From Salinispira pacifica (GTDB lineage: Bacteria > Spirochaetota > Spirochaetia > DSM-27196 > Salinispiraceae), in contig NC_023035.1 in the NCBI RefSeq assembly GCF_000507245.1, forward strand, positions 3,391,570 through 3,455,569: a stretch of DNA of 64,000 nt, in the 5' to 3' direction. This document shows, in pieces, positions 1-64,000 of this stretch; positions within the stretch are counted from its first letter, which is position 1, and each line of letters begins with the position of its first letter. The position numbers and the translations under genes are program-made. Below the pieces are notes generated by a model. It was not told where the DNA came from. It did no database searches and saw only the letters and a program-made list of their open reading frames with translations.

Positions 1-60
1 AGCTGTCTTTACAGACTGATCCTTGTTTATCAGTAAATCATCAACAATAATTTCCTGCAT
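1..60 (-). CDS. N-terminus of a CBS-domain nucleotidyltransferase (partial)
   Basis: Only the first 20 codons are inside the window, starting at an ATG that overlaps the stop of the upstream gene by one base (TAATG). The residues read MQEIIVDDLL then INKDQSVKTA, which resembles the opening of a CBS domain. In legionaminic-acid clusters a gene in this place usually encodes a CBS plus sugar-nucleotidyltransferase protein (PtmE type), so that is the inferred identity. The tight overlap says it belongs to the same operon. The family call rests on 20 residues plus context and needs the sequence to the left. Confidence 0.5.
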   Translation of the reverse strand, partial: MQEIIVDDLLINKDQSVKTA

Positions 61-1235
61 TAGTTATCCTCACTGATTGATATGGGATAGAATTTTTTTT
101 GCACAAGATCAGAAAATGATCTGATTTCGGAGATTATAGAAAAAATATTTTCGGAAGTTTTTCCATCTCCATAAGGATTTGAGGAAGATGTAAAAACCTG
201 CGCAAATTCAGCTGAAAGTGCGGTATCAATAGCTTGAATGATATCACTCTTTTGACAGCTGCAATCTATTACTCCTTCGGGCCGTGTGCGTCCTTTCTGA
301 CGATCGCCTATGTTTATCACCGGAGTAGCCAAGGCAGGAGCCTCTAATATACCGCTGGAAGAATTTCCGATCACAACATCAGCAGCTTTTACGAGACTTA
401 AATATCTCAACACTCCAAGGGAATCAAACAAAGCCGTGGTATCAGTATGCTCTGAAACATATTTTTGCAGTGCCTTGTTGATTTTACGCCCTTCGTTATC
501 TGCATTTGCTTTTGTAAAGACAATGAATAAATCATCCCGAGCCTGGAGTCCGGCTAGTAACTCACGAATCTGGTGCTCTACTGCCTGGGAGTTAAGTGTA
601 ACAGGATGGTATGTGACTACGGCAACCTTCGTATTGGATGGAATGCCTAAATCTGAAAACAGTGACTGTCTGGATAACAGGTGCAGATTTTTTATGTTAT
701 CGATCCCGATTGCACCGACATTGAAAACAGAATTTGGCTGCTCTCCCATTTGAATCACGCGGCGGCGGTACTGTTCTGTGGCAGTGAAATGCAGATGACT
801 CAATTTTGTAATGGCATGGCGAATACTATCATCATAAGCGCCTTCTGTAATTTCCCCTCCGTGCAAATGGGCTATAGGAATTTTATGTACCAAAGCTGCT
901 GATGCGACCGATAGCATTTCATATCTGTCGCCCAAAAGTACAAGCAAATCAGGATTGAATCTTGCCAACACTTCGCCGAATGAAATCATTCCAAGACCCA
1001 TGGCTTTCGTAACACCCACAGGACTGTCAGACGAAAGTAAAATTTCAACATCCTCACTCTCATCGAACAAATCAGCCTGTATCTCACCCTTGGTATACCC
1101 GAACTCCGGTGATAAATGCGCACCGGTTATAATCCCCTGGATCCTAAACATACCGGATGATTTAAACTTCTGTATCAAAGGAAATAAGAGACCATATTCA
1201 GCCCGGGTAGCAGTCACAAAACATATAGCTTTCAT
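60..1235 (-). CDS. legG: Hydrolysing UDP-GlcNAc 2-epimerase family protein (NeuC/LegG-like)
   Basis: 391 aa, the normal length for hydrolysing UDP-sugar 2-epimerases. The N-terminus MKAICFVTATRAEYG is characteristic of NeuC/LegG, which releases UDP and inverts C2 to give the free hexosamine that the synthase then condenses with phosphoenolpyruvate. The conserved LLGDRYEML and HLHGGE segments (about residues 100-127) and GNSSSGILEAP (about 291-301) are all present. It overlaps the upstream legI by 4 nt (ATGA) and the downstream partial gene by 1 nt, so it is translated within one operon. With a LegB/LegC/LegH set upstream the likely substrate is the UDP-diacetamido-bacillosamine-type sugar rather than UDP-GlcNAc. 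The substrate is inferred; the fold is clear. Confidence 0.9.
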   Translation of the reverse strand: MKAICFVTATRAEYGLLFPLIQKFKSSGMFRIQGIITGAHLSPEFGYTKGEIQADLFDESEDVEILLSSDSPVGVTKAMGLGMISFGEVLARFNPDLLVLLGDRYEMLSVASAALVHKIPIAHLHGGEITEGAYDDSIRHAITKLSHLHFTATEQYRRRVIQMGEQPNSVFNVGAIGIDNIKNLHLLSRQSLFSDLGIPSNTKVAVVTYHPVTLNSQAVEHQIRELLAGLQARDDLFIVFTKANADNEGRKINKALQKYVSEHTDTTALFDSLGVLRYLSLVKAADVVIGNSSSGILEAPALATPVINIGDRQKGRTRPEGVIDCSCQKSDIIQAIDTALSAEFAQVFTSSSNPYGDGKTSENIFSIISEIRSFSDLVQKKFYPISISEDN

Positions 1236-2238
1236 ATAAGCTCATCTTTTTTATAATCACGGGATGCTAAAGAACCAATTACCTGGTCCCAATGAATCGG
1301 CGACACACCTGTTCCAGGCCTTTTTACGGTTATATTATCCGTGGAAAACTGTTCACCTTTCTTGATGCTTGTTTTAGCAACAACCGATTTCCGGGCAGCA
1401 GGTCGATTCTTTTGCTCTGATGCACTGGGAATTTTTCTGCCGCTCCCTAATGCAGCCTCGATATTTCGGACAGACTTCACCATGTCATTCAATTCAGAAG
1501 GCTCCAATGAAGCAGCATGATCGGGTCCGGGCAACGATTTATTGAGCGTGAAGTGTTTCTCAATCACCGTCGCTCCCAGTGCTGCAGCTGCGATCGGGAT
1601 TTCAATTCCAAGAGTATGGTCCGAGTAACCAACATTTACTTTAAAGCCATTTTTAATGCTATTCATAGCCAACAGGTTAACATCGCTCATAGGAGTGGGA
1701 TATTCAGTATTACAGTGCAATACAGTCACATCGTTGCTATCAACGCCCTCATCTTCCAGGGTCTTGAGGGCAAACGCTATCTCATACATCTCAGCCATAC
1801 CGGTTGAGAGAATAATCGGCTTTTTATGTTGTGCTATCATCCTGAGATAAGGAACGTTGGTTATCTCACCTGAAGGAACTTTCCAAAACGGTACATTAAT
1901 ATCAACGAGTAATTGAAAACTCTCTTCATCGAAAGGAGTAGAACAATAATCAATACCTTTTTGGATACAGTATGCAGCCAGCTTTTTATGCTCCTCGAAA
2001 CTCAATTCAAGAGTTTTCAGCATATCATACTGTGTTTCCCCGGAACCCGTAGAATTTTGCTGGTACTCTGCTTTTTTGCATCGGCCGAGACTAAAAGCTC
2101 AGTCTTGAAGGTCTGGAATTTCACACAATCCACGCCTGCATTTACACCGGCATCAATAAGCTCAATTGCCCGCTCAAATGAGCCGTTATGATTCACACCT
2201 GCCTCGGCAATTATATAGATAGGCTTTGTTCTTTCCAT
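1232..2238 (-). pseudogene. legI: N-acetylneuraminate/legionaminate synthase, frameshifted in an A run
   Basis: The gene makes the nine-carbon sugar acid by condensing a hexosamine with phosphoenolpyruvate. The N-terminal part starts at the ATG ending at 2238, after a good AGGAG site, and reads MERTKPIYIIAEAGVNHNG and later VKFQTFKTELLVSADA, typical NeuB. The frame is lost at the T6 run 2072-2077 (A6 on the coding strand). Adding one A restores KKAEYQQNSTGSGETQYDML, which joins straight into LKTLELSFEEH of the second frame. The repaired protein would be about 335 aa, the family length, ending in a SAF-like domain (KKGEQFSTDNITVKRPGTG). So it is full length except for one base. It could be a real inactive or phase-variable allele, or a sequencing error in a homopolymer. 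Confidence 0.88.
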
Positions 2239-2257
2239 CTTGATGCTCCTAAACAAT

Positions 2258-2878
2258 CTATACCGATCGAACAACACCCGGTTTCGTAATGCTCTTCCTC
2301 ACAACAGACCCGGCTGGAACAATGACACCTGAAGCTATATTGATCCCCTGGTACAGGGTAGCAGAGCTGCCCACGAAACATCGGTCATTAACCAACACAT
2401 CACCATTCAGGATCGCAGCTGTTGATATATGTGTGAAACTTCCGACCTGAGAGTCATGCTCAAGAAGAGCCTGGGAGTTAATAATACAGTGAGCACCAAC
2501 CTTCACCCCCACATGTACTACAGCTCCATGCATAATAATAGACCCCGCATTTACTTCGGCATGGGAAGATACATACGCATGCGGACTTACGATGATCGGA
2601 AAAGATGCGTTTAATTGGGCTGTCAGTTCAACCAATTTTACCCGTACAGCCGGACTCTTTATTTGACCGACAGTAATTAAACAATTCGTGGTGATCTTGG
2701 ACAGAAGCTCAGGTATGTCTTCGTCTTCACCCAGGACAGGATACCCCAGAACATCACTTCCTTTCTCCAAGGCACCATCTACAATTCCGGCGATTTCATA
2801 CTTCCCTTCGGTCTCAATAACATCTATACAGCTGCGGCAATGACCTCCACCACCGATGAGAAGAATTTTTTCTTTCAT
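2258..2878 (-). CDS. legH: Hexapeptide-repeat sugar acetyltransferase (NeuD/PglD/LegH-like)
   Basis: 206 aa. The N-terminal Rossmann-like part begins MKEKILLIGGGGHCRSCIDVI, the hallmark of the NeuD/PglD group. The C-terminal half (about residues 95-205) has left-handed beta-helix hexapeptide repeats such as VNAGSIIMHGAVVHVG and VGSFTHISTAAILNGDV. These enzymes transfer acetyl from acetyl-CoA to a UDP-4-amino-sugar. It overlaps legC by 4 nt, and its stop lies 19 nt before the legI start. Its position between the aminotransferase and the synthase supports the N-acetylation step of a diacetamido sugar (legionaminic-type) pathway. An O-acetylating role (NeuD) cannot be excluded from sequence alone. 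Confidence 0.85.
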   Translation of the reverse strand: MKEKILLIGGGGHCRSCIDVIETEGKYEIAGIVDGALEKGSDVLGYPVLGEDEDIPELLSKITTNCLITVGQIKSPAVRVKLVELTAQLNASFPIIVSPHAYVSSHAEVNAGSIIMHGAVVHVGVKVGAHCIINSQALLEHDSQVGSFTHISTAAILNGDVLVNDRCFVGSSATLYQGINIASGVIVPAGSVVRKSITKPGVVRSV

Positions 2879-4029
2879 AGGACTACACTACTTGGAATAT
2901 TCACAACCCTGTCTTCCAGCCATAATGAATTTTCCAGATTATCTGCCTGGGCGGCACTATTCATAGGCAGCTTGTTCTGCAAAACCCAAATAGGTCGTGT
3001 TTGAATACCGGCCTCGTTGGTAATTTTCAAAAATCTGTCCCGTTCATTTTTTGATTCAAGGACTACTGCATTGAGCCAGTTATTAACTGCTACACCTTGG
3101 CGAGGACTGAAGAACTCCAACCCTTTGAGTTCTGACAGGTTCTGACGATAGTATTCCGCAGTTTCTTTTTTATTCTTCAGAATTTCCGGCAACTTTTCCA
3201 TTTGGGCGCAACCAAGAGCTGCATTCAAATTGGGCAAGCGGTAATTGTAGCCGATATCATCATGAAAGAATTCCCAGGATGACGGCACTTTTGCAGTGGT
3301 ACTGAGATGCTTTGCTGTATTGCCCAATTCCTCATTGTTAGTGACAATCATCCCGCCACCGCCTGTGGTAATAGTTTTGTTGCCATTAAATGAAAAAACA
3401 GCAACTTCACCGAATGTCCCGGTATGCTGACCGTTATCATAAGATCCAAGCGATTCAGCGGCGTCTTCTACAACCGGAATACCCCATTCTTTACAAATTC
3501 CCACAATTTCGGTAATCCGGGCTGGATGCCCGAACGTATGCATTGGCATAACTGCAGAGACCTTTCTGCCGGTGGTTTTATTCTTAACAAACCCATCTTG
3601 TCGTATGCATTGGGCGGCAAGAAACTCTTCTAAGCTCTCAGGGGACATCCCCATGGTATCACGGTCAACATCCACAAACACAGGGTGAGCATGAGCGTAA
3701 TGGATGGCATTGGTTGTGGCGACAAACGTCAGTGCCTGGGTAATTACCTCATCACCGACTTCCACACCCACCAAACGAAGTGCCAAATGCAAGCCATTCG
3801 TACCATTAACAACTGCCACAGCCTTTCTGGCACCTGTGAACTCTGCAACCATCTCTTCGAAACGATCAACATATTTACCTACAGAAGAAACAAATGTTGA
3901 ATCAATACACTCATTGAGATACTTTTTTTCATTTCCAAGAAAAACAGGGGCATGGAGGGGGATAAAGCCTGACTTACCATGACGTCCACGAATTACATCA
4001 ATCACGGCATCTGTATTTGCATTCATCAC
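2875..4029 (-). CDS. legC: PLP-dependent UDP-4-keto-sugar aminotransferase (LegC type, DegT/DnrJ/EryC1 family)
   Basis: 384 aa, complete. The DegT/DnrJ/EryC1 fold is shown by VVNGTNGLHLAL (about 72-83), the PLP-phosphate region VVEDAAESLGS and the Schiff-base lysine in SFNGNKTITTGGGGM. The opening FIPLHAPVFLGNEKKYL matches the LegC subgroup. It would aminate the 4-keto sugar made by the neighbouring LegB dehydratase. It starts within the last 4 nt of legB (ATGA) and ends overlapping legH, so the three genes are translationally coupled. No sign of damage. Confidence 0.9.
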   Translation of the reverse strand: MMNANTDAVIDVIRGRHGKSGFIPLHAPVFLGNEKKYLNECIDSTFVSSVGKYVDRFEEMVAEFTGARKAVAVVNGTNGLHLALRLVGVEVGDEVITQALTFVATTNAIHYAHAHPVFVDVDRDTMGMSPESLEEFLAAQCIRQDGFVKNKTTGRKVSAVMPMHTFGHPARITEIVGICKEWGIPVVEDAAESLGSYDNGQHTGTFGEVAVFSFNGNKTITTGGGGMIVTNNEELGNTAKHLSTTAKVPSSWEFFHDDIGYNYRLPNLNAALGCAQMEKLPEILKNKKETAEYYRQNLSELKGLEFFSPRQGVAVNNWLNAVVLESKNERDRFLKITNEAGIQTRPIWVLQNKLPMNSAAQADNLENSLWLEDRVVNIPSSVVL

Positions 4030-5213
4030 ATCTTCCCATCTAGATATTTACCGGTTTCCTTGTGTGCAAATTCCGGCAGCAGTCTGGCAAACGCTTGTAC
4101 GAGTTCTTCTTTGTTCCACTGCATTCGCTTTTTCATGGACTGTATATCTTCAAGAAACTGAGTCAGTTTCTCGGGCGATCGTGAATGCGGATTTTTAACA
4201 ACACCCAATGTCGCAAAACGCTCAAGATCGACTTCTTCGTTTTCGGTAAAAAATTCTTCAAAATCTTTCTCACCGGTTGTATCACTTGATGAAAAATAGC
4301 AAGGCCACCTACCCTCAGCAGCAAGACGTTCAACGGAACTGCGTGCTTCATCTTCGGAAGTACACTCCACTGGTGTTAGTCGGCGAGATTTCAGGAACTT
4401 TTTGGCAATTTCAGAAAAGGTTACAAGGTGAAGCTCTTCGCTTAGTTTGGGGAAGAAAATTTCCCGGGTGTTACCGAAAATCGTGGACATGAGACATAAC
4501 TGGCCGGCTTCCTTAAATGTAACAAAATAGCGGCGCACATCGTTTGGCGCTGAAATTGGCTGCATCTTCTCCAGCCGCTGCTTAAATCCATGCAGCAGGC
4601 TTCCATCTGAGAAGGCTACATTCGCAAAACGGGCTGTGGAAATATCAATTTGATCCGCATATTTAAACAGGTACTGCTCCATAATCCGTTTTGAAGCACC
4701 CATCATATTCACAGGATTTGCAGCCTTGTCAGTTGATACAGCAAAATATTTTTTCACGCCGGTCTCTATGGCCAGCTCAATCGTCTTGATTGAATTGAGA
4801 ATGTTCACTTCAACCATTCTCATGAGCGTATATGGGTCGCGCTCACTGCGCACGTGTTTGAGCGCAGAAAGATTAAGCACATAATCAAAGCGTTCCTGGT
4901 TTCGAAAATACGCTTCAAATTCCCAGCTCCCGCAATCCAGAGCGAAGGTTCTGAAATCACCATCTATGTAGCCTATTGAGCTCCTGATGTCTCTGACCAA
5001 CTCGACCAGATTATTTTCGCTGAGATCAACTACATGAAGTCGCTTGGGATTGCGTGAAAAGATCTCTTTTGTAACCGCCTGGCCGATAGATCCCGCACCT
5101 CCGATCACAAGGAATGAAGAATTCGAAACGCGCGACAAGAGGAACGTCTCATTGGCAACCACATCTTCCTCTAACAGTTCATTTGTGCGGCCTAATATAG
5201 AAAGGTTATTCAT
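4026..5213 (-). CDS. legB: UDP-N-acetylglucosamine 4,6-dehydratase (LegB/FlaA1-like short-chain dehydrogenase)
   Basis: 395 aa. The NAD(P) site is VIGGAGSIGQAVTKEIF (about 37-53). The catalytic region is STDKAANPVNMMGASK, where the usual tyrosine of the YxxxK motif is replaced by methionine, as is normal for the FlaA1/PseB/LegB dehydratases. An N-terminal extension of about 30 residues (ILGRTNELLEEDV) and a C-terminal tail of about 120 residues fit the LegB-type rather than the shorter PseB-type enzymes. It makes the 4-keto-6-deoxy UDP-sugar that LegC aminates. It lies 35 nt downstream of ugd with only a weak ribosome site, so it is probably co-transcribed with it. Confidence 0.88.
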   Translation of the reverse strand: MNNLSILGRTNELLEEDVVANETFLLSRVSNSSFLVIGGAGSIGQAVTKEIFSRNPKRLHVVDLSENNLVELVRDIRSSIGYIDGDFRTFALDCGSWEFEAYFRNQERFDYVLNLSALKHVRSERDPYTLMRMVEVNILNSIKTIELAIETGVKKYFAVSTDKAANPVNMMGASKRIMEQYLFKYADQIDISTARFANVAFSDGSLLHGFKQRLEKMQPISAPNDVRRYFVTFKEAGQLCLMSTIFGNTREIFFPKLSEELHLVTFSEIAKKFLKSRRLTPVECTSEDEARSSVERLAAEGRWPCYFSSSDTTGEKDFEEFFTENEEVDLERFATLGVVKNPHSRSPEKLTQFLEDIQSMKKRMQWNKEELVQAFARLLPEFAHKETGKYLDGKM

Positions 5214-5248
5214 AATACATCTCTTTTAATCAAAATAATTCGAAGCTA

Positions 5249-6580
5249 TCAGCGCCCGACACCTTGATATGTAAAGCCCCATTTTTGAGCTTCAGTGATA
5301 TCAAGAAGATTCCGTGCATCCAGTATAAATTTGCTGCGAACAGTAGAAGCGATCTTCTCAAGATCCAAACTGCGGAACTCATTCCATTCTGTAAGAAGCA
5401 TAACAGCATCGACTCCTTCAACCGCTGAATAGCAATCAGAAAAATACTGCACATTCGGGAATTCGACTTTAAAATTCTCAATAGCCTTTGGATCATATGC
5501 GTTGATTTCACCACCCAACTCGCTGAGTTTTTTTGCAACCAGCAACGCAGGGGATTCTCTGATATCATCCGTTTCCTGCTTGAATGCAAGGCCGAGAAGA
5601 GCCACTCGTTTTCCGGCAAAAGCCTGAGAGTCAGTATCTGATAAGTTCATGAGCTGAAGGAGCTTTGTAACCATCCGTTCCTTCTGATATGAATTCGATG
5701 AAACCACAGTCTTTATAATACTCATGTCCACACCAAATTGCTCACCGGTTTTAATTAGGGCCTGAGTGTCCTTTGGAAAGCAGCTCCCCCCGTAACCTGG
5801 CCCCGGATGGAGAAATTTCGGACTGATTCGTCCGTCCATACCCATGGTCTTTGCAATTTTATGAATATCCGCTCCAACAGTCTCTGCGAGATTGGCCATC
5901 TGATTAATAAATGCAATTTTGGTTGCAAGGAATGCATTTGACGCATACTTGATCAACTCGGCAGTCTCAAGATTACACCATACAAACGGTACAGATATAA
6001 GGTTGAGGGCGCGATAGACATCCACCAACACTTCTTTTGCCTTCTCATTCTCGTACCCTATTACAGTTCTGTCTGGGTGAAAGAAGTCCTGTACGGCCCT
6101 GCCTTCTCTCAGGAATTCAGGGTTGGAAACTACTGCAAAATCCCTCTCTGGATCCTTCCCTGACCGCTCCGCTATTCTGTCCCGAATAGCAGCGTTGGTA
6201 CCCACAGGCACCGTGCTTTTCGTTACAACTACTGTAAACTCATTTAAGTTGTCGGCAACAGTATCTGCCACCTGATATACAAAGCTCAGATCTGCGGTGC
6301 CATCCGTATCCATGGGCGTACCCACGGCGATGAGGATTACTTCAGAAGAGCGGATACCTTCTGCAGCATTACTGGAAAAACGGAGACGGCCGGATTGTAA
6401 ATTCCGGTGAAGGTACTCCTCAACTCCAGGCTCATATATCGGGCTTTTGCCTTTATTAAGCCGACGAACTTTCTCTTCATTAATATCAACACCTACTACT
6501 GTGTTACCGAAATCCGATAATCCCACAGCAGCTATTAAGCCGACATAGCCAGTGCCTACAACGCAAATGTTTTTACTCAT
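5249..6580 (-). CDS. ugd: UDP-glucose 6-dehydrogenase
   Basis: 443 aa, standard length. NAD-binding N-terminus CVVGTGYVGLIAAVGLSDFG, and the catalytic cysteine motif GPGYGGSCFPKDTQAL (about 252-267). Other conserved segments are GTPMDTDGTADLSFV, VSNPEFLREG and LGLAFKQETDDIRESPA. The enzyme oxidises UDP-glucose to UDP-glucuronate, a precursor for acidic exopolysaccharide or capsule. It is the first gene of the sugar operon reading leftward, and the promoter probably lies in the 108 bp between it and the MarR-like gene. Its presence beside nonulosonate genes points to an acidic surface glycan. Confidence 0.95.
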   Translation of the reverse strand: MSKNICVVGTGYVGLIAAVGLSDFGNTVVGVDINEEKVRRLNKGKSPIYEPGVEEYLHRNLQSGRLRFSSNAAEGIRSSEVILIAVGTPMDTDGTADLSFVYQVADTVADNLNEFTVVVTKSTVPVGTNAAIRDRIAERSGKDPERDFAVVSNPEFLREGRAVQDFFHPDRTVIGYENEKAKEVLVDVYRALNLISVPFVWCNLETAELIKYASNAFLATKIAFINQMANLAETVGADIHKIAKTMGMDGRISPKFLHPGPGYGGSCFPKDTQALIKTGEQFGVDMSIIKTVVSSNSYQKERMVTKLLQLMNLSDTDSQAFAGKRVALLGLAFKQETDDIRESPALLVAKKLSELGGEINAYDPKAIENFKVEFPNVQYFSDCYSAVEGVDAVMLLTEWNEFRSLDLEKIASTVRSKFILDARNLLDITEAQKWGFTYQGVGR

Positions 6581-6688
6581 TGATTTATCCTTATATAAAA
6601 ATGTAGGGTCAAAATTATTCAGCTTTGTTAGTCTGCTGCAAGTTTTTCATCTTCTTGATACTCCCGAACAATCTGATTTCACACTTTG

Positions 6689-7261
6689 TCAGGTGGGCAA
6701 TAAAAGATTTGACAAATACACATAATGAACTTCGCTGTATTGGATTCCCTCAGAAATATCTTTTCGTTCTGAAAAAAGTATCAAAGCGGAGTTTTTTGAA
6801 TACTTTTCAGCGTCAACATCAAAACTCCGCACAAACACCAACCCATGCCTGTTCGCAGCATGCTCCACAATAAAATCAAGGTCGCTGTCGCCAACAAGAA
6901 GCACCCTGCTGCAGCCAGCTTCCTTGGCTTTGCGAACTTCCGCGTCTATTGCATCCTTCCAGCGCACCACATTGCCGATTGTCCGGCGAAGGTAGCGGTA
7001 GCTTCTGCGGGCAACTTCTTTGGTGCCTTCAGGAGTAAGGGCGTAGGACAGGTTCCGGCCGTTCACCTTATTTATAACCAGCCAGCCCTTGGCAGCCAGG
7101 CGCTTAATGATTGCGTTGGTCATCCCAACACTCATGTTCAGGGCCTTGGCAATATCCCGCTGGGAAGGTGCGGCCTTGGCCTGGGAGGACTCTTCATATT
7201 CATCGATGAGTTTGAGAGCCTGGTATTCGTTGTCGTCTATGTGGATAGTTTGATCTGACAT
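6689..7261 (-). CDS. MarR-like winged-helix regulator, possibly EPS-associated
   Basis: 190 aa. Residues 33-72 (SQRDIAKALNMSVGMTNAII followed by KRLAAKGWLVI) form a clear winged helix-turn-helix. Residues about 73-90 (NKVNGRNLSYALTPEG) are the wing and the TPEG motif seen in MarR-like proteins. The C-terminal 100 residues contain a segment RVLLVGDSDLDFIVEHAANR that resembles a small alpha/beta unit rather than the usual dimerisation helix. Similar MarR-like proteins are found next to exopolysaccharide clusters, and it lies directly upstream of ugd here, so control of the sugar operon is a reasonable inference. The effector is unknown. Confidence 0.75.
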   Translation of the reverse strand: MSDQTIHIDDNEYQALKLIDEYEESSQAKAAPSQRDIAKALNMSVGMTNAIIKRLAAKGWLVINKVNGRNLSYALTPEGTKEVARRSYRYLRRTIGNVVRWKDAIDAEVRKAKEAGCSRVLLVGDSDLDFIVEHAANRHGLVFVRSFDVDAEKYSKNSALILFSERKDISEGIQYSEVHYVYLSNLLLPT

Positions 7262-7302
7262 TATCTCTTTTTGTTTTACAGTTGTTTCTATTTTTTTGCT
7301 TC

Positions 7303-8043
7303 TTACAGCTTACCAAAGTTCATACGACGCCCCAGGGTTACCCCCAGGCTTCCGTATTTGAAAAAGCCTTTCATATCGGCCTCAATATACCATTCGGAAT
7401 TGACCGACATACTCAAATACACATTTATAAACGGCATAAGCGTCGCCCCCCGGCCGGCGCGCCGGGTAAACACAAAATCTTCAACCGCATAATCTGCTTC
7501 GGTTTCCGCATCGATTGTCGAAAGGATCTCATCGAAGCGATTGCTCTCTTCTGTAGTGAGTGCACACGATGAATCACCGGCAAAGCGGGTTGCAAAAACC
7601 CCGCCTCCCAAGCCTATCTGCATAACAGGAGTATGAATGGGCTCATTCCCACCGCGTCTCTCTGCAGACCCCGGAATAAGGGTATACAGACCTGAAACCC
7701 CCGCCTCAGCATACATGCCTGCGCGAAGTATCTGAGAGTCGGCAGAAAACTCACCGCCAAGATATTCGTCAGTATACAGATCCGGGTTCAACCGATACTC
7801 AACCACAGCATCGGAATACATTACAGCACCCAGGCTTCCCTCAGACACAAGAGCAAAGCGGGAAGACTGAGCAAGAGCAGCCCGTGCTCCCACAGACTCA
7901 ATGACTGTTCCGGCAGCACTTACATCGCTGTTGAACTGAAGCGCTACAGGCAAAGCTTCAGCCCAAAGATTCATACCGGACAGAAGCAGCCCGGCAATAA
8001 GGGATGTAACACAAACCAGATTGAATCGGATACCAGACGTCAT
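7303..8043 (-). CDS. Exported outer-membrane-type protein of unknown function
   Basis: 246 aa when started at the ATG ending at 8043, which has an AGAAGG site 6 nt upstream; the frame is open further upstream but without a better start. The N-terminus MTSGIRFNLVCVTSLIAGLL then LSGMNLWAEA is a typical signal peptide. The rest is rich in alternating polar and aromatic residues (EWYIEADMKGFFKYGSLGVT) and ends in a short beta-like strand, as in small outer-membrane barrels. No known domain was recognised. It is transcribed toward the MarR-like gene, separated by 41 nt. Confidence 0.7.
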   Translation of the reverse strand: MTSGIRFNLVCVTSLIAGLLLSGMNLWAEALPVALQFNSDVSAAGTVIESVGARAALAQSSRFALVSEGSLGAVMYSDAVVEYRLNPDLYTDEYLGGEFSADSQILRAGMYAEAGVSGLYTLIPGSAERRGGNEPIHTPVMQIGLGGGVFATRFAGDSSCALTTEESNRFDEILSTIDAETEADYAVEDFVFTRRAGRGATLMPFINVYLSMSVNSEWYIEADMKGFFKYGSLGVTLGRRMNFGKL

Positions 8044-8446
8044 AGTGAACCTTCTTAGAATGTGTATAGAATCATTTGCCTGATTTTGAACATACAGCCC
8101 CGTGACCAAAAACCACTTCGGTGCATAAATTCTCTTGTGACTTGCAAACAGATACAGCTTCGCCGCCGCACCCTCAGTATCAGCCTGAAAAAAGGACTGA
8201 AAACCGGTCAGAATTCACAAATTACTACAGCTATGCACCGAAATGCGGCCGAAACACGCTCTTACGGCAGTATTTTTGTTCAATACGTGAACGATACAGC
8301 GAACTATATGGCATCATTGTGTGAAAATCAACATGTAGTATCAATTTTAGTAGAAAAAGCGGTGAATTACCCTGTCAGTCTTACTTAATAATTCCACAAC
8401 TGCATCTACAGCTGATCAAAAGCAGAGGCTACAAAAGCATATATAT
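8044..8446. other. 403-bp intergenic region with divergent promoters
   Basis: No credible gene was seen here. It separates the leftward outer-membrane gene from the rightward response-regulator operon, so both promoters must lie in it. Short open frames at 8062-8388 and 8121-8324 have no ribosome site and no recognisable domain. The 100 bp before the response regulator are A+T rich compared with the flanking genes. The start codon at 8447 has no strong Shine-Dalgarno sequence. Confidence 0.6.
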
Positions 8447-9064
8447 ATGATTTTGATCATAGACAGCCAGGACATTGTCCGCATGGGCATACAACACGAA
8501 ATCCCGGATGAAGAAATTGTTTGTGTGAACACCTTAGCCGAAGCCGAACCTTACATGAACAGTGAAACCCTGCCCCGACTGGTGATCTGCGATGTGCACA
8601 TCGCAGGTGAAAGCAGCTTCGACACAGCCGTACGCTTCTGCCGCCGGTCCTGCCCGGTCATCTTTTTTACCGCATCACAGGCTGCCCCCCACATTCTGGA
8701 GGCAAAAAACATGGGAGCTGCAGGATACATCCTCAAAACAGATTCTCCCGACCATCTGTTTAACCTCATCCGAAGTGCAGATTCACAGCAACAGTTTGTC
8801 CTCTCTCCCGGGGCGGAAAACCGGGCTGAAATGGAAAATCCGGATATCCACAGAATGGAAAACCTCACTCCCCGGGAACTGCAGATATTCAGACTTCTCA
8901 CCGAAGGAAAAAACTACCGGGAAATCGGCGAACTGCTTTTTATAAGCCCCAAAACAGTAAATGTGCACAGACGCAACATATACAGCAAGCTGGGGGCACA
9001 TAACTTCAGCGATCTGTTCAAAATTGCCCTGAGCACCGGAACAATAGAGGAACCTAAAGAATGA
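8447..9064 (+). CDS. LuxR/FixJ-type response regulator for the polysaccharide operon
   Basis: 205 aa. The receiver domain (1-120) has Asp49 as the likely phosphorylation site (LVICDVHIAG), the Thr/Ser of FFTAS and the conserved lysine in GYILKTDSPDH. The acidic pocket near residue 6 is reduced (IIDSQD rather than two adjacent acids), so phosphorylation should be tested. The output domain (about 137-200) is a GerE/LuxR helix-turn-helix with LTPRELQIFRLL and ISPKTVNVHRRNIYSKL. No histidine kinase is adjacent. Its stop overlaps the first possible start of the wzz gene by 4 nt (ATGA), so it is co-transcribed with the chain-length and export genes and probably regulates polysaccharide production. 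Confidence 0.9.
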   Translation: MILIIDSQDIVRMGIQHEIPDEEIVCVNTLAEAEPYMNSETLPRLVICDVHIAGESSFDTAVRFCRRSCPVIFFTASQAAPHILEAKNMGAAGYILKTDSPDHLFNLIRSADSQQQFVLSPGAENRAEMENPDIHRMENLTPRELQIFRLLTEGKNYREIGELLFISPKTVNVHRRNIYSKLGAHNFSDLFKIALSTGTIEEPKE

Positions 9065-9129
9065 GCATGACAACAGTACAGGAACGTCAAAGTAACGATA
9101 TTTGGTATACCCGGGAAGGAGGCAGCCCC

Positions 9130-10374
9130 ATGAATAATGATTCCAGGGTCGCAGCCGGCAGTCAGTCAGCGGATGAAATCAGCCTTGTGGACCTCCTTTC
9201 GGTCCTCATCCGTAACAGAAAGCTGATCATTCTCTTACCTGCAATCATCGGGGTGCTTACACTCATAGTGTTACTCATATCAGCCAAACTTCCTCCTGAA
9301 GCCTCCTTTCTTCCAAACAGCTACGAAGCATCCGCCATCGTCATGATAGAGGAAGAACGTTCATCCTCCGGGATATCTGCCGCCCTGGCATCTTCCGGCC
9401 TGGGAAACCTTGCCGGACTTGCAGGAATTCAAGGCTCAGGAGGCAGAAACTACGGCAGCCTGGCGGTTGAAATTACCAACATGAACAGCTATCTGGACTC
9501 CCTCGCCCTGCGTCACAATCTCGCTGCAGAGTTCAGTGAAAGTGACCACCCCCGGCATGCTGCCCGTTCATTTATCCGCTCCGGGCTGAACACCCAATTT
9601 GACAGTTCAACAGGGTTTCTCAGCGTTTCATTCAGCCATACAGACCCCGTCTTCTCCGCCGAACTAGTGAACTCGGCGGTTGCGGAACTGAAACTCTACT
9701 TCCAGGAAATGGGAATAGATCAAAACCGGGAGCAGCAAACCCTTCTGGAACAGAAAATTGCTGAGGTGCAGGGGGAACTTGAAGACCTCGAAAACCGCAT
9801 TCAGGAATTCCAGCGTAACTACGGGGTACTGTCGGCAGAAACACTTGTAACAGAACAGCTTTCCACCATAGGAAGAATCCGCTCCGAGCTGATATTAAAA
9901 GATATGGAAATCCGCACCTACCGGGATATGGTAAGCGTGGAAGATCCCCAGCTGCAGCAGCTTCAGGCGGAACGCAACAACTTAAGCGCCCTCCTTGATG
10001 AAATGGAAGGGGGCTACAGCGAATTTGAATCTGTTCTTCCCAGTCAGCAGGACATCCCCGAAATTGCCATGGAATACCAGAAACTCAAGCGGGAGATGGT
10101 GGTACAGGAAGAAATCTACACCCGCCTGGTCACACAGTATGAAAGCAGCAAACTCTTTAATTCCTCTGAAGAAGATATATTCAAAATCATGGAGTATGCA
10201 GAAACACCCATATCGCCCACAGGTCCGGACCGGAAAATACTGCTCATCGTAGCCACCCTTGCTGCAGGCTTCATGGCGGTATTCATCGCCTTCATCCTGG
10301 AATACATCAGGAAAATCCGTGAAGACGATACAGAACAATCCAAGCTGAAAGAAGCCTGGAACCAGGGCAAATAA
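9130..10374 (+). CDS. Wzz-type polysaccharide chain-length determinant protein
   Basis: 414 aa from the ATG at 9130, chosen because AGGAGG sits 7 nt upstream; an in-frame ATG at 9061 overlaps the previous gene but has no ribosome site. The order is a cytoplasmic stretch (SLVDLLSVLIRNRKLI), a membrane helix at about 30-52, a periplasmic Wzz domain with long coiled coil (about 190-330, EQKIAEVQGELEDLENRIQE), the PxxP region ETPISPTGPDRK, and a second membrane helix (LLIVATLAAGFMAVFIAFIL). There is no C-terminal tyrosine-kinase domain. It sets glycan length in a Wzy-type or ABC-type export system and is followed 15 nt later by the export protein. Confidence 0.9.
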   Translation: MNNDSRVAAGSQSADEISLVDLLSVLIRNRKLIILLPAIIGVLTLIVLLISAKLPPEASFLPNSYEASAIVMIEEERSSSGISAALASSGLGNLAGLAGIQGSGGRNYGSLAVEITNMNSYLDSLALRHNLAAEFSESDHPRHAARSFIRSGLNTQFDSSTGFLSVSFSHTDPVFSAELVNSAVAELKLYFQEMGIDQNREQQTLLEQKIAEVQGELEDLENRIQEFQRNYGVLSAETLVTEQLSTIGRIRSELILKDMEIRTYRDMVSVEDPQLQQLQAERNNLSALLDEMEGGYSEFESVLPSQQDIPEIAMEYQKLKREMVVQEEIYTRLVTQYESSKLFNSSEEDIFKIMEYAETPISPTGPDRKILLIVATLAAGFMAVFIAFILEYIRKIREDDTEQSKLKEAWNQGK

Positions 10375-10389
10375 CGAAGGAACATAGCC

Positions 10390-11601
10390 ATGAAAGCAAC
10401 ACAATCCATATTCACAACAGCCATCTTCTTTCTATTCATATGCCTGGGCGGCATTGCCTTTGCACAGGACAGCCCCAATCCGGACCGGAGCGCTGCAGCT
10501 GAAGAGGCCACAGCGGACAACTCCCGAATCCAGCGGGCGGAAGTATCACCCCTCTACAGGGTAAGCCCCGGGGACGAATATCTTCTGTATGTGGGGAATC
10601 AGAACAACACCCAACTCCCCCTCAGCGTGGAAAGCGACTACAGTGTACGACTGGCCTTTCTGGGTACACTGGATGCAGCAGGACTGAGTTACGCCCAATT
10701 CCGGGAACAGGTGTATGCCCTGGTAAAAGAAAGCTACCCCCAAAGCATACCAAGAATGAGAATACGCAACCTGGGCCGGTTTGAAGTATCCTTCTCAGGG
10801 GAACTCAGCAACGCCGGCACAACCCTGGCGGACGGACTCACCCCCCTGAGTGAAGTGCTGACTTCCAGACTCACCTCCTTTTCAGATACCAGAAATATCA
10901 GTATCCGCAGAAACGACGGCAGCAGTCTCACAGTGGACTACTTCATGTTCTCCCGTACTGGCGAAAGGAAACACAACCCCTATCTCCACTACGGGGACAG
11001 AATTGAAGTTGAACGTGCTCAACGCATCGTGCAAATTGACGGGCAGGTGTTCAGACCCGGGCGGTATGTGCTTACAGAAAAAGACAGTCTGACTGACATA
11101 ATCCAGGAGTATGCCGACGGACTGCGGCACAACGCAGACAGAACCCAGATCAGCATCTTTCATCTCAACGGCTCATCTGAAACAGTGGATATACGCCGGG
11201 AAGAGAAGGATAACAATATCCATATAGATCATTTAAGCAGGATATTCGTGCCCCCAGCCCACAGCACCTCCCAATCCATGCAGCTTGAAGGTACAGCATC
11301 CATGGAAACCATCGGCTGGATACAAGTAACAGGGGATGTCCAAACCCCCGGAAAAATCCCATTCTCATCATGGAACCGCCCGGAACAGTACATCAACCAG
11401 GCAGGCCCCCAGGGCCGCTACCGCTACAGCGTCTATTCACAAAACGGGGAGAAAAAGAGTAACAGAGCCCCCCTGGCTCCCATGGATACCATCGTCGTTC
11501 AGCAGCGCCCCGCACAGTGGTTCATGAACTCCTGGCTGGCCCCCACAGTATCGTTAGCCACAGGAATTCTCACCCTCATCAGTATGATCCTCAACTTCTG
11601 A
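10390..11601 (+). CDS. Outer-membrane polysaccharide export protein (Wza-like, SLBB domains)
   Basis: 403 aa. Signal peptide MKATQSIFTTAIFFLFICLG ending at AFAQ. The Poly_export domain is at about 58-140 (YRVSPGDEYLLYVG, VRLAFLGTLDAAGLSYAQF), followed by SLBB-like segments at about 210-245 (IVQIDGQVFRPGRYVLTEKD) and about 310-345 (IQVTGDVQTPGKIPF), and a hydrophobic C-terminal helix ending LISMILNF. Such proteins form the outer-membrane exit channel for capsule or exopolysaccharide. It follows wzz by 15 nt. No lipobox cysteine is visible at the signal-peptide end, unlike classical Wza. Confidence 0.88.
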   Translation: MKATQSIFTTAIFFLFICLGGIAFAQDSPNPDRSAAAEEATADNSRIQRAEVSPLYRVSPGDEYLLYVGNQNNTQLPLSVESDYSVRLAFLGTLDAAGLSYAQFREQVYALVKESYPQSIPRMRIRNLGRFEVSFSGELSNAGTTLADGLTPLSEVLTSRLTSFSDTRNISIRRNDGSSLTVDYFMFSRTGERKHNPYLHYGDRIEVERAQRIVQIDGQVFRPGRYVLTEKDSLTDIIQEYADGLRHNADRTQISIFHLNGSSETVDIRREEKDNNIHIDHLSRIFVPPAHSTSQSMQLEGTASMETIGWIQVTGDVQTPGKIPFSSWNRPEQYINQAGPQGRYRYSVYSQNGEKKSNRAPLAPMDTIVVQQRPAQWFMNSWLAPTVSLATGILTLISMILNF

Positions 11602-11618
11602 AAGGCCTGTTCTCGATT

Positions 11619-11882
11619 ATGCTTAAATACCCGGTACTGTTTTATATTCAGACAGGAATGGCTGATACCGAAGAGATTAGGTTCAGCCTTCCGGACTTTG
11701 ACTATGAACACCCCCAATCCTACCCCTGCCTGCAGCAGGCTTTGCAGGCGGCCCGGGAAAAACTCCAGGCTCTTGTGCAGGATATGCTGGAGCACAATCT
11801 TCATTTTCCGCCCCCGTCTCTTCTTAAGGATGTGAGAACCAAAGGAAGTATGGGGTCATATGTGGCTGCCGGGTATGACTGA
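11619..11882 (+). CDS. Orphan HicB-like antitoxin-fold protein
   Basis: 87 aa starting at ATG 11619. The pattern MLKYPVLFYIQ, then FSLPDFDYEHPQSYPC, then LQQALQAAREKLQALVQDML and FPPPSLLKDV follows the HicB fold: a strand at the start, the F-P-D-F turn, a helix of the ALxxAxExL type, then P-P/E-P-S. HicB proteins normally neutralise a HicA mRNase, but no hicA gene lies on either side and there is no DNA-binding C-terminal domain. It is 17 nt after the export gene on the same strand and may simply ride on that transcript. Confidence 0.6.
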   Translation: MLKYPVLFYIQTGMADTEEIRFSLPDFDYEHPQSYPCLQQALQAAREKLQALVQDMLEHNLHFPPPSLLKDVRTKGSMGSYVAAGYD

Positions 11883-11933
11883 TTGTGTGTCCAGGGAGGG
11901 GTGATACTTGCCCCCACAGGCGGTTTTGTAATT

Positions 11934-12212
11934 CTACTGTTCAACCAGCTGTCCGGAAATATACTTATGCAAAACACTTTTCACGAATGCTTGATACCGC
12001 AATCCTTCACGTGCTGGCCGTTCTTTTATCTTTTCCAATTCAAACAGATCAATTCTGATATTCATCTTTTTTTCTTTTGGGATAAATTGCTTGGCAGCAT
12101 GTTTTAGCTTCGCTTGATCATCCGCAGAAGGCTAGTAGGCATCTGCTTCATCCACATAATCAAACGCTTCCAACATTTGCTTATCTTCGTCATCTATATA
12201 TTCAGGATTCAT
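11934..12212 (-). pseudogene. CopG-type (COG5304-like) antitoxin with an in-frame stop
   Basis: Reading leftward from the ATG ending at 12212 gives MNPEYIDDEDKQMLEAF through DEADAY, then a TAG at 12135-12137, then PSADDQAKLKHAAKQFI, KMNIRIDLFELEKIKER and GLRYQAFVKSVLHKYISGQL to a stop at 11934. The second part is a very good match to the ribbon-helix-helix antitoxins whose core is (V/M)NIRI...DLExI...G.pYQt.....HKY..G. One codon (TAG) breaks an otherwise intact 92-codon gene. Its start overlaps the stop of an upstream frame by one base (TAATG), the usual coupling of toxin and antitoxin genes. Confidence 0.75.
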
Positions 12213-12296
12213 TACCTCTCTGCTCTTGAGAAAGCGGCACCCTGGCTTTCCTTGAAACAGGTAGCTACGATCTGGTATTTGCCCAGTACGATTCCA
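12212..12296 (-). pseudogene. C-terminal remnant of the partner toxin gene
   Basis: The frame ending at the TAA overlapping the antitoxin ATG reads GIVLGKYQIVATCFKESQG then AAFSRAER. It is open back to about 12296, exactly where sequence shared with the nuclease repeat units begins, and it meets a stop inside that unit. The position (immediately upstream of a CopG antitoxin, one-base overlap) and the truncation point suggest the toxin gene was cut by the arrival or duplication of the repeat element. The residues are too few to name the toxin family. Confidence 0.45.
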
Positions 12297-12309
12297 GCCC
12301 CACCGCTTA

Positions 12310-12338
12310 TTTACTGCAGCACAGCCCTGCACTATAAT
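12310..12338 (+). promoter_or_regulatory. Strong sigma70-type promoter directly abutting the start codon (leaderless)
   Basis: TTTACT at 12310-12315, a 17-bp spacer, then a perfect TATAAT at 12333-12338. Only six bases separate the -10 box from the ATG at 12345, so transcription should start at or next to the A of the start codon, and no Shine-Dalgarno sequence fits. The same arrangement is preserved before copies 2, 3, 4 and 6 (TATAAT at 13328, 14357, 15364 and 17438). Confidence 0.65.
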
Positions 12339-12344
12339 ACTCCT

Positions 12345-13208
12345 ATGGAGAAACGCAGGCCGCTGAACCCCATGGCAGATGTGTTCGTACGCTACCTGCT
12401 GGGGTCGGAAAGCAATAAAGACATTCTCATCGATTTTCTCAACGCCGTATTCTCCCACAAAGGCCATGAGCTCGTTGTGGACCTGGAAATCAGAAACCCC
12501 TTTAATCTCACAACCATCCAGGAAAGCAAAGAAAGCATTCTGGATATAAAGGCAAAAGACCGCAATGGCCGCTGGATCAACGTGGAGGTTCAAGTCAGCC
12601 ACGAACCAAGCTACGCCGCCCGCAGTCTCTACTACTGGGCTAAAAGCTACACAGACCAGCTATCCCGGGGCGACGTCTACTCGGATCTATCCCCATCTGT
12701 CTGCATCAATCTGCTGGATTTCACCCTCTTTCCGGAACTCTCCGACTTTCACAGCTGCTTCCAGATAACCGAAAAAGATCACAAAGAATACATTCTCACT
12801 GAACATCTGGAAATCCACTTCATCGAACTATCCAAACTTGATTTCACCGCCATACCCAATTTTGAAACTGCCATACTGCGCTGGTGTTATTATTTTAAAA
12901 ACGAAGGAAACATACAGGAGGATACCATGCCCGTACTTCTCAAAGATAATCCCGCAATCGAAAAAGCCCACCATGTCTATGAAGATTTCACATCTGATGA
13001 GCAGCTCATGGACATGGCCGAAGCCCATGAAAAATGGGTAAAAGACGTAAACACCCGCCTCAAAACCGCACGGCAGCAGGGGCTTGAACAGGGGCTTGAG
13101 CAAGCCAGGATTGAGGATGCGAAAAAGATGCTGCAGGAAGGATTGGATATTGCTCTCATTTGCAGAATCACCGGCTTGAATGAAGATCAGATCAAAAAAT
13201 TAACCTGA
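12345..13208 (+). CDS. Rpn/PD-(D/E)XK nuclease family transposase, copy 1 (intact)
   Basis: 287 aa from the ATG after the TATAAT box; the frame is open upstream to 12114, but that stretch is outside the repeat unit. It fits the Rpn/TIGR01784 family: N-terminal NPMADVFVRYLLGSESNKDIL, then a PD-(D/E)XK core with Asp67 (SILDIKAKD) and the Glu81-x-Gln83 motif (WINVEVQ), then an alpha-helical C-terminus. Residues about 245-256 carry two GLEQ units, followed by a tail of the type KKMLQEGLDIALICRITGLN. E. coli Rpn proteins are nucleases that promote recA-independent recombination; activity here is inferred. This is one of two fully intact copies. Confidence 0.9.
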   Translation: MEKRRPLNPMADVFVRYLLGSESNKDILIDFLNAVFSHKGHELVVDLEIRNPFNLTTIQESKESILDIKAKDRNGRWINVEVQVSHEPSYAARSLYYWAKSYTDQLSRGDVYSDLSPSVCINLLDFTLFPELSDFHSCFQITEKDHKEYILTEHLEIHFIELSKLDFTAIPNFETAILRWCYYFKNEGNIQEDTMPVLLKDNPAIEKAHHVYEDFTSDEQLMDMAEAHEKWVKDVNTRLKTARQQGLEQGLEQARIEDAKKMLQEGLDIALICRITGLNEDQIKKLT

Positions 13209-13291
13209 CATCCTGCCCCCCCCCCCGGCAGCTAGCGCCAGGAAATCCGCAGCCGCTTGAGCTGGGGTGACCAGCCGACTGCTTCACTAGT
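13209..13291 (+). repeat. Inter-unit spacer with poly-C hairpin (first of several)
   Basis: After the stop comes CATCCTGCC, a C run, and GGCAGCTAGCG. CTGCC and GGCAG can pair around the C run as a small hairpin. The C run is 11 nt here (13216-13226), 10 nt after copy 2, 11 nt after copy 3 and 6 nt after the copy-5 scrap. The hairpin could act as a weak terminator or be the end of the mobile unit; no T run follows it. Confidence 0.6.
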
Positions 13292-13339
13292 GCCCCACCG
13301 CTTATTTACTGCAGCACAGCCCTGCACTATAATACTCCT

Positions 13340-14238
13340 ATGGAGAAACGCAGGCCGCTGAACCCCATGGCAGATGTGTTCGTACGCTACCTGCTGGGGT
13401 CGGAAAGCAATAAAGACATTCTCATCGATTTTCTCAACGCCGTATTCTCCCACAAAGGTCATGAGCTCGTTGTGGATCTGGAAATCAGAAACCCCTTTAA
13501 TCTCACAACCATCCAGGAGAGCAAAGAAAGCATTCTGGATATAAAGGCAAAAGACCGCAATGGCCGCTGGATCAACGTGGAGGTTCAAGTCAGCCACGAA
13601 CCAAGCTACGCCGCCCGCAGTCTCTACTACTGGGCCAAAAGCTACACGGACCAGCTATCCCGGGCGACGTCTACTCGGATCTATCCCCATCTGTCTGCAT
13701 CAATCTGCTGGATTTCACCCTCTTTCCGGAACTCTCCGACTTTCACAGCTGCTTCCAGATAACCGAAAAAGATCACAAAGAATACATTCTCACTGAACAT
13801 CTGGAAATCCACTTCATCGAACTATCCAAACTTGATTTCACCGCCATACCCAATTTTGAAACTGCCATACTGCGCTGGTGTTATTATTTTAAAAACGAAG
13901 GAAACATACAGGAGGATACCATGCCCGTACTTCTCAAAGATAATCCCGCAATCGAAAAAGCCCACCATGTCTATGAAGATTTCACCTCTGATGAGCAGCT
14001 CATGGACATGGCCGAAGCCCATGAAAAATGGGTAAAAGATGTGAACACCCGCCTCAAAACCGCACGGCAGCAGGGGCTTGAACAGGGGCTGGAACAAGGA
14101 CTTGAGCAAGGGCTTGAGCAGGGGCTTGAGCAAGCTAAAATTGAGGATGCGAAAAAGATGCTGCAAAAAGGATATCCCATCGTCGACATCGCAGAAATCA
14201 CCGGCTTGAATGAAGATCAGATCAAAAAATTAACCTGA
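13340..14238 (+). pseudogene. Rpn/PD-(D/E)XK nuclease family transposase, copy 2 (frameshifted)
   Basis: Same gene as copy 1, with the same start and promoter. The frame breaks at 13662-13664, where the other copies have GGGG and this one has GGG. The first frame therefore ends at 13762 after scrambling from residue 108, and the rest continues in the original reading to 14238. The catalytic Asp67 and Glu81-x-Gln83 lie before the break, so a truncated nuclease domain could still be made. The C-terminal part has five GLEQ units and the alternative tail KKMLQKGYPIVDIAEITGLN. An internal ATG at 13921 could express the C-terminal 105 residues. Confidence 0.88.
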
Positions 14239-14368
14239 CATCCTGCCCCCCCCCCGGCAGCTAGCGCCAGGAAATCCGCAGCCGCTTGAGCTGGGGTGAC
14301 CAGCCGACTGCTTCACTAGTGCCCCACCGCTTATTTACTGCAGCACAGCCCTGCACTATAATACTCCT

Positions 14369-15244
14369 ATGGAGAAACGCAGGCCGCTGAACCCCATGGC
14401 AGATGTGTTCGTACGCTACCTGCTGGGGTCGGAAAGCAATAAAGACATTCTCATCGATTTTCTCAACGCCGTATTCTCCCACAAAGGTCATGAGCTCGTT
14501 GTGGATCTGGAAATCAGAAACCCCTTTAATCTCACAACCATCCAGGAGAGCAAAGAAAGCATTCTGGATATAAAGGCAAAAGACCGCAATGGCCGCTGGA
14601 TCAACGTGGAGGTTCAAGTCAGCCACGAACCAAGCTACGCCGCCCGCAGTCTCTACTACTGGGCCAAAAGCTACACGGACCAGCTATCCCGGGGCGACGT
14701 CTACTCGGATCTATCCCCATCTGTCTGCATCAATCTGCTGGATTTCACCCTCTTTCCGGAACTCTCCGACTTTCACAGCTGCTTCCAGATAACCGAAAAA
14801 GATCACAAAGAATACATTCTCACCGAACATCTGGAAATCCACTTCATCGAACTATCCAAACTTGATTTCACCGCCATACCCAATTTTGAAACTGCCATAC
14901 TGCGCTGGTGTTATTATTTTAAAAACGAAGGAAACATACAGGAGGATACCATGCCCGTACTTCTCAAAGATAATCCCGCAATCGAAAAAGCCCACCATGT
15001 CTATGAAGATTTCACCTCTGATGAGCAGCTCATGGACATGGCCGAAGCCCATGAAAAATGGGTAAAAGACGTAAACACCCGCCTCAAAACCGCACGGCAG
15101 CAGGGGCTTGAACAGGGGCTTGAACAGGGGCTTGAGCAAGCTAAAATTGAGGATGCGAAAAAGATGCTGCAGGAAGGATTGGATATTGCTCTCATTTGCA
15201 GAATCACCGGCTTGAGTGAAGATCAGATCAAAAAATTAACCTGA
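14369..15244 (+). CDS. Rpn/PD-(D/E)XK nuclease family transposase, copy 3 (intact)
   Basis: 291 aa, complete, with Asp67 and Glu81-x-Gln83 preserved and the GGGG run intact. It is nearly identical to copy 1 but carries three GLEQ units instead of two, and ends QEGLDIALICRITGLSEDQ. It shares silent differences with copy 2 in the first half (for example CAAAGGTCAT and GTGGATCTGG), so its 5' half is closer to copy 2 and its 3' tail closer to copy 1. That is a sign of exchange between copies. Leaderless promoter as in copy 1. Confidence 0.9.
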   Translation: MEKRRPLNPMADVFVRYLLGSESNKDILIDFLNAVFSHKGHELVVDLEIRNPFNLTTIQESKESILDIKAKDRNGRWINVEVQVSHEPSYAARSLYYWAKSYTDQLSRGDVYSDLSPSVCINLLDFTLFPELSDFHSCFQITEKDHKEYILTEHLEIHFIELSKLDFTAIPNFETAILRWCYYFKNEGNIQEDTMPVLLKDNPAIEKAHHVYEDFTSDEQLMDMAEAHEKWVKDVNTRLKTARQQGLEQGLEQGLEQAKIEDAKKMLQEGLDIALICRITGLSEDQIKKLT

Positions 15245-15375
15245 CATCCTGCCCCCCCCCCCGGCAGCTAGCGCCAGGAAATCCGCAGCCGCTTGAGCTG
15301 GGGTTACCAGCCGACTGCTTCACTAGTGCCCCACCGCTTATTTACTGCAGCACAGCCCTGCACTATAATACTCCT

Positions 15376-16066
15376 ATGGAGAAACGCAGGCCGCTGGATC
15401 AACGTGGAGGTTCAAGTCAGCCACGAACCAAGCTACGCCGCCCGCAGTCTCTACTACTGGGCTAAAAGCTACACAGACCAGCTATCCCGGGGCGACGTCT
15501 ACTCGGATCTATCCCCGTCGGTCTGCATCAATCTGCTGGATTTCACCCTCTTTCCGGAACTCTCCGACTTTCACAGCTGCTTCCAGATAACCGAAAAAGA
15601 TCACAAAGAATACATTCTCACCGAACATCTGGAAATCCACTTCATCGAACTATCCAAACTTGATTTCACCGCCATACCCAATTTTGAAACTGCCATACTG
15701 CGCTGGTGTTATTATTTTAAAAACGAAGGAAACATACAGGAGGATACCATGCCCGTACTTCTCAAAGATAATCCCGCAATCGAAAAAGCCCACCATGTCT
15801 ATGAAGATTTCACCTCTGATGAGCAGCTCATGGACATGGCCGAAGCCCATGAAAAATGGGTAAAAGACGTAAACACCCGCCTCAAAACCGCACGGCAGCA
15901 GGGGCTTGAGCAGGGGCTGGAACAAGGACTTGAGCAAGGGCTTGAGCAGGGGCTTGAGCAAGCTAAAATTGAGGATGCGAAAAAGATGCTGCAGGAGGGG
16001 CTGGAAATTGCTCTCATTAGCAAAATAACCGGGTTAAGTGAAGACCAAGTTCAGACACTGAAATGA
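15376..16066 (+). pseudogene. Rpn/PD-(D/E)XK nuclease family transposase, copy 4 (209-bp deletion)
   Basis: The promoter and ATG at 15376 are intact, but after 13 bases the sequence jumps to the region encoding RWINVEVQ. Against copy 3 the missing stretch is 209 bp (14382-14590) and lies between two copies of GGCCGCTG, of which one remains. Because 209 is not a multiple of 3, the native ATG is out of frame with the rest; the remaining frame is open from 15293 to 16066 only by reading through the spacer. The catalytic Asp67 is lost. The 3' part has five GLEQ units and a third tail type (QEGLEIALISKITGLSEDQV). The downstream flank is no longer repeat-unit sequence. Confidence 0.88.
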
Positions 16067-16228
16067 TGTTTCTACAGTACCGCACAGGTATTTTATCATA
16101 AAACCGACTATTCATTGGTAAAAGCATTTTTAATTTTTCCGAGATCCACATAAGTGAAGCATCCGCCGGCTCATTATACCTTTCCTTCTGTTTTACATAA
16201 TGCAATACACCAGATAAGAACAACGACT

Positions 16229-16642
16229 TCACTCAACGACGGCTACAACACAGCGGGCGAACTCCCGGAAGTCGTCAAGATGCATGCTGATAATGGAGTA
16301 AAGAATTTGAACATCCATTTCCTGATACTCGTGAACGGCAATATTGCGAAATCCTACCGCCCGGCTTAATCTGCCGGCCAGGTCGACATCCAAAATACCG
16401 GCGGAGGCAAGGTCCGAGAACCCCGCACTCATGCTGGAGGGTGCCCGCAAGCCTCTGCTTACCAGAACGTGGGCTGAAATATCAACACATTGCTGCACCG
16501 CCCTCTCAATATTGAGGACAATAATGTCCTGGGCATCCAGATCGGTGGACAAGATTTCCGCATCCTCAGGCTTTTTTTCTTCAATCCGCCTGATACAGCG
16601 ACGCAGGGACGCCAGCTTACTGAGTATGAGCTCAACGTTCAT
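16229..16642 (-). CDS. hepT: HepT-like HEPN toxin
   Basis: 137 aa, all-helical. The HEPN RNase motif R-x4-H-x-Y is present as RNIAVHEY (Arg99, His104, Tyr106). The DUF86-like body matches HepT: LDAQDIIVLNIERAVQQCVDI, then FSDLASAGILD. Known HepT proteins cleave RNA and are silenced by the partner nucleotidyltransferase MntA, which AMPylates the tyrosine of this motif. Its start lies 11 nt inside the mntA gene, so the pair is translationally coupled. It is on the opposite strand to the nuclease array that encloses it. Confidence 0.88.
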   Translation of the reverse strand: MNVELILSKLASLRRCIRRIEEKKPEDAEILSTDLDAQDIIVLNIERAVQQCVDISAHVLVSRGLRAPSSMSAGFSDLASAGILDVDLAGRLSRAVGFRNIAVHEYQEMDVQILYSIISMHLDDFREFARCVVAVVE

Positions 16643-17027
16643 CTATCCAGTCCTTCACACTTTCCTTCTGCGCCTGTAACACAGACGGAAGAAGATTTTC
16701 CCGGTAATCCATCGCTTTTATGGCAAGACTGCTGCGAAGCATCACATCTTCCACAAGCACTTCACCGCCAATGGCTTCACATAAAATCAGACCTTCTGCG
16801 CTGAATAAATCGATTACATCCACGGTTCTAAAGAGAACAGCTTCAACAGCGGTTGCCAGATCGATCTTCCGTTCTATACTCATCTCACCGGAGTGCAGGG
16901 CGATGGCAATATCAATATCAGATTCCGGGGTCATTGTACCTTGAGAAGCAGAGCCGAACAGTAATGCCAAGCGGACATCTGTATCAGTTTTTAGAAATTC
17001 TTGTGCCCCACGGGCTATGTCGTTCAT
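16632..17027 (-). CDS. mntA: MntA-like minimal nucleotidyltransferase antitoxin
   Basis: 131 aa from the ATG ending at 17027, chosen because GGGGAG lies 5 nt upstream; the frame is open to 17111 without a ribosome site. The GSx10DxD motif is GSASQGTMTPESDIDIAI with Gly25/Ser26 and the two aspartates at 37 and 39; a third acidic residue is likely in RTVDVIDLF. MntA proteins AMPylate HepT and so act as antitoxin. The antitoxin gene precedes and overlaps the toxin gene, the usual order for this system. The protein ends KESVKDWIDER and looks full length. Confidence 0.88.
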   Translation of the reverse strand: MNDIARGAQEFLKTDTDVRLALLFGSASQGTMTPESDIDIAIALHSGEMSIERKIDLATAVEAVLFRTVDVIDLFSAEGLILCEAIGGEVLVEDVMLRSSLAIKAMDYRENLLPSVLQAQKESVKDWIDER

Positions 17028-17129
17028 ATCGCTCCCCGCTGAAACAGCGCATTCCGTTTTACCGGTCTTTAATGGAAGTGTAGCATAGTTTCGACGGTTT
17101 TTTACATACACTCATACTTCAGGGGGTCG

Positions 17130-17159
17130 ACAATATCCTTCAATTCCGGTGGATATTGT
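17130..17159. promoter_or_regulatory. Inverted repeat upstream of mntA, next to the array scrap
   Basis: ACAATATCC (17130-17138) and GGATATTGT (17151-17159) form perfect 9-bp arms around a 12-base loop. It lies about 100 bp upstream of the mntA start and ten bases before the first base of the copy-5 scrap. It could be an operator for the toxin-antitoxin pair or a mark of the insertion junction. Function is not shown. Confidence 0.35.
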
Positions 17160-17168
17160 GATGGGATG

Positions 17169-17323
17169 CCGCACGGCAGCAGGGGCTTGAACAGGGTCTG
17201 GAACAAGGACTTGAGCAAGCTAAAATTGAGGATGCGAAAAAGATGCTGCAAAAAGGATATCCCATCGTCGACATCGCAGAAATCACCGGTTTGAGTGAAG
17301 AACAGATCAAGAAATTAACCTGA
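17169..17323 (+). pseudogene. Rpn-family copy 5, C-terminal scrap
   Basis: Only the last about 50 codons remain, from the ACC-GCA-CGG-CAG region to the stop at 17321-17323. It contains three GLEQ units, then AKIEDAKKMLQKGYPIVDIA and EITGLSEEQIKKLT, the same tail type as copies 2 and 6. There is no start codon or promoter. The left end is abrupt, next to the DNA that carries HepT/MntA. It is followed by the normal spacer with a shortened C run (6 nt). Confidence 0.85.
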
Positions 17324-17449
17324 CATCCTGCCCCCCGGCAGCTAGCGTCAGGAAATCCGCAGCCGTTTGAGCTGGGGTTACCAGCCGACTGCTTCACTAG
17401 TGCCCCACCGGTTATTTACTGCAGCACAGCCCTGCACTATAATACTCCT

Positions 17450-17743
17450 ATGGAGAAACGCAGCATCGTACTTCTCAAAGATAATCCCGCAATCGAAAAA
17501 GCCCACCATGTCTATGAAGATTTCACCTCTGATGAACAGCTCATGGACATGGCCGAGGCCCATGAAAAATGGGTAAAAGACGTAAACACCCGCCTCAAAA
17601 CCGCACGGCAGCAGGGGCTTGAACAGGGGCTTGAGCAAGCTAAAATTGAAGATGCGAAAAAGATGCTGCAAAAAGGATATCCCATCGTCGACATCGCAGA
17701 AATCACCGGTTTGAGTGAAGAACAGATCAAGAAACTCGAATGA
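17450..17743 (+). CDS. Rpn-family copy 6, in-frame internal deletion lacking the nuclease domain
   Basis: 97 aa. The promoter, ATG and first four codons (MEKR) are retained, then the gene continues at SIVLLKDNPAIEKAHHVYED, so about 190 residues including the whole PD-(D/E)XK core are gone but the frame is kept. It has two GLEQ units and ends AEITGLSEEQIKKLE, with a different stop region from the other copies (CTCGAATGA). If expressed from the leaderless promoter it would be a small helical protein with the C-terminal oligomer-like region only. It may be a dead relic or a modulator of the intact copies; only the first is the default. Confidence 0.65.
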   Translation: MEKRSIVLLKDNPAIEKAHHVYEDFTSDEQLMDMAEAHEKWVKDVNTRLKTARQQGLEQGLEQAKIEDAKKMLQKGYPIVDIAEITGLSEEQIKKLE

Positions 17744-17775
17744 ACTAACAACAGAAAAAGATGAAGGTTTGATAT

Positions 17776-19989
17776 ATGAATGAAATAGGAGCACGATACT
17801 CACACAAGATGTTGGATGAAATCCTTCCCCCGGCCTTTGATTATGCCCGGAGAAAGAGGATCGGAGAGGCCCGATTAAAGGAGCTGGATCAGTCATACCT
17901 GGCCGAAAATCAGGATGAAGAGAATCTCGATATGATGGCGGGAATGCTGGTGGCTGGCTCTCTGTTCACCTCAGCCAAGCTTGCGGGGGCATTTCTACGC
18001 AGTCAGGGTGATGAGCTCAGCGAAGAAGCCGGTAAAATGGCACGGATGTGGCGAAAGACGCCTTGGACCTATATGGCAGTTGATATTCTGGAGCGCATAG
18101 ACGACAGTCCCTTTTTTCGCATGAAGGCCTTGGGTGGAAAGCCGAAAACCTTTGCCGCTGAAGAGGATTGGCCTGAGTTCACCCTGTAGTCCCCGGCGCT
18201 GAGGGAGCTTCATTCAGACGGGTACACCCGGTTCTTTTCCCTGTACTGGAGATCACAGGAGTGCTGGCACAGTTACGGGCCCATAATCCCCTTACCGCAA
18301 CTTGAGAATAAGACCGATCTGCGCTACTACGCCGAAGTATCAACCCCCAACCGGAAACACAGCAGGATTATTGGTGCCCGCCAGACCCCGAATTCCGGGG
18401 ATTACCCTTTGAGTGAGCGTGTTACTTCCAACCCAATCCCCTGGATACGCCTCATCGAAATATCCGGGATGCCGAAGGTGCGAAACCCCAGGTTCACCAT
18501 AGGCATGTTTGCCTCTTACGCTGAGCATCCGGAAAACCCGGCGGATGAATCTTCCATTCAGAATGCGGCTGAGGAAATATCAGACTTAATTAATACGAGC
18601 AAATTCCTTGCCCGGCGGCGAATGCTTGATGATCCGAATGTGGGATTGGCAGCTGCCATATCAATCGAATCCCCCCACAGGCATGCGGATATGAGCTCGG
18701 TATACATCCACCAGGGAACAGTGTATCTCAAGAGTATCGCCCGGGAGAGCTATGATGAGATCAGGGAAGTGCTTGAACCGATTGTTCAGCTGCCCGAAGA
18801 CCCCATGCTTGATGTGAGTTTCGGCTTATATACCTTTGCGGACGACTGGTATGCCGCCACCGACACGCTGCATCTGCTCATCGAAGCCTTCGATGACGAA
18901 ATATTTGATGGTGATGAAGAAGACTTGGACGACGACGGGGGCTTTCCCGACGGGAACAAGCCTTCTGCAACCATGCCGGATTTCAATATCACCACAGATT
19001 TGGACACAATCAATGCCGTATCTGCAGAATTAATCACTGCCCGGAACGCCGGCGAAGAGCCGGATATCAACAGAATCATGAAGAACACCGGGGCCTCCCG
19101 CAGCAATGTTGAAGCCATACAGAAAATGATCGAGTATTCATTGTCCAACATGGGCGTTGATACTGATATCCCCGGACCCTTCGATTTACCCCCGGCGGCA
19201 GTTCATGCCCTCACAAGCCCTCCTCTGGAGGAAGCCGAGGGACTGCTTTCCCTGGATAATCTGGCACAACTTAAGCCTGCCGCATTCCAGAACGTGCCGA
19301 TTATCCGGCTGTACAAAGCCCTCACGGAAGCGGAAGATCCAGGGGGCTTCATACCCGTCACAGCAGCAGGTTATATAAAACCGGCAATTGTGAAAAAACT
19401 GGCACAGATATTGCCCGACCAGCTTGGGTTCCTGGAACCGGAGGAGGTTAAAAAAGAATCGGACTGGTTCTGGCTGGAACGGATGCGAAACCTGCTCACC
19501 AGCGCGGATATTCTTCTGGTTGAATCCAAGGGGTTCAGACTTGCATTTACCGGGACGGATCCGGCCACGATAAAAGATATCTACCTGCGTACTCTCAGCG
19601 CCCTGTTCCGCCACCACCCCTGGGGAACTCACCCCCGCTTCAATTTTGAAGATGAAAGCTGGATTCACGGAACATCCGCCCTTCTTCTTTACGGGCTGAA
19701 ATATCTTGCGGATAATGCCGCAGACCATAGAGTCTACGATTATGAGATGGCACCCCATCTGGCAAGATATGTGCCCGAGTACCGTGAAACGCTGCGGGAC
19801 GATCCGGACCAAGACCCCCGCAAGTTCGATACCCCCGTGGGTTACCTCGGCTACCGGGTAATCAGCCTGTTTTTTCAACAGTTTTGCATCCCTTTGGGGC
19901 TGGCAGAGAGTATTGAAGTTGAACCCTTGAAGCCTAAACCTGTTGTTCCAACCCCCTTGCTGGATGCTCTGGTACGGCTGAGAACATGA
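17776..19989 (+). pseudogene. Large protein of unknown function interrupted by one in-frame TAG
   Basis: One reading frame runs from ATG 17776 (AAGG 8 nt upstream) to 19989, 737 codons, broken only by TAG at 18187-18189. The sense flow across the stop (EEDWPEFTL, stop, SPALRELHSDGYTRFFSLYW) looks continuous. A CAG-to-TAG change would explain it. The part after the stop could start at TTG 18409 without a ribosome site. The middle has an acidic run (FDGDEEDLDDDGG). The segment FIPVTAAGYIKPAIVKKLAQ followed 40 residues later by MRNLLTSADILLVESKGFRL resembles the winged-helix-like region seen in some pRiA4b ORF3/SEC-C-type accessory proteins. That similarity is only an impression. Function unknown. 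Confidence 0.7.
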
Positions 19990-20000
19990 AATTACTGAGT

Positions 20001-20053
20001 GGGGGGGCAGACTCTTTATGGAGTACTCTTTGTGTAGCACTCTCTGCCGCCCC
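20001..20053 (+). terminator. Possible hairpin after the interrupted gene
   Basis: GGGGGGGCAGA (20001-20011) can pair with TCTGCCGCCCC (20043-20053) with one mismatch and a 31-nt loop. It lies 12 nt after the stop of the unknown gene. No T run follows, so factor-independent termination is uncertain. Confidence 0.35.
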
Positions 20054-20112
20054 GCCCAGGAGTCTTGCTGTTCCATACAATTACTACTACGATTGTACGT
20101 ACAGGAATACAT

Positions 20113-20541
20113 ATGGAACAGGACGTTCGCTGGATTCAGCGCTTCAGTAATTATCAGAAAGCATTCAATCAGTTGAAATACGGTGTGGAGCTTGCTTCAG
20201 AACGAGAACTTAATCAACTGGAGAAACAGGGGCTCATTCAAAGCTTTGAGTTTGTACATGAGCTGGCCTGGAAGACACTAAAGAACTACCTTGAGAACAA
20301 AGGAATCATGGGTCTCATTGGTTCAAAAGACAGTACACGCCAAGCCTTCAGGGAGGGTCTCATCTCGGATGGTGAGGTGTGGATGGAGATGATCAAAGCC
20401 AGAAATCTCACATCTCACACATATGAGGAGAAAACTGCTCAAAAGATTTTTGATGCCATCATAGACAGCTTTTTTCCCGCATTCCGGGCTTTTGAAAAGA
20501 ACTTCTCCCGCCTTGCCGAGACGGATGACAATGATGAATGA
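20113..20541 (+). CDS. HI0074-like nucleotidyltransferase substrate-binding protein
   Basis: 142 aa from ATG 20113, which has AGGA 6 nt upstream. The motif order WIQRFSNYQKAFNQL, then QGLIQSFEFVHELAWKTLKN, then ARNLTSHTYEEKTA is typical of the HI0074/TIGR01987 family of all-helical HEPN-related proteins that pair with a small nucleotidyltransferase. The RNLTSHTY segment occupies the place of the HEPN RxxxxHxY motif (Arg, His and Tyr all present), so it could be an RNase toxin of the HepT kind. It overlaps the following nucleotidyltransferase gene, forming a two-gene module. Confidence 0.85.
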   Translation: MEQDVRWIQRFSNYQKAFNQLKYGVELASERELNQLEKQGLIQSFEFVHELAWKTLKNYLENKGIMGLIGSKDSTRQAFREGLISDGEVWMEMIKARNLTSHTYEEKTAQKIFDAIIDSFFPAFRAFEKNFSRLAETDDNDE

Positions 20542-20866
20542 GTTCGGTTTATCAAATACTGTGATGACGAAGCTGGAAACAGTATTTCGCAGACATCCCG
20601 AAGTGGAATCAGTTCAGATCTACGGTTCCAGAGCCATGGGCAGCTACAGGGAAGGCTCGGACATTGACCTGGTTCTCAAGGGAGATATCTCAATACATCA
20701 GCTTTCAGATATAATTGACGAGATCGACGAACTTCTGCTTCCCTATATGTTCGATATATCAGTGTATGATCACATAGAAAATACCGGACTACTTGAGCAT
20801 ATCCACCGGGTGGGAAAACAATTTCTGCCTACTGAACACACATCCTCGATTTCAGCAAATCATTGA
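20525..20866 (+). CDS. HI0073-like minimal nucleotidyltransferase
   Basis: 113 aa if started at ATG 20525 (GAG 4 nt upstream); ATG 20531 and 20534 are alternatives. The GSx10DxD motif is GSRAMGSYREGSDIDLVL (Gly34, Ser35, Asp46, Asp48), and the third acid is probably in MFDISVYDHI. It overlaps the HI0074-like gene by 17 nt. The order (helical HEPN-like protein first, nucleotidyltransferase second) is the reverse of the mntA-hepT module 3 kb to the left, so the two are separate acquisitions. Likely an antitoxin or partner enzyme. Confidence 0.85.
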   Translation: MTMMNEFGLSNTVMTKLETVFRRHPEVESVQIYGSRAMGSYREGSDIDLVLKGDISIHQLSDIIDEIDELLLPYMFDISVYDHIENTGLLEHIHRVGKQFLPTEHTSSISANH

Positions 20867-20890
20867 TTGCGGGAGCAGGTGGAAAGGTAT

Positions 20891-22813
20891 TCACTCTTCT
20901 GAATCCCTGGCCAGTAGCGGTTGCAGATACACCAGGGCGGCTGCATCCCAAGCCTGGGGCCGGCATGCCACCGGATAGGGTACCGGGGGCGAGCTGCCCC
21001 TGGGGTATCCGGCTATGAGTTCAGGCAGTCTTTTGTCGCTCTGACTGGAAGCAAGATCAAACAGGTCTCGAACCAGCTGACCTGCTTCTCTGCGATATCC
21101 GTAATTCCATAGCCCTTTGGCGATGAGTGCCGTATCATGAGGCCATACAGAGCCGTTATGATAACTCACCGGATTATACCGCATCTCGCCGGTTCCCAGC
21201 GTGCGGATGCCCCAGCCGCTGTACAGTTCGCTGCTCATGATGGTTGCAGCAAGTTCAGCAGCGCGGTGTCCGGAAACGATTCCGGACCAGAACAGTTGTC
21301 CGGCATTTGAGCTTTTTACCATCAACGGCTTGTGTTCTCCGTCCAGAGCCATGGCATAGCATTTCATCTCGTCATTCCAGAATGCGGCGTCGAAGCGTTT
21401 CTGAAGCTCTTCAGCCTTCCGGGTATACGTATCAGCTTCAGCTTCCATTCCCAGTTCATGATAAAATTTCGAGGCGGCGGAAAACGCACGATACGCATAT
21501 CCCTGCACTTCCGCCGGCCGGATGTAACCTGAGGCCAGAGTTCCGTCGGAGTGGCTCATGGAATCATCCGAATCTTTCCAGCTCTGGACCACCAGACCTT
21601 TTCCGGGTTCTGCGCTGATATATTCCAGAAATCCATCGTTGTCCCGGTCACCATGCTCCAGCATCCAATCCAGGCAGGCTTCCCAGTTGGGCCGGAATGT
21701 TTTCAGCAGTGAATCGTCGCCGGTATATTCCCAGAGTTTCTCCAGAAGAATGATATAGAGGGGCGTAGCGTCAATGGTTCCGTAATACGGGTTGTGGGGA
21801 ACAAGCTCCTTCTGTGCCAGCTCACCGAAACGGATTTCGTGCATAATTTTCCCAGGCTCTTCTCCCCGGAAATCGTTGTGTTCCGTTCCCTGATAATACC
21901 CCAGATATTCAAGCACTCCCCTGGCCACCCAGCTATGATGAGGGAGCAGCATATAGGCAGTCAAGAGACTGTCCCGGCCGAATGCTGCTACAAACCAGGG
22001 GATGCCCGCCGCCGGAATATCCCCCTGCTCGGATGAAAGCATAAGCGCACGGAGATCCTGTACAGCCTGTTCCAACACCACACGGTCCTGTCCGTATTTC
22101 AGAAGGGAAGCGGCAGGGAGGAATTCCTTCCTCCAGTCGTCATACGAAGGCAGGGGAGGTGTTTCCGCCTTCTTCATGCAGGGGTGTGTTAAGTCGATTT
22201 TCAACTCAAGGACCCGGGACCGGCCCGGCTCCAGGTTCACCTGCCAGCGCAGAACAGCCTCCAACACTCCGTCTTCCTGTTTTTCGGCTGATACTTCAGG
22301 GGCCGAATCCGGTTCGCAGAACCATTCAATCCGGGTCAGGTATTCATTACCGGGATCAGAATATTGAAACGTGATGTGCCCCTTGTCAAATTCCGGAGAG
22401 GACAAATCTCTTTTCTCACCGTAAAATCCCCTGGCCTCAAAAAGGTCGAGAAAGTCCGCTCCCAGAGAGAGAGTCAGCTCCAGCTGCCGGGGCTGAGTGT
22501 CCGTATTTTCCAGAGTGAATCGATCGCTGAGGGTTCCTTCCCTGAGATACAGCCGACGTTGAACGCCCAGAATCTGGCTGGGACCTTCAATGAGGGAATA
22601 ATGAAAGACTCCCTGGTCGGGCCGGGAACTGTGGGCTACAAGGGTCTGAAATTCTTTCCGGCTCTCCGGTTCGCTGAAGCTCCAAATCATGTGCCGTAAA
22701 AAGCGGGTATCGTGGGAATACAATCCCTGTTCACCGGTATTGATATTTCCGTCTGCATCGGTAACGAGAAAGGTATAGTTCTCTTTCAGTACAATATTTC
22801 TGCTCAAATCCAT
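20891..22813 (-). CDS. Glycogen-debranching/amylo-alpha-1,6-glucosidase family glycoside hydrolase
   Basis: 640 aa. The N-terminal beta-sandwich (1-220, ENYTFLVTDADGNINTGEQG, LYSHDTRFLRHMIW) is the GDE_N_bis type, and the rest is an (alpha/alpha)6 barrel with PWFVAAFGRDSLLTAYMLL, EIRFGELAQKELVPHNPYYG and NGSVWPHDTALIAKGLWNYG. Such proteins act on alpha-glucosides or other alpha-linked sugars. It is the last gene of a sugar ABC-transporter operon (3 nt after the permease gene), so it probably degrades the imported sugar in the cytoplasm; no signal peptide is seen. The exact substrate cannot be told. Confidence 0.85.
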   Translation of the reverse strand: MDLSRNIVLKENYTFLVTDADGNINTGEQGLYSHDTRFLRHMIWSFSEPESRKEFQTLVAHSSRPDQGVFHYSLIEGPSQILGVQRRLYLREGTLSDRFTLENTDTQPRQLELTLSLGADFLDLFEARGFYGEKRDLSSPEFDKGHITFQYSDPGNEYLTRIEWFCEPDSAPEVSAEKQEDGVLEAVLRWQVNLEPGRSRVLELKIDLTHPCMKKAETPPLPSYDDWRKEFLPAASLLKYGQDRVVLEQAVQDLRALMLSSEQGDIPAAGIPWFVAAFGRDSLLTAYMLLPHHSWVARGVLEYLGYYQGTEHNDFRGEEPGKIMHEIRFGELAQKELVPHNPYYGTIDATPLYIILLEKLWEYTGDDSLLKTFRPNWEACLDWMLEHGDRDNDGFLEYISAEPGKGLVVQSWKDSDDSMSHSDGTLASGYIRPAEVQGYAYRAFSAASKFYHELGMEAEADTYTRKAEELQKRFDAAFWNDEMKCYAMALDGEHKPLMVKSSNAGQLFWSGIVSGHRAAELAATIMSSELYSGWGIRTLGTGEMRYNPVSYHNGSVWPHDTALIAKGLWNYGYRREAGQLVRDLFDLASSQSDKRLPELIAGYPRGSSPPVPYPVACRPQAWDAAALVYLQPLLARDSEE

Positions 22814-22816
22814 GGG

Positions 22817-24262
22817 TTATCCTTTTGTGCCTCCAAACGAAACACCTTCCAGAAAGTATTTTTGAAATACAATAAATAAAATGACAACGGGAAGCGCACT
22901 CAACATGGCTCCGGCGAGTATCAGCCCCCAGTCTCCCGCAGCTCCGTAAATCTGGCGAAAACTCAGCAGACCGATGGGCAGGGTTTTGATTTCATCCGGA
23001 CTGGTAAGAATAATGAACGACCAGAAAAACTCGTTCCAGGCTCCCTGGAAACTGAGTATGACCAGAGCGCCCAATGCCGGCCGGGCCATGGGGAACACCA
23101 CTTTCCAATAGGTAGTCCACTCACCCGCACCGTCTATTCTGGCTGCTTCTTCGATCTGCCGGGGAAGGCCCTCAAAGTACTGCTTCATTAAAAAGACTTT
23201 GGCGGCCTCTATCATGGTGCCGGCGCCTCCGATGATCAGTCCCCATATGTTGTTTAACAGGGTGGGTGCGCCGAAGAGCCGGCTGATTCCCCAAATTCCA
23301 TCCCGGAGCACCAGATAATTTGAAATAAAAATCACCTGGACGGGTACCATTTGAGCAACCAGAATCAGCATGAAAACAGCCCCCCGACCCTTGAAATTAA
23401 AGCGTGCCAGGGCATATCCAGCCATGGTAGCCAGCAGAAGATTGGTAATTACCCTCACGAATGCAAAGAAAAAGGAATTCCCGAACCAGTTTGCGAACAG
23501 ACTGGTTCCGGTGGTAATACTTTTTGCCTCTTTGAATACCCGCTGATAGTTGCGGAAAATGTATCCCAGAGCGCCGGGGCTGATATTGTCAAAGCTGGCT
23601 ACCCTCCCCCTGCGCTCTATACGGCTCGCCGTTATAGTACTGCCGGTATAGATCTGCCCTACGGGTACCGTGGCATCCAGCGGTACACGGTCGATTTTCG
23701 GACCGCTTCCCGCATAGCTTACTCTGAACACATACGTGGTCAGAAGACCTTCCACCTGTTCGCCCCGGACATCCCTGCCGGCCCGTATTTCATCAATTCT
23801 CTCAATGGGACTTACCGCGGCATAATCGGCAGCATAGGTTTCCTGAAAAACCGAGCCGAGCCCGGCTCCGGGCCGGCGTTTCGGTACGGTCACCTCGGGC
23901 TTCTGCGGATCCTGGCCAAGGGGAGTAAAATAGGTAATATCGAACTCAATCGTACGACCGGGTTTGAACCCGCCGAAAAAGGGGTTCCCGGCACCCTGCC
24001 GTCCCAGGCGGGCGCTTTGAACCCAATTCACCGGATTAAGCTGGGGGGACAGAAGTTTGGGAGGATATTCCAGCGGATCGGTCTTCAGACTGGATAGTGC
24101 GGCAAAAACCAGGGGAGAAAGAAATATGAGGGTAAGACCGATAAACAGTGCATATCCGATACCCGCATTCGCCCAGCGTCTGCGCCGTTGCCACATCTCC
24201 AGATTTCGTTGATTACCCGTTCCGTCCCCAGCGGACCACTTTCGTATTTCGCCGGATTTCAT
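22817..24262 (-). CDS. Sugar ABC transporter permease (MalG-like) with a large periplasmic insertion
   Basis: 481 aa, well above the usual 280-300. The first membrane helix is at about 34-57. Residues about 60-215 form a long hydrophilic insert (KLLSPQLNPVNWVQSARLG, RVSYAGSGPKIDRVPLD) before the normal permease core. The core has the EAA loop EEAARIDGAGEWTTYWKVVF (about 372-391), which contacts the ATPase, and ends with VILFIVFQKYFLEGVSFGGTKG. It overlaps the preceding permease gene by 4 nt. No ATP-binding subunit gene is in this operon, so a shared MsiK-type ATPase elsewhere is likely. Confidence 0.88.
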   Translation of the reverse strand: MKSGEIRKWSAGDGTGNQRNLEMWQRRRRWANAGIGYALFIGLTLIFLSPLVFAALSSLKTDPLEYPPKLLSPQLNPVNWVQSARLGRQGAGNPFFGGFKPGRTIEFDITYFTPLGQDPQKPEVTVPKRRPGAGLGSVFQETYAADYAAVSPIERIDEIRAGRDVRGEQVEGLLTTYVFRVSYAGSGPKIDRVPLDATVPVGQIYTGSTITASRIERRGRVASFDNISPGALGYIFRNYQRVFKEAKSITTGTSLFANWFGNSFFFAFVRVITNLLLATMAGYALARFNFKGRGAVFMLILVAQMVPVQVIFISNYLVLRDGIWGISRLFGAPTLLNNIWGLIIGGAGTMIEAAKVFLMKQYFEGLPRQIEEAARIDGAGEWTTYWKVVFPMARPALGALVILSFQGAWNEFFWSFIILTSPDEIKTLPIGLLSFRQIYGAAGDWGLILAGAMLSALPVVILFIVFQKYFLEGVSFGGTKG

Positions 24263-25350
24263 ACATCACCTCGATCTTTTATCACAATTCTCTGAATCAG
24301 AACCGCAGTAAGGGTAAAGAGGGCAAGAAACATGGCTGCTGCCGATGCCAGCCCCACTTCCGGAAGCTGAGCTCCGGGAAACATTCTGTCGTACACAAAA
24401 TATGCAAGGGTAATAACGGATTCCTGAGGAACCGCATCCCCGAAAATGGCCACCTGGTCGAACATCTGAAGGGTTCCGATCAGGCCCATGGTGGTTACCA
24501 GGAAAAGTACGGGTCGAATAGCCGGTACGGTTATAGAAAAAAACTGTCTGACCGGACCCGCGCCGTCTATGGAGGCAGCCTCATAATAGCTCACCGGCAC
24601 ATCCTGAAGTCCGGCAAGAAATATCAGCATAAGAGTGGGAATAGTCGTAAAGGTGTTTTGAATCATGATAGCAATGAGCGGAACCGGGACTCCAAGAACT
24701 GTCTGGCGGGTTTGAAGCCACACAAAGTCGATATCCACCGATGGCCCCGGATCAATAATTCCGGTCATTGTCCCAAGCACGGCAATTCCCGAAGCCAGAA
24801 AAAATGAGAGTACACCGGTGGGGGCATCAAAAAACCGTATGGGAAAGCCCTTTTTCCGCTCGATCAGCACAGTCAATGACTGGATAATGAAAAAGAAAAA
24901 AGCCAGAGTGAATAGTGAGGGTCCGAGGCTCAGAATGGTTCCGGCTATGTAATTTATAAACCCCCTGCGTTGAAAGAGCCAGAGAAATATGACAGTTATA
25001 ACTACTGAACTTGCAATACTCGGCAGATAAAAGGCGGCCCTGAAAAATCCTATTCCTTTCATTTTTCTGTTCAGAATTGAAGCCAGTATAAGGGCCAGGA
25101 TCGTCTGAACCGTGGTGACGATAAGAGAAAATGCTACGGTATTCCGGAGTGCATACAGGAAGTTGGCCTCCCGGAACAGGTCGGCATAGTTCTGAAGCCC
25201 CACAAAGGCGGCCTCATTGAACATATTGTAATCGGTAAAGCTGAAATACACTGCACGCACTGCCGCATATACAAAGAAGATTCCCTGGATAATTAAGAAC
25301 GGCGCCAGAAAACTCCATGCAGCCATTACGCGCTTCTGTCGAAACGTCAT
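24259..25350 (-). CDS. Sugar ABC transporter permease (MalF-like)
   Basis: 363 aa with about seven hydrophobic helices. The EAA loop is YYEAASIDGAGPVRQFFSIT (about 276-295). The N-terminus WSFLAPFLIIQGIFFVYAAV is typical of the CUT1 family. There is a 70-residue loop at about 165-240 with extra hydrophobic stretches (PTGVLSFFLASGIAVLGTM). It lies 77 nt after the binding-protein gene and overlaps the next permease by 4 nt, so the three are one transport unit for a sugar or oligosaccharide. Confidence 0.9.
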   Translation of the reverse strand: MTFRQKRVMAAWSFLAPFLIIQGIFFVYAAVRAVYFSFTDYNMFNEAAFVGLQNYADLFREANFLYALRNTVAFSLIVTTVQTILALILASILNRKMKGIGFFRAAFYLPSIASSVVITVIFLWLFQRRGFINYIAGTILSLGPSLFTLAFFFFIIQSLTVLIERKKGFPIRFFDAPTGVLSFFLASGIAVLGTMTGIIDPGPSVDIDFVWLQTRQTVLGVPVPLIAIMIQNTFTTIPTLMLIFLAGLQDVPVSYYEAASIDGAGPVRQFFSITVPAIRPVLFLVTTMGLIGTLQMFDQVAIFGDAVPQESVITLAYFVYDRMFPGAQLPEVGLASAAAMFLALFTLTAVLIQRIVIKDRGDV

Positions 25351-25427
25351 ATGCGCCTCCTGGGGATGGAAAAACGGGACCCGGCCTCAGGGTCAGGTCC
25401 CGCTGCTTTCAACACATCCTGAGTTAT

Positions 25428-26711
25428 TTACAGACCTGCACGATCTAGTATGGCGTCCAGTTCTTTCTGAGCCTGTTCCACGGCGTCATCAATATCGATC
25501 TGACTTGTCATTATCTGGGACAGCATGGCGTTCACCGGGTTCATCCAGTCAGTTCCCACAACCCCGAACTGATAGCCGAATACATTGCCCCGATCGGCAC
25601 CTTCAAAGACTATCCGGTTGGTCTCTGCTTCCACGGTCTCTTCGTCGAAAAACGGATTATCCGCCAATGCAGTTCTGCTGGGTATTGCCAGCCCCTCTTC
25701 AAGAATAAACTGTTGCGCTTCCTCACTGGTGAGTGCTTTCAGGACTTCTACGGCTGCTTCTTTCCTGGGGCTGTCGCTATTAATTCCGTATGCAACAGTG
25801 AACAGAAAATTACCCCGCATTCCATCAGAACTAGACCTGGGCAGGAAGGTTGCACCATACTTCAAATTCGGAGCCTCGTTACGGAGGAAGCCGATTATCC
25901 AGGCCCCTTCAATTGCCATTGCAACATTTTCTGTGGCGAATGCTCCGCCGCCCCACCCCTGACCGATGTCCGATGGAAGAACGGCAATATCGTCCCGAAC
26001 CAGTCCAGTGTACCATTCAACCGCTGAAACAAATTCAGACTCGGTCAAATCCGTTCGGCCGCCGCGTCCTCCGAAGGGTTTCCATCCTCTTCCGAACGCA
26101 AACGCACCAAATCGGGCGTAGTCCGCAGGAAGGGCAATACCATAAACATCAGGTCCAAGGGATGCAATCTTCCCGGCCTTTTCCGCCAGTGACTCCCAGG
26201 TATCTTCCTCCGTCGGATATTCCACTCCCGCCTCATCGAACAGATCCTTGTTATAGATTAGAGCAAGGGTATTAAAATCTTTCGCTATCCCGTACAGGTT
26301 TCCGTCCGATGTATACGCCTGATTGAGACTTTCAATAAAGGGAGATTCGTCGATTAATGAGTTCAGAGGCTCAACCTTACCGGTGGAAATAATTCCCGGA
26401 GCTGTCTCAACCGGAATGTAGAATATGTCCCCTGCGGTACCTGCAGAGAGTGCATTGAACAGAGCTGCATTGTAATCACCTTCCAGAGGTTCATATACAA
26501 CCTCGATATTCTTCGCCAATAACCCGTCACCGATAACCTCATCCAGCAAGCGGGCAACAATGGCAGGATCCTGTCCCCCGTAACCCATAATACGGACCCG
26601 CTGAATATCAGCATTTCCTGCGGAATCGGCGGGTGTTTCACCTGCTCCTTCAGCCCAGATAAAACTGAATACCATGAACATTGCGAAAACCATTATACCT
26701 AATCTTTTCAT
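25428..26711 (-). CDS. Extracellular sugar-binding protein of the ABC transporter
   Basis: 427 aa. Signal peptide MKRLGIMVFAMFMVFSFIWA then EGAGE; no lipobox cysteine is visible, so it is probably periplasmic. Family SBP_bac_1 features: LYGIAKDFNTLALIYNKDLF, the WESLAEKAGKIA region, MAIEGAWIIGFLRNEAPNLK and YGINSDSPRKEAAVEVLKAL. It captures the substrate for the two permeases downstream. It is preceded by a good AAAGGAGAG ribosome site and by a promoter with LacI-type operators, so its expression is probably induced by the substrate. Confidence 0.92.
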   Translation of the reverse strand: MKRLGIMVFAMFMVFSFIWAEGAGETPADSAGNADIQRVRIMGYGGQDPAIVARLLDEVIGDGLLAKNIEVVYEPLEGDYNAALFNALSAGTAGDIFYIPVETAPGIISTGKVEPLNSLIDESPFIESLNQAYTSDGNLYGIAKDFNTLALIYNKDLFDEAGVEYPTEEDTWESLAEKAGKIASLGPDVYGIALPADYARFGAFAFGRGWKPFGGRGGRTDLTESEFVSAVEWYTGLVRDDIAVLPSDIGQGWGGGAFATENVAMAIEGAWIIGFLRNEAPNLKYGATFLPRSSSDGMRGNFLFTVAYGINSDSPRKEAAVEVLKALTSEEAQQFILEEGLAIPSRTALADNPFFDEETVEAETNRIVFEGADRGNVFGYQFGVVGTDWMNPVNAMLSQIMTSQIDIDDAVEQAQKELDAILDRAGL

Positions 26712-26736
26712 ACCCGTTCTCTCCTTTGTTCTGTTT

Positions 26737-26750
26737 TGTAAACGGTTACA
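26737..26750. promoter_or_regulatory. LacI-family operator O1 over the transporter start site
   Basis: TGTAAACGGTTACA, a near-palindrome with the central CG typical of LacI-family operators. It begins six bases after the likely -10 box on the minus strand and so covers the transcription start, a position that represses. Confidence 0.8.
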
Positions 26751-26755
26751 TGATT

Positions 26756-26784
26756 ATTCTGAACCCCTTTGGCTCTCAGGTCAA
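26756..26784 (-). promoter_or_regulatory. Promoter of the sugar transporter operon
   Basis: On the minus strand TTGACC (26779-26784), a 17-bp spacer and CAGAAT (26756-26761). The -35 is strong and the -10 weak. It is flanked by the two operators, one over the start site and one just upstream. Confidence 0.55.
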
Positions 26785-26801
26785 GTAAACTTTGTAAATT
26801 T

Positions 26802-26815
26802 TGTAACCGTTTACA
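26802..26815. promoter_or_regulatory. LacI-family operator O2 upstream of the transporter promoter
   Basis: TGTAACCGTTTACA, the exact reverse complement of O1. The centres of O1 and O2 are 65 bp apart, about six helical turns, so both faces could be bridged by one regulator tetramer or two dimers. Confidence 0.8.
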
Positions 26816-26888
26816 TTTTGTATCAGGAAGGGGAGCATCCCGGACACAGCATCTGCTCCCGGCATCGAATACCCTGCAGATCAGGCGG

Positions 26889-27854
26889 CTATACGCAGCG
26901 GCAGGTAGTTTGGCGGGCAATCAATTGAACCGGCATGGTTATATGCCTGGGAGCTCTCCCTTCAATTTGTTCGCTCAGCAAGACCAGGGTCTCATCGGCA
27001 AGAGATGGGATGTCCTGATGAATCGTTGTAAACCTTTCACCTATTTCCGGAAGATCATCATACCCGACTATAGATACATCTCCGGGACATGATATTTGAT
27101 GATCTTCCAGACAGCGAAACGCTCCGGCTGCCATCTCATCGGATGCAGCAAAAATAGCCGTAAAATCCTTGTCCCTTTGTAAATAGTTGGACAGTCCGCG
27201 ATATGCGCCCAGAGCAGTGAATCCACCGTCGATTTGAGGTTTCGGATCCTGTTCGATACCATTATCCCTAAGGGCTGCAATGAATCCTTCATAGCGGTCA
27301 TTGGATGCCTGATGCTGCAGGTACCCTCCGATATGAACAATTTTCCGGTGTCCCAGAGCAATCAGATGACTTCCGGCCTGATACCCGCCGTCAAAATCAT
27401 CACCATTTATGGAGGAAATTCCTTCACCCCGTCCCAGAAGCACAAACGGAACCTGCCGTTCCTTCAAAAAGGTAATCCGCGGGTCCGCATCGTGAGCACC
27501 GAAAAGTATCATTCCGTCGGTCAACTGCTCAGGGAGTCCGTTGGAAAGATTCCCCACTTCCTCAAAACGCAATCCGTCGACCCTCGCCCGATTCATAAGA
27601 CTTTCTGTAAACAAAAAGAAAAACGGCGTCAGCCTCTTGGTTCCCGGAGCGACATTCAACCCTATCCGCAGACCGGAACGGGTTGAAAGCTCCCTGGCCG
27701 CTATATCCGGTTGATATCCCAGAGATTTCATCGCCTCCAGCACACGCTGCCTGGTATATTCCTTCACCCCCGGCCGATTATTTAAAACCCGGCTTACCGT
27801 ACCAATTGAGACACCTGATTCCTGTGCAACTTCCCGTATTGTAATTTTGCTCAT
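26889..27854 (-). CDS. LacI-family transcriptional regulator of the sugar operon
   Basis: 321 aa. The N-terminal helix-turn-helix is ITIREVAQESGVSIGTVSRV with the hinge helix RELSTRSG (about 55-62). The periplasmic-binding-like effector domain follows (GLNVAPGTKRL, HIGGYLQHQASNDRYEGFIA, FAASDEMAAGAFRCLED, SIVGYDDLPEIGERFTTIHQ). It is transcribed in the same direction as, and just upstream of, the transporter operon. Two matching operators lie between the gene and the operon and a third sits at its own start. The ligand is probably the transported sugar or a breakdown product. Confidence 0.92.
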   Translation of the reverse strand: MSKITIREVAQESGVSIGTVSRVLNNRPGVKEYTRQRVLEAMKSLGYQPDIAARELSTRSGLRIGLNVAPGTKRLTPFFFLFTESLMNRARVDGLRFEEVGNLSNGLPEQLTDGMILFGAHDADPRITFLKERQVPFVLLGRGEGISSINGDDFDGGYQAGSHLIALGHRKIVHIGGYLQHQASNDRYEGFIAALRDNGIEQDPKPQIDGGFTALGAYRGLSNYLQRDKDFTAIFAASDEMAAGAFRCLEDHQISCPGDVSIVGYDDLPEIGERFTTIHQDIPSLADETLVLLSEQIEGRAPRHITMPVQLIARQTTCRCV

Positions 27855-27857
27855 TTT

Positions 27858-27871
27858 TTGAACCGTTTACA
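27858..27871. promoter_or_regulatory. LacI-family operator O3 at the regulator's own start
   Basis: TTGAACCGTTTACA matches O2 except at two positions. It lies three bases upstream of the regulator's ATG, where a ribosome site would normally be, so it suggests autoregulation. Confidence 0.6.
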
Positions 27872-27930
27872 CAACCTAACATATCCGTACAATCGACACC
27901 AGCATTATCCTTCCCGGATGGGCTGTCTGC

Positions 27931-27975
27931 CCCTGTCTGTACTGCCCCTGTCTGTACTGCCCCTGTCTGTACTGC
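27931..27975. repeat. 15-bp tandem repeat, three copies
   Basis: CCCTGTCTGTACTGC occurs three times in a row, with a partial copy before it. It lies downstream of the truncated nucleotidyltransferase gene and upstream of the LacI gene. In one minus-strand frame it would encode a repeated GQYRQ. No function is apparent. Confidence 0.85.
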
Positions 27976-28005
27976 CGCCGGCCTTGCCCGGGCAATAGCT
28001 GAAAC

Positions 28006-28242
28006 CTATATATCCGTATTGTTATCCCGCCGGTAGATACACTGCCCGACCCGGTCGATCTCAATGGAATGGGTGACCAGAGTAATATCCACATCCGAGG
28101 CATGGCGATGTGTCCCTTTCGCCCGGGATCCGTAGAGAATGCAGGCCTGGATCTCATGAAATTCGGCGAAAATTTCCCGGAGTTTTTCGTTGATTTCGGC
28201 TGAGAGTCCGGGAATGTTTGAAACGCGCCTGCATGGATCCAT
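28006..28242 (-). CDS. Short minimal nucleotidyltransferase coupled to the LysR gene, probably truncated
   Basis: 78 aa. GSx10DxD is intact as GSRAKGTHRHASDVDITLV (Gly38, Ser39, Asp50, Asp52). After that only about 25 residues remain (THSIEIDRVGQCIYRRDNN), where family members usually have 40-60 more with the third catalytic acid, so it is probably truncated or frameshifted. Its ATG overlaps the stop of the LysR gene by one base (TAATG), so it is translated with it. No HEPN partner lies beside it. A tandem repeat follows shortly downstream. Confidence 0.65.
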   Translation of the reverse strand: MDPCRRVSNIPGLSAEINEKLREIFAEFHEIQACILYGSRAKGTHRHASDVDITLVTHSIEIDRVGQCIYRRDNNTDI

Positions 28243-29135
28243 TATTCATCTCCGGAAGCATTTTCAGCAGCCGCCTGCAAAAAGCCCGCAATGTCTTCCC
28301 GGGTCTCGTCTTCCTTCCGTACCCCCGCACTGAGAACCTTGTGAAGCCCCTCCTCCCCGATACGCCGGCTGACGATGCCGTCTGTGTCGGGAATGAGCCA
28401 GTCGGGCATAACGGTGATTCCCCGCCCGGCTTCCACCAGCAGGAGCATCATTTCATGGCTGTCTAACTCCCGGCGCTGGGGCAGCATGTTTCCCCCGGGT
28501 ATGAGGAAGCGGGTGTAGATATCCAGACGGGTAATTTCCACCGGATAGGTGAGAAGCAGTTCGCCGGAGAGGTCTTCCGGCAGCAGTTCAGCTTTTTCTG
28601 CCAGGGGGTGGGCGGCGGAAAGCACCAGGCGCAGCTCGTAGCTTTTCAGGGGATGGAAACGCAGGGATTTCAGTACGTAGGGGTCGGGCGTAATCAACAA
28701 ATCGATTTTATGGTTCAGCAGGGCATCCATGGCGGCAAACTGAAACTCCCGGTCAATCCGGGTGTCCGTTCCCGGATACTTGGCCAGAAAACGCTTGAGA
28801 CTCTGCAGCAACCACTGATAACAGGGGTGGCACTCCACACCGATGATCAGCGTGGAGGCTACGCCCGAGCGCCTGTTGGCCAGCTCCTCTTCCAGCTTGG
28901 CAAAGCGGGGGAGAATCTGCCCCGCCGAACGGAGTATTGCCTGTCCTGCGCCGGTAAGGACGATGCGCCTGCCCTGTTTTTCCCAGATCTGCAGCCCCAG
29001 CTGATTCTCCAGCCGCCGGATGCTGTGAGTGAGCGCAGGCTGGCTCAATGCCAGGGCCTCCGCCGCCCGGGACAGAGTCCCCTCCCGGGATAATGACTCA
29101 AGTATTTCCAGATGCTGCCGCTCGATGATATTCAT
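28242..29135 (-). CDS. metR: LysR-family regulator, MetR-like
   Basis: 297 aa from the ATG ending at 29135 (MNIIERQHLEILESLSREGT), the MetR-type start; the frame is open 12 codons further. The helix-turn-helix is LSRAAEALALSQPALTHSIR. The ligand-binding domain includes LIIGVECHPCYQWLLQSLKR, close to the MetR segment that senses homocysteine, and ends DIAGFLQAAAENASGDE. It is transcribed away from metE with 98 bp between the start codons, the classical metR-metE arrangement, so control of methionine synthesis with homocysteine as co-effector is likely. A small nucleotidyltransferase gene is coupled downstream. Confidence 0.88.
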   Translation of the reverse strand: MNIIERQHLEILESLSREGTLSRAAEALALSQPALTHSIRRLENQLGLQIWEKQGRRIVLTGAGQAILRSAGQILPRFAKLEEELANRRSGVASTLIIGVECHPCYQWLLQSLKRFLAKYPGTDTRIDREFQFAAMDALLNHKIDLLITPDPYVLKSLRFHPLKSYELRLVLSAAHPLAEKAELLPEDLSGELLLTYPVEITRLDIYTRFLIPGGNMLPQRRELDSHEMMLLLVEAGRGITVMPDWLIPDTDGIVSRRIGEEGLHKVLSAGVRKEDETREDIAGFLQAAAENASGDE

Positions 29136-29233
29136 ATAACAATATGTAATGGAATTATAAGAAAATATCAATTTTACTTATGCTTTTCTTTCGTTAGTCT
29201 TGTCCCAGATATCGCAGCAGGAGGTCAGTGCAT

Positions 29234-31678
29234 ATGAACATACGATTGCACAGCCTGGGGCTTCCCAGGATCGGAAAAAACAGAGAACTGAAACGGGCCC
29301 TGGAATCGTACTGGAAGGGCAAAATCAGCCAAGCCCGGCTTGAAGAACAGGGCCGGAATATCCGCATGGAAAACTGGCAGCTTCAGAAGCAAAACGGTCT
29401 GGATATGGTGAATGTGGGGGATTTCAGCTTCTACGACCATGTGCTGGATACTTCGTTTCTCCTGGGGCATCTTCCCCGCCGCTTCGAGAGCGCCCCCGTG
29501 TCCTCGGAGCTGGATCTGTATTTCGGCGTGGCCCGGGGCCTCACTCAGCAGCACATAGAACCCTCGGCCATGACCAAGTGGTTCGATACCAACTATCACT
29601 ATATTGTTCCCGAAATTGATACCGGCACCCGCTTCACCCCCCGCACACAGGGCCTGATATCCCGGATCCGGGAAGCTGCGGATGCAGGATTCACCCCCAA
29701 ACTTCAGCTGTTGGGGCCGCTGAGCTATCTCTATCTCAGTAAATCCTCCAATCCCGGTTCCTCGGATTCTGAAGCTGCCCGGAGCAAACTGGATGTACTG
29801 GATGCCCTAACCGAAGCATACCGCAGAATTCTTCAGGACGCAGCCGCCGCAGGAGTTGAATGGGTACAGATCGATGAACCGATTCTGGTTCTGGACTCCC
29901 TGGATGATGCCTGGCGGGACGGATTCGCCCGGGCCTATGAACGGCTGAACGAAGCATTCCCCCGGGAATCCGGCTCTAATAGCCGGGACGGCGGCAGAGA
30001 TAACGAAGATAACAATGACAGCGGCGGCCTCTCACCCAACGACAGCACGGGAGGGGCCGGCGGCGGCCTGAAGCTTTTACTCACCACCTATTTTGAAAGC
30101 ATAGAAGAGGAACTGGAAACAGTGCTGAACCTTCCGGTTGCAGGCATTCATCTGGATTACGAGAAAAATCGTAAACTTCTCCCCCGGATTCTCAAAGGCC
30201 TGGATGCCCGGCAGATACTTAGCCTTGGTGTTGTAAACGGCCGCAGCCCCTGGCGGGAGGACCTGGATGCCCGTGCGACGGAATTGAAGGAAGAGCTCAT
30301 CCCCTTGCTTGACGGGAACCGGCAGTCCCGCACCAGCCGCCTGTGGCTGGCCCCCACCTGTTCTCTTCTCCATCTGCCCTGGAGCATTCAGGGCGAACAG
30401 CTTCCCCGAGAGCTGGAAGGCGTGCTGGGCTTCACCGTTGAGAAGCTGGCCGACCTGAACAGGCTGGGTTCGCTCCTGAAAGGACGCCGGCCCGAGAAAG
30501 GGGAGCAGAAACCGGTCAGTCAGGCTCCCGCAGCGGGAGGGGAACCTGAACCCCTGCGGACCAGCGGAACTGACGAAATCCTTGACCCGAACGTGGAGGA
30601 ATTACTCAAGACACCCCGGACATCCTTTGCCCGGCGCAGTGAGCTGCAGCAGGAGGCGTTGAATCTTCCGAGCCTGCCCACCACCACCATCGGCTCCTTC
30701 CCCCAAACCCCGGATATTCGAAAACTCCGCCTGTCCTGGAAGCGGGGAGAGATTGATACTGACGCCTACGAGAAACGTATAAAAGAGATTATTGAACAGA
30801 ACATCCGTCTTCAGGAGGAGATCGGTCTGGATGTACTGGTCCACGGCGAACCCGAGCGCTCTGACATGGTGAGCTTCTTCGCCGACCGGCTGGAGGGGGT
30901 ATGGAGCAGCAAGGCAGGCTGGGTGCAGTCCTACGGCAGCCGCTGCGTAAAACCGCCGGTGATACACGCATCGGTACGGCGCAGCCCCGACCTGGGCTGG
31001 AAGTGGATCAGCTACGCCCAGGGTCTCACAGACAAACCGGTGAAAGGGATGCTTACCGGGCCGGTGACAATCATGAAATGGTCCTTTGTTCCACCCCACA
31101 CTCCGCCGGAGAAGATCGCATACAATATCGCACTGGCCCTCCGGGAAGAAGTGCTGGAGCTGGAGAGCAACGGCATATCCATTATTCAGATTGATGAGCC
31201 GGCCTTCCGGGAAGTGCTGCCCCTGAAGCAGCTGAAGTGGCCCCGGGCCCTGGAATGGGGGGCAGAAGCGTTCCGCTTGAGCCACGCAGGGGTGAAGGAC
31301 GGTACGCAGATTCACAGCCACATGTGCTACTCGGACTTCAACAGCATCTTCGAAGGGATCGATGCCATGGATGCCGACGTGATCAGCATAGAAACCAGCC
31401 GCTCACAGGGCGAACTGTTCGGCGAACTGGCAAAGAAGGGCTACACCAAGGGCCTGGGCCCGGGGGTCTACGACATCCACAGCCCTCTGGTCCCGGAAGC
31501 CCGGGAAATACGCACACGGGTCGACCGGGCCCTTGCCCACCTTGATCCCCGGCAGCTCTGGGTGAACCCCGACTGCGGCCTGAAAACCCGCAGCTGGGAT
31601 GAAGCCAAGCCCGCCCTGAAGGCCATGGTTGACTCGGCACGGGAGCTGCGGAACAATGCCGTTCAGGAAGGCGTATAG
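29234..31678 (+). CDS. metE: Cobalamin-independent methionine synthase
   Basis: 814 aa from ATG 29234; AGGAGG lies 10 nt upstream, and a GTG at 29228 is too close to it. The N-terminal domain starts with NIRLHSLGLPRIGKNRELKR. The catalytic domain begins near 475 (LPTTTIGSFPQTPDIRKLR), with zinc ligands in HSHMCYSDF and NPDCGLKTR and the substrate region MLTGPVTIMKWSFVP. It transfers the methyl group of 5-methyltetrahydrofolate to homocysteine. The family is usually about 755 aa; the extra length is a Gly/Asp/Asn-rich insert near 250-285 and a loose linker near 420-450. It is partnered by metF and metK elsewhere in the window. Confidence 0.95.
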   Translation: MNIRLHSLGLPRIGKNRELKRALESYWKGKISQARLEEQGRNIRMENWQLQKQNGLDMVNVGDFSFYDHVLDTSFLLGHLPRRFESAPVSSELDLYFGVARGLTQQHIEPSAMTKWFDTNYHYIVPEIDTGTRFTPRTQGLISRIREAADAGFTPKLQLLGPLSYLYLSKSSNPGSSDSEAARSKLDVLDALTEAYRRILQDAAAAGVEWVQIDEPILVLDSLDDAWRDGFARAYERLNEAFPRESGSNSRDGGRDNEDNNDSGGLSPNDSTGGAGGGLKLLLTTYFESIEEELETVLNLPVAGIHLDYEKNRKLLPRILKGLDARQILSLGVVNGRSPWREDLDARATELKEELIPLLDGNRQSRTSRLWLAPTCSLLHLPWSIQGEQLPRELEGVLGFTVEKLADLNRLGSLLKGRRPEKGEQKPVSQAPAAGGEPEPLRTSGTDEILDPNVEELLKTPRTSFARRSELQQEALNLPSLPTTTIGSFPQTPDIRKLRLSWKRGEIDTDAYEKRIKEIIEQNIRLQEEIGLDVLVHGEPERSDMVSFFADRLEGVWSSKAGWVQSYGSRCVKPPVIHASVRRSPDLGWKWISYAQGLTDKPVKGMLTGPVTIMKWSFVPPHTPPEKIAYNIALALREEVLELESNGISIIQIDEPAFREVLPLKQLKWPRALEWGAEAFRLSHAGVKDGTQIHSHMCYSDFNSIFEGIDAMDADVISIETSRSQGELFGELAKKGYTKGLGPGVYDIHSPLVPEAREIRTRVDRALAHLDPRQLWVNPDCGLKTRSWDEAKPALKAMVDSARELRNNAVQEGV

Positions 31679-31686
31679 CGTCCTGG

Positions 31687-31743
31687 CATGCTGCTGATAC
31701 CGAAAAAATGCAAATTCATCAGCTTTTTCGGGTCAGCAGCATG
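31687..31743 (+). terminator. Long inverted repeat after metE
   Basis: Arms 31687-31707 and 31724-31743 (starting CATGCTGCTGA and ending TCAGCAGCATG, with A5 and T5 at the inner ends) pair almost perfectly around a 16-nt loop. It begins 8 nt after the metE stop. No T run follows the stem, but the inner T run and the stability make it a reasonable transcription end or mRNA-stabilising hairpin. Confidence 0.55.
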
Positions 31744-31775
31744 AATTTCACCACTTTCCTGAGTAAAATAGTTAT

Positions 31776-32162
31776 ATGACAAAAGAAAACCGGAAGTTCG
31801 CAAGGGTGAACGATCCGCAAATAGACGACGCGCACGCAGAGATAATCCGCACCATGGATGAGGCCGCCACGGTCACCAGCAAGGCCGGGCTTCTCTCGGT
31901 GATTATCGATATATATAAACATGCCTCGGTGCATTTCCTGGAAGAGGAACAGTTCATGAAGGATCAGGATATGCCCCGGGATTTTATATATGAGCACAGC
32001 GGGCATCATATCAGACTGAGGAAACACATTCAGTCGGTGATCATGGACATTGAAAGCTACAGCCTGGACGAACTGAAGAAGCTTCTGAATGAGATGAAGG
32101 ACTTAATGCTTCACCACATAGAATCGGTGGATTCCCGAATGACCGAGTATCTGGATCCCTGA
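31776..32162 (+). CDS. Bacteriohemerythrin
   Basis: 128 aa. The diiron ligands are visible: His in IDDAHAEI, then HASVHFLEEEQFM (H-x3-H-x3-E), then HSGHHIRLRKH, and H-x4-D as HIESVD near the end. It is a four-helix-bundle protein that binds oxygen and may store or sense it, usually in microaerophilic or anaerobic bacteria. It is a single-domain, soluble form without a chemotaxis receptor. It stands alone between metE and a converging outer-membrane gene. Confidence 0.9.
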   Translation: MTKENRKFARVNDPQIDDAHAEIIRTMDEAATVTSKAGLLSVIIDIYKHASVHFLEEEQFMKDQDMPRDFIYEHSGHHIRLRKHIQSVIMDIESYSLDELKKLLNEMKDLMLHHIESVDSRMTEYLDP

Positions 32163-32211
32163 CAGCCCTCTGCCGGAACGGCTCTTCCGCAATGCAGAGC
32201 CCCGACCGGCA

Positions 32212-33066
32212 TCACTTCAGATCGGGGGTGAAGATTATGCCGGCCCCTGCACGGAAGATGTCGGGTGAGTAGCGATAATCCAGTCCCGCCTCCCGTCCGT
32301 CAGCGCTCGTTTCCCATGTGGTCCTGTTCCAGCCCAGCCGAAGCTCCAGTTTCACCCCGTCGCTGAGATGGTACAGACCGTTTGCATAGAGATCATGGCT
32401 ATATATTCCGCTGGAAAAATTCAGGCCGATACCCGCGGCATACGCCAGGCTCAGGTTGAACACCGGGCTGCGCCGTACAAGATACACATAGGTGAGTCCC
32501 GGGCGTATATACAGGCTCTGCTGGCCGTTGTGGAAGTTATACAGATAGCGGGCTTTTACCCCACCCACCCAATCTTCGCCGGGAAGGAAGGGCAACAGAA
32601 CCCTGGGCGTGGCATCTGCAATAATCAGATGCTCCAGGCGGCGGGAACTGTCGGCCCAGCTCCAGCCTCCTGCACCGTCGGAAATCCAGTCATCGTCGTG
32701 ACGGGAGCCGAGCTGCATGCGATAAAACGCCCCCAGCTTCAGATTGTCAATCACCCGAAGGTATGCTCCGGCGGTCAGGCTGCTCAGTCCCAGCGGCATG
32801 GAGTCCGGCTGAAATGCAGCGGAGAGTTCAACGAGGGGATCGACCCGTCCTGTATCCGGGGCAAACACCGCCCGGAGATCAAATTCAACCGGACTTTCCT
32901 CAACCTCAGAGGGAACATGCTGGTCCGCCCATGCGCCGGCGGGGAAAATACTCAGCATTGCGGCGAGCACCCCCAGCATAAAACCGGGCCTGGGAAAGTA
33001 AGCGGATACCGATCGAAGGATTTTCCCGCCGCTGTTTCCGGACGGGTTCGCATGCAGGTCAATCAT
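32212..33066 (-). CDS. Exported beta-barrel-like protein paired with a FecR-domain protein
   Basis: 284 aa from the ATG ending at 33066, which overlaps the FecR-domain gene by 8 nt; the frame is open to 33120. The N-terminal 50 residues contain a hydrophobic stretch (PGFMLGVLAAMLSIFPAGA) followed by WADQ, a signal peptide with a long n-region. The body alternates short strands (GAYLRVIDNLKLGAFYRMQL, YNFHNGQQSLYIRPGLTYVY, LYHLSDGVKLELRLGWNRT) and ends ...RAGAGIIFTPDLK, as in outer-membrane barrels. No named family was recognised. Translation is probably coupled to the gene upstream. Confidence 0.7.
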   Translation of the reverse strand: MIDLHANPSGNSGGKILRSVSAYFPRPGFMLGVLAAMLSIFPAGAWADQHVPSEVEESPVEFDLRAVFAPDTGRVDPLVELSAAFQPDSMPLGLSSLTAGAYLRVIDNLKLGAFYRMQLGSRHDDDWISDGAGGWSWADSSRRLEHLIIADATPRVLLPFLPGEDWVGGVKARYLYNFHNGQQSLYIRPGLTYVYLVRRSPVFNLSLAYAAGIGLNFSSGIYSHDLYANGLYHLSDGVKLELRLGWNRTTWETSADGREAGLDYRYSPDIFRAGAGIIFTPDLK

Positions 33067-33733
33067 AGTCGATATCCAGCAAATCATCGTACAGGGCCTC
33101 GGCACTGGTATCGTCGGCAACGGACCCCGCCTGAGGATCCATGTTCCAGTTCAGCTCTGTGGTCCACTCGTAAAAGCGGGGATCGGTGATGGTTTTCCCT
33201 GCAAGAATATTGATTCCTTCTCCCTCTCTTACCAGGGTTTCCCCGGAGGGATCCACTTGGGGGACCGAGACTCCCACAACACCCTCATTCACGCAGAGCC
33301 ATACATCAGGCTCGTCTTCCACCTGCTTTCCGAAGAGGGTGAAGAACTCTGTGCCCCTCACCCCCGCCACCATGGAGCCGGCCCGGAGATCAAACTCCTT
33401 TCCTCCCAGGCGGTGCAGGCGGGAAAACACGCCTCCCCGTTTCAGCTCAACGGAAATATCATCCTGAATAGAATCAAGAATCAGTTCGGTATCCGGAAGA
33501 AGCTTTACCTGCCCCCTGTCATCTATGTTGATAATCACCAGTCCGTCCCCTCCGGTGACCAATACATCGCCCTGCTGAAGCTCATCCCCGAAATCCGGGG
33601 TGATTCTGTTTCCCGAGCGTTGAAGGGTTACATCCCCTTCCAGATATTCAATAAAACCGTTCTGTGCGACCAGCGTCACCGCCGGCATCAAAAGAACTGC
33701 GAGCAGCAATACGAAACGGAATGTGCGAAACAT
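33059..33733 (-). CDS. FecR-domain periplasmic protein
   Basis: 224 aa. Signal peptide MFRTFRFVLLLAVLLMPAVT to VAQ. The FecR domain (about 30-150) shows GDELQQGDVLVTGGDGLVII, VKLLPDTELILDSI and FDLRAGSMVAGVRGTEFFT. It has no membrane anchor or sigma/anti-sigma partner nearby, so it is not a classic iron-signalling protein; similar stand-alone FecR proteins are exported and of unknown role. It has a good AGGAG site and overlaps the barrel-like gene downstream, suggesting that the two work together at the envelope. Confidence 0.85.
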   Translation of the reverse strand: MFRTFRFVLLLAVLLMPAVTLVAQNGFIEYLEGDVTLQRSGNRITPDFGDELQQGDVLVTGGDGLVIINIDDRGQVKLLPDTELILDSIQDDISVELKRGGVFSRLHRLGGKEFDLRAGSMVAGVRGTEFFTLFGKQVEDEPDVWLCVNEGVVGVSVPQVDPSGETLVREGEGINILAGKTITDPRFYEWTTELNWNMDPQAGSVADDTSAEALYDDLLDIDYD

Positions 33734-33775
33734 ACATCATCTCCTGGAGAAAAAAATTTTCTCGTGTTTCTAATA

Positions 33776-33919
33776 CAGTGCACGGAAGCTTGTGAAAAGC
33801 CTGGGAATCAGGAATTATTTCCGGTCAGGCCGCTACCGATAGAGGCCTGATAATGTGCACCGCCACATCAAGTGCCGCCTTGGTGGCATGCCTTTCGCTC
33901 CACAAGCTTCCGTGCACTG
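33776..33919. mobile_element. MITE 1 (144 bp), terminal repeats shared with the IS at 50720
   Basis: Starts CAGTGCACGGAAGCTTGTG and ends with its inverse (CACAAGCTTCCGTGCACTG). The interior has GCCGCTACCGATAG and CCTGATAATGTGCACC, also found with small changes in MITE 3 at 58459. It has no coding capacity. It lies 43 bp upstream of the FecR-domain gene. A clear target-site duplication was not found. Confidence 0.85.
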
Positions 33920-34009
33920 CATACTTCTCACAGGTAATACTATAGCGTAACAGTCAGAAATTCTTATCCACCAGGAGGTTGGGGAAAATTTTTTCAGCTC
34001 TTCTGTTTT

Positions 34010-34057
34010 ATTTTGATTCTGCCGAATTTTGATTCTGCCGAATTTTGATTCTGTCGA
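34010..34057. repeat. 16-bp tandem repeat, three copies
   Basis: ATTTTGATTCTGCCGA occurs at 34010, 34026 and, with one change, 34042; a partial copy (CTGATTCTGCCGA) follows near 34070. It lies between MITE 1 and the end of the SNF2 gene. Function unknown. Confidence 0.85.
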
Positions 34058-34120
34058 AGCTTTTCTTTTCTGATTCTGCCGAAGCATCGCTGCAATACCA
34101 TCTCGTAATTAATCAGATAC

Positions 34121-37100
34121 TTAATCAGATTCGCCGGCACTCGATCGAAACAGCCACAGGATCTCCTCACGGTCCAGGTTGCTGAACAGCGACTCGCCGC
34201 TGCCGAAGATCTCTTCGGTGAGTTTGCGTTTTTGCTCCTGGAGCTGGCGCACCCGTTCTTCTATGCTGTCTTCAACAATAAAGCGCATCGCCAGAACCCG
34301 CCGGGTTTGACCGATGCGGTGACTCCGGTCAATAGCCTGGGATTCAACCGCAGGATTCCACCATGGATCCACAATGCATACATAATCCGCTTCGGTCAGA
34401 TTTATCCCAACGCCTCCGGCCCGGAGGCTGAGGAGAAATATCTGCTTGTTTTCGTCTTCCTGAAAGGATTTGATTTGTTCATTTCGCCGGGCTGCGCTTA
34501 GCGAACCGTCCAGGTAGGCATAGTCCATGCCCCGTGCATCCAGGCGGGTGCTGATCAGCCGGAGAACCTTCACAAACTGACTGAATACCAGGACTGAGTG
34601 TCCTTCGCCGGAAGCCTCCTGGAGCTTTTCCACCAGCAAATCAAGTTTCGCCGACACTTCTGGACCGCCCACCAGCTGGGGAGCAATGGCGGCCTGGCGC
34701 AGATGAATGAGAGTCTGAAGGATGGCAATTCCAGCTTCATGGGCCTCCATGGACGCCATGATCTCAAGCACTTTTTGCCGGCAGGCCTGCTCGAGTTTTC
34801 GATAAAATTTCTTTTCCTGAGTTCCCCGGCGAACAGTGATGAGTAATTCTTCTTTCTCCGGCAAATCCAGTGCGATCTCCTCCTTGGTTCGGCGGAGAAA
34901 GAACGGACGAATCCGCCGCTGAAGCTCCCCGATTGCAGCATCTCCGGCAGATTTGGACACGAATCGGCGCTTGAACCTGTCCCGTTTCCATAGGAGACCG
35001 GGGTTGGCAATCTCCATGAGCGACCAGAGGTCCATCAGACTGTTTTCGACCGGAGTACCCGAAAGGATCAGACGCTGGGATGCCGTTATCTCTTTCAATG
35101 CCCGATGCAGTTTGGTACGGGAATTTTTAAACTGCTGCCCCTCATCCAGAATATTCAGGCAGAATTCCCGGGCTGTGAACATTTCCATGTCCCGAAGCAT
35201 GGTCTGATACGAACAAAGAATAGTGCCGCACCCCGGGAGCTGTGACGCCCTGGCGCTTCCCGCATGGAGATGAACTGTTTCGTCAGGAAGAAAGCGTCCG
35301 ATTTCCCGCTCCCAGTTCCCCAAAGTGGATACGGGTGCAAGCACCAGTGCCGCACGCCGGTCATTCTGTTCACGGTAGTCGGCCAGAATCCCAATGGCCT
35401 GAATGGTTTTACCCAGTCCCATATCGTCCGCCAGGATTCCCCCCGCTCCAATGTTCTTAAGGAACCGCAGCCATGCCAGCCCGGTTTGCTGATACGGCCG
35501 CAGTTCCGCCCGAAACCCCGCCGCCCCCGGTGTATCGGTGGTGGAAAAGGCCCATTCCGCCTTCTCAGCCATACTGAGAATACTGTTGAGAAAGCCCTGT
35601 TCCGGCCCTTTTGTGGAGCTGCCGCTCTGGCCGTTTTCTTCAAGCAGCGTGCGGATGTAGTCTCCGGCTTCGGCATCCAAGGGGTGAATACGCACTTCGC
35701 TCTCGTCAGATGCTTGTGAATCCCCTTCCAGATCCAGTTCTCTCAATTTCTGCCATGCCCGTATGCGCCGGGTGTCTATCAGCCGGTACGCTCCCCGGGA
35801 CTTCAGTAAGTTCCACAAGCCGTCAACCTCAAACCGGGATAGCCGGTCAGCCTCGGGGCGTCCGGATTGCTCAGGATCAGTACCACGTAGGCGGGCATGC
35901 AACCCCAGCCAGTCTATGCCGGAAGTGACTTCAATTTGGATGGATCCCCCGGAGTATACCGGCTTCCTGTTGATAAACAATTTGGTATCTCCCCGGTCAA
36001 TATCCGGGAGAAACTCATTCACGATCTGTTCCATGAGCTCACCCGGGGGCACGCCGTCAAAATTGTAGCATTCATCCCCAGAACGGAATTCCACCAGGGC
36101 GCCCAGGCCGTCGGCTATGCGCTCAGCCCTCATTTCAAAATCCGCCTCGGCCTCATAGTCAGGGATCATCCGCAGCTCACCCTGTTCTCCCGAAAATTCC
36201 ACCCAGGGTTTCCGTTTCGCCATGGGCGCCAGCTCTCCGGAATCGTACTTCACCGTGGGACGCATTGTGAGAGAAAACCCCAAATCCACATAAAGCCTGA
36301 ATTCAGGCCGGGCGCTTGGAAGAGATGTGAGGGGAACAGGACCATGTATGTGCACAATATCTTTGAGAGAACTCAGGGACTTCAGTTTTTCCTTGAGAAG
36401 TTCTATTGCGGCTTCCCGATAGCCAACCGAAGTAGAACTGATAAGCTGAAGGATCTCGCCGGTGTACATATTCCTCAGGCTGTCAACAGGGCTCTTCTCC
36501 GGGGCCGAGTCTTCATCTACCTGACCATCCTCTTTTCCCGGCAACTGAGAGGAACTCACGGCTGGACTGCTTCCAAGAGAATCGCTCTCATAAAGAACTC
36601 CATTCAATGCATCCAGAAAAAACAGATCCGGGCCTGCATAAATAACCGACACAAAGCGCCTGGGACATCGGGAGATCACCCGGCCATCGGCAGACAAAAA
36701 ACTGATGCTGGAGGTGTATACGCGCTGACTGTTTCCGAAGTCGGGAATTCCCGATCGGTCAACAGCCAGCGTGGGGAAGCTGACCTCCCCGTCTTCAATA
36801 AACTCAATACGTATGGAATCCGGAGAAGATACCTTCAGCTCCTGAAACCCGCGCTGGATTGGAAAAATAAGTCGGGGTGAGCTCCGGCCGTTTGTATGTT
36901 CATCAAACAGGGTTCGCAGCCATCCGGAAACATCAAAACGCCGATCTTCAGTGTTCATCGCCTGGTTAATGATCTGATACAGAAGCAGATGTGACTGTGC
37001 CCCTGCACGGAGTTTCATGTTCGGATTCCAGCGGATGTATGCCCCCGGCGTGCCATCCTGTTTGATGTATTGTCCATAAATATCAAGGAACCAGCCGCTT

Positions 37101-37690
37101 CTGAACGAATTGACGGAGGAAGTCGGCCGGCCGTCAATCTTTCCACGCCGGTTATCCAGCAAAATACAGGGGAAATACTGCTTCCTAGGCTGCCGGCCCT
37201 GTTCCCCACCAAATTCCCCGGGCTCATGTTCCGCTGCTCGAGGAGCATCGCCGCTGTGATCACCCTCGTTTTTCGGATCCAGACGCGACGAAAAACTGAT
37301 CATTGAATCCAGCATTCTTACAACAGGATGATCTGACAAACCGCCATCATCGTGTACATCAGGCTCAGCCCCTTCGTCGCTTTCACTGGACTGCGTCCCG
37401 TTGAGAAAAAGATCTTCCTGAAAAGCCGTGATTATCGCTGCAGCCATGTGTTTGCAGGTATCGCCATAGGGACAATTGCAGTTGGCATGAAAATTACCCT
37501 CTTCAATAGAGGAATGGATGAAAACCGTATACGGGACGGCAGCGCTGCCTGCCACACGGAACTGAACCCCATCAGGTTTTCGGTAATACTCTTTAACCTT
37601 GCCCAGTCGTGCGTAATCCTCTCCACGCTTCCAAATCTGAGGGGAAAAAAATTGTGATCGAATTATATGCAATAGCGTGTGGTTATTCAT
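34121..37690 (-). CDS. SNF2-family ATPase with N-terminal SWIM zinc finger
   Basis: 1189 aa. The SWIM finger at about 70-85 is CNCPYGDTCKH (CxCx6CxH spacing approximately). A long middle region of about 600 residues follows with no named domain. The SNF2 core runs from about 750: LAWLRFLKNIGAGGILADDM then GLGKT (Walker A), DEGQ as motif II (ILDEGQQFKN), LSGTPVENSLMDLWSLM, and helicase motifs VI in SHRIGQTRRVLA. It belongs to the bacterial HepA-like group and uses ATP to move proteins on DNA or RNA polymerase. It stands 39 nt after a coiled-coil gene on the same strand. No nuclease or methylase neighbour suggests a defence system. Confidence 0.93.
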   Translation of the reverse strand: MNNHTLLHIIRSQFFSPQIWKRGEDYARLGKVKEYYRKPDGVQFRVAGSAAVPYTVFIHSSIEEGNFHANCNCPYGDTCKHMAAAIITAFQEDLFLNGTQSSESDEGAEPDVHDDGGLSDHPVVRMLDSMISFSSRLDPKNEGDHSGDAPRAAEHEPGEFGGEQGRQPRKQYFPCILLDNRRGKIDGRPTSSVNSFRSGWFLDIYGQYIKQDGTPGAYIRWNPNMKLRAGAQSHLLLYQIINQAMNTEDRRFDVSGWLRTLFDEHTNGRSSPRLIFPIQRGFQELKVSSPDSIRIEFIEDGEVSFPTLAVDRSGIPDFGNSQRVYTSSISFLSADGRVISRCPRRFVSVIYAGPDLFFLDALNGVLYESDSLGSSPAVSSSQLPGKEDGQVDEDSAPEKSPVDSLRNMYTGEILQLISSTSVGYREAAIELLKEKLKSLSSLKDIVHIHGPVPLTSLPSARPEFRLYVDLGFSLTMRPTVKYDSGELAPMAKRKPWVEFSGEQGELRMIPDYEAEADFEMRAERIADGLGALVEFRSGDECYNFDGVPPGELMEQIVNEFLPDIDRGDTKLFINRKPVYSGGSIQIEVTSGIDWLGLHARLRGTDPEQSGRPEADRLSRFEVDGLWNLLKSRGAYRLIDTRRIRAWQKLRELDLEGDSQASDESEVRIHPLDAEAGDYIRTLLEENGQSGSSTKGPEQGFLNSILSMAEKAEWAFSTTDTPGAAGFRAELRPYQQTGLAWLRFLKNIGAGGILADDMGLGKTIQAIGILADYREQNDRRAALVLAPVSTLGNWEREIGRFLPDETVHLHAGSARASQLPGCGTILCSYQTMLRDMEMFTAREFCLNILDEGQQFKNSRTKLHRALKEITASQRLILSGTPVENSLMDLWSLMEIANPGLLWKRDRFKRRFVSKSAGDAAIGELQRRIRPFFLRRTKEEIALDLPEKEELLITVRRGTQEKKFYRKLEQACRQKVLEIMASMEAHEAGIAILQTLIHLRQAAIAPQLVGGPEVSAKLDLLVEKLQEASGEGHSVLVFSQFVKVLRLISTRLDARGMDYAYLDGSLSAARRNEQIKSFQEDENKQIFLLSLRAGGVGINLTEADYVCIVDPWWNPAVESQAIDRSHRIGQTRRVLAMRFIVEDSIEERVRQLQEQKRKLTEEIFGSGESLFSNLDREEILWLFRSSAGESD

Positions 37691-37729
37691 GCAGATTCCG
37701 TAGCCTTCAACGCAACAAGATAGCGGGCA

Positions 37730-38227
37730 TTATAACCCGGCCAGGGCCAGCCCCACCGGCACGGCAGCGATCAGCAAGGCAAGAATGGAGGAAAAAATTG
37801 TGAATCTCCGGTTGGATTCATCAAAGCGTTTATCCATCTGTTCAAACCGTTTGTCCACCTTTTCAAACCGCTTGTCAACCTGCTCAAATCTCTTGTCCAC
37901 TTCCCCAAAGCGGCGGTCCATCTGAATCTGCATGTCATTGAAGCGCCGGTCCAGGTAGCTTTGCATCTCTGCGAATCGCTGGTCGGATTGAGCCTGCTGC
38001 TCGGCAAAGCGGGCGTCAATGCTCTTTTGAAGATCCTTAATAGCTTCATACTGATGCTTCAGCTCTTCCTCAACCCGGACGATTCGTTCGCTTAAGGCGT
38101 AGCCGGCGAATGGAGAAACCGCTGCTGCAGCTTTTTGCTCCTGCTCCATAATCCATTGTGAGAAGTTTTCTTTAATATATGCTTCGATTTGCTGGAAATC
38201 CTGCTCTGTCATTTTTGCTTCCGCCAT
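37730..38227 (-). CDS. Coiled-coil protein with C-terminal membrane anchor
   Basis: 165 aa. Residues 50-140 are made of 7-residue repeats (KRFEQVD, KRFEKVD, KRFEQMD, KRFDESN, with FAEQQAQSDQRFAEMQ before them), a long coiled coil. The C-terminus RRFTIFSSILALLIAAVPVG then LALAGL is a single membrane helix. This resembles DUF1640-type and related bacterial coiled-coil anchor proteins. The function is unknown. It is 39 nt upstream of the SNF2 gene. Confidence 0.75.
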   Translation of the reverse strand: MAEAKMTEQDFQQIEAYIKENFSQWIMEQEQKAAAAVSPFAGYALSERIVRVEEELKHQYEAIKDLQKSIDARFAEQQAQSDQRFAEMQSYLDRRFNDMQIQMDRRFGEVDKRFEQVDKRFEKVDKRFEQMDKRFDESNRRFTIFSSILALLIAAVPVGLALAGL

Positions 38228-38424
38228 CTTCTCCCCCGGTTTACCCTACAGCAGGGCGGCTTCATATCTATTACCGGAAATTCCGGGGAGTCTGATTTAT
38301 CATGAATCATATTTTACCACATATGCGGGGTAATTTCACCCAGCATTCCTGTGGCACTGCAGCGATCCTTACGGAAGAACCGTCAGTGCAGGAGTGTATA
38401 TAGGGCTGGATCTCTAAGAGAATA

Positions 38425-38802
38425 TCAGCGGCGGCCGGGCTTTTCAGAGCAGGGAACGCAGATGAGGGCTTGGGGAACCAGCCGGAGCCGACCGATGGGC
38501 ATGGGCTTGCCGCAGCGGATGCAGTTCCCGTAGGTTCCTCCATCCATCCGGCTCAGAGCATTGCGAAGACGCTCCAGATTCCGCTTCGTTTCACCGAGAA
38601 TATGCTCGTTCACCCCTTTATCGTTCAGGGCTTCCATCCGTGTGAGCCTTCCCAGACTGCAGCTTGGACTCACAGCCTGGGTTTCCTCATTGAGATAGGG
38701 CAGCTGCTCTTCAAGCTCCTGAATACGCTGTCGGATTAACTGCTCTAGTTCGCTCAACTCTTCGACGGAAAGCGCCGTTGATTCGGACTGGTTCATAGAC
38801 AT
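38425..38802 (-). CDS. DksA/TraR-type C4 zinc-finger protein
   Basis: 125 aa. The zinc finger near the C-terminus is YGNCIRCGKPMPIGRLRLVP then ALICVPC (C-x2-C-x17-C-x2-C). The helical N-terminus has two coiled-coil helices (SVEELSELEQLIRQRIQELE, KRNLERLRNALSRMD) as in DksA. Such proteins enter the RNA-polymerase secondary channel with ppGpp. The acidic tip of DksA (DxxDxA) is not obvious, so it may be a TraR-like or YbiI-like variant. It stands alone. Confidence 0.88.
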   Translation of the reverse strand: MSMNQSESTALSVEELSELEQLIRQRIQELEEQLPYLNEETQAVSPSCSLGRLTRMEALNDKGVNEHILGETKRNLERLRNALSRMDGGTYGNCIRCGKPMPIGRLRLVPQALICVPCSEKPGRR

Positions 38803-38885
38803 TGGTTTATAGACCCTTTTTCATACACGCAAAATCATGGGCACCGCAGGTGAGTCGTACGATGGCAGCAGATCCATGGATATGA

Positions 38886-40883
38886 TCAGATCATCTCCCG
38901 CAGTATGGTAACCGCCTGCTCAACCGACACCTTCTGGGTATCCAGAAATACTTCCGCATCGTGGTTCACCTCATAGGGCTGATGGATTCCGGTGAAGTCA
39001 TTGATTTCTCCCGCTTCCGCTTTTTTGTACAGCCCCTTGGGATCACGGCGCTTGGCCTCTTCAAGATCCACTTTCACATGAACCTCTCTGAAGCGGCCTT
39101 CAGGGAAGAGACGGCGAACCTCGTCCCGCATGGCTTTCCGGGGGCTGATGAAGGTGCACAGCACGATGAATCCGGCGTCATAAAAAAGCTTGGCGGCATG
39201 GCCTACCCGCCGGATGTTCTCCTGGCGGTCGGCTTCGCTGAATCCCAGATCGCCGTTCAGACCGTGGCGGATATTGTCGCCGTCAAGCATCACCACCTGC
39301 CGGCCTTCTGCGAAAAGACGTTTTTCCAAGGCTTTGGCGATGGTGCTTTTTCCGCTTCCCGAAAGACCGGTGAACCAGAAGATCTGAGCCTTGTGACCGT
39401 TCCGTTCTTCACGGGCGGCCAGGCTTACGTCGGTGTCTTCCCATTTCACATTGGGGCTTACCGTGCTGCGCTCAGCCGGGGTCCGGGATGCAGGTTCATC
39501 TCCGGCGGCCTGCCGTGCGCTGTGACGGATCATGCCGGCAGCTACGGTGAGATTGGTGGCAGGATCAATGAGCACAAAGCTTCCGGTCTGCCGGTTGCGG
39601 CTGTAGGCATCAAAATAGAGGGGGTGGGCGGTTTCGATCCGCACCGCCCCGATCTCATTCAGAGTAAGGCTTTCGGCGGGGTTGTGGGACAGATCGTTCA
39701 CATCGATATTGTATTCCAGCCGGTTCACATAGGCCTGAACCCGTCGGGTGGTCTGCTGAAGAATGTAATGGTTGGAAAGTGAAAGATCGTTGGAATCGTC
39801 CATCCAGCAGAGTACCGCCTCGAAGGTGGTTGAAGATTCGGGAAGATCCTCGCTCTTGACGATCATATCTCCCCGGGAAATATCAATTTCATCTTCCAGA
39901 GTGAGGATAACCGACTGACTCTCAAAAGCCTCTTCCAGCTCTCCCTCATAGGTCACAATGGACTGTACGCTGCTGGTCTTGTTGGACGGCAGGGCGGTTA
40001 TGGCATCGCCCTTTTTTACCGTACCCGAGGCGATTCTTCCGGCGAATCCCCGGAAATCCAGATGGGGACGAACCACGTACTGAACCGGGAAACGGAAATC
40101 TTCCAGATTCCGGTCGCCGGCCAGGATGACAGTTTCAAGATGATGGAGCACCGAGCGGCCCTCGTACCAGTCCATGTTGCTGCTCTTATCCACCACATTG
40201 TCCCCGGTGAGGGCTGAGATGGGAATAAAGCTGATATCATCTATTGCCAGATTGTCGCAGAAATCGGTGTAATCGGAAACGATATTGTTGAACACCTCTT
40301 CGGACCAGTCCACCAGGTCCATCTTGTTCACCGCCACCACCAGATGGGGAATCCCCAGCAGACTGGCGATGAAACCGTGGCGCTTGCTTTGGGTCAGCAC
40401 ACCTTTCCGGGCGTCTATCAGCACGATTGCCAGGTCTGCGGTGGATGCGCCGGTCACCATGTTCCGTGTGTACTGTTCGTGTCCCGGAGTGTCGGCAATA
40501 ATGAACTTCCGTTTGGGAGTGGAGAAATAGCGGTAGGCCACATCGATGGTGATGCCCTGCTCCCGCTCGGCTCGCAGGCCGTCGGTCAAAAGGGCCAGGT
40601 TCACATCCTCTTCTCCACGGAGCTGGCTGGAAGCTTCAAGCTGTTCCATCTGATCCTGGAAGATGGCCTTGCTGTCGAACAGCAGGCGGCCGATGAGGGT
40701 GGATTTGCCATCATCCACGCTGCCTGCGGTGGTGAAGCGCAGCAGCTCCCGGTTTAAGTATTCTTCGATATTGTATTCATCCTGTTCGCCTGGGGCATGT
40801 ACGCCGGTGTCTGTCTGACCGGCTGCAGCCTGAGCGGCGGAGGACTGTGTATGCTCGTCGTCTTTTCTGGTCTTTGAACTCAT
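38886..40883 (-). CDS. cysNC: Bifunctional sulfate adenylyltransferase subunit 1 / adenylylsulfate kinase
   Basis: 665 aa. Residues about 45-460 are the CysN GTPase: G1 motif GSVDDGKSTLIGRLL, G3 DTPGHEQYTRN, G4 VNKMDLVD. Residues about 490-665 are the APS kinase: P-loop FTGLSGSGKSTIAKAL, then LDGDNIRHGLNGDLGFSE and FISPRKAMRDEVR. Together with CysD it makes APS from sulfate and ATP, driven by GTP, and then phosphorylates it to PAPS. Start overlaps the cysD stop by one base (TAATG). The fusion resembles NodQ. Confidence 0.95.
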   Translation of the reverse strand: MSSKTRKDDEHTQSSAAQAAAGQTDTGVHAPGEQDEYNIEEYLNRELLRFTTAGSVDDGKSTLIGRLLFDSKAIFQDQMEQLEASSQLRGEEDVNLALLTDGLRAEREQGITIDVAYRYFSTPKRKFIIADTPGHEQYTRNMVTGASTADLAIVLIDARKGVLTQSKRHGFIASLLGIPHLVVAVNKMDLVDWSEEVFNNIVSDYTDFCDNLAIDDISFIPISALTGDNVVDKSSNMDWYEGRSVLHHLETVILAGDRNLEDFRFPVQYVVRPHLDFRGFAGRIASGTVKKGDAITALPSNKTSSVQSIVTYEGELEEAFESQSVILTLEDEIDISRGDMIVKSEDLPESSTTFEAVLCWMDDSNDLSLSNHYILQQTTRRVQAYVNRLEYNIDVNDLSHNPAESLTLNEIGAVRIETAHPLYFDAYSRNRQTGSFVLIDPATNLTVAAGMIRHSARQAAGDEPASRTPAERSTVSPNVKWEDTDVSLAAREERNGHKAQIFWFTGLSGSGKSTIAKALEKRLFAEGRQVVMLDGDNIRHGLNGDLGFSEADRQENIRRVGHAAKLFYDAGFIVLCTFISPRKAMRDEVRRLFPEGRFREVHVKVDLEEAKRRDPKGLYKKAEAGEINDFTGIHQPYEVNHDAEVFLDTQKVSVEQAVTILREMI

Positions 40884-41788
40884 TAAAAATACCCCTGTTT
40901 CTTCCGGTCTTCCATTGCGGCTTCGCTCCGCTTGTCGTCCGCACGGCCGCCCCGTTCTGTGGTCCGGGTTGCTGCGATCTCTGCGATAATTTCTTCAACA
41001 TTCCGGGCGGGACTCTCAACCCCGCCGGTGCAGGTCATATCCCCGATGGTTCTGAACCGGACTTCCTTCTCCACCGGCTCTTCACCGGGAAGCTTCTCAA
41101 TCACTTCACTGTCTCCGAGAATCACACCGTCCCGGATCAGCACCTTCCTGGTGTGGGAGAAGTAGAGGCTGGGCATGGGGATGTTCTCCAGTGCGATGTA
41201 GCTCCACACGTCCAGCTCCGTCCAGTTGGATATGGGAAACACACGGAAGTGTTCGCCCATGTTTTTCTGGGCATTGAAAATGTTCCAGAGTTCGGGACGC
41301 TGGCTTTTCGGGTCCCATTGACCGAAACGGTTTCTGAAGCTGAAGAAGCGCTCCTTCGCCCGGGCCTTCTCCTCGTCCCGGCGGGCTCCGCCCATGGCGG
41401 CGTCAAACTTGTGCTCCTTGATGGCATCCAGGAGAGTCACCGTCTGCAGGGAGTTTCGGCTTGCATAGGGTCCGCTTTCTTCGGTCACCCGGCCGGAGTC
41501 GATGGAATCCTGGACGTGGGCAACGATCAGGTTCGCCTCGTAGTCTTTAATAAACTGATCCCGAAACTCGATGGTCTCGGCAAAATTGTGTCCGGTATCC
41601 ACATGCATCAGGGGAAAAGGTATTTTCCCGGGATAAAAGGCCTTTCTGGCCAGATGAGCCATGCAGATGGAATCCTTCCCGCCGGAGAACAGCATTACCG
41701 GCCGCTCAAATTGTGCAGCCACCTCCCTGATGACGTATATGGCTTCGGATTCCAGTGATCGCAAATGATTCAGATGATACTTTTTCAT
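40883..41788 (-). CDS. cysD: Sulfate adenylyltransferase subunit 2
   Basis: 301 aa, the usual length. PP-loop ATPase motif MLFSGGKDSICMAHLARKAF (about 32-51), then HVDTGHNFAETIEFRD and GGARRDEEKARAKERFFSFR. It transfers AMP to sulfate with CysN. It is the first gene of a two-gene unit followed by cysNC, with its promoter in the 62 bp upstream. No PAPS reductase (cysH) or sulfite reductase genes are nearby. Confidence 0.96.
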   Translation of the reverse strand: MKKYHLNHLRSLESEAIYVIREVAAQFERPVMLFSGGKDSICMAHLARKAFYPGKIPFPLMHVDTGHNFAETIEFRDQFIKDYEANLIVAHVQDSIDSGRVTEESGPYASRNSLQTVTLLDAIKEHKFDAAMGGARRDEEKARAKERFFSFRNRFGQWDPKSQRPELWNIFNAQKNMGEHFRVFPISNWTELDVWSYIALENIPMPSLYFSHTRKVLIRDGVILGDSEVIEKLPGEEPVEKEVRFRTIGDMTCTGGVESPARNVEEIIAEIAATRTTERGGRADDKRSEAAMEDRKKQGYF

Positions 41789-41850
41789 AGGTCTGTCCTT
41801 GCCCTCCCCGCCCGGTCAAACATTCAGTCACCGCCGCAGGTGGGATGTAT

Positions 41851-42843
41851 TTAGTGCTGCAGAATCCTCGGGTCCCGGCAAACCAGAAACCAGGGATTCA
41901 GCAAATCTTCCTTGTTATATTCAAGGGGCATATGATTATCCGCCTGGACCACCTTCAGTCCTGCGGCCCGGCATACCCCGTCGGCGGCGGCGGTGTCCCA
42001 TTCCATGGTGGGCGCAAAGCGGGGATACACATCCGCCTCTCCGGACGCCACCTTGCAGAGCTTCAGGCTGCTCCCGAAACTGGTGAGCTCCACTTCATTA
42101 TACGCCGATTCAAGCCCGGCGATAAACTCTTCAGTGGCCTCATTCAGATGGCTTCTGCTGGCAACCACCCTGAGGGGCGATTCAATGCCCGGTCCGGTGA
42201 GAGTCAGCTCTTCATTGGAGCTGCCCAGAGCAACACTACGGCTCTTCCAGCCCTCCACGCCCTCGGACAGACGGTCAATCTGATACGCCAGACCCGGCGC
42301 ACCGGAACCCGGGCTGCCTTCGCCGACAGCTCTGTTCCTCCATCCTACGTAGGCGATATCCTGAACCGGAACATACACAACGCCGATAACCGGCTCCCAG
42401 ACCCGATGGCTCTGCTTCTTATGCCCGGCATCCCGGGGGGCCATGAGGGCGATATTGGTGGTAAACTCACCGTTGCGCTTCACAAACTCCTTGGTACCGT
42501 CCAGGGGATCAATCAACCAGTAGCGGTCCCAGGTTCTTCGGGACCCGTACTCTGAAATATCCCCTTCCTCGGAAAGTACGGGAAGTCCACCGTCGTCACT
42601 GCCGTTTTTATCTTCCTCCCCCTCCAAACTGTCCTTCCCGGACAGTGACAGGTTCTCCAGACCCCGCTGCATTACGGTGTGAGAGCGCCGGTCCGCCTCT
42701 GTGAGGGGGGAATCATCCTGTTTCATATCCACGGAAAAATCTCTGGAATACACTTCCAGAATCTCTTTTCCCGCCTCAAGACTTATCTGTAAAAGTGAGG
42801 AAATAAGCTCTTCGCTGAAGACTTCCTGCCGGTTTTGTGTCAT
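41851..42843 (-). CDS. cysQ: 3'(2'),5'-bisphosphate nucleotidase (CysQ, inositol-monophosphatase family)
   Basis: 330 aa; typical CysQ is about 250, and the extra length comes from acidic inserts near 85-105 (EEDKNGSDDGGLPVLSEEGD) and near 160-200. Catalytic motifs: DPLDGTKEFVKRNGEFT (metal ligands Asp, Asp), the EE in GEEDKN, and WDTAAADGVCRAAGL near the end. It hydrolyses PAP left after sulfotransfer or PAPS reduction and protects the cell from PAP build-up. It lies 62 nt upstream of cysD on the same strand. Confidence 0.92.
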   Translation of the reverse strand: MTQNRQEVFSEELISSLLQISLEAGKEILEVYSRDFSVDMKQDDSPLTEADRRSHTVMQRGLENLSLSGKDSLEGEEDKNGSDDGGLPVLSEEGDISEYGSRRTWDRYWLIDPLDGTKEFVKRNGEFTTNIALMAPRDAGHKKQSHRVWEPVIGVVYVPVQDIAYVGWRNRAVGEGSPGSGAPGLAYQIDRLSEGVEGWKSRSVALGSSNEELTLTGPGIESPLRVVASRSHLNEATEEFIAGLESAYNEVELTSFGSSLKLCKVASGEADVYPRFAPTMEWDTAAADGVCRAAGLKVVQADNHMPLEYNKEDLLNPWFLVCRDPRILQH

Positions 42844-42911
42844 ATATCCTGTTCACCCTCGGGAGAAATAGTAAATCCGGTTCAATTATGATGATCAGCC
42901 TATTCTATCGG

Positions 42912-44729
42912 TTAAAGATAGAGCATGTCCACCATGGTCATGGTGACGATAAATGAGATCACATTCATGGGCAGCCCCACTTTCAGAAAATCCCGGAACC
43001 GGTACTGGGCGGCGCTTTGGACAATCAGATTGGTCTGATAACCCATGGGAGTGGAAAAACTGCTTCCCGCAGCAACTATGAGCACCATAATCATGGCCCG
43101 GGTGTCGATTCCCATGCTCTGGGAAAGGCTCATGACAATGGGAAACAGAAGAACCGCCGCCGCATTGTTGGTGATCAGTTCGGTAATGATATTGGTGATA
43201 ATAAACACCACAGCCAGAATTCCCAGGGGACCTAAAAACCGTGAGAGGGTAAACAGCTGTTCTCCGATTCCCTCGGCAATTCCCGTATTCTGGAGGGCCG
43301 CCGAAATACCGATGGCCGAGGCGATGATAAACAGCAGATCAAAACGGATCGCCTCCTTCATATCACGGGTGTTGATAGTCCGGGTGGCGAACAGGATGGC
43401 AACCAGGAGGGCTGCGAAGTGGAGAAGCCCCATGGGTCTTCCGCCGAAGCCCATAATGTAGCCCATGGTGCTCAAAGCAGCCAGGGCAATCATGATCACC
43501 GTACCGGCATATACCAGGTAACGCTGCCATTTTTTCAGAACCGTCACCTTCCGGGCTCGGTCCAGCAGATAAAACTCCGGGATCTGTCTCAGCCGCTTCA
43601 CCCGTTCCTGGGTGGTGAGGATCAAAAGGTTGTCCCCGGCCTTCAGCTTCATATCGCCGATGCGGCCGCTGAGTCGTTCACCTTTCCGGTGCACGGCAAG
43701 GACCGCTGCACCGTAGCGGCTTCGGAAGGACATCTGCTTAATGGTTCGTCCCGGCAGCCGGGTATCATCCCGAACAACCAATTCAACCAGATGGTCCTGA
43801 ATATCCCGGGTATCGCTGGCAAAGCTCTTGGGATCCCCTGGAACCAAATGCTTCTCCTGGGCCAGCTCTTCGGCGGCTTCCACATCCCCGGCAAATATCA
43901 GCCGGTCCCCCTCCTTGAGGCGGAAATCCGGAGCCACCGGACCGTACAGATCATCCTTGCGGTACAGCTGGGCAAGATACACCCCCCGGAGATTCCTGAA
44001 CCCCGCATCTTCAACGGTCATGCCCGAAAGAATGCTGCGCTTGGGAACCATCAGCTCGATAAGATATTCATCGCTGTGAGATGCCAGCCGCTGCCCCGGT
44101 TCCTGATAACTGGGAAGCAGATGTCTTCCCAGCACCACCATATAGAGAATACCCGCAACCGTCAGAGGAACACCGATCACTCCGGGCTCAAAGAAAAACA
44201 GCCCGTTCCCGCTGTAATCGGTAAACAGGTTATTGATAAGCAAATTGGTTGAGGTACCGATGATGGTCCACATCCCGCCGATAATCGCTGCATAGCTCAG
44301 AGGGATGAGCAGCCGGCTGCTGGGAACATCATGCTTTTGCGCCCATCCCTTCACAGCCGGAACCAGCATGAGCACAATGGGCGTGTTATTGAGAATGGAT
44401 GAAAAAAGGGCTACCGGGAGCATAAGAACGAAAATCAGTACAGTTTCGAAACGGAACGTCTTTTCAGTGCGGATAAAGCGCACCGCATCCCCGATAATCC
44501 CGGTTTTTTCCACCGCCTTATTCACAATGAACAAAAGGGCAAGGGTTGCAATCACCGGATTTGCGAACCCGCTCAAAGCCTGGGCGGGGGTGATAATCTG
44601 CAGAAGAAACAAAACTCCAACCGCACCCAGAAAAGCAAACACCGGCCGTACCCGGTCGCTGATCAGCACAACAAGGAGAATCACAATGGTTGCGATGGTT
44701 GCAAGCCCGTTGAAGCCCAGCTCCGTCAT
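42912..44729 (-). CDS. SLC13-family anion transporter with two TrkA-C domains
   Basis: 605 aa with many hydrophobic helices split by a soluble central part (about 220-400) holding two RCK/TrkA-C domains (YLAQLYRKDDLYGP then RLKEGDRLIFAGD, and AVLAVHRKGERLSGRIGDMK then AGDNLLILTTQ). The helical parts carry SLC13 signatures NTPIVLMLVP, TNLLINNLF, TNNAAAVLLFPI and GYQTNLIVQSA. Family members take up sulfate, dicarboxylates or similar anions with sodium. With cysQ and cysDNC directly downstream, sulfate is the likely substrate. Confidence 0.9.
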   Translation of the reverse strand: MTELGFNGLATIATIVILLVVLISDRVRPVFAFLGAVGVLFLLQIITPAQALSGFANPVIATLALLFIVNKAVEKTGIIGDAVRFIRTEKTFRFETVLIFVLMLPVALFSSILNNTPIVLMLVPAVKGWAQKHDVPSSRLLIPLSYAAIIGGMWTIIGTSTNLLINNLFTDYSGNGLFFFEPGVIGVPLTVAGILYMVVLGRHLLPSYQEPGQRLASHSDEYLIELMVPKRSILSGMTVEDAGFRNLRGVYLAQLYRKDDLYGPVAPDFRLKEGDRLIFAGDVEAAEELAQEKHLVPGDPKSFASDTRDIQDHLVELVVRDDTRLPGRTIKQMSFRSRYGAAVLAVHRKGERLSGRIGDMKLKAGDNLLILTTQERVKRLRQIPEFYLLDRARKVTVLKKWQRYLVYAGTVIMIALAALSTMGYIMGFGGRPMGLLHFAALLVAILFATRTINTRDMKEAIRFDLLFIIASAIGISAALQNTGIAEGIGEQLFTLSRFLGPLGILAVVFIITNIITELITNNAAAVLLFPIVMSLSQSMGIDTRAMIMVLIVAAGSSFSTPMGYQTNLIVQSAAQYRFRDFLKVGLPMNVISFIVTMTMVDMLYL

Positions 44730-44798
44730 AGGAGGCCCCTGTTTCCGCCAACGGGGATTGCTGCGCTTTCATAGACCGATAAACCGCAGGGACGTTTT

Positions 44799-44922
44799 AC
44801 GCCGCACGCATTAGTCGCGCCGCATGGCATAGTGACGCCGCATGGCATGGTTACGCTGCATTTCATAGTCGCGCCGCCTGTCATAGTTGCGTCGCACGTA
44901 TTAGTTGCGCCGCCGCGGATGG
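44799..44922. repeat. 18-bp tandem repeat, about 6.5 copies
   Basis: Units of the form (A/G)CGCCGCAYGGCATAGTN start at 44799, 44817, 44835, 44853, 44871 and 44889, with a partial unit at 44907. Because 18 is a multiple of 3, every frame gives a hexapeptide repeat; on the minus strand it reads like MPCGVT, MPCGAT, NACGVK. The repeats fill the gap between manC and the transporter gene. The 70-codon frame (44726-44938) shows no ribosome site or known family. Confidence 0.85.
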
Positions 44923-44938
44923 CCTCATGCACATACAT

Positions 44939-46714
44939 TCAGCGCAGCCACGCATAATCGTCTTCAAGACGCTGTACGTCGCTTTCATCGATCTGTACGC
45001 TCTGACCGCCCCGGGTCTGATCGCTTGCTTCATGGGCTCCGCTGATATCCGGGTGGGGGACAGTAGCGTCCCTTTTTCCGTCATGCTCTTCGGCAGCTGC
45101 GGCCGCCGCTTCTTCACTTGCTGCGGTCCCTGCACCGTCTCCGGCCGCCGCCGATGAGACCTGATCCCTGGAAATACCCGTCCTCTCGGGGGCATCGGCA
45201 TCCGCCACAGCAAGCTGTGTTTCAATTATTATGAGGGTTTCGTCAACGGGATTCTCTATTCGGTGATATGCGCCCATGGGGATTTCAACACCCTGGCCGG
45301 GATAGTAGTGTTTCCGGCTTTTTTCGATCTGTACCAGGGCCTGGCCTGAAACAATGGTCCAGTGCTCCTCACGTTTGAAATGCCGCTGGAGGCTGGTGCG
45401 CTTTCCCGGCTTGATCTCTATGCGCCGGACCATGTACGCCCCGCCGTCATGGAGGGTGGTGTACTGTCCCCACGGCCGCTCTATTGTGGGGAAGCGTTCG
45501 GTAAGTCTGGATTCAGGTCCGTCCCGCTGCTCCAGCTCTTTCACCACGTTCTTTACCTTCTGACTGCTTCCCCTGCGGGAAATCAGAAGGGCATCTGGAG
45601 TCTCAACCACCATAAGATCTTCAACATCTATCATGGCGACCTGCCGGCCGCCGCCGATCACCAAATTCCGCCGGGAATCTATGTACACGGGATCAACATC
45701 CGCCGCCGAAGCGTTTCCGTCGTCATCAAAATCCGCCTGATCGCCCGAAAGAGCATCTGCGGTTTCGCCTGATCCATCACGGTAAAAATCGTAGAGGGCA
45801 TCCAGGCTTCCCAGATCGCTCCAGCCGATATCGCAGGGTACCACGGCAATTTTGCGGCTCTTCTCCATTACTGCATAGTCCACCGAAATGGCGGGAATGC
45901 CCTCCATATCATTGACTTCAGGCTGCCAGGGGGTACGCTCTTTCCGGGCGGCGGGACCGCCGGCAGCTTTGAAAGCCGCAAGGGATGCCGAGTACACGTC
46001 CGGGGCATGAAGCTTCAGCTCTTCCAGGAACGTCCCCGCCCTGAAGCAGAACATGCCGCTGTTCCAGTAAAAATTCCCCGCTTCCACGAACTTCTCTGCG
46101 GTGGCCTGGTCCGGCTTCTCCCGAAAGGCCTTCACAGCATACGACGGGTCGGCATCCGACCCGGAATCACCCGGACCGTTATTTCCGTCATCGCCTCTGC
46201 TGGATGCTGATGCGGCTGCTTCGATATACCCGAACCCTGTTTCCGGATACTCGGGTCTGATGCCGAAGGTCACGATCCGCCCTTCCCGGGCCAGCTCCAC
46301 CGCCGTATCAACGGCCCGTGCGTAGGCTTCCTCTTTTTCTATTAAATGATCCGAGGGAGTGGCAAGAATAATTGCGTTTTCATCCACCAGCATCGCTGCC
46401 AGGGCCATTGCCGGGGCGGTATTGCGTCCCACCGGTTCGATGAGGCCGAAATGCTCATGGATGCCCAGTCCTTCCATCTGATTGAAGCCCAGGAACGCCT
46501 GATGCCTGTTGGCAGCCAGCATGGTGGCCGAAGCGATCTTCCGGTTTCTGGCCACTGTGCGCTCGAAGAGGGTCTGTCCCCGGAGAATCCGTGAGAACTG
46601 CTTAGGTAGGAGTTTTCGGGAGAGGGGCCAGAGTCTGCTCCCCACCCCTCCGCAGAGTATGAGGTTTACGAGCTGGTCCTGGCTGTGGTCGGGTTTTGTG
46701 CTGTCATTTGACAT
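44939..46714 (-). CDS. manC: Mannose-1-phosphate guanylyltransferase / mannose-6-phosphate isomerase
   Basis: 591 aa from the ATG ending at 46714 (MSNDSTKPDHS), just after GGAGTGGAT; an open frame reaching 46816 runs through MITE 2 and is not natural. Pyrophosphorylase signature LCGGVGSRLWPLSRKLLPKQF is near the start; the C-terminal cupin isomerase part has RPWGQYTTLHDGG, KPGKRTSLQRHFKREEHW and YHRIENPVDETLIIIETQ. It makes GDP-mannose for surface glycans. Low-complexity acidic inserts (SSRGDDGNNGPGDSGSDADP, DQADFDDDGNASAADVD) and an Ala/Glu-rich tail of about 90 residues are unusual. Confidence 0.93.
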   Translation of the reverse strand: MSNDSTKPDHSQDQLVNLILCGGVGSRLWPLSRKLLPKQFSRILRGQTLFERTVARNRKIASATMLAANRHQAFLGFNQMEGLGIHEHFGLIEPVGRNTAPAMALAAMLVDENAIILATPSDHLIEKEEAYARAVDTAVELAREGRIVTFGIRPEYPETGFGYIEAAASASSRGDDGNNGPGDSGSDADPSYAVKAFREKPDQATAEKFVEAGNFYWNSGMFCFRAGTFLEELKLHAPDVYSASLAAFKAAGGPAARKERTPWQPEVNDMEGIPAISVDYAVMEKSRKIAVVPCDIGWSDLGSLDALYDFYRDGSGETADALSGDQADFDDDGNASAADVDPVYIDSRRNLVIGGGRQVAMIDVEDLMVVETPDALLISRRGSSQKVKNVVKELEQRDGPESRLTERFPTIERPWGQYTTLHDGGAYMVRRIEIKPGKRTSLQRHFKREEHWTIVSGQALVQIEKSRKHYYPGQGVEIPMGAYHRIENPVDETLIIIETQLAVADADAPERTGISRDQVSSAAAGDGAGTAASEEAAAAAAEEHDGKRDATVPHPDISGAHEASDQTRGGQSVQIDESDVQRLEDDYAWLR

Positions 46715-46737
46715 ATCCACTCCTCGTTGCATGTATG

Positions 46738-46880
46738 CAGTGCACCAAAGCTTGTGAAACGCAAATCTTTCACTCAGACACCCATGCATATGGTACCGAA
46801 AAAAAATGGTACTCAATCAGTAGCGGTCCGTTCACAGAAAACATGGAAAATCCGGGTTTTTCACAAGCTTTGGTGCACTG
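46738..46880. mobile_element. MITE 2 (143 bp)
   Basis: Ends CAGTGCACCAAAGCTTGTGA and its inverse. These ends match the IS at 50720 more closely (CCAAAG) than the MITE 1 and 3 ends (CGGAAG) do. Read on the minus strand the interior has GACCGCTACTGAT, as in MITE 3. It is placed between the stop of metF and the start of manC. Confidence 0.85.
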
Positions 46881-46894
46881 TACAAGGGTCAATA

Positions 46895-47881
46895 CTACCC
46901 CCGGACGGAATAGCTTTCCAACCCCAAACTCTTCATTATCCTGATGGACGCTCCCGAATTATTCAGGGTATACAGATGAATACCCGCAACCTGATGATTT
47001 AAAAGGTCGCTGATCTGTTCGCTGGTCCAGTGTTCACCCACCCTTGATACCGCATCCCGGACCTCCGGAGTATTGTTTTCGGCGGCACCGTAGATGCCCC
47101 ACTGACCGCCGTTATTATTCACCGTCCGCTTAAGACGCTGCAATAATGCCGCAGGGAAACGGCTGCCTCCGGATAACTCGGCCATCTTCTCCATGCCTTT
47201 AACGGATGTAACCGGCATAAGTCCGGCAATAATGGGAATATCAATTCCCGCCATCCGGCACCGCTCACGATAATCGTAAAAATCCCTGTTGTCAAAAAAC
47301 ATTTGAGTGACAATATAATCCGCCCCGGCCTCAACTTTGGCTTTCAGGTAATCCATTTCCTTCAGACGGTTTGCGGTGGCAGGATGCCCTTCGGGAAAGC
47401 CCGCCACACCCACACCAAAATGCGGATACTTCCGCTTAATGTATGCAACCAAATCGGCGGCGTAGGTGAACGGCGTATCAGCCGTTGCGCTGTCGTCCGC
47501 CCCGGTGCTACGGCCTTTGTCAACACTCCCTACGGGTAGAGGGACATCACCCTTGAGAGCCAGAATATTATGGATCCCTTCCCGGTCATATCGTTCAAGA
47601 ATTGCGGCGATTTCCGATTCACTGCTCTGCTCGCAGGTAAGATGAGCCACAACCGGAAGCCCTTCGCCGTGAATCCGGCTCACCAGATCATGGGTGTTAT
47701 CCCGGGTGCTGCCGCCGGCACCGTAGGTCACCGAAACATATGCAGGATTCAGAGGAAGCAGTTCGCGCATGGTCTTAAACAGCTTCTCCCAGCCCCGGGG
47801 TGTTTTGGGAGGGAAAAATTCGAAGCTGAAGGGAATCTTTCCCTCATCATTGCAGCCGTTGAAAATATCTTTTACCAGCAT
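46895..47881 (-). CDS. metF: Methylenetetrahydrofolate reductase
   Basis: 328 aa. FAD-dependent TIM barrel: IPFSFEFFPPKTPRGWEKLF (catalytic Glu), VSVTYGAGGSTR, HLTCEQSSESEIAAILERYD, GVAGFPEGHP, TQMFFDNRDFYDY and the end region GIHLYTLNNSGASIRIM. It makes 5-methyltetrahydrofolate for MetE. It starts 3 nt after the metK stop, so metK-metF are one operon that recycles methyl groups; metE is 16 kb to the left. An in-protein low-complexity stretch (VDKGRSTGADDSATADT) is seen, as in other genes here. Confidence 0.95.
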   Translation of the reverse strand: MLVKDIFNGCNDEGKIPFSFEFFPPKTPRGWEKLFKTMRELLPLNPAYVSVTYGAGGSTRDNTHDLVSRIHGEGLPVVAHLTCEQSSESEIAAILERYDREGIHNILALKGDVPLPVGSVDKGRSTGADDSATADTPFTYAADLVAYIKRKYPHFGVGVAGFPEGHPATANRLKEMDYLKAKVEAGADYIVTQMFFDNRDFYDYRERCRMAGIDIPIIAGLMPVTSVKGMEKMAELSGGSRFPAALLQRLKRTVNNNGGQWGIYGAAENNTPEVRDAVSRVGEHWTSEQISDLLNHQVAGIHLYTLNNSGASIRIMKSLGLESYSVRG

Positions 47882-47884
47882 GAT

Positions 47885-49051
47885 CTACAAAGCCGCCTTC
47901 AGAGCACTTGCACGGTCTGTTTTCTCCCAGCTGAAACCGTCCCTTCCGAAATGACCGTAGTTGGTGGTGCTGCGGTAGATCGGCTTGAGCAGATCCAGTT
48001 CGCTGATGATTCCCTTCGGAGAAAGGTCAAACACCTGCTTAACCGCCTCTGCAATCTGATAATCCTCTACTTCAGCGGTGCCGAAACTGTTCACCATTAC
48101 ACTCACGGGGAACGGGACGCCGATGGCATATGCAAACTGTACCTCTGCACGGTCTGCGAGGCCGGCAGCCACGATATTCTTTGCTACATAGCGGGCCATG
48201 TACGCCGCAGAACGGTCCACTTTGCTGGGATCCTTCCCGCTGAATGCGCCGCCGCCGTGCCGTCCCATACCGCCGTATGTATCAACAATAATTTTCCTTC
48301 CGGTAAGTCCGGCATCACCATGGGGCCCGCCGATTACGAACCGTCCGGTGGGGTTAATAAAAAAATCTGTCTCGGGTGTGAGAAGCCCTGTGGGTTCAAG
48401 CACAGGTCGGATAATTTCTTCACGGATGCATTCCTCGAGATCGCTGCGCTCCACATCAGGATCGTGCTGATGACTCACCACTACCGAATCCACCCCTACA
48501 GGCGTGAATCCGTCATATTTAATTGATACCTGGCTCTTGCTGTCAGGCCTCAGCCAGGGAATGTCCCCGCTTTTACGTAATTCGGCGGCTCTGCGGAGAA
48601 TCCGGTGAGCAAAACTTACCGGTGCGGGCATCAGCTCACCAGTTTCATTGCAGGCAAACCCGAACATCATCCCCTGGTCCCCGGCACCCTGTTCCCCTGA
48701 GTACAGCCCTGATCCGTTGACACCCTGAGCGATGTCCGGACTTTGGCTGTGTATCACATTGAGAACCGACATACTTTCCCAGTCCAAACCGTAATCCGCG
48801 TGGGTGTATCCGATATCCCGCACAACATCCCGGGCAATCTGCTGAATATCCACATAGGTGTCAGTGGTAATTTCCCCGCCTATAAGAACCATTCCGGTGG
48901 TAGTATATGTTTCACAGGCCACATGCGCACCGGGGTCATCACTGAGACATGCATCCAGAACTGCATCAGAAACCTGATCCGCAAGCTTATCCGGATGCCC
49001 CTCGGATACAGACTCGGAAGTAAAAACATACTTCTCTTTATGTTGGGCCAT
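47885..49051 (-). CDS. metK: S-adenosylmethionine synthetase
   Basis: 388 aa, family length. Motifs: [20 protein letters not shown] (ATP/Mg site), [59 protein letters not shown]. It makes SAM from methionine and ATP. It has a very good AGGAGG site and is followed by metF. The 180 bp upstream show no recognised SAM riboswitch. Confidence 0.97.
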
Positions 49052-49231
49052 GTGACCTCCTGTAGTAACACGAATGATATATCAGCCTCTATTTCCGAAA
49101 AACTTTCATATATGGATTGAGGCCGGGATTATGAGTGGGAATATATAGAAAAGGAGGGGGATAATCAAGGATTGCATCGTTATATCGCGATTCAATGATA
49201 TCTCCTGATATCCAACCGGGTACTCATGGCG

Positions 49232-50692
49232 TTACCCGCGGAAAGCTTCCAGACGGTTCCGCCCGCCCTCCTTGGCAGCATACAGAGCCTGATCAGCCTG
49301 TTTCAGCACTTCAGAAGCCGACTCGGAGGAATCGCCCCGTTGGGACAACCCCATGCTCACCGTAATGCTCACGGTTTTCGGTACCTGACCTTTTACCCCA
49401 CCCTGCATCTCCCGGCTCTTACTTCCACCCGACCTTGAATGGCCAGTCTTACGGTTACCCGAAACTGCCTTTCGGCCGACAGACTCCGACCTTCGACTGC
49501 TCAAGCTGTGACGGTAGGGACGGAAAAATTTCCTCAACGCAAAAGGGTAGCCGGCGATCTTTCTTCTGATGCTGTCAGCAAGCTGCGCCGCTTCCCCGGC
49601 TTCAAGACCTGGATACAGGAGTACAAACTCCTCTCCTCCGTAGCGGTACGCAGTGCCCGGGCGTGCATTGGCAGACATAATTCTGGCTACCATCTTCAGC
49701 ACCTGGTCCCCCACATCATGCCCATAGCTGTCATTAAAGCTTTTAAACTTATCAACATCCACCATTACAATGCTGTATTTCTTTCCCAGATTGGACAGGG
49801 CATCGTCAAAAGCCCGACGTCCGGGAAGCTCTGTCAGTTGATCCTGATACGCCATGCGATATGAGATATCGAATAGAGTGACCACCTCCAGCAGGGCTGC
49901 AGTAAAAACCGCCAACGCTAAAAACCCATGAAGTCCGGGCTCCACCCCCTCTCCGGCCAAGAACATAAACTCCGGCGTCAACTCATTGCTATCCAACCCA
50001 GCAGTCACAAGCTCAGGATAACTCTCCATCCCTGCCATCCGGATCATAACCAGGGAAATCACCAGTATCCACAACACTGCCGCCATATCCCGCCCCGGCC
50101 TCAGAACATACCTGATAATTCCCATAATCAGTGCGCCGGCATACAAAAACAACGACCAGGAAGAAATACCCAATTCAGCCAATTTGGAATCAGGAGGCAC
50201 CAAATCCAGGGACGCGGCCCACCTTGTAAGTGGAAGCCCTGCATACTGCTCAAGGAGAAATCTCAGCAAAACCGGTACGGCGATGCAAAGCAGGAGCAAT
50301 CTGGTATGAGGACTGAAAATTCCCCGTTCCCGGGCAAACATGAATACAAGAAACGCCCAGGGAATAAAGATATAGGCCCAGTAAGCGCCGTTTGTAAGCT
50401 CCTCCTGCTGAAAGAACCACATCTGTATGATAAGCAAAAGCGTAAAATAAAATCCCCGAGCCCGGAAATAGCGCAGAGAAAAGGAGAATATGGCCATCAT
50501 ACCGATCACCAGGGCTGCATCCAGAAGGTTCAGTACAACCTGGGATATGCGGGAAGCTTCGCTGAAGCCGCCCATCGGCAGATATATTACCCCTATAAAC
50601 ACAGCGAAAAACACAGCTCCTGGGACGAGAATAGGCAGAAGGTAATCGCCGAGGATGCGGCGGATTGTTGGGATTTCCATGGTTTTCAGCAT
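49232..50692 (-). CDS. Membrane-bound diguanylate cyclase (GGDEF)
   Basis: 486 aa from the ATG ending at 50692 (MLKTMEIPTIRR), after CAGGT; the frame runs on to 50839 only because of the neighbouring IS. The N-terminus has about seven or eight hydrophobic helices (10-285) of a sensor-type membrane domain. The GGDEF domain starts near 310 (YQDQLTELPGRRAFDDAL) with VDVDKFKSFNDSYGHDVGDQ and the active-site motif RYGGEEFVLLY. Between the motif and the end is a 45-residue basic low-complexity insert (HSLSSRRSESVGRKAVSGNR) not usual in the domain. It makes c-di-GMP, which often controls exopolysaccharide. Confidence 0.92.
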   Translation of the reverse strand: MLKTMEIPTIRRILGDYLLPILVPGAVFFAVFIGVIYLPMGGFSEASRISQVVLNLLDAALVIGMMAIFSFSLRYFRARGFYFTLLLIIQMWFFQQEELTNGAYWAYIFIPWAFLVFMFARERGIFSPHTRLLLLCIAVPVLLRFLLEQYAGLPLTRWAASLDLVPPDSKLAELGISSWSLFLYAGALIMGIIRYVLRPGRDMAAVLWILVISLVMIRMAGMESYPELVTAGLDSNELTPEFMFLAGEGVEPGLHGFLALAVFTAALLEVVTLFDISYRMAYQDQLTELPGRRAFDDALSNLGKKYSIVMVDVDKFKSFNDSYGHDVGDQVLKMVARIMSANARPGTAYRYGGEEFVLLYPGLEAGEAAQLADSIRRKIAGYPFALRKFFRPYRHSLSSRRSESVGRKAVSGNRKTGHSRSGGSKSREMQGGVKGQVPKTVSITVSMGLSQRGDSSESASEVLKQADQALYAAKEGGRNRLEAFRG

Positions 50693-50719
50693 AATACCTG
50701 AATCAGGGAAAGTCCAAAA

Positions 50720-52118
50720 CAGTGCACCAAAGCTTGTAAAAAACTTTCGTCGCAATCCGGCCGATACGCTCCGAAATATCGCTCCGGAAACCAGCCCGAT
50801 TTCAGGTCTACAACCAGCCCTGACCGCCCCGTCTCTCACACTTCAGCTCAGTCAAACCCACACATGAAACGGCAGCCTGCGGCCTGAATCAATCCCCCGG
50901 TTTCGCCATCCAAGCAGCCAGGTCATCTTCTCAGGTTCCCATAAGCTGCATTTGTTCAGAAACACTCTCCTAGCCCAGTGTTTTCTGAGCACCTCGTGAA
51001 GCTTCCAACCCGGAACGCCAAGCTGTTCTCCCCTGGTCTTCCAGTTTCCTTTTCTCTGATCCCGTACCCTCCGGGGCATGAGATAATTGTGCACCATCTG
51101 ATATATGCTCAGCCGCACCATCATTGCTGCAGGAGATCGGGCGAACTGTACCGACTCCCTCACGTGGTTCGCCTGATCTTTGCGAAACTGCCGGTCCACA
51201 TAATTCACCGGGAACAGCCGGTTGGTCGGGGTGCGCGGCAGGGTGGATGAATACTGACAATGACGGATCCGGGACCTGCCCTCAGGCACCTTCGAAAGGG
51301 CCCGAACATACGCCTTGTGATAGTCGGTATTCAGCGTAACATCCGGTATGTCTTTATCTTTCATGTATTTACACAAGTGGGTAAGGATGGACTGGACCGA
51401 TTTCTCAACGGCATTTCCCGGAGCCTTGCCCAGGGTTTGCTCCAAGTCAGTTCGCTTCTGCTTCTGTTTATCTGTCATCTGTCCTTTACGCCTCAGCTGG
51501 GAGTAGCCCATTGCGTATATCAACTCTGAGCCGCTTCCCACCAGGATATTGATGTTGTTGGGGAAGAACTGACTCACGCTGAAGGATTCAAAGCCGTCCA
51601 GGGCGAACTCATCTTCCGGTTTGATCAGCTTGCGCATATCAGAATGGATGGCCAGAAGTACCCGGCAGATGCGCTCGTATCTGTTCTGGATCTGCTCATA
51701 GCGCATACCGGTGAAGCGGGTCATGTTGCCCTGTCCGCTGGAAGAGACAAGCTGGCGAATCAGCTGGATGTAGTCCACCGGCTTTTTCACGTAGTAATCC
51801 ATGCGGAATGTCTGGAGGGAAAAGGTCTTGCCGCAATCCTGACAGCGATAACGCGGAACCCTGCCGAAGGCTTTGGTGAAGTAGCATCCATGAAACCTGA
51901 ACCATGACTGATCATGGGGTTTCTGGTCTGCAAACCGGGGGCAATGGGGGTTTGAGCAGTGGGGGACCGGGCTGTGGTGAGTAAAATCAAGGGAATTTGT
52001 GCTGATTTGGGTCAGCAGTCTGGTGATGTATGGTTGTAATGTGTTCATAAACCATACACCGGAAAAGAATTACTGCTGCTTGTATTTGCTGTGTTTTTTT
52101 ACAAGCTTTGGTGCACTG
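50720..52118. mobile_element. Complete 1399-bp insertion sequence
   Basis: Bounded by at least 24-bp perfect terminal inverted repeats (CAGTGCACCAAAGCTTGT followed by an A run). It carries one transposase gene. AAAA lies on the left (50716-50719) and a run of A on the right, so a 4-bp duplication cannot be told from chance. It separates the GGDEF gene from the glucosylglycerate locus. The same ends bound three MITEs in the window. Confidence 0.92.
50852..52048 (-). CDS. DDE-type IS transposase with N-terminal zinc ribbon
   Basis: 398 aa. N-terminal zinc-binding part: CSNPHCPRFA, then GRVPRYRCQDCGKTFSLQ (two CxxC/CxxxxC pairs). The following helix-turn-helix-like segment is RQLVSSSGQGNMTRFTGMRY. 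Candidate catalytic residues are Asp in FALDGFESF (about 149), Asp in TLNTDYHKAY (about 243) and Glu in HVRESVQFARS (about 301). The family was not recognised with certainty; the zinc-ribbon layout recalls IS1595/IS1-like groups. The gene is intact and has both terminal repeats, so it may be active. Confidence 0.85.
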   Translation of the reverse strand: MNTLQPYITRLLTQISTNSLDFTHHSPVPHCSNPHCPRFADQKPHDQSWFRFHGCYFTKAFGRVPRYRCQDCGKTFSLQTFRMDYYVKKPVDYIQLIRQLVSSSGQGNMTRFTGMRYEQIQNRYERICRVLLAIHSDMRKLIKPEDEFALDGFESFSVSQFFPNNINILVGSGSELIYAMGYSQLRRKGQMTDKQKQKRTDLEQTLGKAPGNAVEKSVQSILTHLCKYMKDKDIPDVTLNTDYHKAYVRALSKVPEGRSRIRHCQYSSTLPRTPTNRLFPVNYVDRQFRKDQANHVRESVQFARSPAAMMVRLSIYQMVHNYLMPRRVRDQRKGNWKTRGEQLGVPGWKLHEVLRKHWARRVFLNKCSLWEPEKMTWLLGWRNRGIDSGRRLPFHVWV

Positions 52119-52202
52119 AAAAAAACATTTGCGAAGGCTTTCAGCCTCGGCTATTCTATGTAGCAGATCAACAACCCAGCCAATAAGGTGCGGGAGGAAA
52201 CC

Positions 52203-54269
52203 ATGTCTCAATCACTGAAAATATCACCGTTTATTTCGAAAATTTACCCGGCAGACACAGCACCTGAGGCGGAACAGAAGCTCAATAAACTCCTTGAGAC
52301 CCATGAGGAAAAACTCAGGGACGCCCAAAAGCGCTTTCAGGCAGGTGGCGAGGTGAAAGACTCTGGTGGGCCCGGTTCCGGCGGAGCCTCTGCGGCCTCA
52401 GCGGGGGTTGCAGGGCGGGCTGCAGAGAACATTAACAGAAGCAGGCTGCCGTTGAGTGAAGAAGACGCATTTGTGATCTGCTATGGGGACAGTTTTCTTC
52501 TGGGGGATGAGCCCGCCGACCCGGATCAGCGCAAAAATGCGGCTTTGGGAGTGGGCGGCGGCATTGATGAAGACGGTACACTGCACTCTGAAGCACCGGA
52601 AGACCGGCGTCACCTGAAAGCATTGGCTGCATTTGCTGAAAGGCATTTGAAGGATGTGGTGAGCGGTATTCATATTCTGCCCTTTTTCCCCTACTCTTCG
52701 GATGACGGGTTTTCCATAATTGATTACTACCGGGTCAATCCCGATCTGGGAGACTGGAAGGATATCAACCGGATTGCATCGGATTTCCGGCTCATGGCCG
52801 ATCTGGTGCTTAATCATTGTTCAGCAAAAGGCCCCTGGTTTCAGGCGTACCTGAAGGGAGACCCCGAATACCAGGGTTTTTTTATTGATCTGCCTGAGGA
52901 CAGCGATGTAAGGGATATTGTACGGCCACGGACCCATCCGCTGCTGACGCCGTTTAAGGCCACAGACCCGGAGAGCGGAAAGGCAATCACACGCCATGTA
53001 TGGACCACATTCAGCGCCGACCAGGTGGATCTGAATTTCGGGCATCCCGGCACACTGATACAGATGATCGATGCCATTCTGTTCTTTATCGAACAGGGAG
53101 CTCAGGTGATCCGACTGGATGCCATCGCGTACCTTTGGAAGGAGTTGGGCACACCATCCATCCATCATGAGAAAACCCACCTGGTTGTTCAGCTGTACCG
53201 GCATATTCTGGATGTGCTGGCACCCTGGGTGGTACTTATCACCGAAACGAATGTCCCGCACCGGGAGAATATGAGCTATTTCGGCAACGGGGTGAATGAA
53301 GCCCACATGATTTACCAGTTCAGCCTTCCGCCCCTGATATTCGATGCGTTTCTCCGGGGCGATGCTTCGCATTTGAGAGACTGGGCTCGAACCATTCCCA
53401 GCGGCAATCCGGGTCCGGTTGGGTACCACAGCACCTATTTCAATTTCTGCGCCAGTCACGACGGTATCGGGGTTACCCCCGCCCACGGGATCCTCAGCGA
53501 GGATGAGCTTCAGGATCTTTATGATGCCGCCGAATCCCGGGGAGGCAGAATAAGCTATAAGGCCACCCCTCAGGGAAAAATACCCTACGAATTGAACATC
53601 AACTATTTCAGTGCCATTGCAGATCCGGATCTTCCGACAGATATTCGGGTGAAGAAATTTCTTGCAAGCCAGGCGGTGCTTCTCTCCCTGGCAGGGGTGC
53701 CGGGGATTTATATCCACAGCCTCATCGGGTCGGAAAACTGGGAGGAAGGTGTGAACCTGACCGGTGCAAACCGGACCATCAACCGGCAGAAGCTGTTTCT
53801 TTCCCGTGTGGAAGAGGAGCTTGCCGACCCCGACAGTCTGCGCTCCCTGGTTTTCAGCGGATACACCAATATGATCAAAACCCGTCGAAAACAGAAGGCC
53901 TTCCATCCCGCCGGAAAACAGAGTATTCTTGATGTGGGCTCTGAAGAGGTTTTTGCAGTTCTTCGGGAATCACCCCTTCCTCCCCATGGAGGAGAGCCGG
54001 AACAGATTGTTCTGTGTTTAATCAATACATCCGCACGACCGGTAAATGCACGACTGAACCGGAATCTTGGGTACACCGGGATTGCGGGGAAGGATTCCGG
54101 ACCGGATTTCTACGATCTGCTCAGCGATCAGATGTTTTGTACCAGCCTTCAGTGTTTTGACCAGGAAGAAACCGACGGGGACACACGGGAAGACCTGAGC
54201 GAGCGAACCGCCGTTCTCAAACTTGCCCCATGGGAAGTTCTCTGGCTGGAAATACGAAGCCCCCGGTGA
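52203..54269 (+). CDS. GH13 sucrose-phosphorylase-like enzyme, possibly glucosylglycerate phosphorylase
   Basis: 688 aa from ATG 52203, after GGGAGGAAA. TIM-barrel motifs: VSGIHILPFFPYSSDDGFSI, LMADLVLNHCS, nucleophile Asp in VIRLDAIAYLWKELG, acid/base Glu in VLITETNVPHREN, and CASHDGIGVTPAHGIL. This is the GH13_18 pattern of sucrose phosphorylase, sucrose-6-phosphate phosphorylase and glucosylglycerate phosphorylase. Compared with sucrose phosphorylase (about 490-590 aa) it has an N-terminal extension with a Gly/Ala-rich stretch at about 60-85. The neighbouring GpgS makes glucosylglycerate phosphorylase the favoured activity, releasing glucose 1-phosphate and glycerate. Confidence 0.85.
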   Translation: MSQSLKISPFISKIYPADTAPEAEQKLNKLLETHEEKLRDAQKRFQAGGEVKDSGGPGSGGASAASAGVAGRAAENINRSRLPLSEEDAFVICYGDSFLLGDEPADPDQRKNAALGVGGGIDEDGTLHSEAPEDRRHLKALAAFAERHLKDVVSGIHILPFFPYSSDDGFSIIDYYRVNPDLGDWKDINRIASDFRLMADLVLNHCSAKGPWFQAYLKGDPEYQGFFIDLPEDSDVRDIVRPRTHPLLTPFKATDPESGKAITRHVWTTFSADQVDLNFGHPGTLIQMIDAILFFIEQGAQVIRLDAIAYLWKELGTPSIHHEKTHLVVQLYRHILDVLAPWVVLITETNVPHRENMSYFGNGVNEAHMIYQFSLPPLIFDAFLRGDASHLRDWARTIPSGNPGPVGYHSTYFNFCASHDGIGVTPAHGILSEDELQDLYDAAESRGGRISYKATPQGKIPYELNINYFSAIADPDLPTDIRVKKFLASQAVLLSLAGVPGIYIHSLIGSENWEEGVNLTGANRTINRQKLFLSRVEEELADPDSLRSLVFSGYTNMIKTRRKQKAFHPAGKQSILDVGSEEVFAVLRESPLPPHGGEPEQIVLCLINTSARPVNARLNRNLGYTGIAGKDSGPDFYDLLSDQMFCTSLQCFDQEETDGDTREDLSERTAVLKLAPWEVLWLEIRSPR

Positions 54270-54502
54270 TTCCCCCCTGGAAGTCAGAAGCTGCGTAACT
54301 GCAATGAGTGCGTAACACTAATGAGATGGATAACCTGAGTAGTGTCCGTTAGGCGGATTATCACTGCTGCCTGTACTTTGAGCATGTTCGGGCATTGTGC
54401 ATGTACAGGCCCTGTACCTGTCTTACCGGTTTACGCTGCCGCTTACGACGCCGTCCATAGCCGGGCTGCGCCTGCATAGATTTCACCAAGGAGGAGTATC
54501 CA

Positions 54503-55711
54503 ATGAAATTCCCATCCCGGCTGAAGCCGATCACCGACAGACTGTCCGAATACAGCGAGGGCATCCGTTCCATGCGGGAACAGATTATCACCAATTCCAT
54601 TCTCATCGGACAGGTCCCCCCCATCTCAGTGAATGTGAAACAGGATGAGGTGGAGCATAAAAACACCAATCTCCGGGTTCGAACCTTTCTTGAGCGGCTC
54701 TCCGAAGTGGGACTTCACGAGGCCGCCACCGATACTGCGGGTAACGCAGTGGGGCTTATCAAAGGGGAAGGAGAGCGGGAAGGCTGCATTGTTGTGGCCG
54801 CGCATATGGATACCGTGTATCATTTCGACCAGGAAACCCATCTCTCAATAGACAGCAACAGCATCAGCGGTCCGGGTATCATCGACAACTCGATCAGTCT
54901 GGGGGTGCTCCTGAGTCTGCCGGAAATCCTGAATCATCTGGCTTTGAAGTTCAATTCTGATATCGTTCTGCTGGGTCTGAGCGAATCACTGGGAGAAGCC
55001 AATCTCCGGGGGATTCGTGAATTTCTCAAGCATTGGCGCCGCCCCATCAAGGGAGCAGTAATCCTGGAGGGTGCCGAGCTTGGGCGGCTCAATTATTTTT
55101 CCCGCTCAATGATCCGGGCAAATATCAACTGTGAAATCCCCATGATTTCCGGCTGGGAAAACAAGTACGGGAACAACGCCATTATCATTCTGAACGAAAT
55201 TATCAACAGAGTTCTTGAGATTCACCTTCCCCAGAGGCCCCAGACCCAGATCATCATCGGAAAGATCAAGGGAGGCATCAAGCACGGGGACCTGGCCCTT
55301 TCCTCCAGCCTGGGTCTGGAAATTGAATCCACCTCCGACGAGCTGGTTCAGCAGATATTTTCAAAAATTGAAGATATCGTGGATACGGGGAAGCACGAAA
55401 ATCTGGTGGATATCACCCTCACCCCCCTATCAAACGTTCATGCGGCCCGGCTGGAGTACACCCATCCTCTGGTAAAAACCGGGGTTGCCTGCCTTGAGGC
55501 ATTGGGAGTGAAACCGGTGATCGAATCAAGCGAATCCGAGCTTTCCATTTTTCTGGGGCACAAGATTCCCGCCATCACGGTGGGGGTAAGCCACGGAGAA
55601 AACTATCATACGGAAAACGCCCAGATTGAGATCGACCCCATATTCAAGGGGATTGCCCAGATCGTGGGCATTATTGAGGCAATAGATAAGGGGATCATCG
55701 ATGAGCAGTAA
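54503..55711 (+). CDS. M20/M42-type metallopeptidase-like protein
   Basis: 402 aa. Metal-site motifs: VVAAHMDTVYHF (His, Asp) at about 98-109, GPGIIDNSISLGVLLSL (bridging Asp), LSESLGEANLRG and ILEGAELG (acidic residues), and VGVSHGENYHTENAQIEID near the end (His). The fold is thus an M20/M28/M42 aminopeptidase or deacylase type, and no signal peptide is seen. The stop overlaps the gpgS start by 11 nt, so it is coupled to that gene. Whether it cleaves a peptide or acts on a glycerate-linked compound is unknown. Confidence 0.82.
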   Translation: MKFPSRLKPITDRLSEYSEGIRSMREQIITNSILIGQVPPISVNVKQDEVEHKNTNLRVRTFLERLSEVGLHEAATDTAGNAVGLIKGEGEREGCIVVAAHMDTVYHFDQETHLSIDSNSISGPGIIDNSISLGVLLSLPEILNHLALKFNSDIVLLGLSESLGEANLRGIREFLKHWRRPIKGAVILEGAELGRLNYFSRSMIRANINCEIPMISGWENKYGNNAIIILNEIINRVLEIHLPQRPQTQIIIGKIKGGIKHGDLALSSSLGLEIESTSDELVQQIFSKIEDIVDTGKHENLVDITLTPLSNVHAARLEYTHPLVKTGVACLEALGVKPVIESSESELSIFLGHKIPAITVGVSHGENYHTENAQIEIDPIFKGIAQIVGIIEAIDKGIIDEQ

Positions 55712-56765
55712 CACACAGAGCTGGCTTCAGCACAACACATATCATCACTCTGATTTTGCAGATATCCGGAAGCTGGTGGAGATGAAGAAGAAAAAAGGTC
55801 TGACCATTTCACTCTGCCTGCCCACCCTGAATGAAGAGAAGACCATCGCCAAGGAAATTATCATCATGAAGTCGGAACTGATGCTCCGTTATCCGCTTCT
55901 GGATGAAATTGCCGTCATCGATTCGGGCTCCACTGACAACACCGTAGAGATCGCGAAAAGCTACGGCGTGGACGTACATCTTGCCGACGACATTCTCCCG
56001 GATATGGAAAAGTTCAAGGGGAAGGGTGAGAACCTCTGGAAGGCTCTATATGTATTGAAAGGTGATATCATCGTCTATATTGATGCTGATATTAAAAATA
56101 TCCATCACCGTTTTGTCTATGGATTGCTGGGCCCCCTGCTGATGCGGGAGGATGTACGGTATGTGAAGGCTTTTTACGACCGCCCTCTGAGCATCGATGC
56201 CCGCCAGGTTAAGCCCACAGGAGGGGGAAGAGTTACCGAACTGGTGATCCGTCCCCTTTTCAGCCTGTTCACCCCCCAGCTCAGCCAGATTATTCAGCCC
56301 TTAAGCGGTGAGTACGCCGGGTACCGGGACGTGCTTGAACAGGTAAGCTTCCCCATCGGCTATGGTATTGAAACATCCATGCTTCTGGATATTTACGAGC
56401 GCTGGGGCATGGAGATTATGGCCCAGGTCGATCTTGATAAACGGGTGCACCGGAACCAGGACACCATAGCCCTGGGACGGATGGCATTCGGAATCATGCA
56501 GACCTTTCTGAAGCGGATCGAGAAGCTGGGTCTGGTGAATATCAACACCGAAATGTTCGATGAGATGCTCCAGCATGCCATCCAGGAAGGCAGCTATGAG
56601 AAGATCAGCACCGAAATGCGGGCCAAAGAACGCCCTCCCATGATCACCATCCCCGAGTATCAAAAGACATTTTACCCCCAGGGGCTTCCCGCCGACCGGG
56701 AAGACAAGGCCAAGGGAGGGGCCAGGAAGGCCAGTTCGGGCAAAAAATCCGGCAGCAAATCATGA
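55701..56765 (+). CDS. gpgS: Glucosyl-3-phosphoglycerate synthase
   Basis: 354 aa. The start HHSDFADIRKLVEMKKKKGL then TISLCLPTLNEEKTI is the GpgS/GT81 signature. The donor site DSGSTDNT and the metal motif YIDADIKNIHH (DxD) are followed by GGGRVTELVIRPLFSLFTP, PLSGEYAGYRDVLEQ and KRVHRNQD. It transfers glucose from an NDP-glucose to 3-phosphoglycerate, the first step to glucosylglycerate, a compatible solute and, in mycobacteria, a primer. The C-terminus is a Lys/Ser-rich tail (KGGARKASSGKKSGSKS). It overlaps the peptidase gene by 11 nt and the next glycosyltransferase by 4 nt. Confidence 0.93.
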   Translation: MSSNTQSWLQHNTYHHSDFADIRKLVEMKKKKGLTISLCLPTLNEEKTIAKEIIIMKSELMLRYPLLDEIAVIDSGSTDNTVEIAKSYGVDVHLADDILPDMEKFKGKGENLWKALYVLKGDIIVYIDADIKNIHHRFVYGLLGPLLMREDVRYVKAFYDRPLSIDARQVKPTGGGRVTELVIRPLFSLFTPQLSQIIQPLSGEYAGYRDVLEQVSFPIGYGIETSMLLDIYERWGMEIMAQVDLDKRVHRNQDTIALGRMAFGIMQTFLKRIEKLGLVNINTEMFDEMLQHAIQEGSYEKISTEMRAKERPPMITIPEYQKTFYPQGLPADREDKAKGGARKASSGKKSGSKS

Positions 56766-58450
56766 AAGTTGCGTTCATCCACTTCCACCTGAAACCCGGC
56801 GGCGTAACCAGAGTGATCCAGCAGCAGATATCAATCTGTGAACAGATGGGCTGGGACTACTGCGTACTTGCAGGGGAAAACCCCCTGGATATTCCCAATG
56901 TCCTTACCCTAAGCGAACTCCACTACGACCTGCACCGCAGCGGTCTGGGAGAAGGAAACCCCGCAGCCGTCCTGGCCGGGCGTATTCACAGCGCCATTTC
57001 ACATTTTTTCCGCTGTCATGAAAGCGGAAACGGTAAGGAAGCAGGCGAACCAGATACCACCTCCAGACCCGGTAACCCTGACCCGGCTGTAGGTCGCGAG
57101 ACCTCCGATAACGCAGAAAACTCCGAGAATGCAGAAGACTCCGGGAACACCGAATACACCCACAGCTGTGCAGATGTGATTCATGTGCATAATCCGACCC
57201 TTGCGAAAAACAGCGATCTCCTGCCGGCGCTGAATATTCTGAAACAGCAGGGTCACCCCCTTTTTTTCCAGATACACGATTTCGCAGAGGACGGCCGTCC
57301 CACGGTATATTCTTCCGCCACCTATCCTGCCGACGTACACTACGGATGCATCAACAGCAGAGATGCAGAGTACCTGGAAAAAGCGGGACTGCAGACTGAG
57401 CGGCTGCACCTGCTGCCCAACCTGGTGAGCCCCCTCCCCGGTGCCCCGGAACCTGGAGCCCCTCTTCCCCCCGCCCCCGGACGGCAAAATGCCAGGGGCT
57501 CCGGGAGAGACCGAACCCGACGCTTTGCTCTGTACCCGGTACGGGGCATTCGAAGAAAAAATCTGGGAGAAATTCTCCTGCTTTCACTGCTTTATGATGA
57601 TCTGGATTTCGGTATAACCCTTGAACCCAACAATCCCGCGGATATGCCCTCATACCGCTTCTGGGAATCCCTTGCACATGAACTGGATGCACCGGTGTAC
57701 TTTAATACTGCAAAACACCAGCAGTTTGAACAGGCCCTTGCAAAGGCCGACTTTTTTATCACCACCAGCGTACAGGAAGGGTTCGGCTTCACCTTTCTGG
57801 AACCGTGGACACTGGGGAAACCGGTAGCCGGAAGAAAAATTCCCTACGTACACAAGGATTTCACAGAAAGCGGAATGATCATGGATCACTTCTACGATGA
57901 AATTCCCGTACCCGTCTCAATGGTGGACTTCGAGCTCTTCAGACAGGAATGGCTGGCAGAAACAAGCCGCCGCCTGAGCCGCTTCAGAATTGCCCTGAGA
58001 AACCAGGAACTGGACAAGGGAGCCGCCCGCACCCAGGAAATAACCGGAACACTGGGAAACCGTTTCCATGAGCTTTACGCATCCGCTTCCCATGTGGATT
58101 TTGCCCGTCTGGACAGGGAAAATCAGGCTTCCGTGATCCGAACCCTTGCTGCTTCCCCGGAACAGCGGGAACAGCTGCTCTCGCAGGTCCCTCTCCTTCA
58201 GGGCTGTCCATTCACCGGCTGCCTGGAGCAGATGAACCCGATTATCAGCCGCAATCACGGCATGGTGTACCAGACCTACGGGGAGGATCAGTACGCACAG
58301 CGTCTGGAAGGGATTTACCAGGTGGTGATGCAAGATGCGAACGCTGCCGTTCCCGCTGCACCGGAGCCGAAATCGACGGTGCTGGACAAGGAGCAGCTGC
58401 TTTTTTCTTTTCTGGATCCGTCACAGGTTTTCCTGGTAGCCTCTCTGTAA
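56762..58450 (+). CDS. Glycosyltransferase (GT4-like) in the glucosylglycerate cluster
   Basis: 562 aa. The N-terminus MKVAFIHFHLKPGGVTRVIQ is a standard GT-B opening, and the C-terminal half has SVQEGFGFTFLEPWTLGKPV (the E-x7-E region). The middle contains a low-complexity stretch (ENSENAEDSGNTEYTHS, about 115-140) and a Pro/Gly-rich stretch at about 222-240. The last about 100 residues have no known match. It overlaps gpgS by 4 nt, so the two are made together. Possible roles are adding a second sugar to glucosylglycerate or building a related glycoside; which one cannot be seen. Confidence 0.8.
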   Translation: MKVAFIHFHLKPGGVTRVIQQQISICEQMGWDYCVLAGENPLDIPNVLTLSELHYDLHRSGLGEGNPAAVLAGRIHSAISHFFRCHESGNGKEAGEPDTTSRPGNPDPAVGRETSDNAENSENAEDSGNTEYTHSCADVIHVHNPTLAKNSDLLPALNILKQQGHPLFFQIHDFAEDGRPTVYSSATYPADVHYGCINSRDAEYLEKAGLQTERLHLLPNLVSPLPGAPEPGAPLPPAPGRQNARGSGRDRTRRFALYPVRGIRRKNLGEILLLSLLYDDLDFGITLEPNNPADMPSYRFWESLAHELDAPVYFNTAKHQQFEQALAKADFFITTSVQEGFGFTFLEPWTLGKPVAGRKIPYVHKDFTESGMIMDHFYDEIPVPVSMVDFELFRQEWLAETSRRLSRFRIALRNQELDKGAARTQEITGTLGNRFHELYASASHVDFARLDRENQASVIRTLAASPEQREQLLSQVPLLQGCPFTGCLEQMNPIISRNHGMVYQTYGEDQYAQRLEGIYQVVMQDANAAVPAAPEPKSTVLDKEQLLFSFLDPSQVFLVASL

Positions 58451-58458
58451 CCGCTATA

Positions 58459-58602
58459 CAGTGCACGGAAGCTTGTGAAAAGCTGCAGTTTTCAGATTTT
58501 TTTCTGTTCAGACCGCTACTGATAGCAGTGTGATAATATGCAACGCTACATCAAGAGTAGCATTGGCGGCGAATTTTTCGCTCCACAAGCTTCCGTGCAC
58601 TG
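58459..58602. mobile_element. MITE 3 (144 bp)
   Basis: Same ends and size as MITE 1 (CAGTGCACGGAAGCTTGTG and inverse), with interior GACCGCTACTGATAG and GTGATAATATGCAACGC matching it with a few changes. TA flanks both ends (CTATA before, TAAAA after), a possible 2-bp duplication. It lies between the stop of the glycosyltransferase gene (8 nt) and the HAD gene. Confidence 0.87.
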
Positions 58603-58632
58603 TAAAAAGACCACCAAGGGAGAGCTCTACTG

Positions 58633-59634
58633 ATGAATACAGGAAAAACCGGGTCAAACCAACAACTCATCTCACAAATATTTCTGGAAGAACAGGAAGA
58701 CCTCCGTCCGCGTAAGCTTCGGGAGAACCCTTCCCATCTTGGCCGATACACTTTAGATGGCCGCCCCGTTCTCACCAGCCAATACACTGCGGAGGATCTG
58801 GGCACTTCGTCTGACGGCTTGAGCCCGGTTCCCCCCGCGGGACCGGTCGATGCTCTGGTGTTCGACATCTACGGTACTCTGATGATTTCCGCCAGCGGAG
58901 ACATCAGTCTGGGAGAGGATACTTCGTCCAGGGAATCACGTCTGATGAAGCTGCTGGATGAGTATGATATCGACATGGAGCCGTCCAGGCTCATCGGGCA
59001 GATGAAGGACCGGATTATCCGTGTTCACCGGGAGATGCAGGCACAGGGAGTTGACTATCCCGAGGTTGAGATTCGCAGTATCTGGGCGTCGCTGGAAGCC
59101 ATGGAGCATCTTGGAGAAGAGGATATTTCTCTGTTTGCCGCCGAATACGAAGCGCTGGTAAACCCAGTCGCCCCCATGCCGGGCCTTGAGAAGGTTCTCA
59201 ACTGCGCCAGAGCAGCGGGCATCCCTATGGGGATCGTATCCAACGCCCAGTTTTACACCCCCGCAATGTTCAGAGCATTTACAGGGAAGTCCCTGCTGCA
59301 GCTGGGCTTCCATCCCGACCTGATGATTTTCAGCTACCAGGAGGGGTTCGGGAAGCCCAGTACCGTTCTCTACAAGAGGCTAGCTGAGAGGCTTGAGCGA
59401 CTTCAGCACCCGGGGCACGGTATGCGGTCAATTCCCCCTGCCCGTTGTCTCTATGTGGGAAACGATATGCTCAAGGATGTGTGGGCGGCGGCTCAATGCG
59501 GGTTTCAGACGGCACTGTTCGCAGGGGACGCAAGAAGTTACCGCCCCCGGCAAGAAGATGTACGCTGTAGCAGCTTGCAAGCCGATTATGTAGTATCTAA
59601 ACTTGAAGATATCTGTCTGCTTTTTCGCAGCTGA
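58633..59634 (+). CDS. HAD-family hydrolase, candidate glucosyl-3-phosphoglycerate phosphatase
   Basis: 333 aa. The first about 70 residues are an extension without a known domain. HAD motif I is DALVFDIYGTLM (nucleophile Asp, with Tyr in the usual second-Asp place as in haloacid-dehalogenase-like members). Motif II is GIVSNAQFYTPA, motif III the lysine in GFGKPSTVLYKRL, motif IV CLYVGNDMLKDVWAA. Its place after gpgS suggests removal of the phosphate from glucosyl-3-phosphoglycerate, the second step to glucosylglycerate, which needs a separate phosphatase (GpgP). MITE 3 sits just upstream. Substrate is inferred only from context. Confidence 0.75.
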   Translation: MNTGKTGSNQQLISQIFLEEQEDLRPRKLRENPSHLGRYTLDGRPVLTSQYTAEDLGTSSDGLSPVPPAGPVDALVFDIYGTLMISASGDISLGEDTSSRESRLMKLLDEYDIDMEPSRLIGQMKDRIIRVHREMQAQGVDYPEVEIRSIWASLEAMEHLGEEDISLFAAEYEALVNPVAPMPGLEKVLNCARAAGIPMGIVSNAQFYTPAMFRAFTGKSLLQLGFHPDLMIFSYQEGFGKPSTVLYKRLAERLERLQHPGHGMRSIPPARCLYVGNDMLKDVWAAAQCGFQTALFAGDARSYRPRQEDVRCSSLQADYVVSKLEDICLLFRS

Positions 59635-59710
59635 CGGCGGGAAGGCGGTTTTTACCATAACGATTCGTCGTTAAGTGTACGAAAATATCGATGGTCCCTG
59701 AGGAGTGTAT

Positions 59711-61000
59711 ATGTATGTTCGCGGTTTGAGTAGTGAAGTGAAGAATGTGGGGTTTATCTCAACCCGGTTTCAGGGAACCGACGGGGTCAGTCTGGAAACG
59801 GACAAGTGGATTACCGTCCTTGAGGGGATGGGATTCGACTGTTTTTTCTTCGCCGGTTTGTCCGACTGGGACCCCGAACGGACAATGGTGGCACCCGAAG
59901 CGTTCTGGGAACACCCGGATGTTGCAGAAGTACAGCGGGAAGTGTTCGGAACCACCCGGAGGGATGAGTCCATCACCGGCCGGATTCACTATCTCCGGAG
60001 GCTGCTGAAGGTTCAGATTTATGAATTTATCCGTCGATTTGATATTCATATCCTTATTGTCGAAAACGCCCTGGCAATTCCCATGAATGTGCCCCTGGGC
60101 TTGGCCATTACCGAAGTGATTGCGGAGACCGGTATACCCAGCATCGGACACCACCATGATTTTTACTGGGAGCGCCCCAGATTCCTGGTGAACAGCATTC
60201 CTGAATACATCTCCATGGCATTTCCTCCCAAGATGCATTCCATGGCCCATGTGGTAATCAATTCCGAAGCCCGGAAATCCATGAGCTACCGGCGTGGTTT
60301 GAGCTCGGTGGTTATCCCCAACGTGCACGATTATCACAGCGCCGCCCCGGGAATTGATGAGTATAATAAAGATTTCCGGAAGGCAATCGGGGTGGCCGAC
60401 GACGATATCCTCATTCTCCAGCCCACCCGCATCGTGGCCCGCAAAGGTATTGAGCATGCAATTGAGCTGGTGAACCGGATGAAAAATCCGAAGGCCAAAC
60501 TCCTGATCAGTCATAAAGCGAAGGATGAAGGGAAAGAGTATTACGAACGGATCGTGGATTACGCCAAACTGATGAATGTGGATCTGATCATCCGTCCGGA
60601 CATTGTGGGGGCTGAGCGGGGAAAAAACAGCGATGGACATAAGATGTACAGCCTCTGGGATATTTATCCCCATGCGGATTTTGTTACCTATCCTTCCACC
60701 TATGAGGGTTTCGGAAATGCATTTCTGGAAGCCATATATTTCCGTAAGCCCCTGATGGTGAACCGTTATTCAATTTTTATTCAGGATATCGAACCACTGG
60801 GCTTCGATGCCATTGTAATGGACACCTACATTACCGACAGGGAAGTCCAACAGGTAAATGATGTGCTGAACAAACCGGAAAAAACCAGGGCCATGGTGGA
60901 TAAAAACTATGAGTTGGCGAAGGAATACTTCAGCTACAATATCCTTGAACAGAAGCTCCGGACGGTTCTTCTGAACTTTGGAATCGTCGGCCATGAGTAA
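59711..61000 (+). CDS. GT4 glycosyltransferase
   Basis: 429 aa from ATG 59711, 7 nt after GAGGAG; a GTG at 59705 is too near the ribosome site. GT-B fold: N-terminal VGFISTRFQGTDGVSLETDK, then LQPTRIVARKGIEHAIELVN and ADFVTYPSTYEGFGNAFLEA (E-x7-E). It opens with a long N-terminal Rossmann half that names no sugar. Located at the end of the glucosylglycerate cluster, it could add a further glucosyl or mannosyl residue. No transmembrane helix is seen. A gap of 222 bp separates it from the next gene. Confidence 0.85.
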   Translation: MYVRGLSSEVKNVGFISTRFQGTDGVSLETDKWITVLEGMGFDCFFFAGLSDWDPERTMVAPEAFWEHPDVAEVQREVFGTTRRDESITGRIHYLRRLLKVQIYEFIRRFDIHILIVENALAIPMNVPLGLAITEVIAETGIPSIGHHHDFYWERPRFLVNSIPEYISMAFPPKMHSMAHVVINSEARKSMSYRRGLSSVVIPNVHDYHSAAPGIDEYNKDFRKAIGVADDDILILQPTRIVARKGIEHAIELVNRMKNPKAKLLISHKAKDEGKEYYERIVDYAKLMNVDLIIRPDIVGAERGKNSDGHKMYSLWDIYPHADFVTYPSTYEGFGNAFLEAIYFRKPLMVNRYSIFIQDIEPLGFDAIVMDTYITDREVQQVNDVLNKPEKTRAMVDKNYELAKEYFSYNILEQKLRTVLLNFGIVGHE

Positions 61001-61035
61001 TACAGACAGATGATTGTACGTCCGAGCCCTTCCCA

Positions 61036-61100
61036 ATGGATTGACAAGCCTCTCACCATGGATGGTCAAGCCTCTCACCTCTGATGGACAGGACCTCAAC
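61036..61100. repeat. Degenerate 22-bp direct repeat
   Basis: CAAGCCTCTCACC occurs at 61045-61057 and 61067-61079 with a third, weaker copy (GATGGACAGGACCT) near 61083-61096. It lies between the GT4 gene and the PP2C gene, upstream of where the latter's promoter should be. Function unknown. Confidence 0.6.
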
Positions 61101-61222
61101 ATTTATGGACGGCATCCGGAATAAAAAGTAATTGATTGAATTCGCCGGATTCTCAGGGTATAATCACCAAAATTTCCCCCTCGTAAAGGGACAGTACCAG
61201 CTTCAGAAGCACAGGGTTAACT

Positions 61223-63169
61223 ATGTCATTAATTGATTTTATCAGTGGAGTTCTCAGCGGGTCCGCATGGGTCAGGCTGATTATGGTCCTCTTCCTTTGG
61301 GTAATCACCGCCCATGTGGATAAAAAATATATCATTCCCCATATCAAATGGTTGAAACGAGTTCCCCTGATTTTGCTTATCCGGGAAATTGCTGCGCTTT
61401 TTTACTTCACTCCCTCGCTTTTCTATTTTTCCGATGCCTTGATTCTCACCATCTACATGTGGTGGCTGCACAGTTATGCCGGAAACAGGAAAGCCACCAT
61501 GACTCTGACGCTGCTGAATTTAGGGATTCTTATTCCTATTTTAGCGCTTGCTGAGCTGTTTCCTTCGGCACAGCTGATTTTTGTGGCAGCCGACCTGCAT
61601 GTGGCGGTATTTATCTTTCTCTTTTTCATTCAGATGAGCAATGTTTCGGTGTATAACACCGAAGAGGCGGGCTTCATCATTCAGAACCGGGCCAGTATTT
61701 TCTTGTTCATGATATTCGCCAGGGTTGCCTTGCTGTTCGATGCCTCATTCTCATCAGTCTGGGCTCAAACCCTTCTGCTTCCCCTCTCCATTGTTCCCTA
61801 CATGTTTTACTTCATGCAGTACGATCTGTATTTTTACGCACTTCAGAAGGAATCAGAGGAATTCAACAACCAGTATCTCAACTCCCTCTTTGACTTCATG
61901 CAGACCATCGGAACCGCCATGACCGAGAGAATTGAGGTAAAGGCGGTACTTGAATACGTGATGCAGGCCATCGTTCAGTACACCGACGCCGAAGCCGGCG
62001 TGGTTCTCCTGAAAGATAATGATGAAGGAACCCTCAATGTGACTTGCCGGGAAGGATATTTTCCCCCGCCCTATGATCTTCCTCAGATGGTTGCCACGAA
62101 AATCGCAAGTGTTGAAACCTATTTCGAAAGCTCGCCCATCCATATCGGTGAAACCGTGCTGGGACAGGTTGCCATGGATAACGAAGCGGTGTTTATCCGT
62201 AATACCGTGGAAGACGGGCGGATGACCGCCAATATCAAAGAGAACACCATGTTCATCAGTTCTCTCATCGCAATTCCCCTGATCGTTAACAATGAAGTGT
62301 TCGGTGTGGTTTCGGTCATTCACCGTCAAAAACGTCAGCTTTTTAGTGAACTTGACTATGAACGCTGTAAAGTGTTTGTTGAATACGCCTCTCTCACCCT
62401 GGACTCCCTGTACAACTATTCTCAGCTTCTGGAAAAACAGGAGATTGAGCGGGAAGTGAATATCGCCGGAGAAATCCAGAAAAAGCTTCTGCCCGGGCGT
62501 CTACCCAAACGAATCCGTGAAGCGGTGACTGCATGGAGTCAGCCTGCGAAAGGGGTGTCCGGAGACTACTACGATATCATCACCCTGAACCGCGCCGGAA
62601 AACTGGGAATGGTAATCTGCGATGTTGCAGGAAAGGGTGTGCCAGCCTCTCTTATCATGGTGATGATCCGTACCATTATCCACCTGGTTGCCGGATCCAC
62701 CCAGGATGCCTCCAAGGTTGTGAGCTGGATCAATCGGGGTATCGCAGGTCGTATCGATATTGAACGATTTGCCACACTGAGTTACATTACTTATGACCCG
62801 AATACCCAACGGATTGAATATTCCAATGCTGCGCATCACCCGCTGGTGATTCTCCGGCATGAAACCGGTGAGATTGAGAAGCTTGACTCCAAGGGCCTGC
62901 CCATCGGGCTGGAACGGGAAGCACGCTACGAACGGGTGGGAACAACTCTCTCCCCGGGGGATGCGGTACTGCTTTACACCGACGGTATTGTGGAAGCCAT
63001 GAACCCCGACGGGGAACAGTATGAGGAAGAGCGCCTTCAGGATGTGTTCCGGGAACATGCAAACCGAAGTTCTTCAGAGATAATGATGGCCATACGTTCT
63101 GATATTGAACACTTTGTCGGTCCGGCAAAGCAGCACGACGATCAAACCCTCATCGTCATGAAAGCATGA
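61223..63169 (+). CDS. PP2C phosphatase of the RsbU type with membrane and GAF domains
   Basis: 648 aa. Residues about 1-205 hold six or so hydrophobic helices. A GAF domain follows at about 230-390 (AIVQYTDAEAGVVLLKDND, FISSLIAIPLIVNNEVFGVV). The SpoIIE/PP2C domain starts near 410 (EREVNIAGEIQKKLLPGRLP) with AKGVSGDYYDIITL, VICDVAGKGVPASLIMVMIR, LLYTDGIVEAMNPDGEQYEE and KQHDDQTLIVMKA. It should dephosphorylate the STAS protein encoded just downstream in response to a membrane or small-molecule signal. The 222-bp gap upstream probably holds its promoter. Confidence 0.93.
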   Translation: MSLIDFISGVLSGSAWVRLIMVLFLWVITAHVDKKYIIPHIKWLKRVPLILLIREIAALFYFTPSLFYFSDALILTIYMWWLHSYAGNRKATMTLTLLNLGILIPILALAELFPSAQLIFVAADLHVAVFIFLFFIQMSNVSVYNTEEAGFIIQNRASIFLFMIFARVALLFDASFSSVWAQTLLLPLSIVPYMFYFMQYDLYFYALQKESEEFNNQYLNSLFDFMQTIGTAMTERIEVKAVLEYVMQAIVQYTDAEAGVVLLKDNDEGTLNVTCREGYFPPPYDLPQMVATKIASVETYFESSPIHIGETVLGQVAMDNEAVFIRNTVEDGRMTANIKENTMFISSLIAIPLIVNNEVFGVVSVIHRQKRQLFSELDYERCKVFVEYASLTLDSLYNYSQLLEKQEIEREVNIAGEIQKKLLPGRLPKRIREAVTAWSQPAKGVSGDYYDIITLNRAGKLGMVICDVAGKGVPASLIMVMIRTIIHLVAGSTQDASKVVSWINRGIAGRIDIERFATLSYITYDPNTQRIEYSNAAHHPLVILRHETGEIEKLDSKGLPIGLEREARYERVGTTLSPGDAVLLYTDGIVEAMNPDGEQYEEERLQDVFREHANRSSSEIMMAIRSDIEHFVGPAKQHDDQTLIVMKA

Positions 63170-63262
63170 TATAATGAATCATGTATTTCATACAGATTGT
63201 CTTCGCACAAGAGCGGTTTCATCGTATATAATACACACTGTACTTTTTTCAAGGAGCTGTAC

Positions 63263-63607
63263 ATGGAAGTTAAACTGAAAAATAAGAACGGCGTTCTTCT
63301 TGTTGAACTGCAGGAAGAGATCGACTTATTCCATGCCAATAAACTCAAGCTGTACTTCAACAAGATATTTGAATCTTCTCACAAGAAGATCGTCCTGAAT
63401 TTTCAGGAAGTGACATATATCGACAGTTCGGGTATCGGTGCCCTTCTCAATATTTTCAAGGAATCCAAGAAACGGGAAATCAAGATTCTCTTTACCAACA
63501 TTCACGGATCAGTGAAAAAGGTGATCGAGCTCACCAAGCTTGATGATTATTTCCCCATCTTAAGGACTCAGGAAGAAGCCATAGAACAACTTGAAGCTGC
63601 GGAGTAA
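63263..63607 (+). CDS. STAS-domain anti-sigma-factor antagonist
   Basis: 114 aa from ATG 63263, with AAGGAG 6 nt upstream; the frame is open to 63197. The STAS fold has its phosphorylation-site region as FQEVTYIDSSGIGALLNIFK, with the phosphorylatable Ser in DSSG. When unphosphorylated such proteins bind the anti-sigma kinase and free the sigma factor or another partner. It lies 93 nt after the PP2C gene and 3 nt before the kinase gene, the classical partner-switch order. Confidence 0.92.
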   Translation: MEVKLKNKNGVLLVELQEEIDLFHANKLKLYFNKIFESSHKKIVLNFQEVTYIDSSGIGALLNIFKESKKREIKILFTNIHGSVKKVIELTKLDDYFPILRTQEEAIEQLEAAE

Positions 63608-63610
63608 AAA

Positions 63611-64000
63611 ATGGAAGCAAAACAATTACTAGTAGATGACAATCACAAACTGTTTGACAAGACCAACATGTTTTATAAAAAGTTCGCATCAGACCAGCGG
63701 CAGATACGCTATTTCGCACTGGTTGTAGTGCAGAAAGCACCCCCGGAAATTCATGAAATCAACCTTCTTGAACAACAGATTTCCGAACTGCTGAAAAACG
63801 CAGTAAAACACGGCAACCGGAACGATCCCAGCAAAAGCGTCCATGTCTGGTACTATTTCAGCACAGATGAAGCCCGGCTTATTGTAGAAGACGAGGGTGA
63901 CGGCTTCCAGGATCTGGAAAAGTGGAATGAGTTCAACCGGAAACGTATTCAATGTCTTCAGGAACGGAACTTCGACGAACTGGACAACTTCGTAAGTTTC
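63611..64000 (+). CDS. RsbW-like serine kinase (partial, runs off the window)
   Basis: First 130 codons from ATG 63611. GHKL-type ATPase motifs: N box EQQISELLKNAVKHGNRNDP, then LIVEDEGDGFQDLEKWNEF (G1 box). In the family it phosphorylates the STAS protein and binds a sigma factor. No sigma gene is seen in the window. Between the N box and the G1 box is HVWYYFSTDEAR, unremarkable. Whether it controls a sigma factor or another output lies beyond 64000. Confidence 0.88.
   Translation, partial: MEAKQLLVDDNHKLFDKTNMFYKKFASDQRQIRYFALVVVQKAPPEIHEINLLEQQISELLKNAVKHGNRNDPSKSVHVWYYFSTDEARLIVEDEGDGFQDLEKWNEFNRKRIQCLQERNFDELDNFVSF

Follow-up and report, generated by a model that had tools for sequence, protein, structure and literature searches.

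Background

In Escherichia coli, Rpn genes are gene-within-gene toxin–antitoxin systems, each encoding a toxic DNA endonuclease, RpnL, while an internal start in the same gene yields its antitoxin, RpnS (Zhong et al. 2023, PMC10327210). Four-residue repeats in a helix decide which RpnS fits which RpnL; RpnS is reported to be specific to its own RpnL, and in RpnC a single added repeat abolishes neutralisation (Zhong et al. 2023, PMC10327210). The same study reports tandem arrays of rpn genes as well as stand-alone RpnS genes, describes phage protection by one plasmid-borne member of the family, and states that the release of RpnL from RpnS is unresolved.

Here we describe a locus of the spirochaete Salinispira pacifica L21-RPul-D2, which comes from a hypersaline mat (PMC4511686). 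The locus lies in a stretch of 64,000 nt, referred to below as the window. Judging from its sequence, it is likely a tandem array of Rpn gene-within-gene toxin–antitoxin units, in which RpnL is probably leaderless and RpnS would be initiated at an internal Shine–Dalgarno (SD) start.

Results

Organization of the array

Repeat analysis and alignment reveal five head-to-tail units with a common promoter-like site and, in addition, one C-terminal scrap (Table 1). Direct repeats of 200–300 nt with 85–100% identity recur at spacings of 994–995, 1029–1030 and 1006–1007 bp, the last step being larger. The five units start after a TTTACT-17-TATAAT site, at positions 12345, 13340, 14369, 15376 and 17450; the scrap (17162–17323) is the fifth copy by position and has no start codon. 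These results bear out the original prediction of six tandem copies, five with starts and one reduced to a scrap, with a period of about 1.0 kb. The earlier description was right about the copies themselves; it missed a gene pair on the opposite strand, the internal starts, and the fact that copy 6 is open and in frame.

The gene pair (16229–17111) is located between copies 4 and 5. It belongs to the HepT/MntA type VII toxin–antitoxin systems, a protein family unrelated to Rpn. In a search of 60 other genomes, no HepT relative was found at the contig position of an rpn copy.

Table 1. Features of the rpn array, in positions of the window
Feature	Position	Strand	Description
Promoter-like site, copy 1	12310–12338	+	TTTACT-17-TATAAT; -10 ends 6 nt before the RpnL ATG
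Promoter-like site, further occurrences	13305–13333, 14334–14362, 15341–15369, 17415–17443	+	
Copy 1	12345–13208	+	Intact RpnL (PD-(D/E)XK nuclease family); 2 GLEQ repeats; tail alpha
Copy 1 putative RpnS	12927–13208	+	93 aa; internal ATG, AGGAGG 5 nt upstream
Copy 2	13340–14238	+	Frameshifted RpnL, catalytic half broken; 5 GLEQ repeats; tail beta
Copy 2 putative RpnS	13921–14238	+	105 aa; intact, internal SD-ATG
Copy 3	14369–15244	+	Intact RpnL; 3 GLEQ repeats; tail alpha
Copy 3 putative RpnS	14951–15244	+	97 aa
Copy 4	15376–16066	+	RpnL start out of frame after 209-bp deletion; 5 GLEQ repeats; tail gamma
Copy 4 putative RpnS	15749–16066	+	105 aa; intact, internal SD-ATG
HepT-family RNase toxin gene	16229–16642	-	NF047751/NF047752 pair match above cut-off
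MntA-family adenylyltransferase antitoxin gene	16632–17111	-	NF047751/NF047752 pair match above cut-off
Copy 5	17162–17323	+	C-terminal scrap, no usable start codon; 3 GLEQ repeats; tail beta
Copy 6	17450–17743	+	Stand-alone RpnS-like gene, 97 aa; 2 GLEQ repeats; tail beta

The damaged copies differ in their lesions. In copy 2 one G is missing from a GGGG run at 13662–13664, and this single-base change from G4 to G3 could be a consensus error. The 209-bp deletion of copy 4 is flanked by two 8-bp copies of GGCCGCTG, and in copy 6 the promoter and the first four RpnL codons are joined in frame to the C-terminal third of the gene, that is, the RpnS part. The catalytic half is missing or broken in copies 2, 4 and 6, and the RpnS frame is open in all three.

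Family assignment and relatives

The intact products of copies 1 and 3 are Rpn proteins (PF12784, 1.3e-54; TIGR01784, 7.7e-53), and an alignment of 25 sequences shows no variation at the catalytic residues D67, E81 and Q83 or at R93. The family profile also matches the RpnA-S structure 7TH0 with E = 4.7e-5, over 38 tail positions only. In an AlphaFold2 model with a mean pLDDT of 85, the repeats are borne by one long helix comprising residues 219–268. A Foldseek search with the whole model found nothing in the PDB at E ≤ 0.001; its top hit was the restriction enzyme EcoT38I at 1.6e-2, and the fold comparison thus contributes little. PADLOC returned no match for the Rpn protein. By analogy with the E. 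coli proteins, those from S. pacifica would have nuclease, antitoxin and defence activities.

The original prediction had labelled the copies as a transposase family whose members are usually dispersed and not in tandem. Neither part agrees with published work, which describes the family as gene-within-gene toxin–antitoxin systems and documents rpn genes in tandem (Zhong et al. 2023, PMC10327210). Inverted repeats of at least 40 nt were not found at positions 11500–18700, and a transposon appears an unlikely reading of the locus in view of this result and of the published work on the family, which rejects it.

Tandem rpn copies also occur in related genomes, with three copies of 73–89% identity in one of them (G044:C275) and two copies of 99% identity followed by the contig end in another (G010:C8). 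Several contigs of the latter genome break off inside rpn copies with 2–12 repeats, which suggests collapsed arrays. Elsewhere in the S. pacifica genome, at 1.016–1.045 Mb, are four rpn genes of the PF04754 type, whose repeats vary.

Internal start of RpnS

The motif AGGAGG-ATACC-ATG is present at RpnL codon 195 in each of copies 1–4, with an SD pairing energy of -10.3, and is followed by an open frame of 93–105 residues. When all in-frame starts of full-length relatives were scored by their pairing with the 16S tail, codon 193–195 (in query numbering) came out ahead of every other internal start in 12 of 13 spirochaete genes, a set that includes copies 1 and 3. The SD nucleotides at this position are encoded by differing codons and residues across these genes (QED, EEE, RGE, RGRP, SKED), and the truncated copies of two relatives (G007 and G006) keep the same internal start. 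A synonymous-shuffle test of the internal SD in single genes was not significant (P = 0.21–0.25 for copies 3 and 1) because the residues QED themselves spell AGGAGG. The argument for selection is based instead on the start position across relatives. Following the E. coli example, we infer that the start at codon 195 yields a putative RpnS antitoxin, and in excess.

Promoter position and translation of RpnL

In the S. pacifica array and in five relatives (G019, G010, G027, G006 and G007), the best sigma-70-like site combines a 17-nt spacer with a -10 element whose end lies 6–7 nt upstream of the RpnL ATG. The same layout was found in none of the 32 other long genes of the window and at 9 of 1035 arbitrary ATGs. 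In one further relative, TATAAT stands 7 nt upstream of the homologous ATG, together with a weak -35 element. The geometry was also sought in more distant relatives and was not found there, several of them carrying a good SD at the RpnL start; it is limited to a close subfamily. With the usual distance between -10 element and transcription start, the message would have the RpnL ATG at or right beside its 5' end. RpnL is therefore probably made from a leaderless message, with the site taken as a consensus match and not as a mapped start.

Leaderless and SD-led translation are differently regulated, and leaderless translation reportedly increases during oxidative stress with ppGpp (PMC9031893). 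With a leaderless start for RpnL and an SD start for RpnS in the same gene, weaker SD-dependent initiation, or initiation favouring leaderless messages, would raise RpnL over RpnS with no degradation of the antitoxin. Release of the toxin by such a switch in the mode of translation is a speculative notion, to which we attach a low probability. Possible triggers would be ppGpp, oxidative stress, or a phage-induced change of initiation factors or S1, and copy 6, as a leaderless RpnS, could act as a brake that rises together with the toxin.

Apparent preferential loss of the toxin half

The decay of the copies does not look haphazard, because the toxin half is lost and the antitoxin half is usually kept. 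As three of the four copies with lesions still have an open RpnS, the locus amounts to two toxin–antitoxin units, three antitoxin-only units and one remnant. The same classification was applied to those copies in related genomes that are not cut by contig ends. Fourteen copies lack a working catalytic half and have an open RpnS region, three of them in the S. pacifica array and eleven elsewhere; the losses include an in-frame fusion (G007) and an out-of-frame deletion (G006). The one opposite case (G021:C56) has kept its N part, with a truncated tail and the catalytic D changed to G. That 14 of 15 lesions fall in the N part has a probability of about 0.02 under a null of one random lesion, with counts that are not independent owing to common ancestry, and we regard the bias toward loss of the toxin half as suggestive only. 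Scoring of copies 1, 2, 3, 4 and 6 from codon 6 to the repeats gave 11 variable sites, every one of them synonymous, compared with an expected fraction of 0.21–0.27 (P ~ 1e-7); two of these differences are private to the RpnS of copy 6.

There is nearly an even chance that the antitoxin-only copies are leftovers of a decaying multi-copy family and have no current selected function. Duplication would have made spares, the spare toxin halves would have been lost, and the RpnS parts would persist for lack of time. This explanation concerns the antitoxin-only copies and is compatible with the Rpn identity of the array. It is consistent with the near identity of the copies, with the missing start of copy 5, and with the five-repeat orphan RpnS, which match the repeat number of no surviving toxin. 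The synonymous character of the body differences, including the two private to copy 6, argues against it, as do the promoter, start and frame retained by copy 6 and the recurrence of similar toxin-half losses in other genomes. Since one extra repeat abolishes neutralisation in E. coli RpnC, the RpnS of copies 2 and 4, with five repeats, should not fit the surviving toxins, which have two and three, and this argues that some antitoxin-only copies are leftovers and not helpers. If the one-repeat rule carries over from E. coli, only copy 6, with two repeats, would match a surviving toxin, that of copy 1, with a different tail.

It is also conceivable, if improbable, that the antitoxin-only copies counter other Rpn toxins in an anti-addiction or protective role, whether these toxins are lost, incoming on mobile DNA, or belonging to the PF04754-type set at 1.016–1.045 Mb. 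Neither the repeat number nor the tail of copies 2 and 4 is that of the resident toxins, plasmids and phage WO carry related Rpn genes, and the PF04754-type set consists of four near-identical genes with variable repeats. However, no matching five-repeat toxin was found in the S. pacifica genome, and the reported specificity of RpnS for its own RpnL (PMC10327210) also argues against such a role. Copies 2 and 4 may be what remains of toxins since lost, or may guard against other toxins.

Diversification of the array

The GLEQ repeats number 2, 5, 3, 5, 3 and 2 in copies 1–6, and the last ~35 codons fall into three tail types, alpha (copies 1 and 3), beta (2, 5 and 6) and gamma (4), that differ at roughly 20–36 of 130 nt. 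The intergenic spacers of copies 1–3 are 99–100% identical, and a poly-C tract after the stop codon varies in length (11, 10, 11 and 6). In the alignment, columns 352 and 364 group copies 1 and 4 against 2 and 3, and column 511 groups copies 1 and 2 against 3 and 4; all four combinations of these states are present, indicating recombination among the copies. The original prediction of recent amplification and deletion with several kinds of decay agrees with the near identity of the spacers, the mosaic polymorphisms, and the copy-4 deletion between the copies of GGCCGCTG. Our best reading of these patterns is that the array diversifies while toxin halves are shed: it would grow by tandem duplication, repeat number would change by slippage of 12-bp units, and tail cassettes (the last ~35 codons) would be exchanged while the protein sequence of the body is held constant.

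It had further been proposed that intact copies may take part in cutting and rearranging the array they belong to, so that the Rpn nuclease itself would drive amplification and deletion. E. coli Rpn proteins raise RecA-independent recombination (PMC5350276), and Zhong et al. offer self-involvement as a speculation (PMC10327210). The junctions seen here, however, are accounted for by a deletion at 8-bp microhomology and by slippage of 12-bp repeats, for which a special enzyme is not needed, and no inverted repeats of 40 nt or more were found at the locus. The proposal is unsupported, and we consider self-cutting quite improbable.

Although near-identical repeats are a known assembly hazard and several contigs of one relative stop inside rpn copies, it is very unlikely that copies were invented or merged by the assembly, as spacers, tails and repeat numbers differ among the copies, a gene pair is inserted between them, and the genome is a single contig of 3,782,798 bp assembled from a >10 kb PacBio library at 365x coverage with Illumina and 454 reads as a check (PMC4511686).

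Discussion

In the arrangement proposed here, each complete unit would express RpnL, a PD-(D/E)XK DNA endonuclease toxin, from a promoter close to its ATG, and RpnS would bind RpnL through the repeat helix and keep the nuclease off. Deletions and a frameshift have cost damaged copies their toxin halves; in three of these four, RpnS has stayed open. Since the array offers naturally occurring versions of a single toxin–antitoxin pair, with almost no differences outside repeat number and tail, the rule for the fit between antitoxin and toxin becomes directly testable. The layout of a leaderless toxin and an SD-led antitoxin suggests a simple release mechanism, and the contig breaks in a related genome suggest that similar arrays are hidden in short-read genomes.

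Among known systems, the Rpn/YhgA-like recombination-promoting nucleases (Kingston et al. 2017, PMC5350276; PF04754) share the PD-(D/E)XK superfamily and a variable C-terminal tail with the array, whereas the body of the array proteins belongs to PF12784/TIGR01784 and there is no sign of gene mobilisation at the locus. The RpnL/RpnS systems of E. coli and C. difficile (PMC10327210; 7TH0) have in common with it the PD-(D/E)XK nuclease, an SD-preceded in-frame internal start and a long helix with four-residue repeats of variable number; tandem arrays and RpnS genes standing alone are likewise reported for them. In contrast to these systems, the RpnL of S. pacifica looks leaderless, its RpnS is longer (93–105 aa compared with about 49), its array mixes two full units with three antitoxin-only units, and its tails are of three exchangeable types. 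The array, with its antitoxin-only derivatives and leaderless-toxin layout, is a variation on the known Rpn toxin–antitoxin.

Features inside the Rpn array

A HepT/MntA type VII toxin-antitoxin pair lies inside the array, flanked by Rpn copies 4 and 5. Directly 3' of the stop codon, copies 1, 2, 3 and 5 carry a poly-C tract whose length varies between 6 and 11 bases.

Positions of the HepT/MntA pair and the poly-C tracts in the window
Feature	Window position	Strand
HepT/MntA pair	16229-17111	(-)
Poly-C tract, copy 1	13216	
Poly-C tract, copy 2	14246	
Poly-C tract, copy 3	15252	
Poly-C tract, copy 5	17331	

Rpn copies outside the window

Four contigs of the relative G010 (C8, C7, C3 and C34; loci L116, L117, L120 and L121) each terminate within a near-identical rpn copy, which suggests that tandem rpn arrays were collapsed in this short-read assembly. 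An Rpn copy of another relative (L179, G021:C56) has a truncated tail and has lost the catalytic Asp, with SVAGVR compared to SVVDVK in its relatives.

The C-terminal tails of PF04754-type Rpn proteins (L122, L132) are very similar to those of the PF12784-type window copies (for example, GFPIADISEITGLSEQEIKKL), a resemblance suggestive of a tail cassette swapped between the two subfamilies.

Elsewhere in S. pacifica, loci L132 and L133 (genome 1.014-1.048 Mb) hold four near-identical PF04754-type rpn genes that vary in QQGMQQ repeat number. Large paralogous proteins with a common region and variable C-terminal ends surround these genes; both of the two paralogues tested matched Peptidase_M23, one slightly below the cut-off. 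The region is possibly a polymorphic toxin-like cluster.

Follow-up and report, generated by a model that had tools for sequence, protein, structure and literature searches.

A split gene of an uncharacterised spirochaete family in Salinispira pacifica, probably a recent nonsense pseudogene

The split frame and its surroundings

The window, that is the whole stretch of 64,000 nucleotides analysed here, contains on its forward strand a reading frame opening at ATG 17776, in which translation gives 137 codons, a TAG at 18187–18189, 599 further codons and a final TGA at 19987–19989. The first-pass annotation had described the frame 17776–19989 as carrying one internal TAG: no other stop is found within it, and a TGA at 17770, upstream in the same frame, may now be added. 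The same annotation placed the gene next to an array and between toxin-antitoxin modules, in agreement with what is found: an Rpn-type array and a HepT-like gene upstream, an NTase_sub_bind/Polbeta pair downstream. The features are listed below, by position in the window.

12114–17743, plus strand: array of Rpn-type (PDDEXK_2) copies, upstream of the gene, up to 99–100% identical over 300-base stretches
16229–16642, minus strand: HepT-like gene, from the protein scan
16632–17111, minus strand: nucleotidyltransferase, judged by its own sequence only
17450–17743, plus strand: last, truncated Rpn-type copy, matching the 3' portion of PDDEXK_2 copy 12114–13208, with about 30 bases between its end and the gene
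17761–17775, plus strand: possible former 5' end, with ATG 17761 and TGA 17770–17772, from spacing and from a profile match running through it (one TGA and one TAG inside)
17776–18186, plus strand: N-terminal part of the split gene (137 codons), a helical segment together with the opening strands of an alpha/beta domain (translation, alignment, model)
18187–18189, plus strand: internal TAG, in a column where six of the 7 full-length relatives have Tyr and the seventh has Phe
18190–19989, plus strand: rest of the split gene, open for 599 codons up to the final TGA (translation, relatives, stop counts)
18409–18411, plus strand: TTG, the first common start codon past the TAG; the first ATG is at 18469
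19168–19986, plus strand: C-terminal module, residues about 465–737, homologous to a module following SEC-C motifs
20065–20866, plus strand: NTase_sub_bind and Polbeta pair, downstream of the gene

The sequence past the TAG has no in-frame stop, against 11 to 33 in its five other frames and, on average, 25.2 when its bases are shuffled (500 shuffles). GC content by codon position is similar on the two sides (0.58/0.41/0.56 before the TAG, 0.58/0.41/0.59 after it). Far beyond chance, the absence of stops and the like GC pattern indicate that both sides are real coding sequence.

Two pairs of the HepT/nucleotidyltransferase type flank the gene, at 16229–17111 (minus strand) and 20065–20866 (plus strand). 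In the Rpn-type array, the copy at 13340–13762 is frameshifted, those at about 17180–17321 and at 17450–17743 are truncated, and a GLEQ-coding repeat is present in varying numbers. A sigma-70-like site at 17415–17443 precedes the last copy, the number of such sites being at the level of shuffled sequence. The gene may have lost its promoter through recent local duplication beside its 5' end. Among the nine flanking proteins scanned around relatives, no conserved gene neighbour was found; neighbours differ between relatives, and the only toxin-antitoxin kind is a pair composed of an RHH protein and a weak PIN match (L067). Directly downstream of the relative in L070 (the same gene as L006), a gene at L070:6250–7527 combines a SWIM zinc finger, just under the cut-off, with an SNF2-related domain.

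Relatives across the stop site

Of 46 genomes of the order, searched at E up to 10, 18 had matches, the own genome being one of them, and in seven of these 18 a full-length protein covers both halves as a single open frame. Scanning genome contigs with the alignment gave seven loci, in Spirochaetaceae or Spirochaetales MAGs. These proteins (L003–L009, corresponding to L064–L070) are 730–790 residues long, share the two-module order of the split gene over its full length, with 24–28% identity, and are uninterrupted in all seven cases; they differ in a conserved C-K-R near the start, which the split gene does not keep. A profile search of 392 phylum genomes gave matches in 13, again including the own genome, and provided eight distant relatives crossing the TAG site, all without interruption. 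All relatives reaching the site are therefore continuous there (15 out of 15, a number which includes the near-duplicates L079/L080, L085/L087 and L004/L005).

Weak or partial matches from the order search (L012–L015, L017–L019, L021), along with rows not retrieved, were left out of the alignments. L010 and L011 are ended by contig ends, short of the TAG site; L090 was excluded, since the longest frame taken from it encodes an unrelated protein; L091 and L082 are one and the same gene. Single-sequence searches were unproductive: at E 0.001 nothing was found in three other genomes of the family, nor in the other 391 of the 392 phylum genomes, and searches of genome contigs, and of PDB by sequence, gave no useful match. 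Plasmids gave chance-level matches only. The own genome, searched as a single contig of 3,782,798 bases, contains no second copy of the split gene.

Since the seven full-length and eight distant relatives run unbroken across the TAG site, the two halves are parts of one gene, as had been proposed: one ancestral frame is split here by a stop. No relative ends near residue 137, the shortest protein crossing the site being about 410 residues long, and a natural family of such short proteins was accordingly rejected. Separate C-module proteins do exist: they start at the module boundary near residue 460, and not near 18409 (residue 212). The refutation proposed in the first-pass annotation, by homologues ending at residue 137 and others starting near 18409, thus did not materialize.

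In the eight distant relatives, the residue in the TAG column is Tyr in four, Ser in two, Leu in one and His in one. The occurrence of Tyr or Phe in all full-length relatives leaves without support the suggestion that the stop came from a C-to-T change, in a Gln codon.

Reading the internal stop

With the tRNA model, 42 tRNA genes were found in the genome, none of them with a CTA anticodon. The PylS model gave two matches, of 26 and 19 bits, far below its cut-off of 178; in 14 control genomes the same search gave matches in 13, over the cut-off in 1. Ordinary termination by TAG is seen in the window, where 4 of the 47 long frames end with it. Reading through or suppressing the stop would produce a full-length protein, as in the relatives, from a frame otherwise intact; the missing CTA anticodon, the PylS scores and the regular use of TAG all stand against it, and we consider it very improbable. 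A suppressed stop, one of the origins first suggested, is thus unsupported; an amber suppressor was rejected on the tRNA genes, and pyrrolysine recoding on the PylS scores.

A sequencing error had also been suggested; for this, or for an assembly error, a single substituted base would be enough. The assembly, as described in PMC4511686, is based on PacBio data at 365-fold coverage, with Illumina and 454 reads mapped for checking and error correction, which makes such an error unlikely; moreover, the TAG site lies outside the repeat array. Only a very slight chance is left to this explanation. The same paper counts 53 pseudogenes in the genome.

The position of the stop within the protein was evaluated on structure models. 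A first one, from 8 sequences, had a mean pLDDT of 65.5 and matched no fold at E 0.001 or below; a second one, from 23 sequences, reached a mean pLDDT of 83.5, with pTM 0.57. In the latter, the TAG corresponds to the last residue of a strand (134–138), and the sheet resumes at 152–159 and 164–172. The stop being inside a beta strand, a 137-residue product would miss part of its domain; a product restarted at TTG 18409 or ATG 18469 would, in turn, miss the domain-completing strands 152–159 and 164–172.

This bears on two ways in which the broken gene might still be used. The 137-residue piece could be a functional short protein: 15 of the 22 invariant columns are conserved in it, and the N side shows a shorter branch than the C side. 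In the model, however, it ends within a beta sheet, and no relative is so short, so that we give this reading hardly any weight. Alternatively, the gene could work in two pieces: ribosomes would re-initiate at TTG 18409 or ATG 18469 to translate the downstream frame, and the fragments would associate. The absence of downstream stops, the coding-like GC by codon position and the 45 of 78 invariant columns kept there speak in its favor. Yet the candidate starts are 220 to 280 bases past the TAG, and neither is preceded by a convincing ribosome-binding site, as judged by eye; a restart would lose residues 139–211, including, according to the model, two strands of the N-terminal domain; and none of the 15 relatives is split at the TAG site. 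A gene in two pieces is therefore unlikely.

The age of the break may be estimated from the downstream frame, which, if unconstrained, should gain 49 to 65 stops per substitution per site. The finding of none implies, again if unconstrained, a divergence since the break of less than some 0.05 to 0.06 substitutions per site (5% level). The invariant columns kept on the two sides do not differ significantly (Fisher p 0.46). The branch of the split gene is 0.99 on the N side and 1.79 on the C side, and the reverse is seen in the divergent relative L003 (1.68 and 0.95). The longer C-side branch could reflect a constraint relaxed already before the TAG arose, even if the reverse holds in L003. No firm sign of decay is seen past the TAG, which fits a recent break. 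A downstream frame still open means either that the break is young or that the frame is still constrained, and with 599 codons open a constrained product may still be made from it. The proposal of a recent mutation is probably correct, as the downstream frame is open and columns are kept at similar rates on both sides.

A second stop may be present at the 5' end. The distance from ATG 17761 to a conserved Y-A-x-R-K motif is 27 residues, identical to that in five of the seven full-length relatives (26 and 30 in the other two), while from ATG 17776 it is 22. For gapless scores from 17761 against the five relatives of equal spacing, no more than 0 to 5 of 2000 shuffles did as well, although much of the score is supplied by residues after 17776, the first 12 positions scoring 1 to 14. 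If the start is counted as in the relatives, the gene may carry two stops; the spacing and the short alignment are suggestive of TGA 17770 as a second lesion, near the relatives' start position, with translation now presumably beginning at 17776. Alternatively, 17776 is simply the gene start, and a usable one, being preceded by a GAAGG stretch (by eye).

Taken together, the feature is quite probably a pseudogene recently created by a nonsense mutation, next to an Rpn-type array of recent duplication, in a spirochaete protein family so far uncharacterised. The ancestral gene would have encoded a single soluble protein of two modules and about 740 residues, of the kind still made by its relatives. 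A substitution would then have created the TAG in a beta strand of the N-terminal module, and translation would now yield at most a 137-residue piece, unable to complete its domain; the downstream rest, still open, would point to a recent change. The gene has presumably lost its function. For this environmental spirochaete it would thus be a broken gene of an ordinary kind, not to be mistaken for recoding, and it has led to a Spirochaetales two-module family unnamed by Pfam, NCBIfam, PHROGs and PADLOC.

The two modules and their homologs

With Pfam, NCBIfam, PADLOC and PHROGs, neither half gave a match at E 1 or below, in agreement with the unknown family assigned from the sequence alone; as for anti-phage defence, PADLOC models gave no family for either half up to E 1. 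The best explanation for the intact gene product is one soluble protein of two modules, about 740 residues long.

Foldseek comparison of the second model with PDB and a viral library gave no match at E 0.001 or better. With VIA-align, residues 242–351 gave a best Z of 6.7 with spermine synthase, followed by RnlA (5.9) and TBP (5.4); residues 506–592 gave 5.5 with Vfr. Weak fold alignments connect region 242–351 with TBP-like folds, among others, and region 500–595, approximately, with winged-helix parts of CRP-type regulators. All matches are under Z 7, below the level that the tool calls "common", and are used as leads only. As a tentative suggestion from such matches, a cytosolic accessory protein binding nucleic acid or protein is the likeliest role of the intact family, though at a low probability. 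In a more elaborate and quite improbable reading, the split is natural and young: besides the upstream fragment a downstream one would be translated by re-initiation, and the two would still come together as a functioning two-module protein of a family unnamed in the libraries searched, binding nucleic acid through a middle that resembles TBP and a stretch of the SEC-C-associated module that resembles a winged helix; the pseudogene reading is preferred.

The N module (residues about 1–460) makes up whole proteins of about 410 residues; in others, of about 590 to 650, it comes with a tail. Proteins containing it, about 410–650 residues long, are present in other Spirochaetota (L079, L080, L082–L085, L087, L088), unnamed in Pfam where scanned. 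Four of them, of about 410 residues (L079, L080, L085, L087), consist of the N module only: they are homologous to that of the split gene, stop at the module boundary and have no C module. The profile of the group including these four matches columns 9–485, with probability 99.9 and E 9e-34.

In the first-pass annotation the protein was described as faintly like SEC-C and pRiA4b accessory proteins. The SEC-C part of this comparison is right for the C module, which is homologous to a module following SEC-C motifs, although the motif itself is absent from the split gene. In the comparison by hhalign, the SEC-C-associated group, composed of five members, two of which carry SEC-C, matches the C module with probability 99.2 and E 6e-20. 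No Pfam match to the SEC-C motif (PF02810) was found in either half up to E 1, nor in the read-through protein at E 5. The relation to pRiA4b (PF07929) is not supported: neither half matches it, the own genome has none, against 7 of 46 genomes of the order with one, and membership was rejected. In the literature, nothing was found linking SEC-C with pRiA4b, the SEC-C motif with zinc and SecA, or SEC-C with defense.

The two SEC-C members are the Spirochaetota proteins L081 and L086, in which the SEC-C motif is followed by the C module (L081:1489–2622, L086:1063–2040). In these proteins the C-terminal module is homologous to that of the split gene, which, in contrast, lacks the motif. The arrangement in L081 and L086 suggests a SEC-C-associated domain without a Pfam name, and the family of the split gene is now linked to a module which accompanies SEC-C motifs. 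Three further proteins (L016, L020, L089) have the C module in common with the split gene, followed by TPR repeats, and no N module; a mycobacterial SEC-C protein with TPR repeats is described in PMC6032435.
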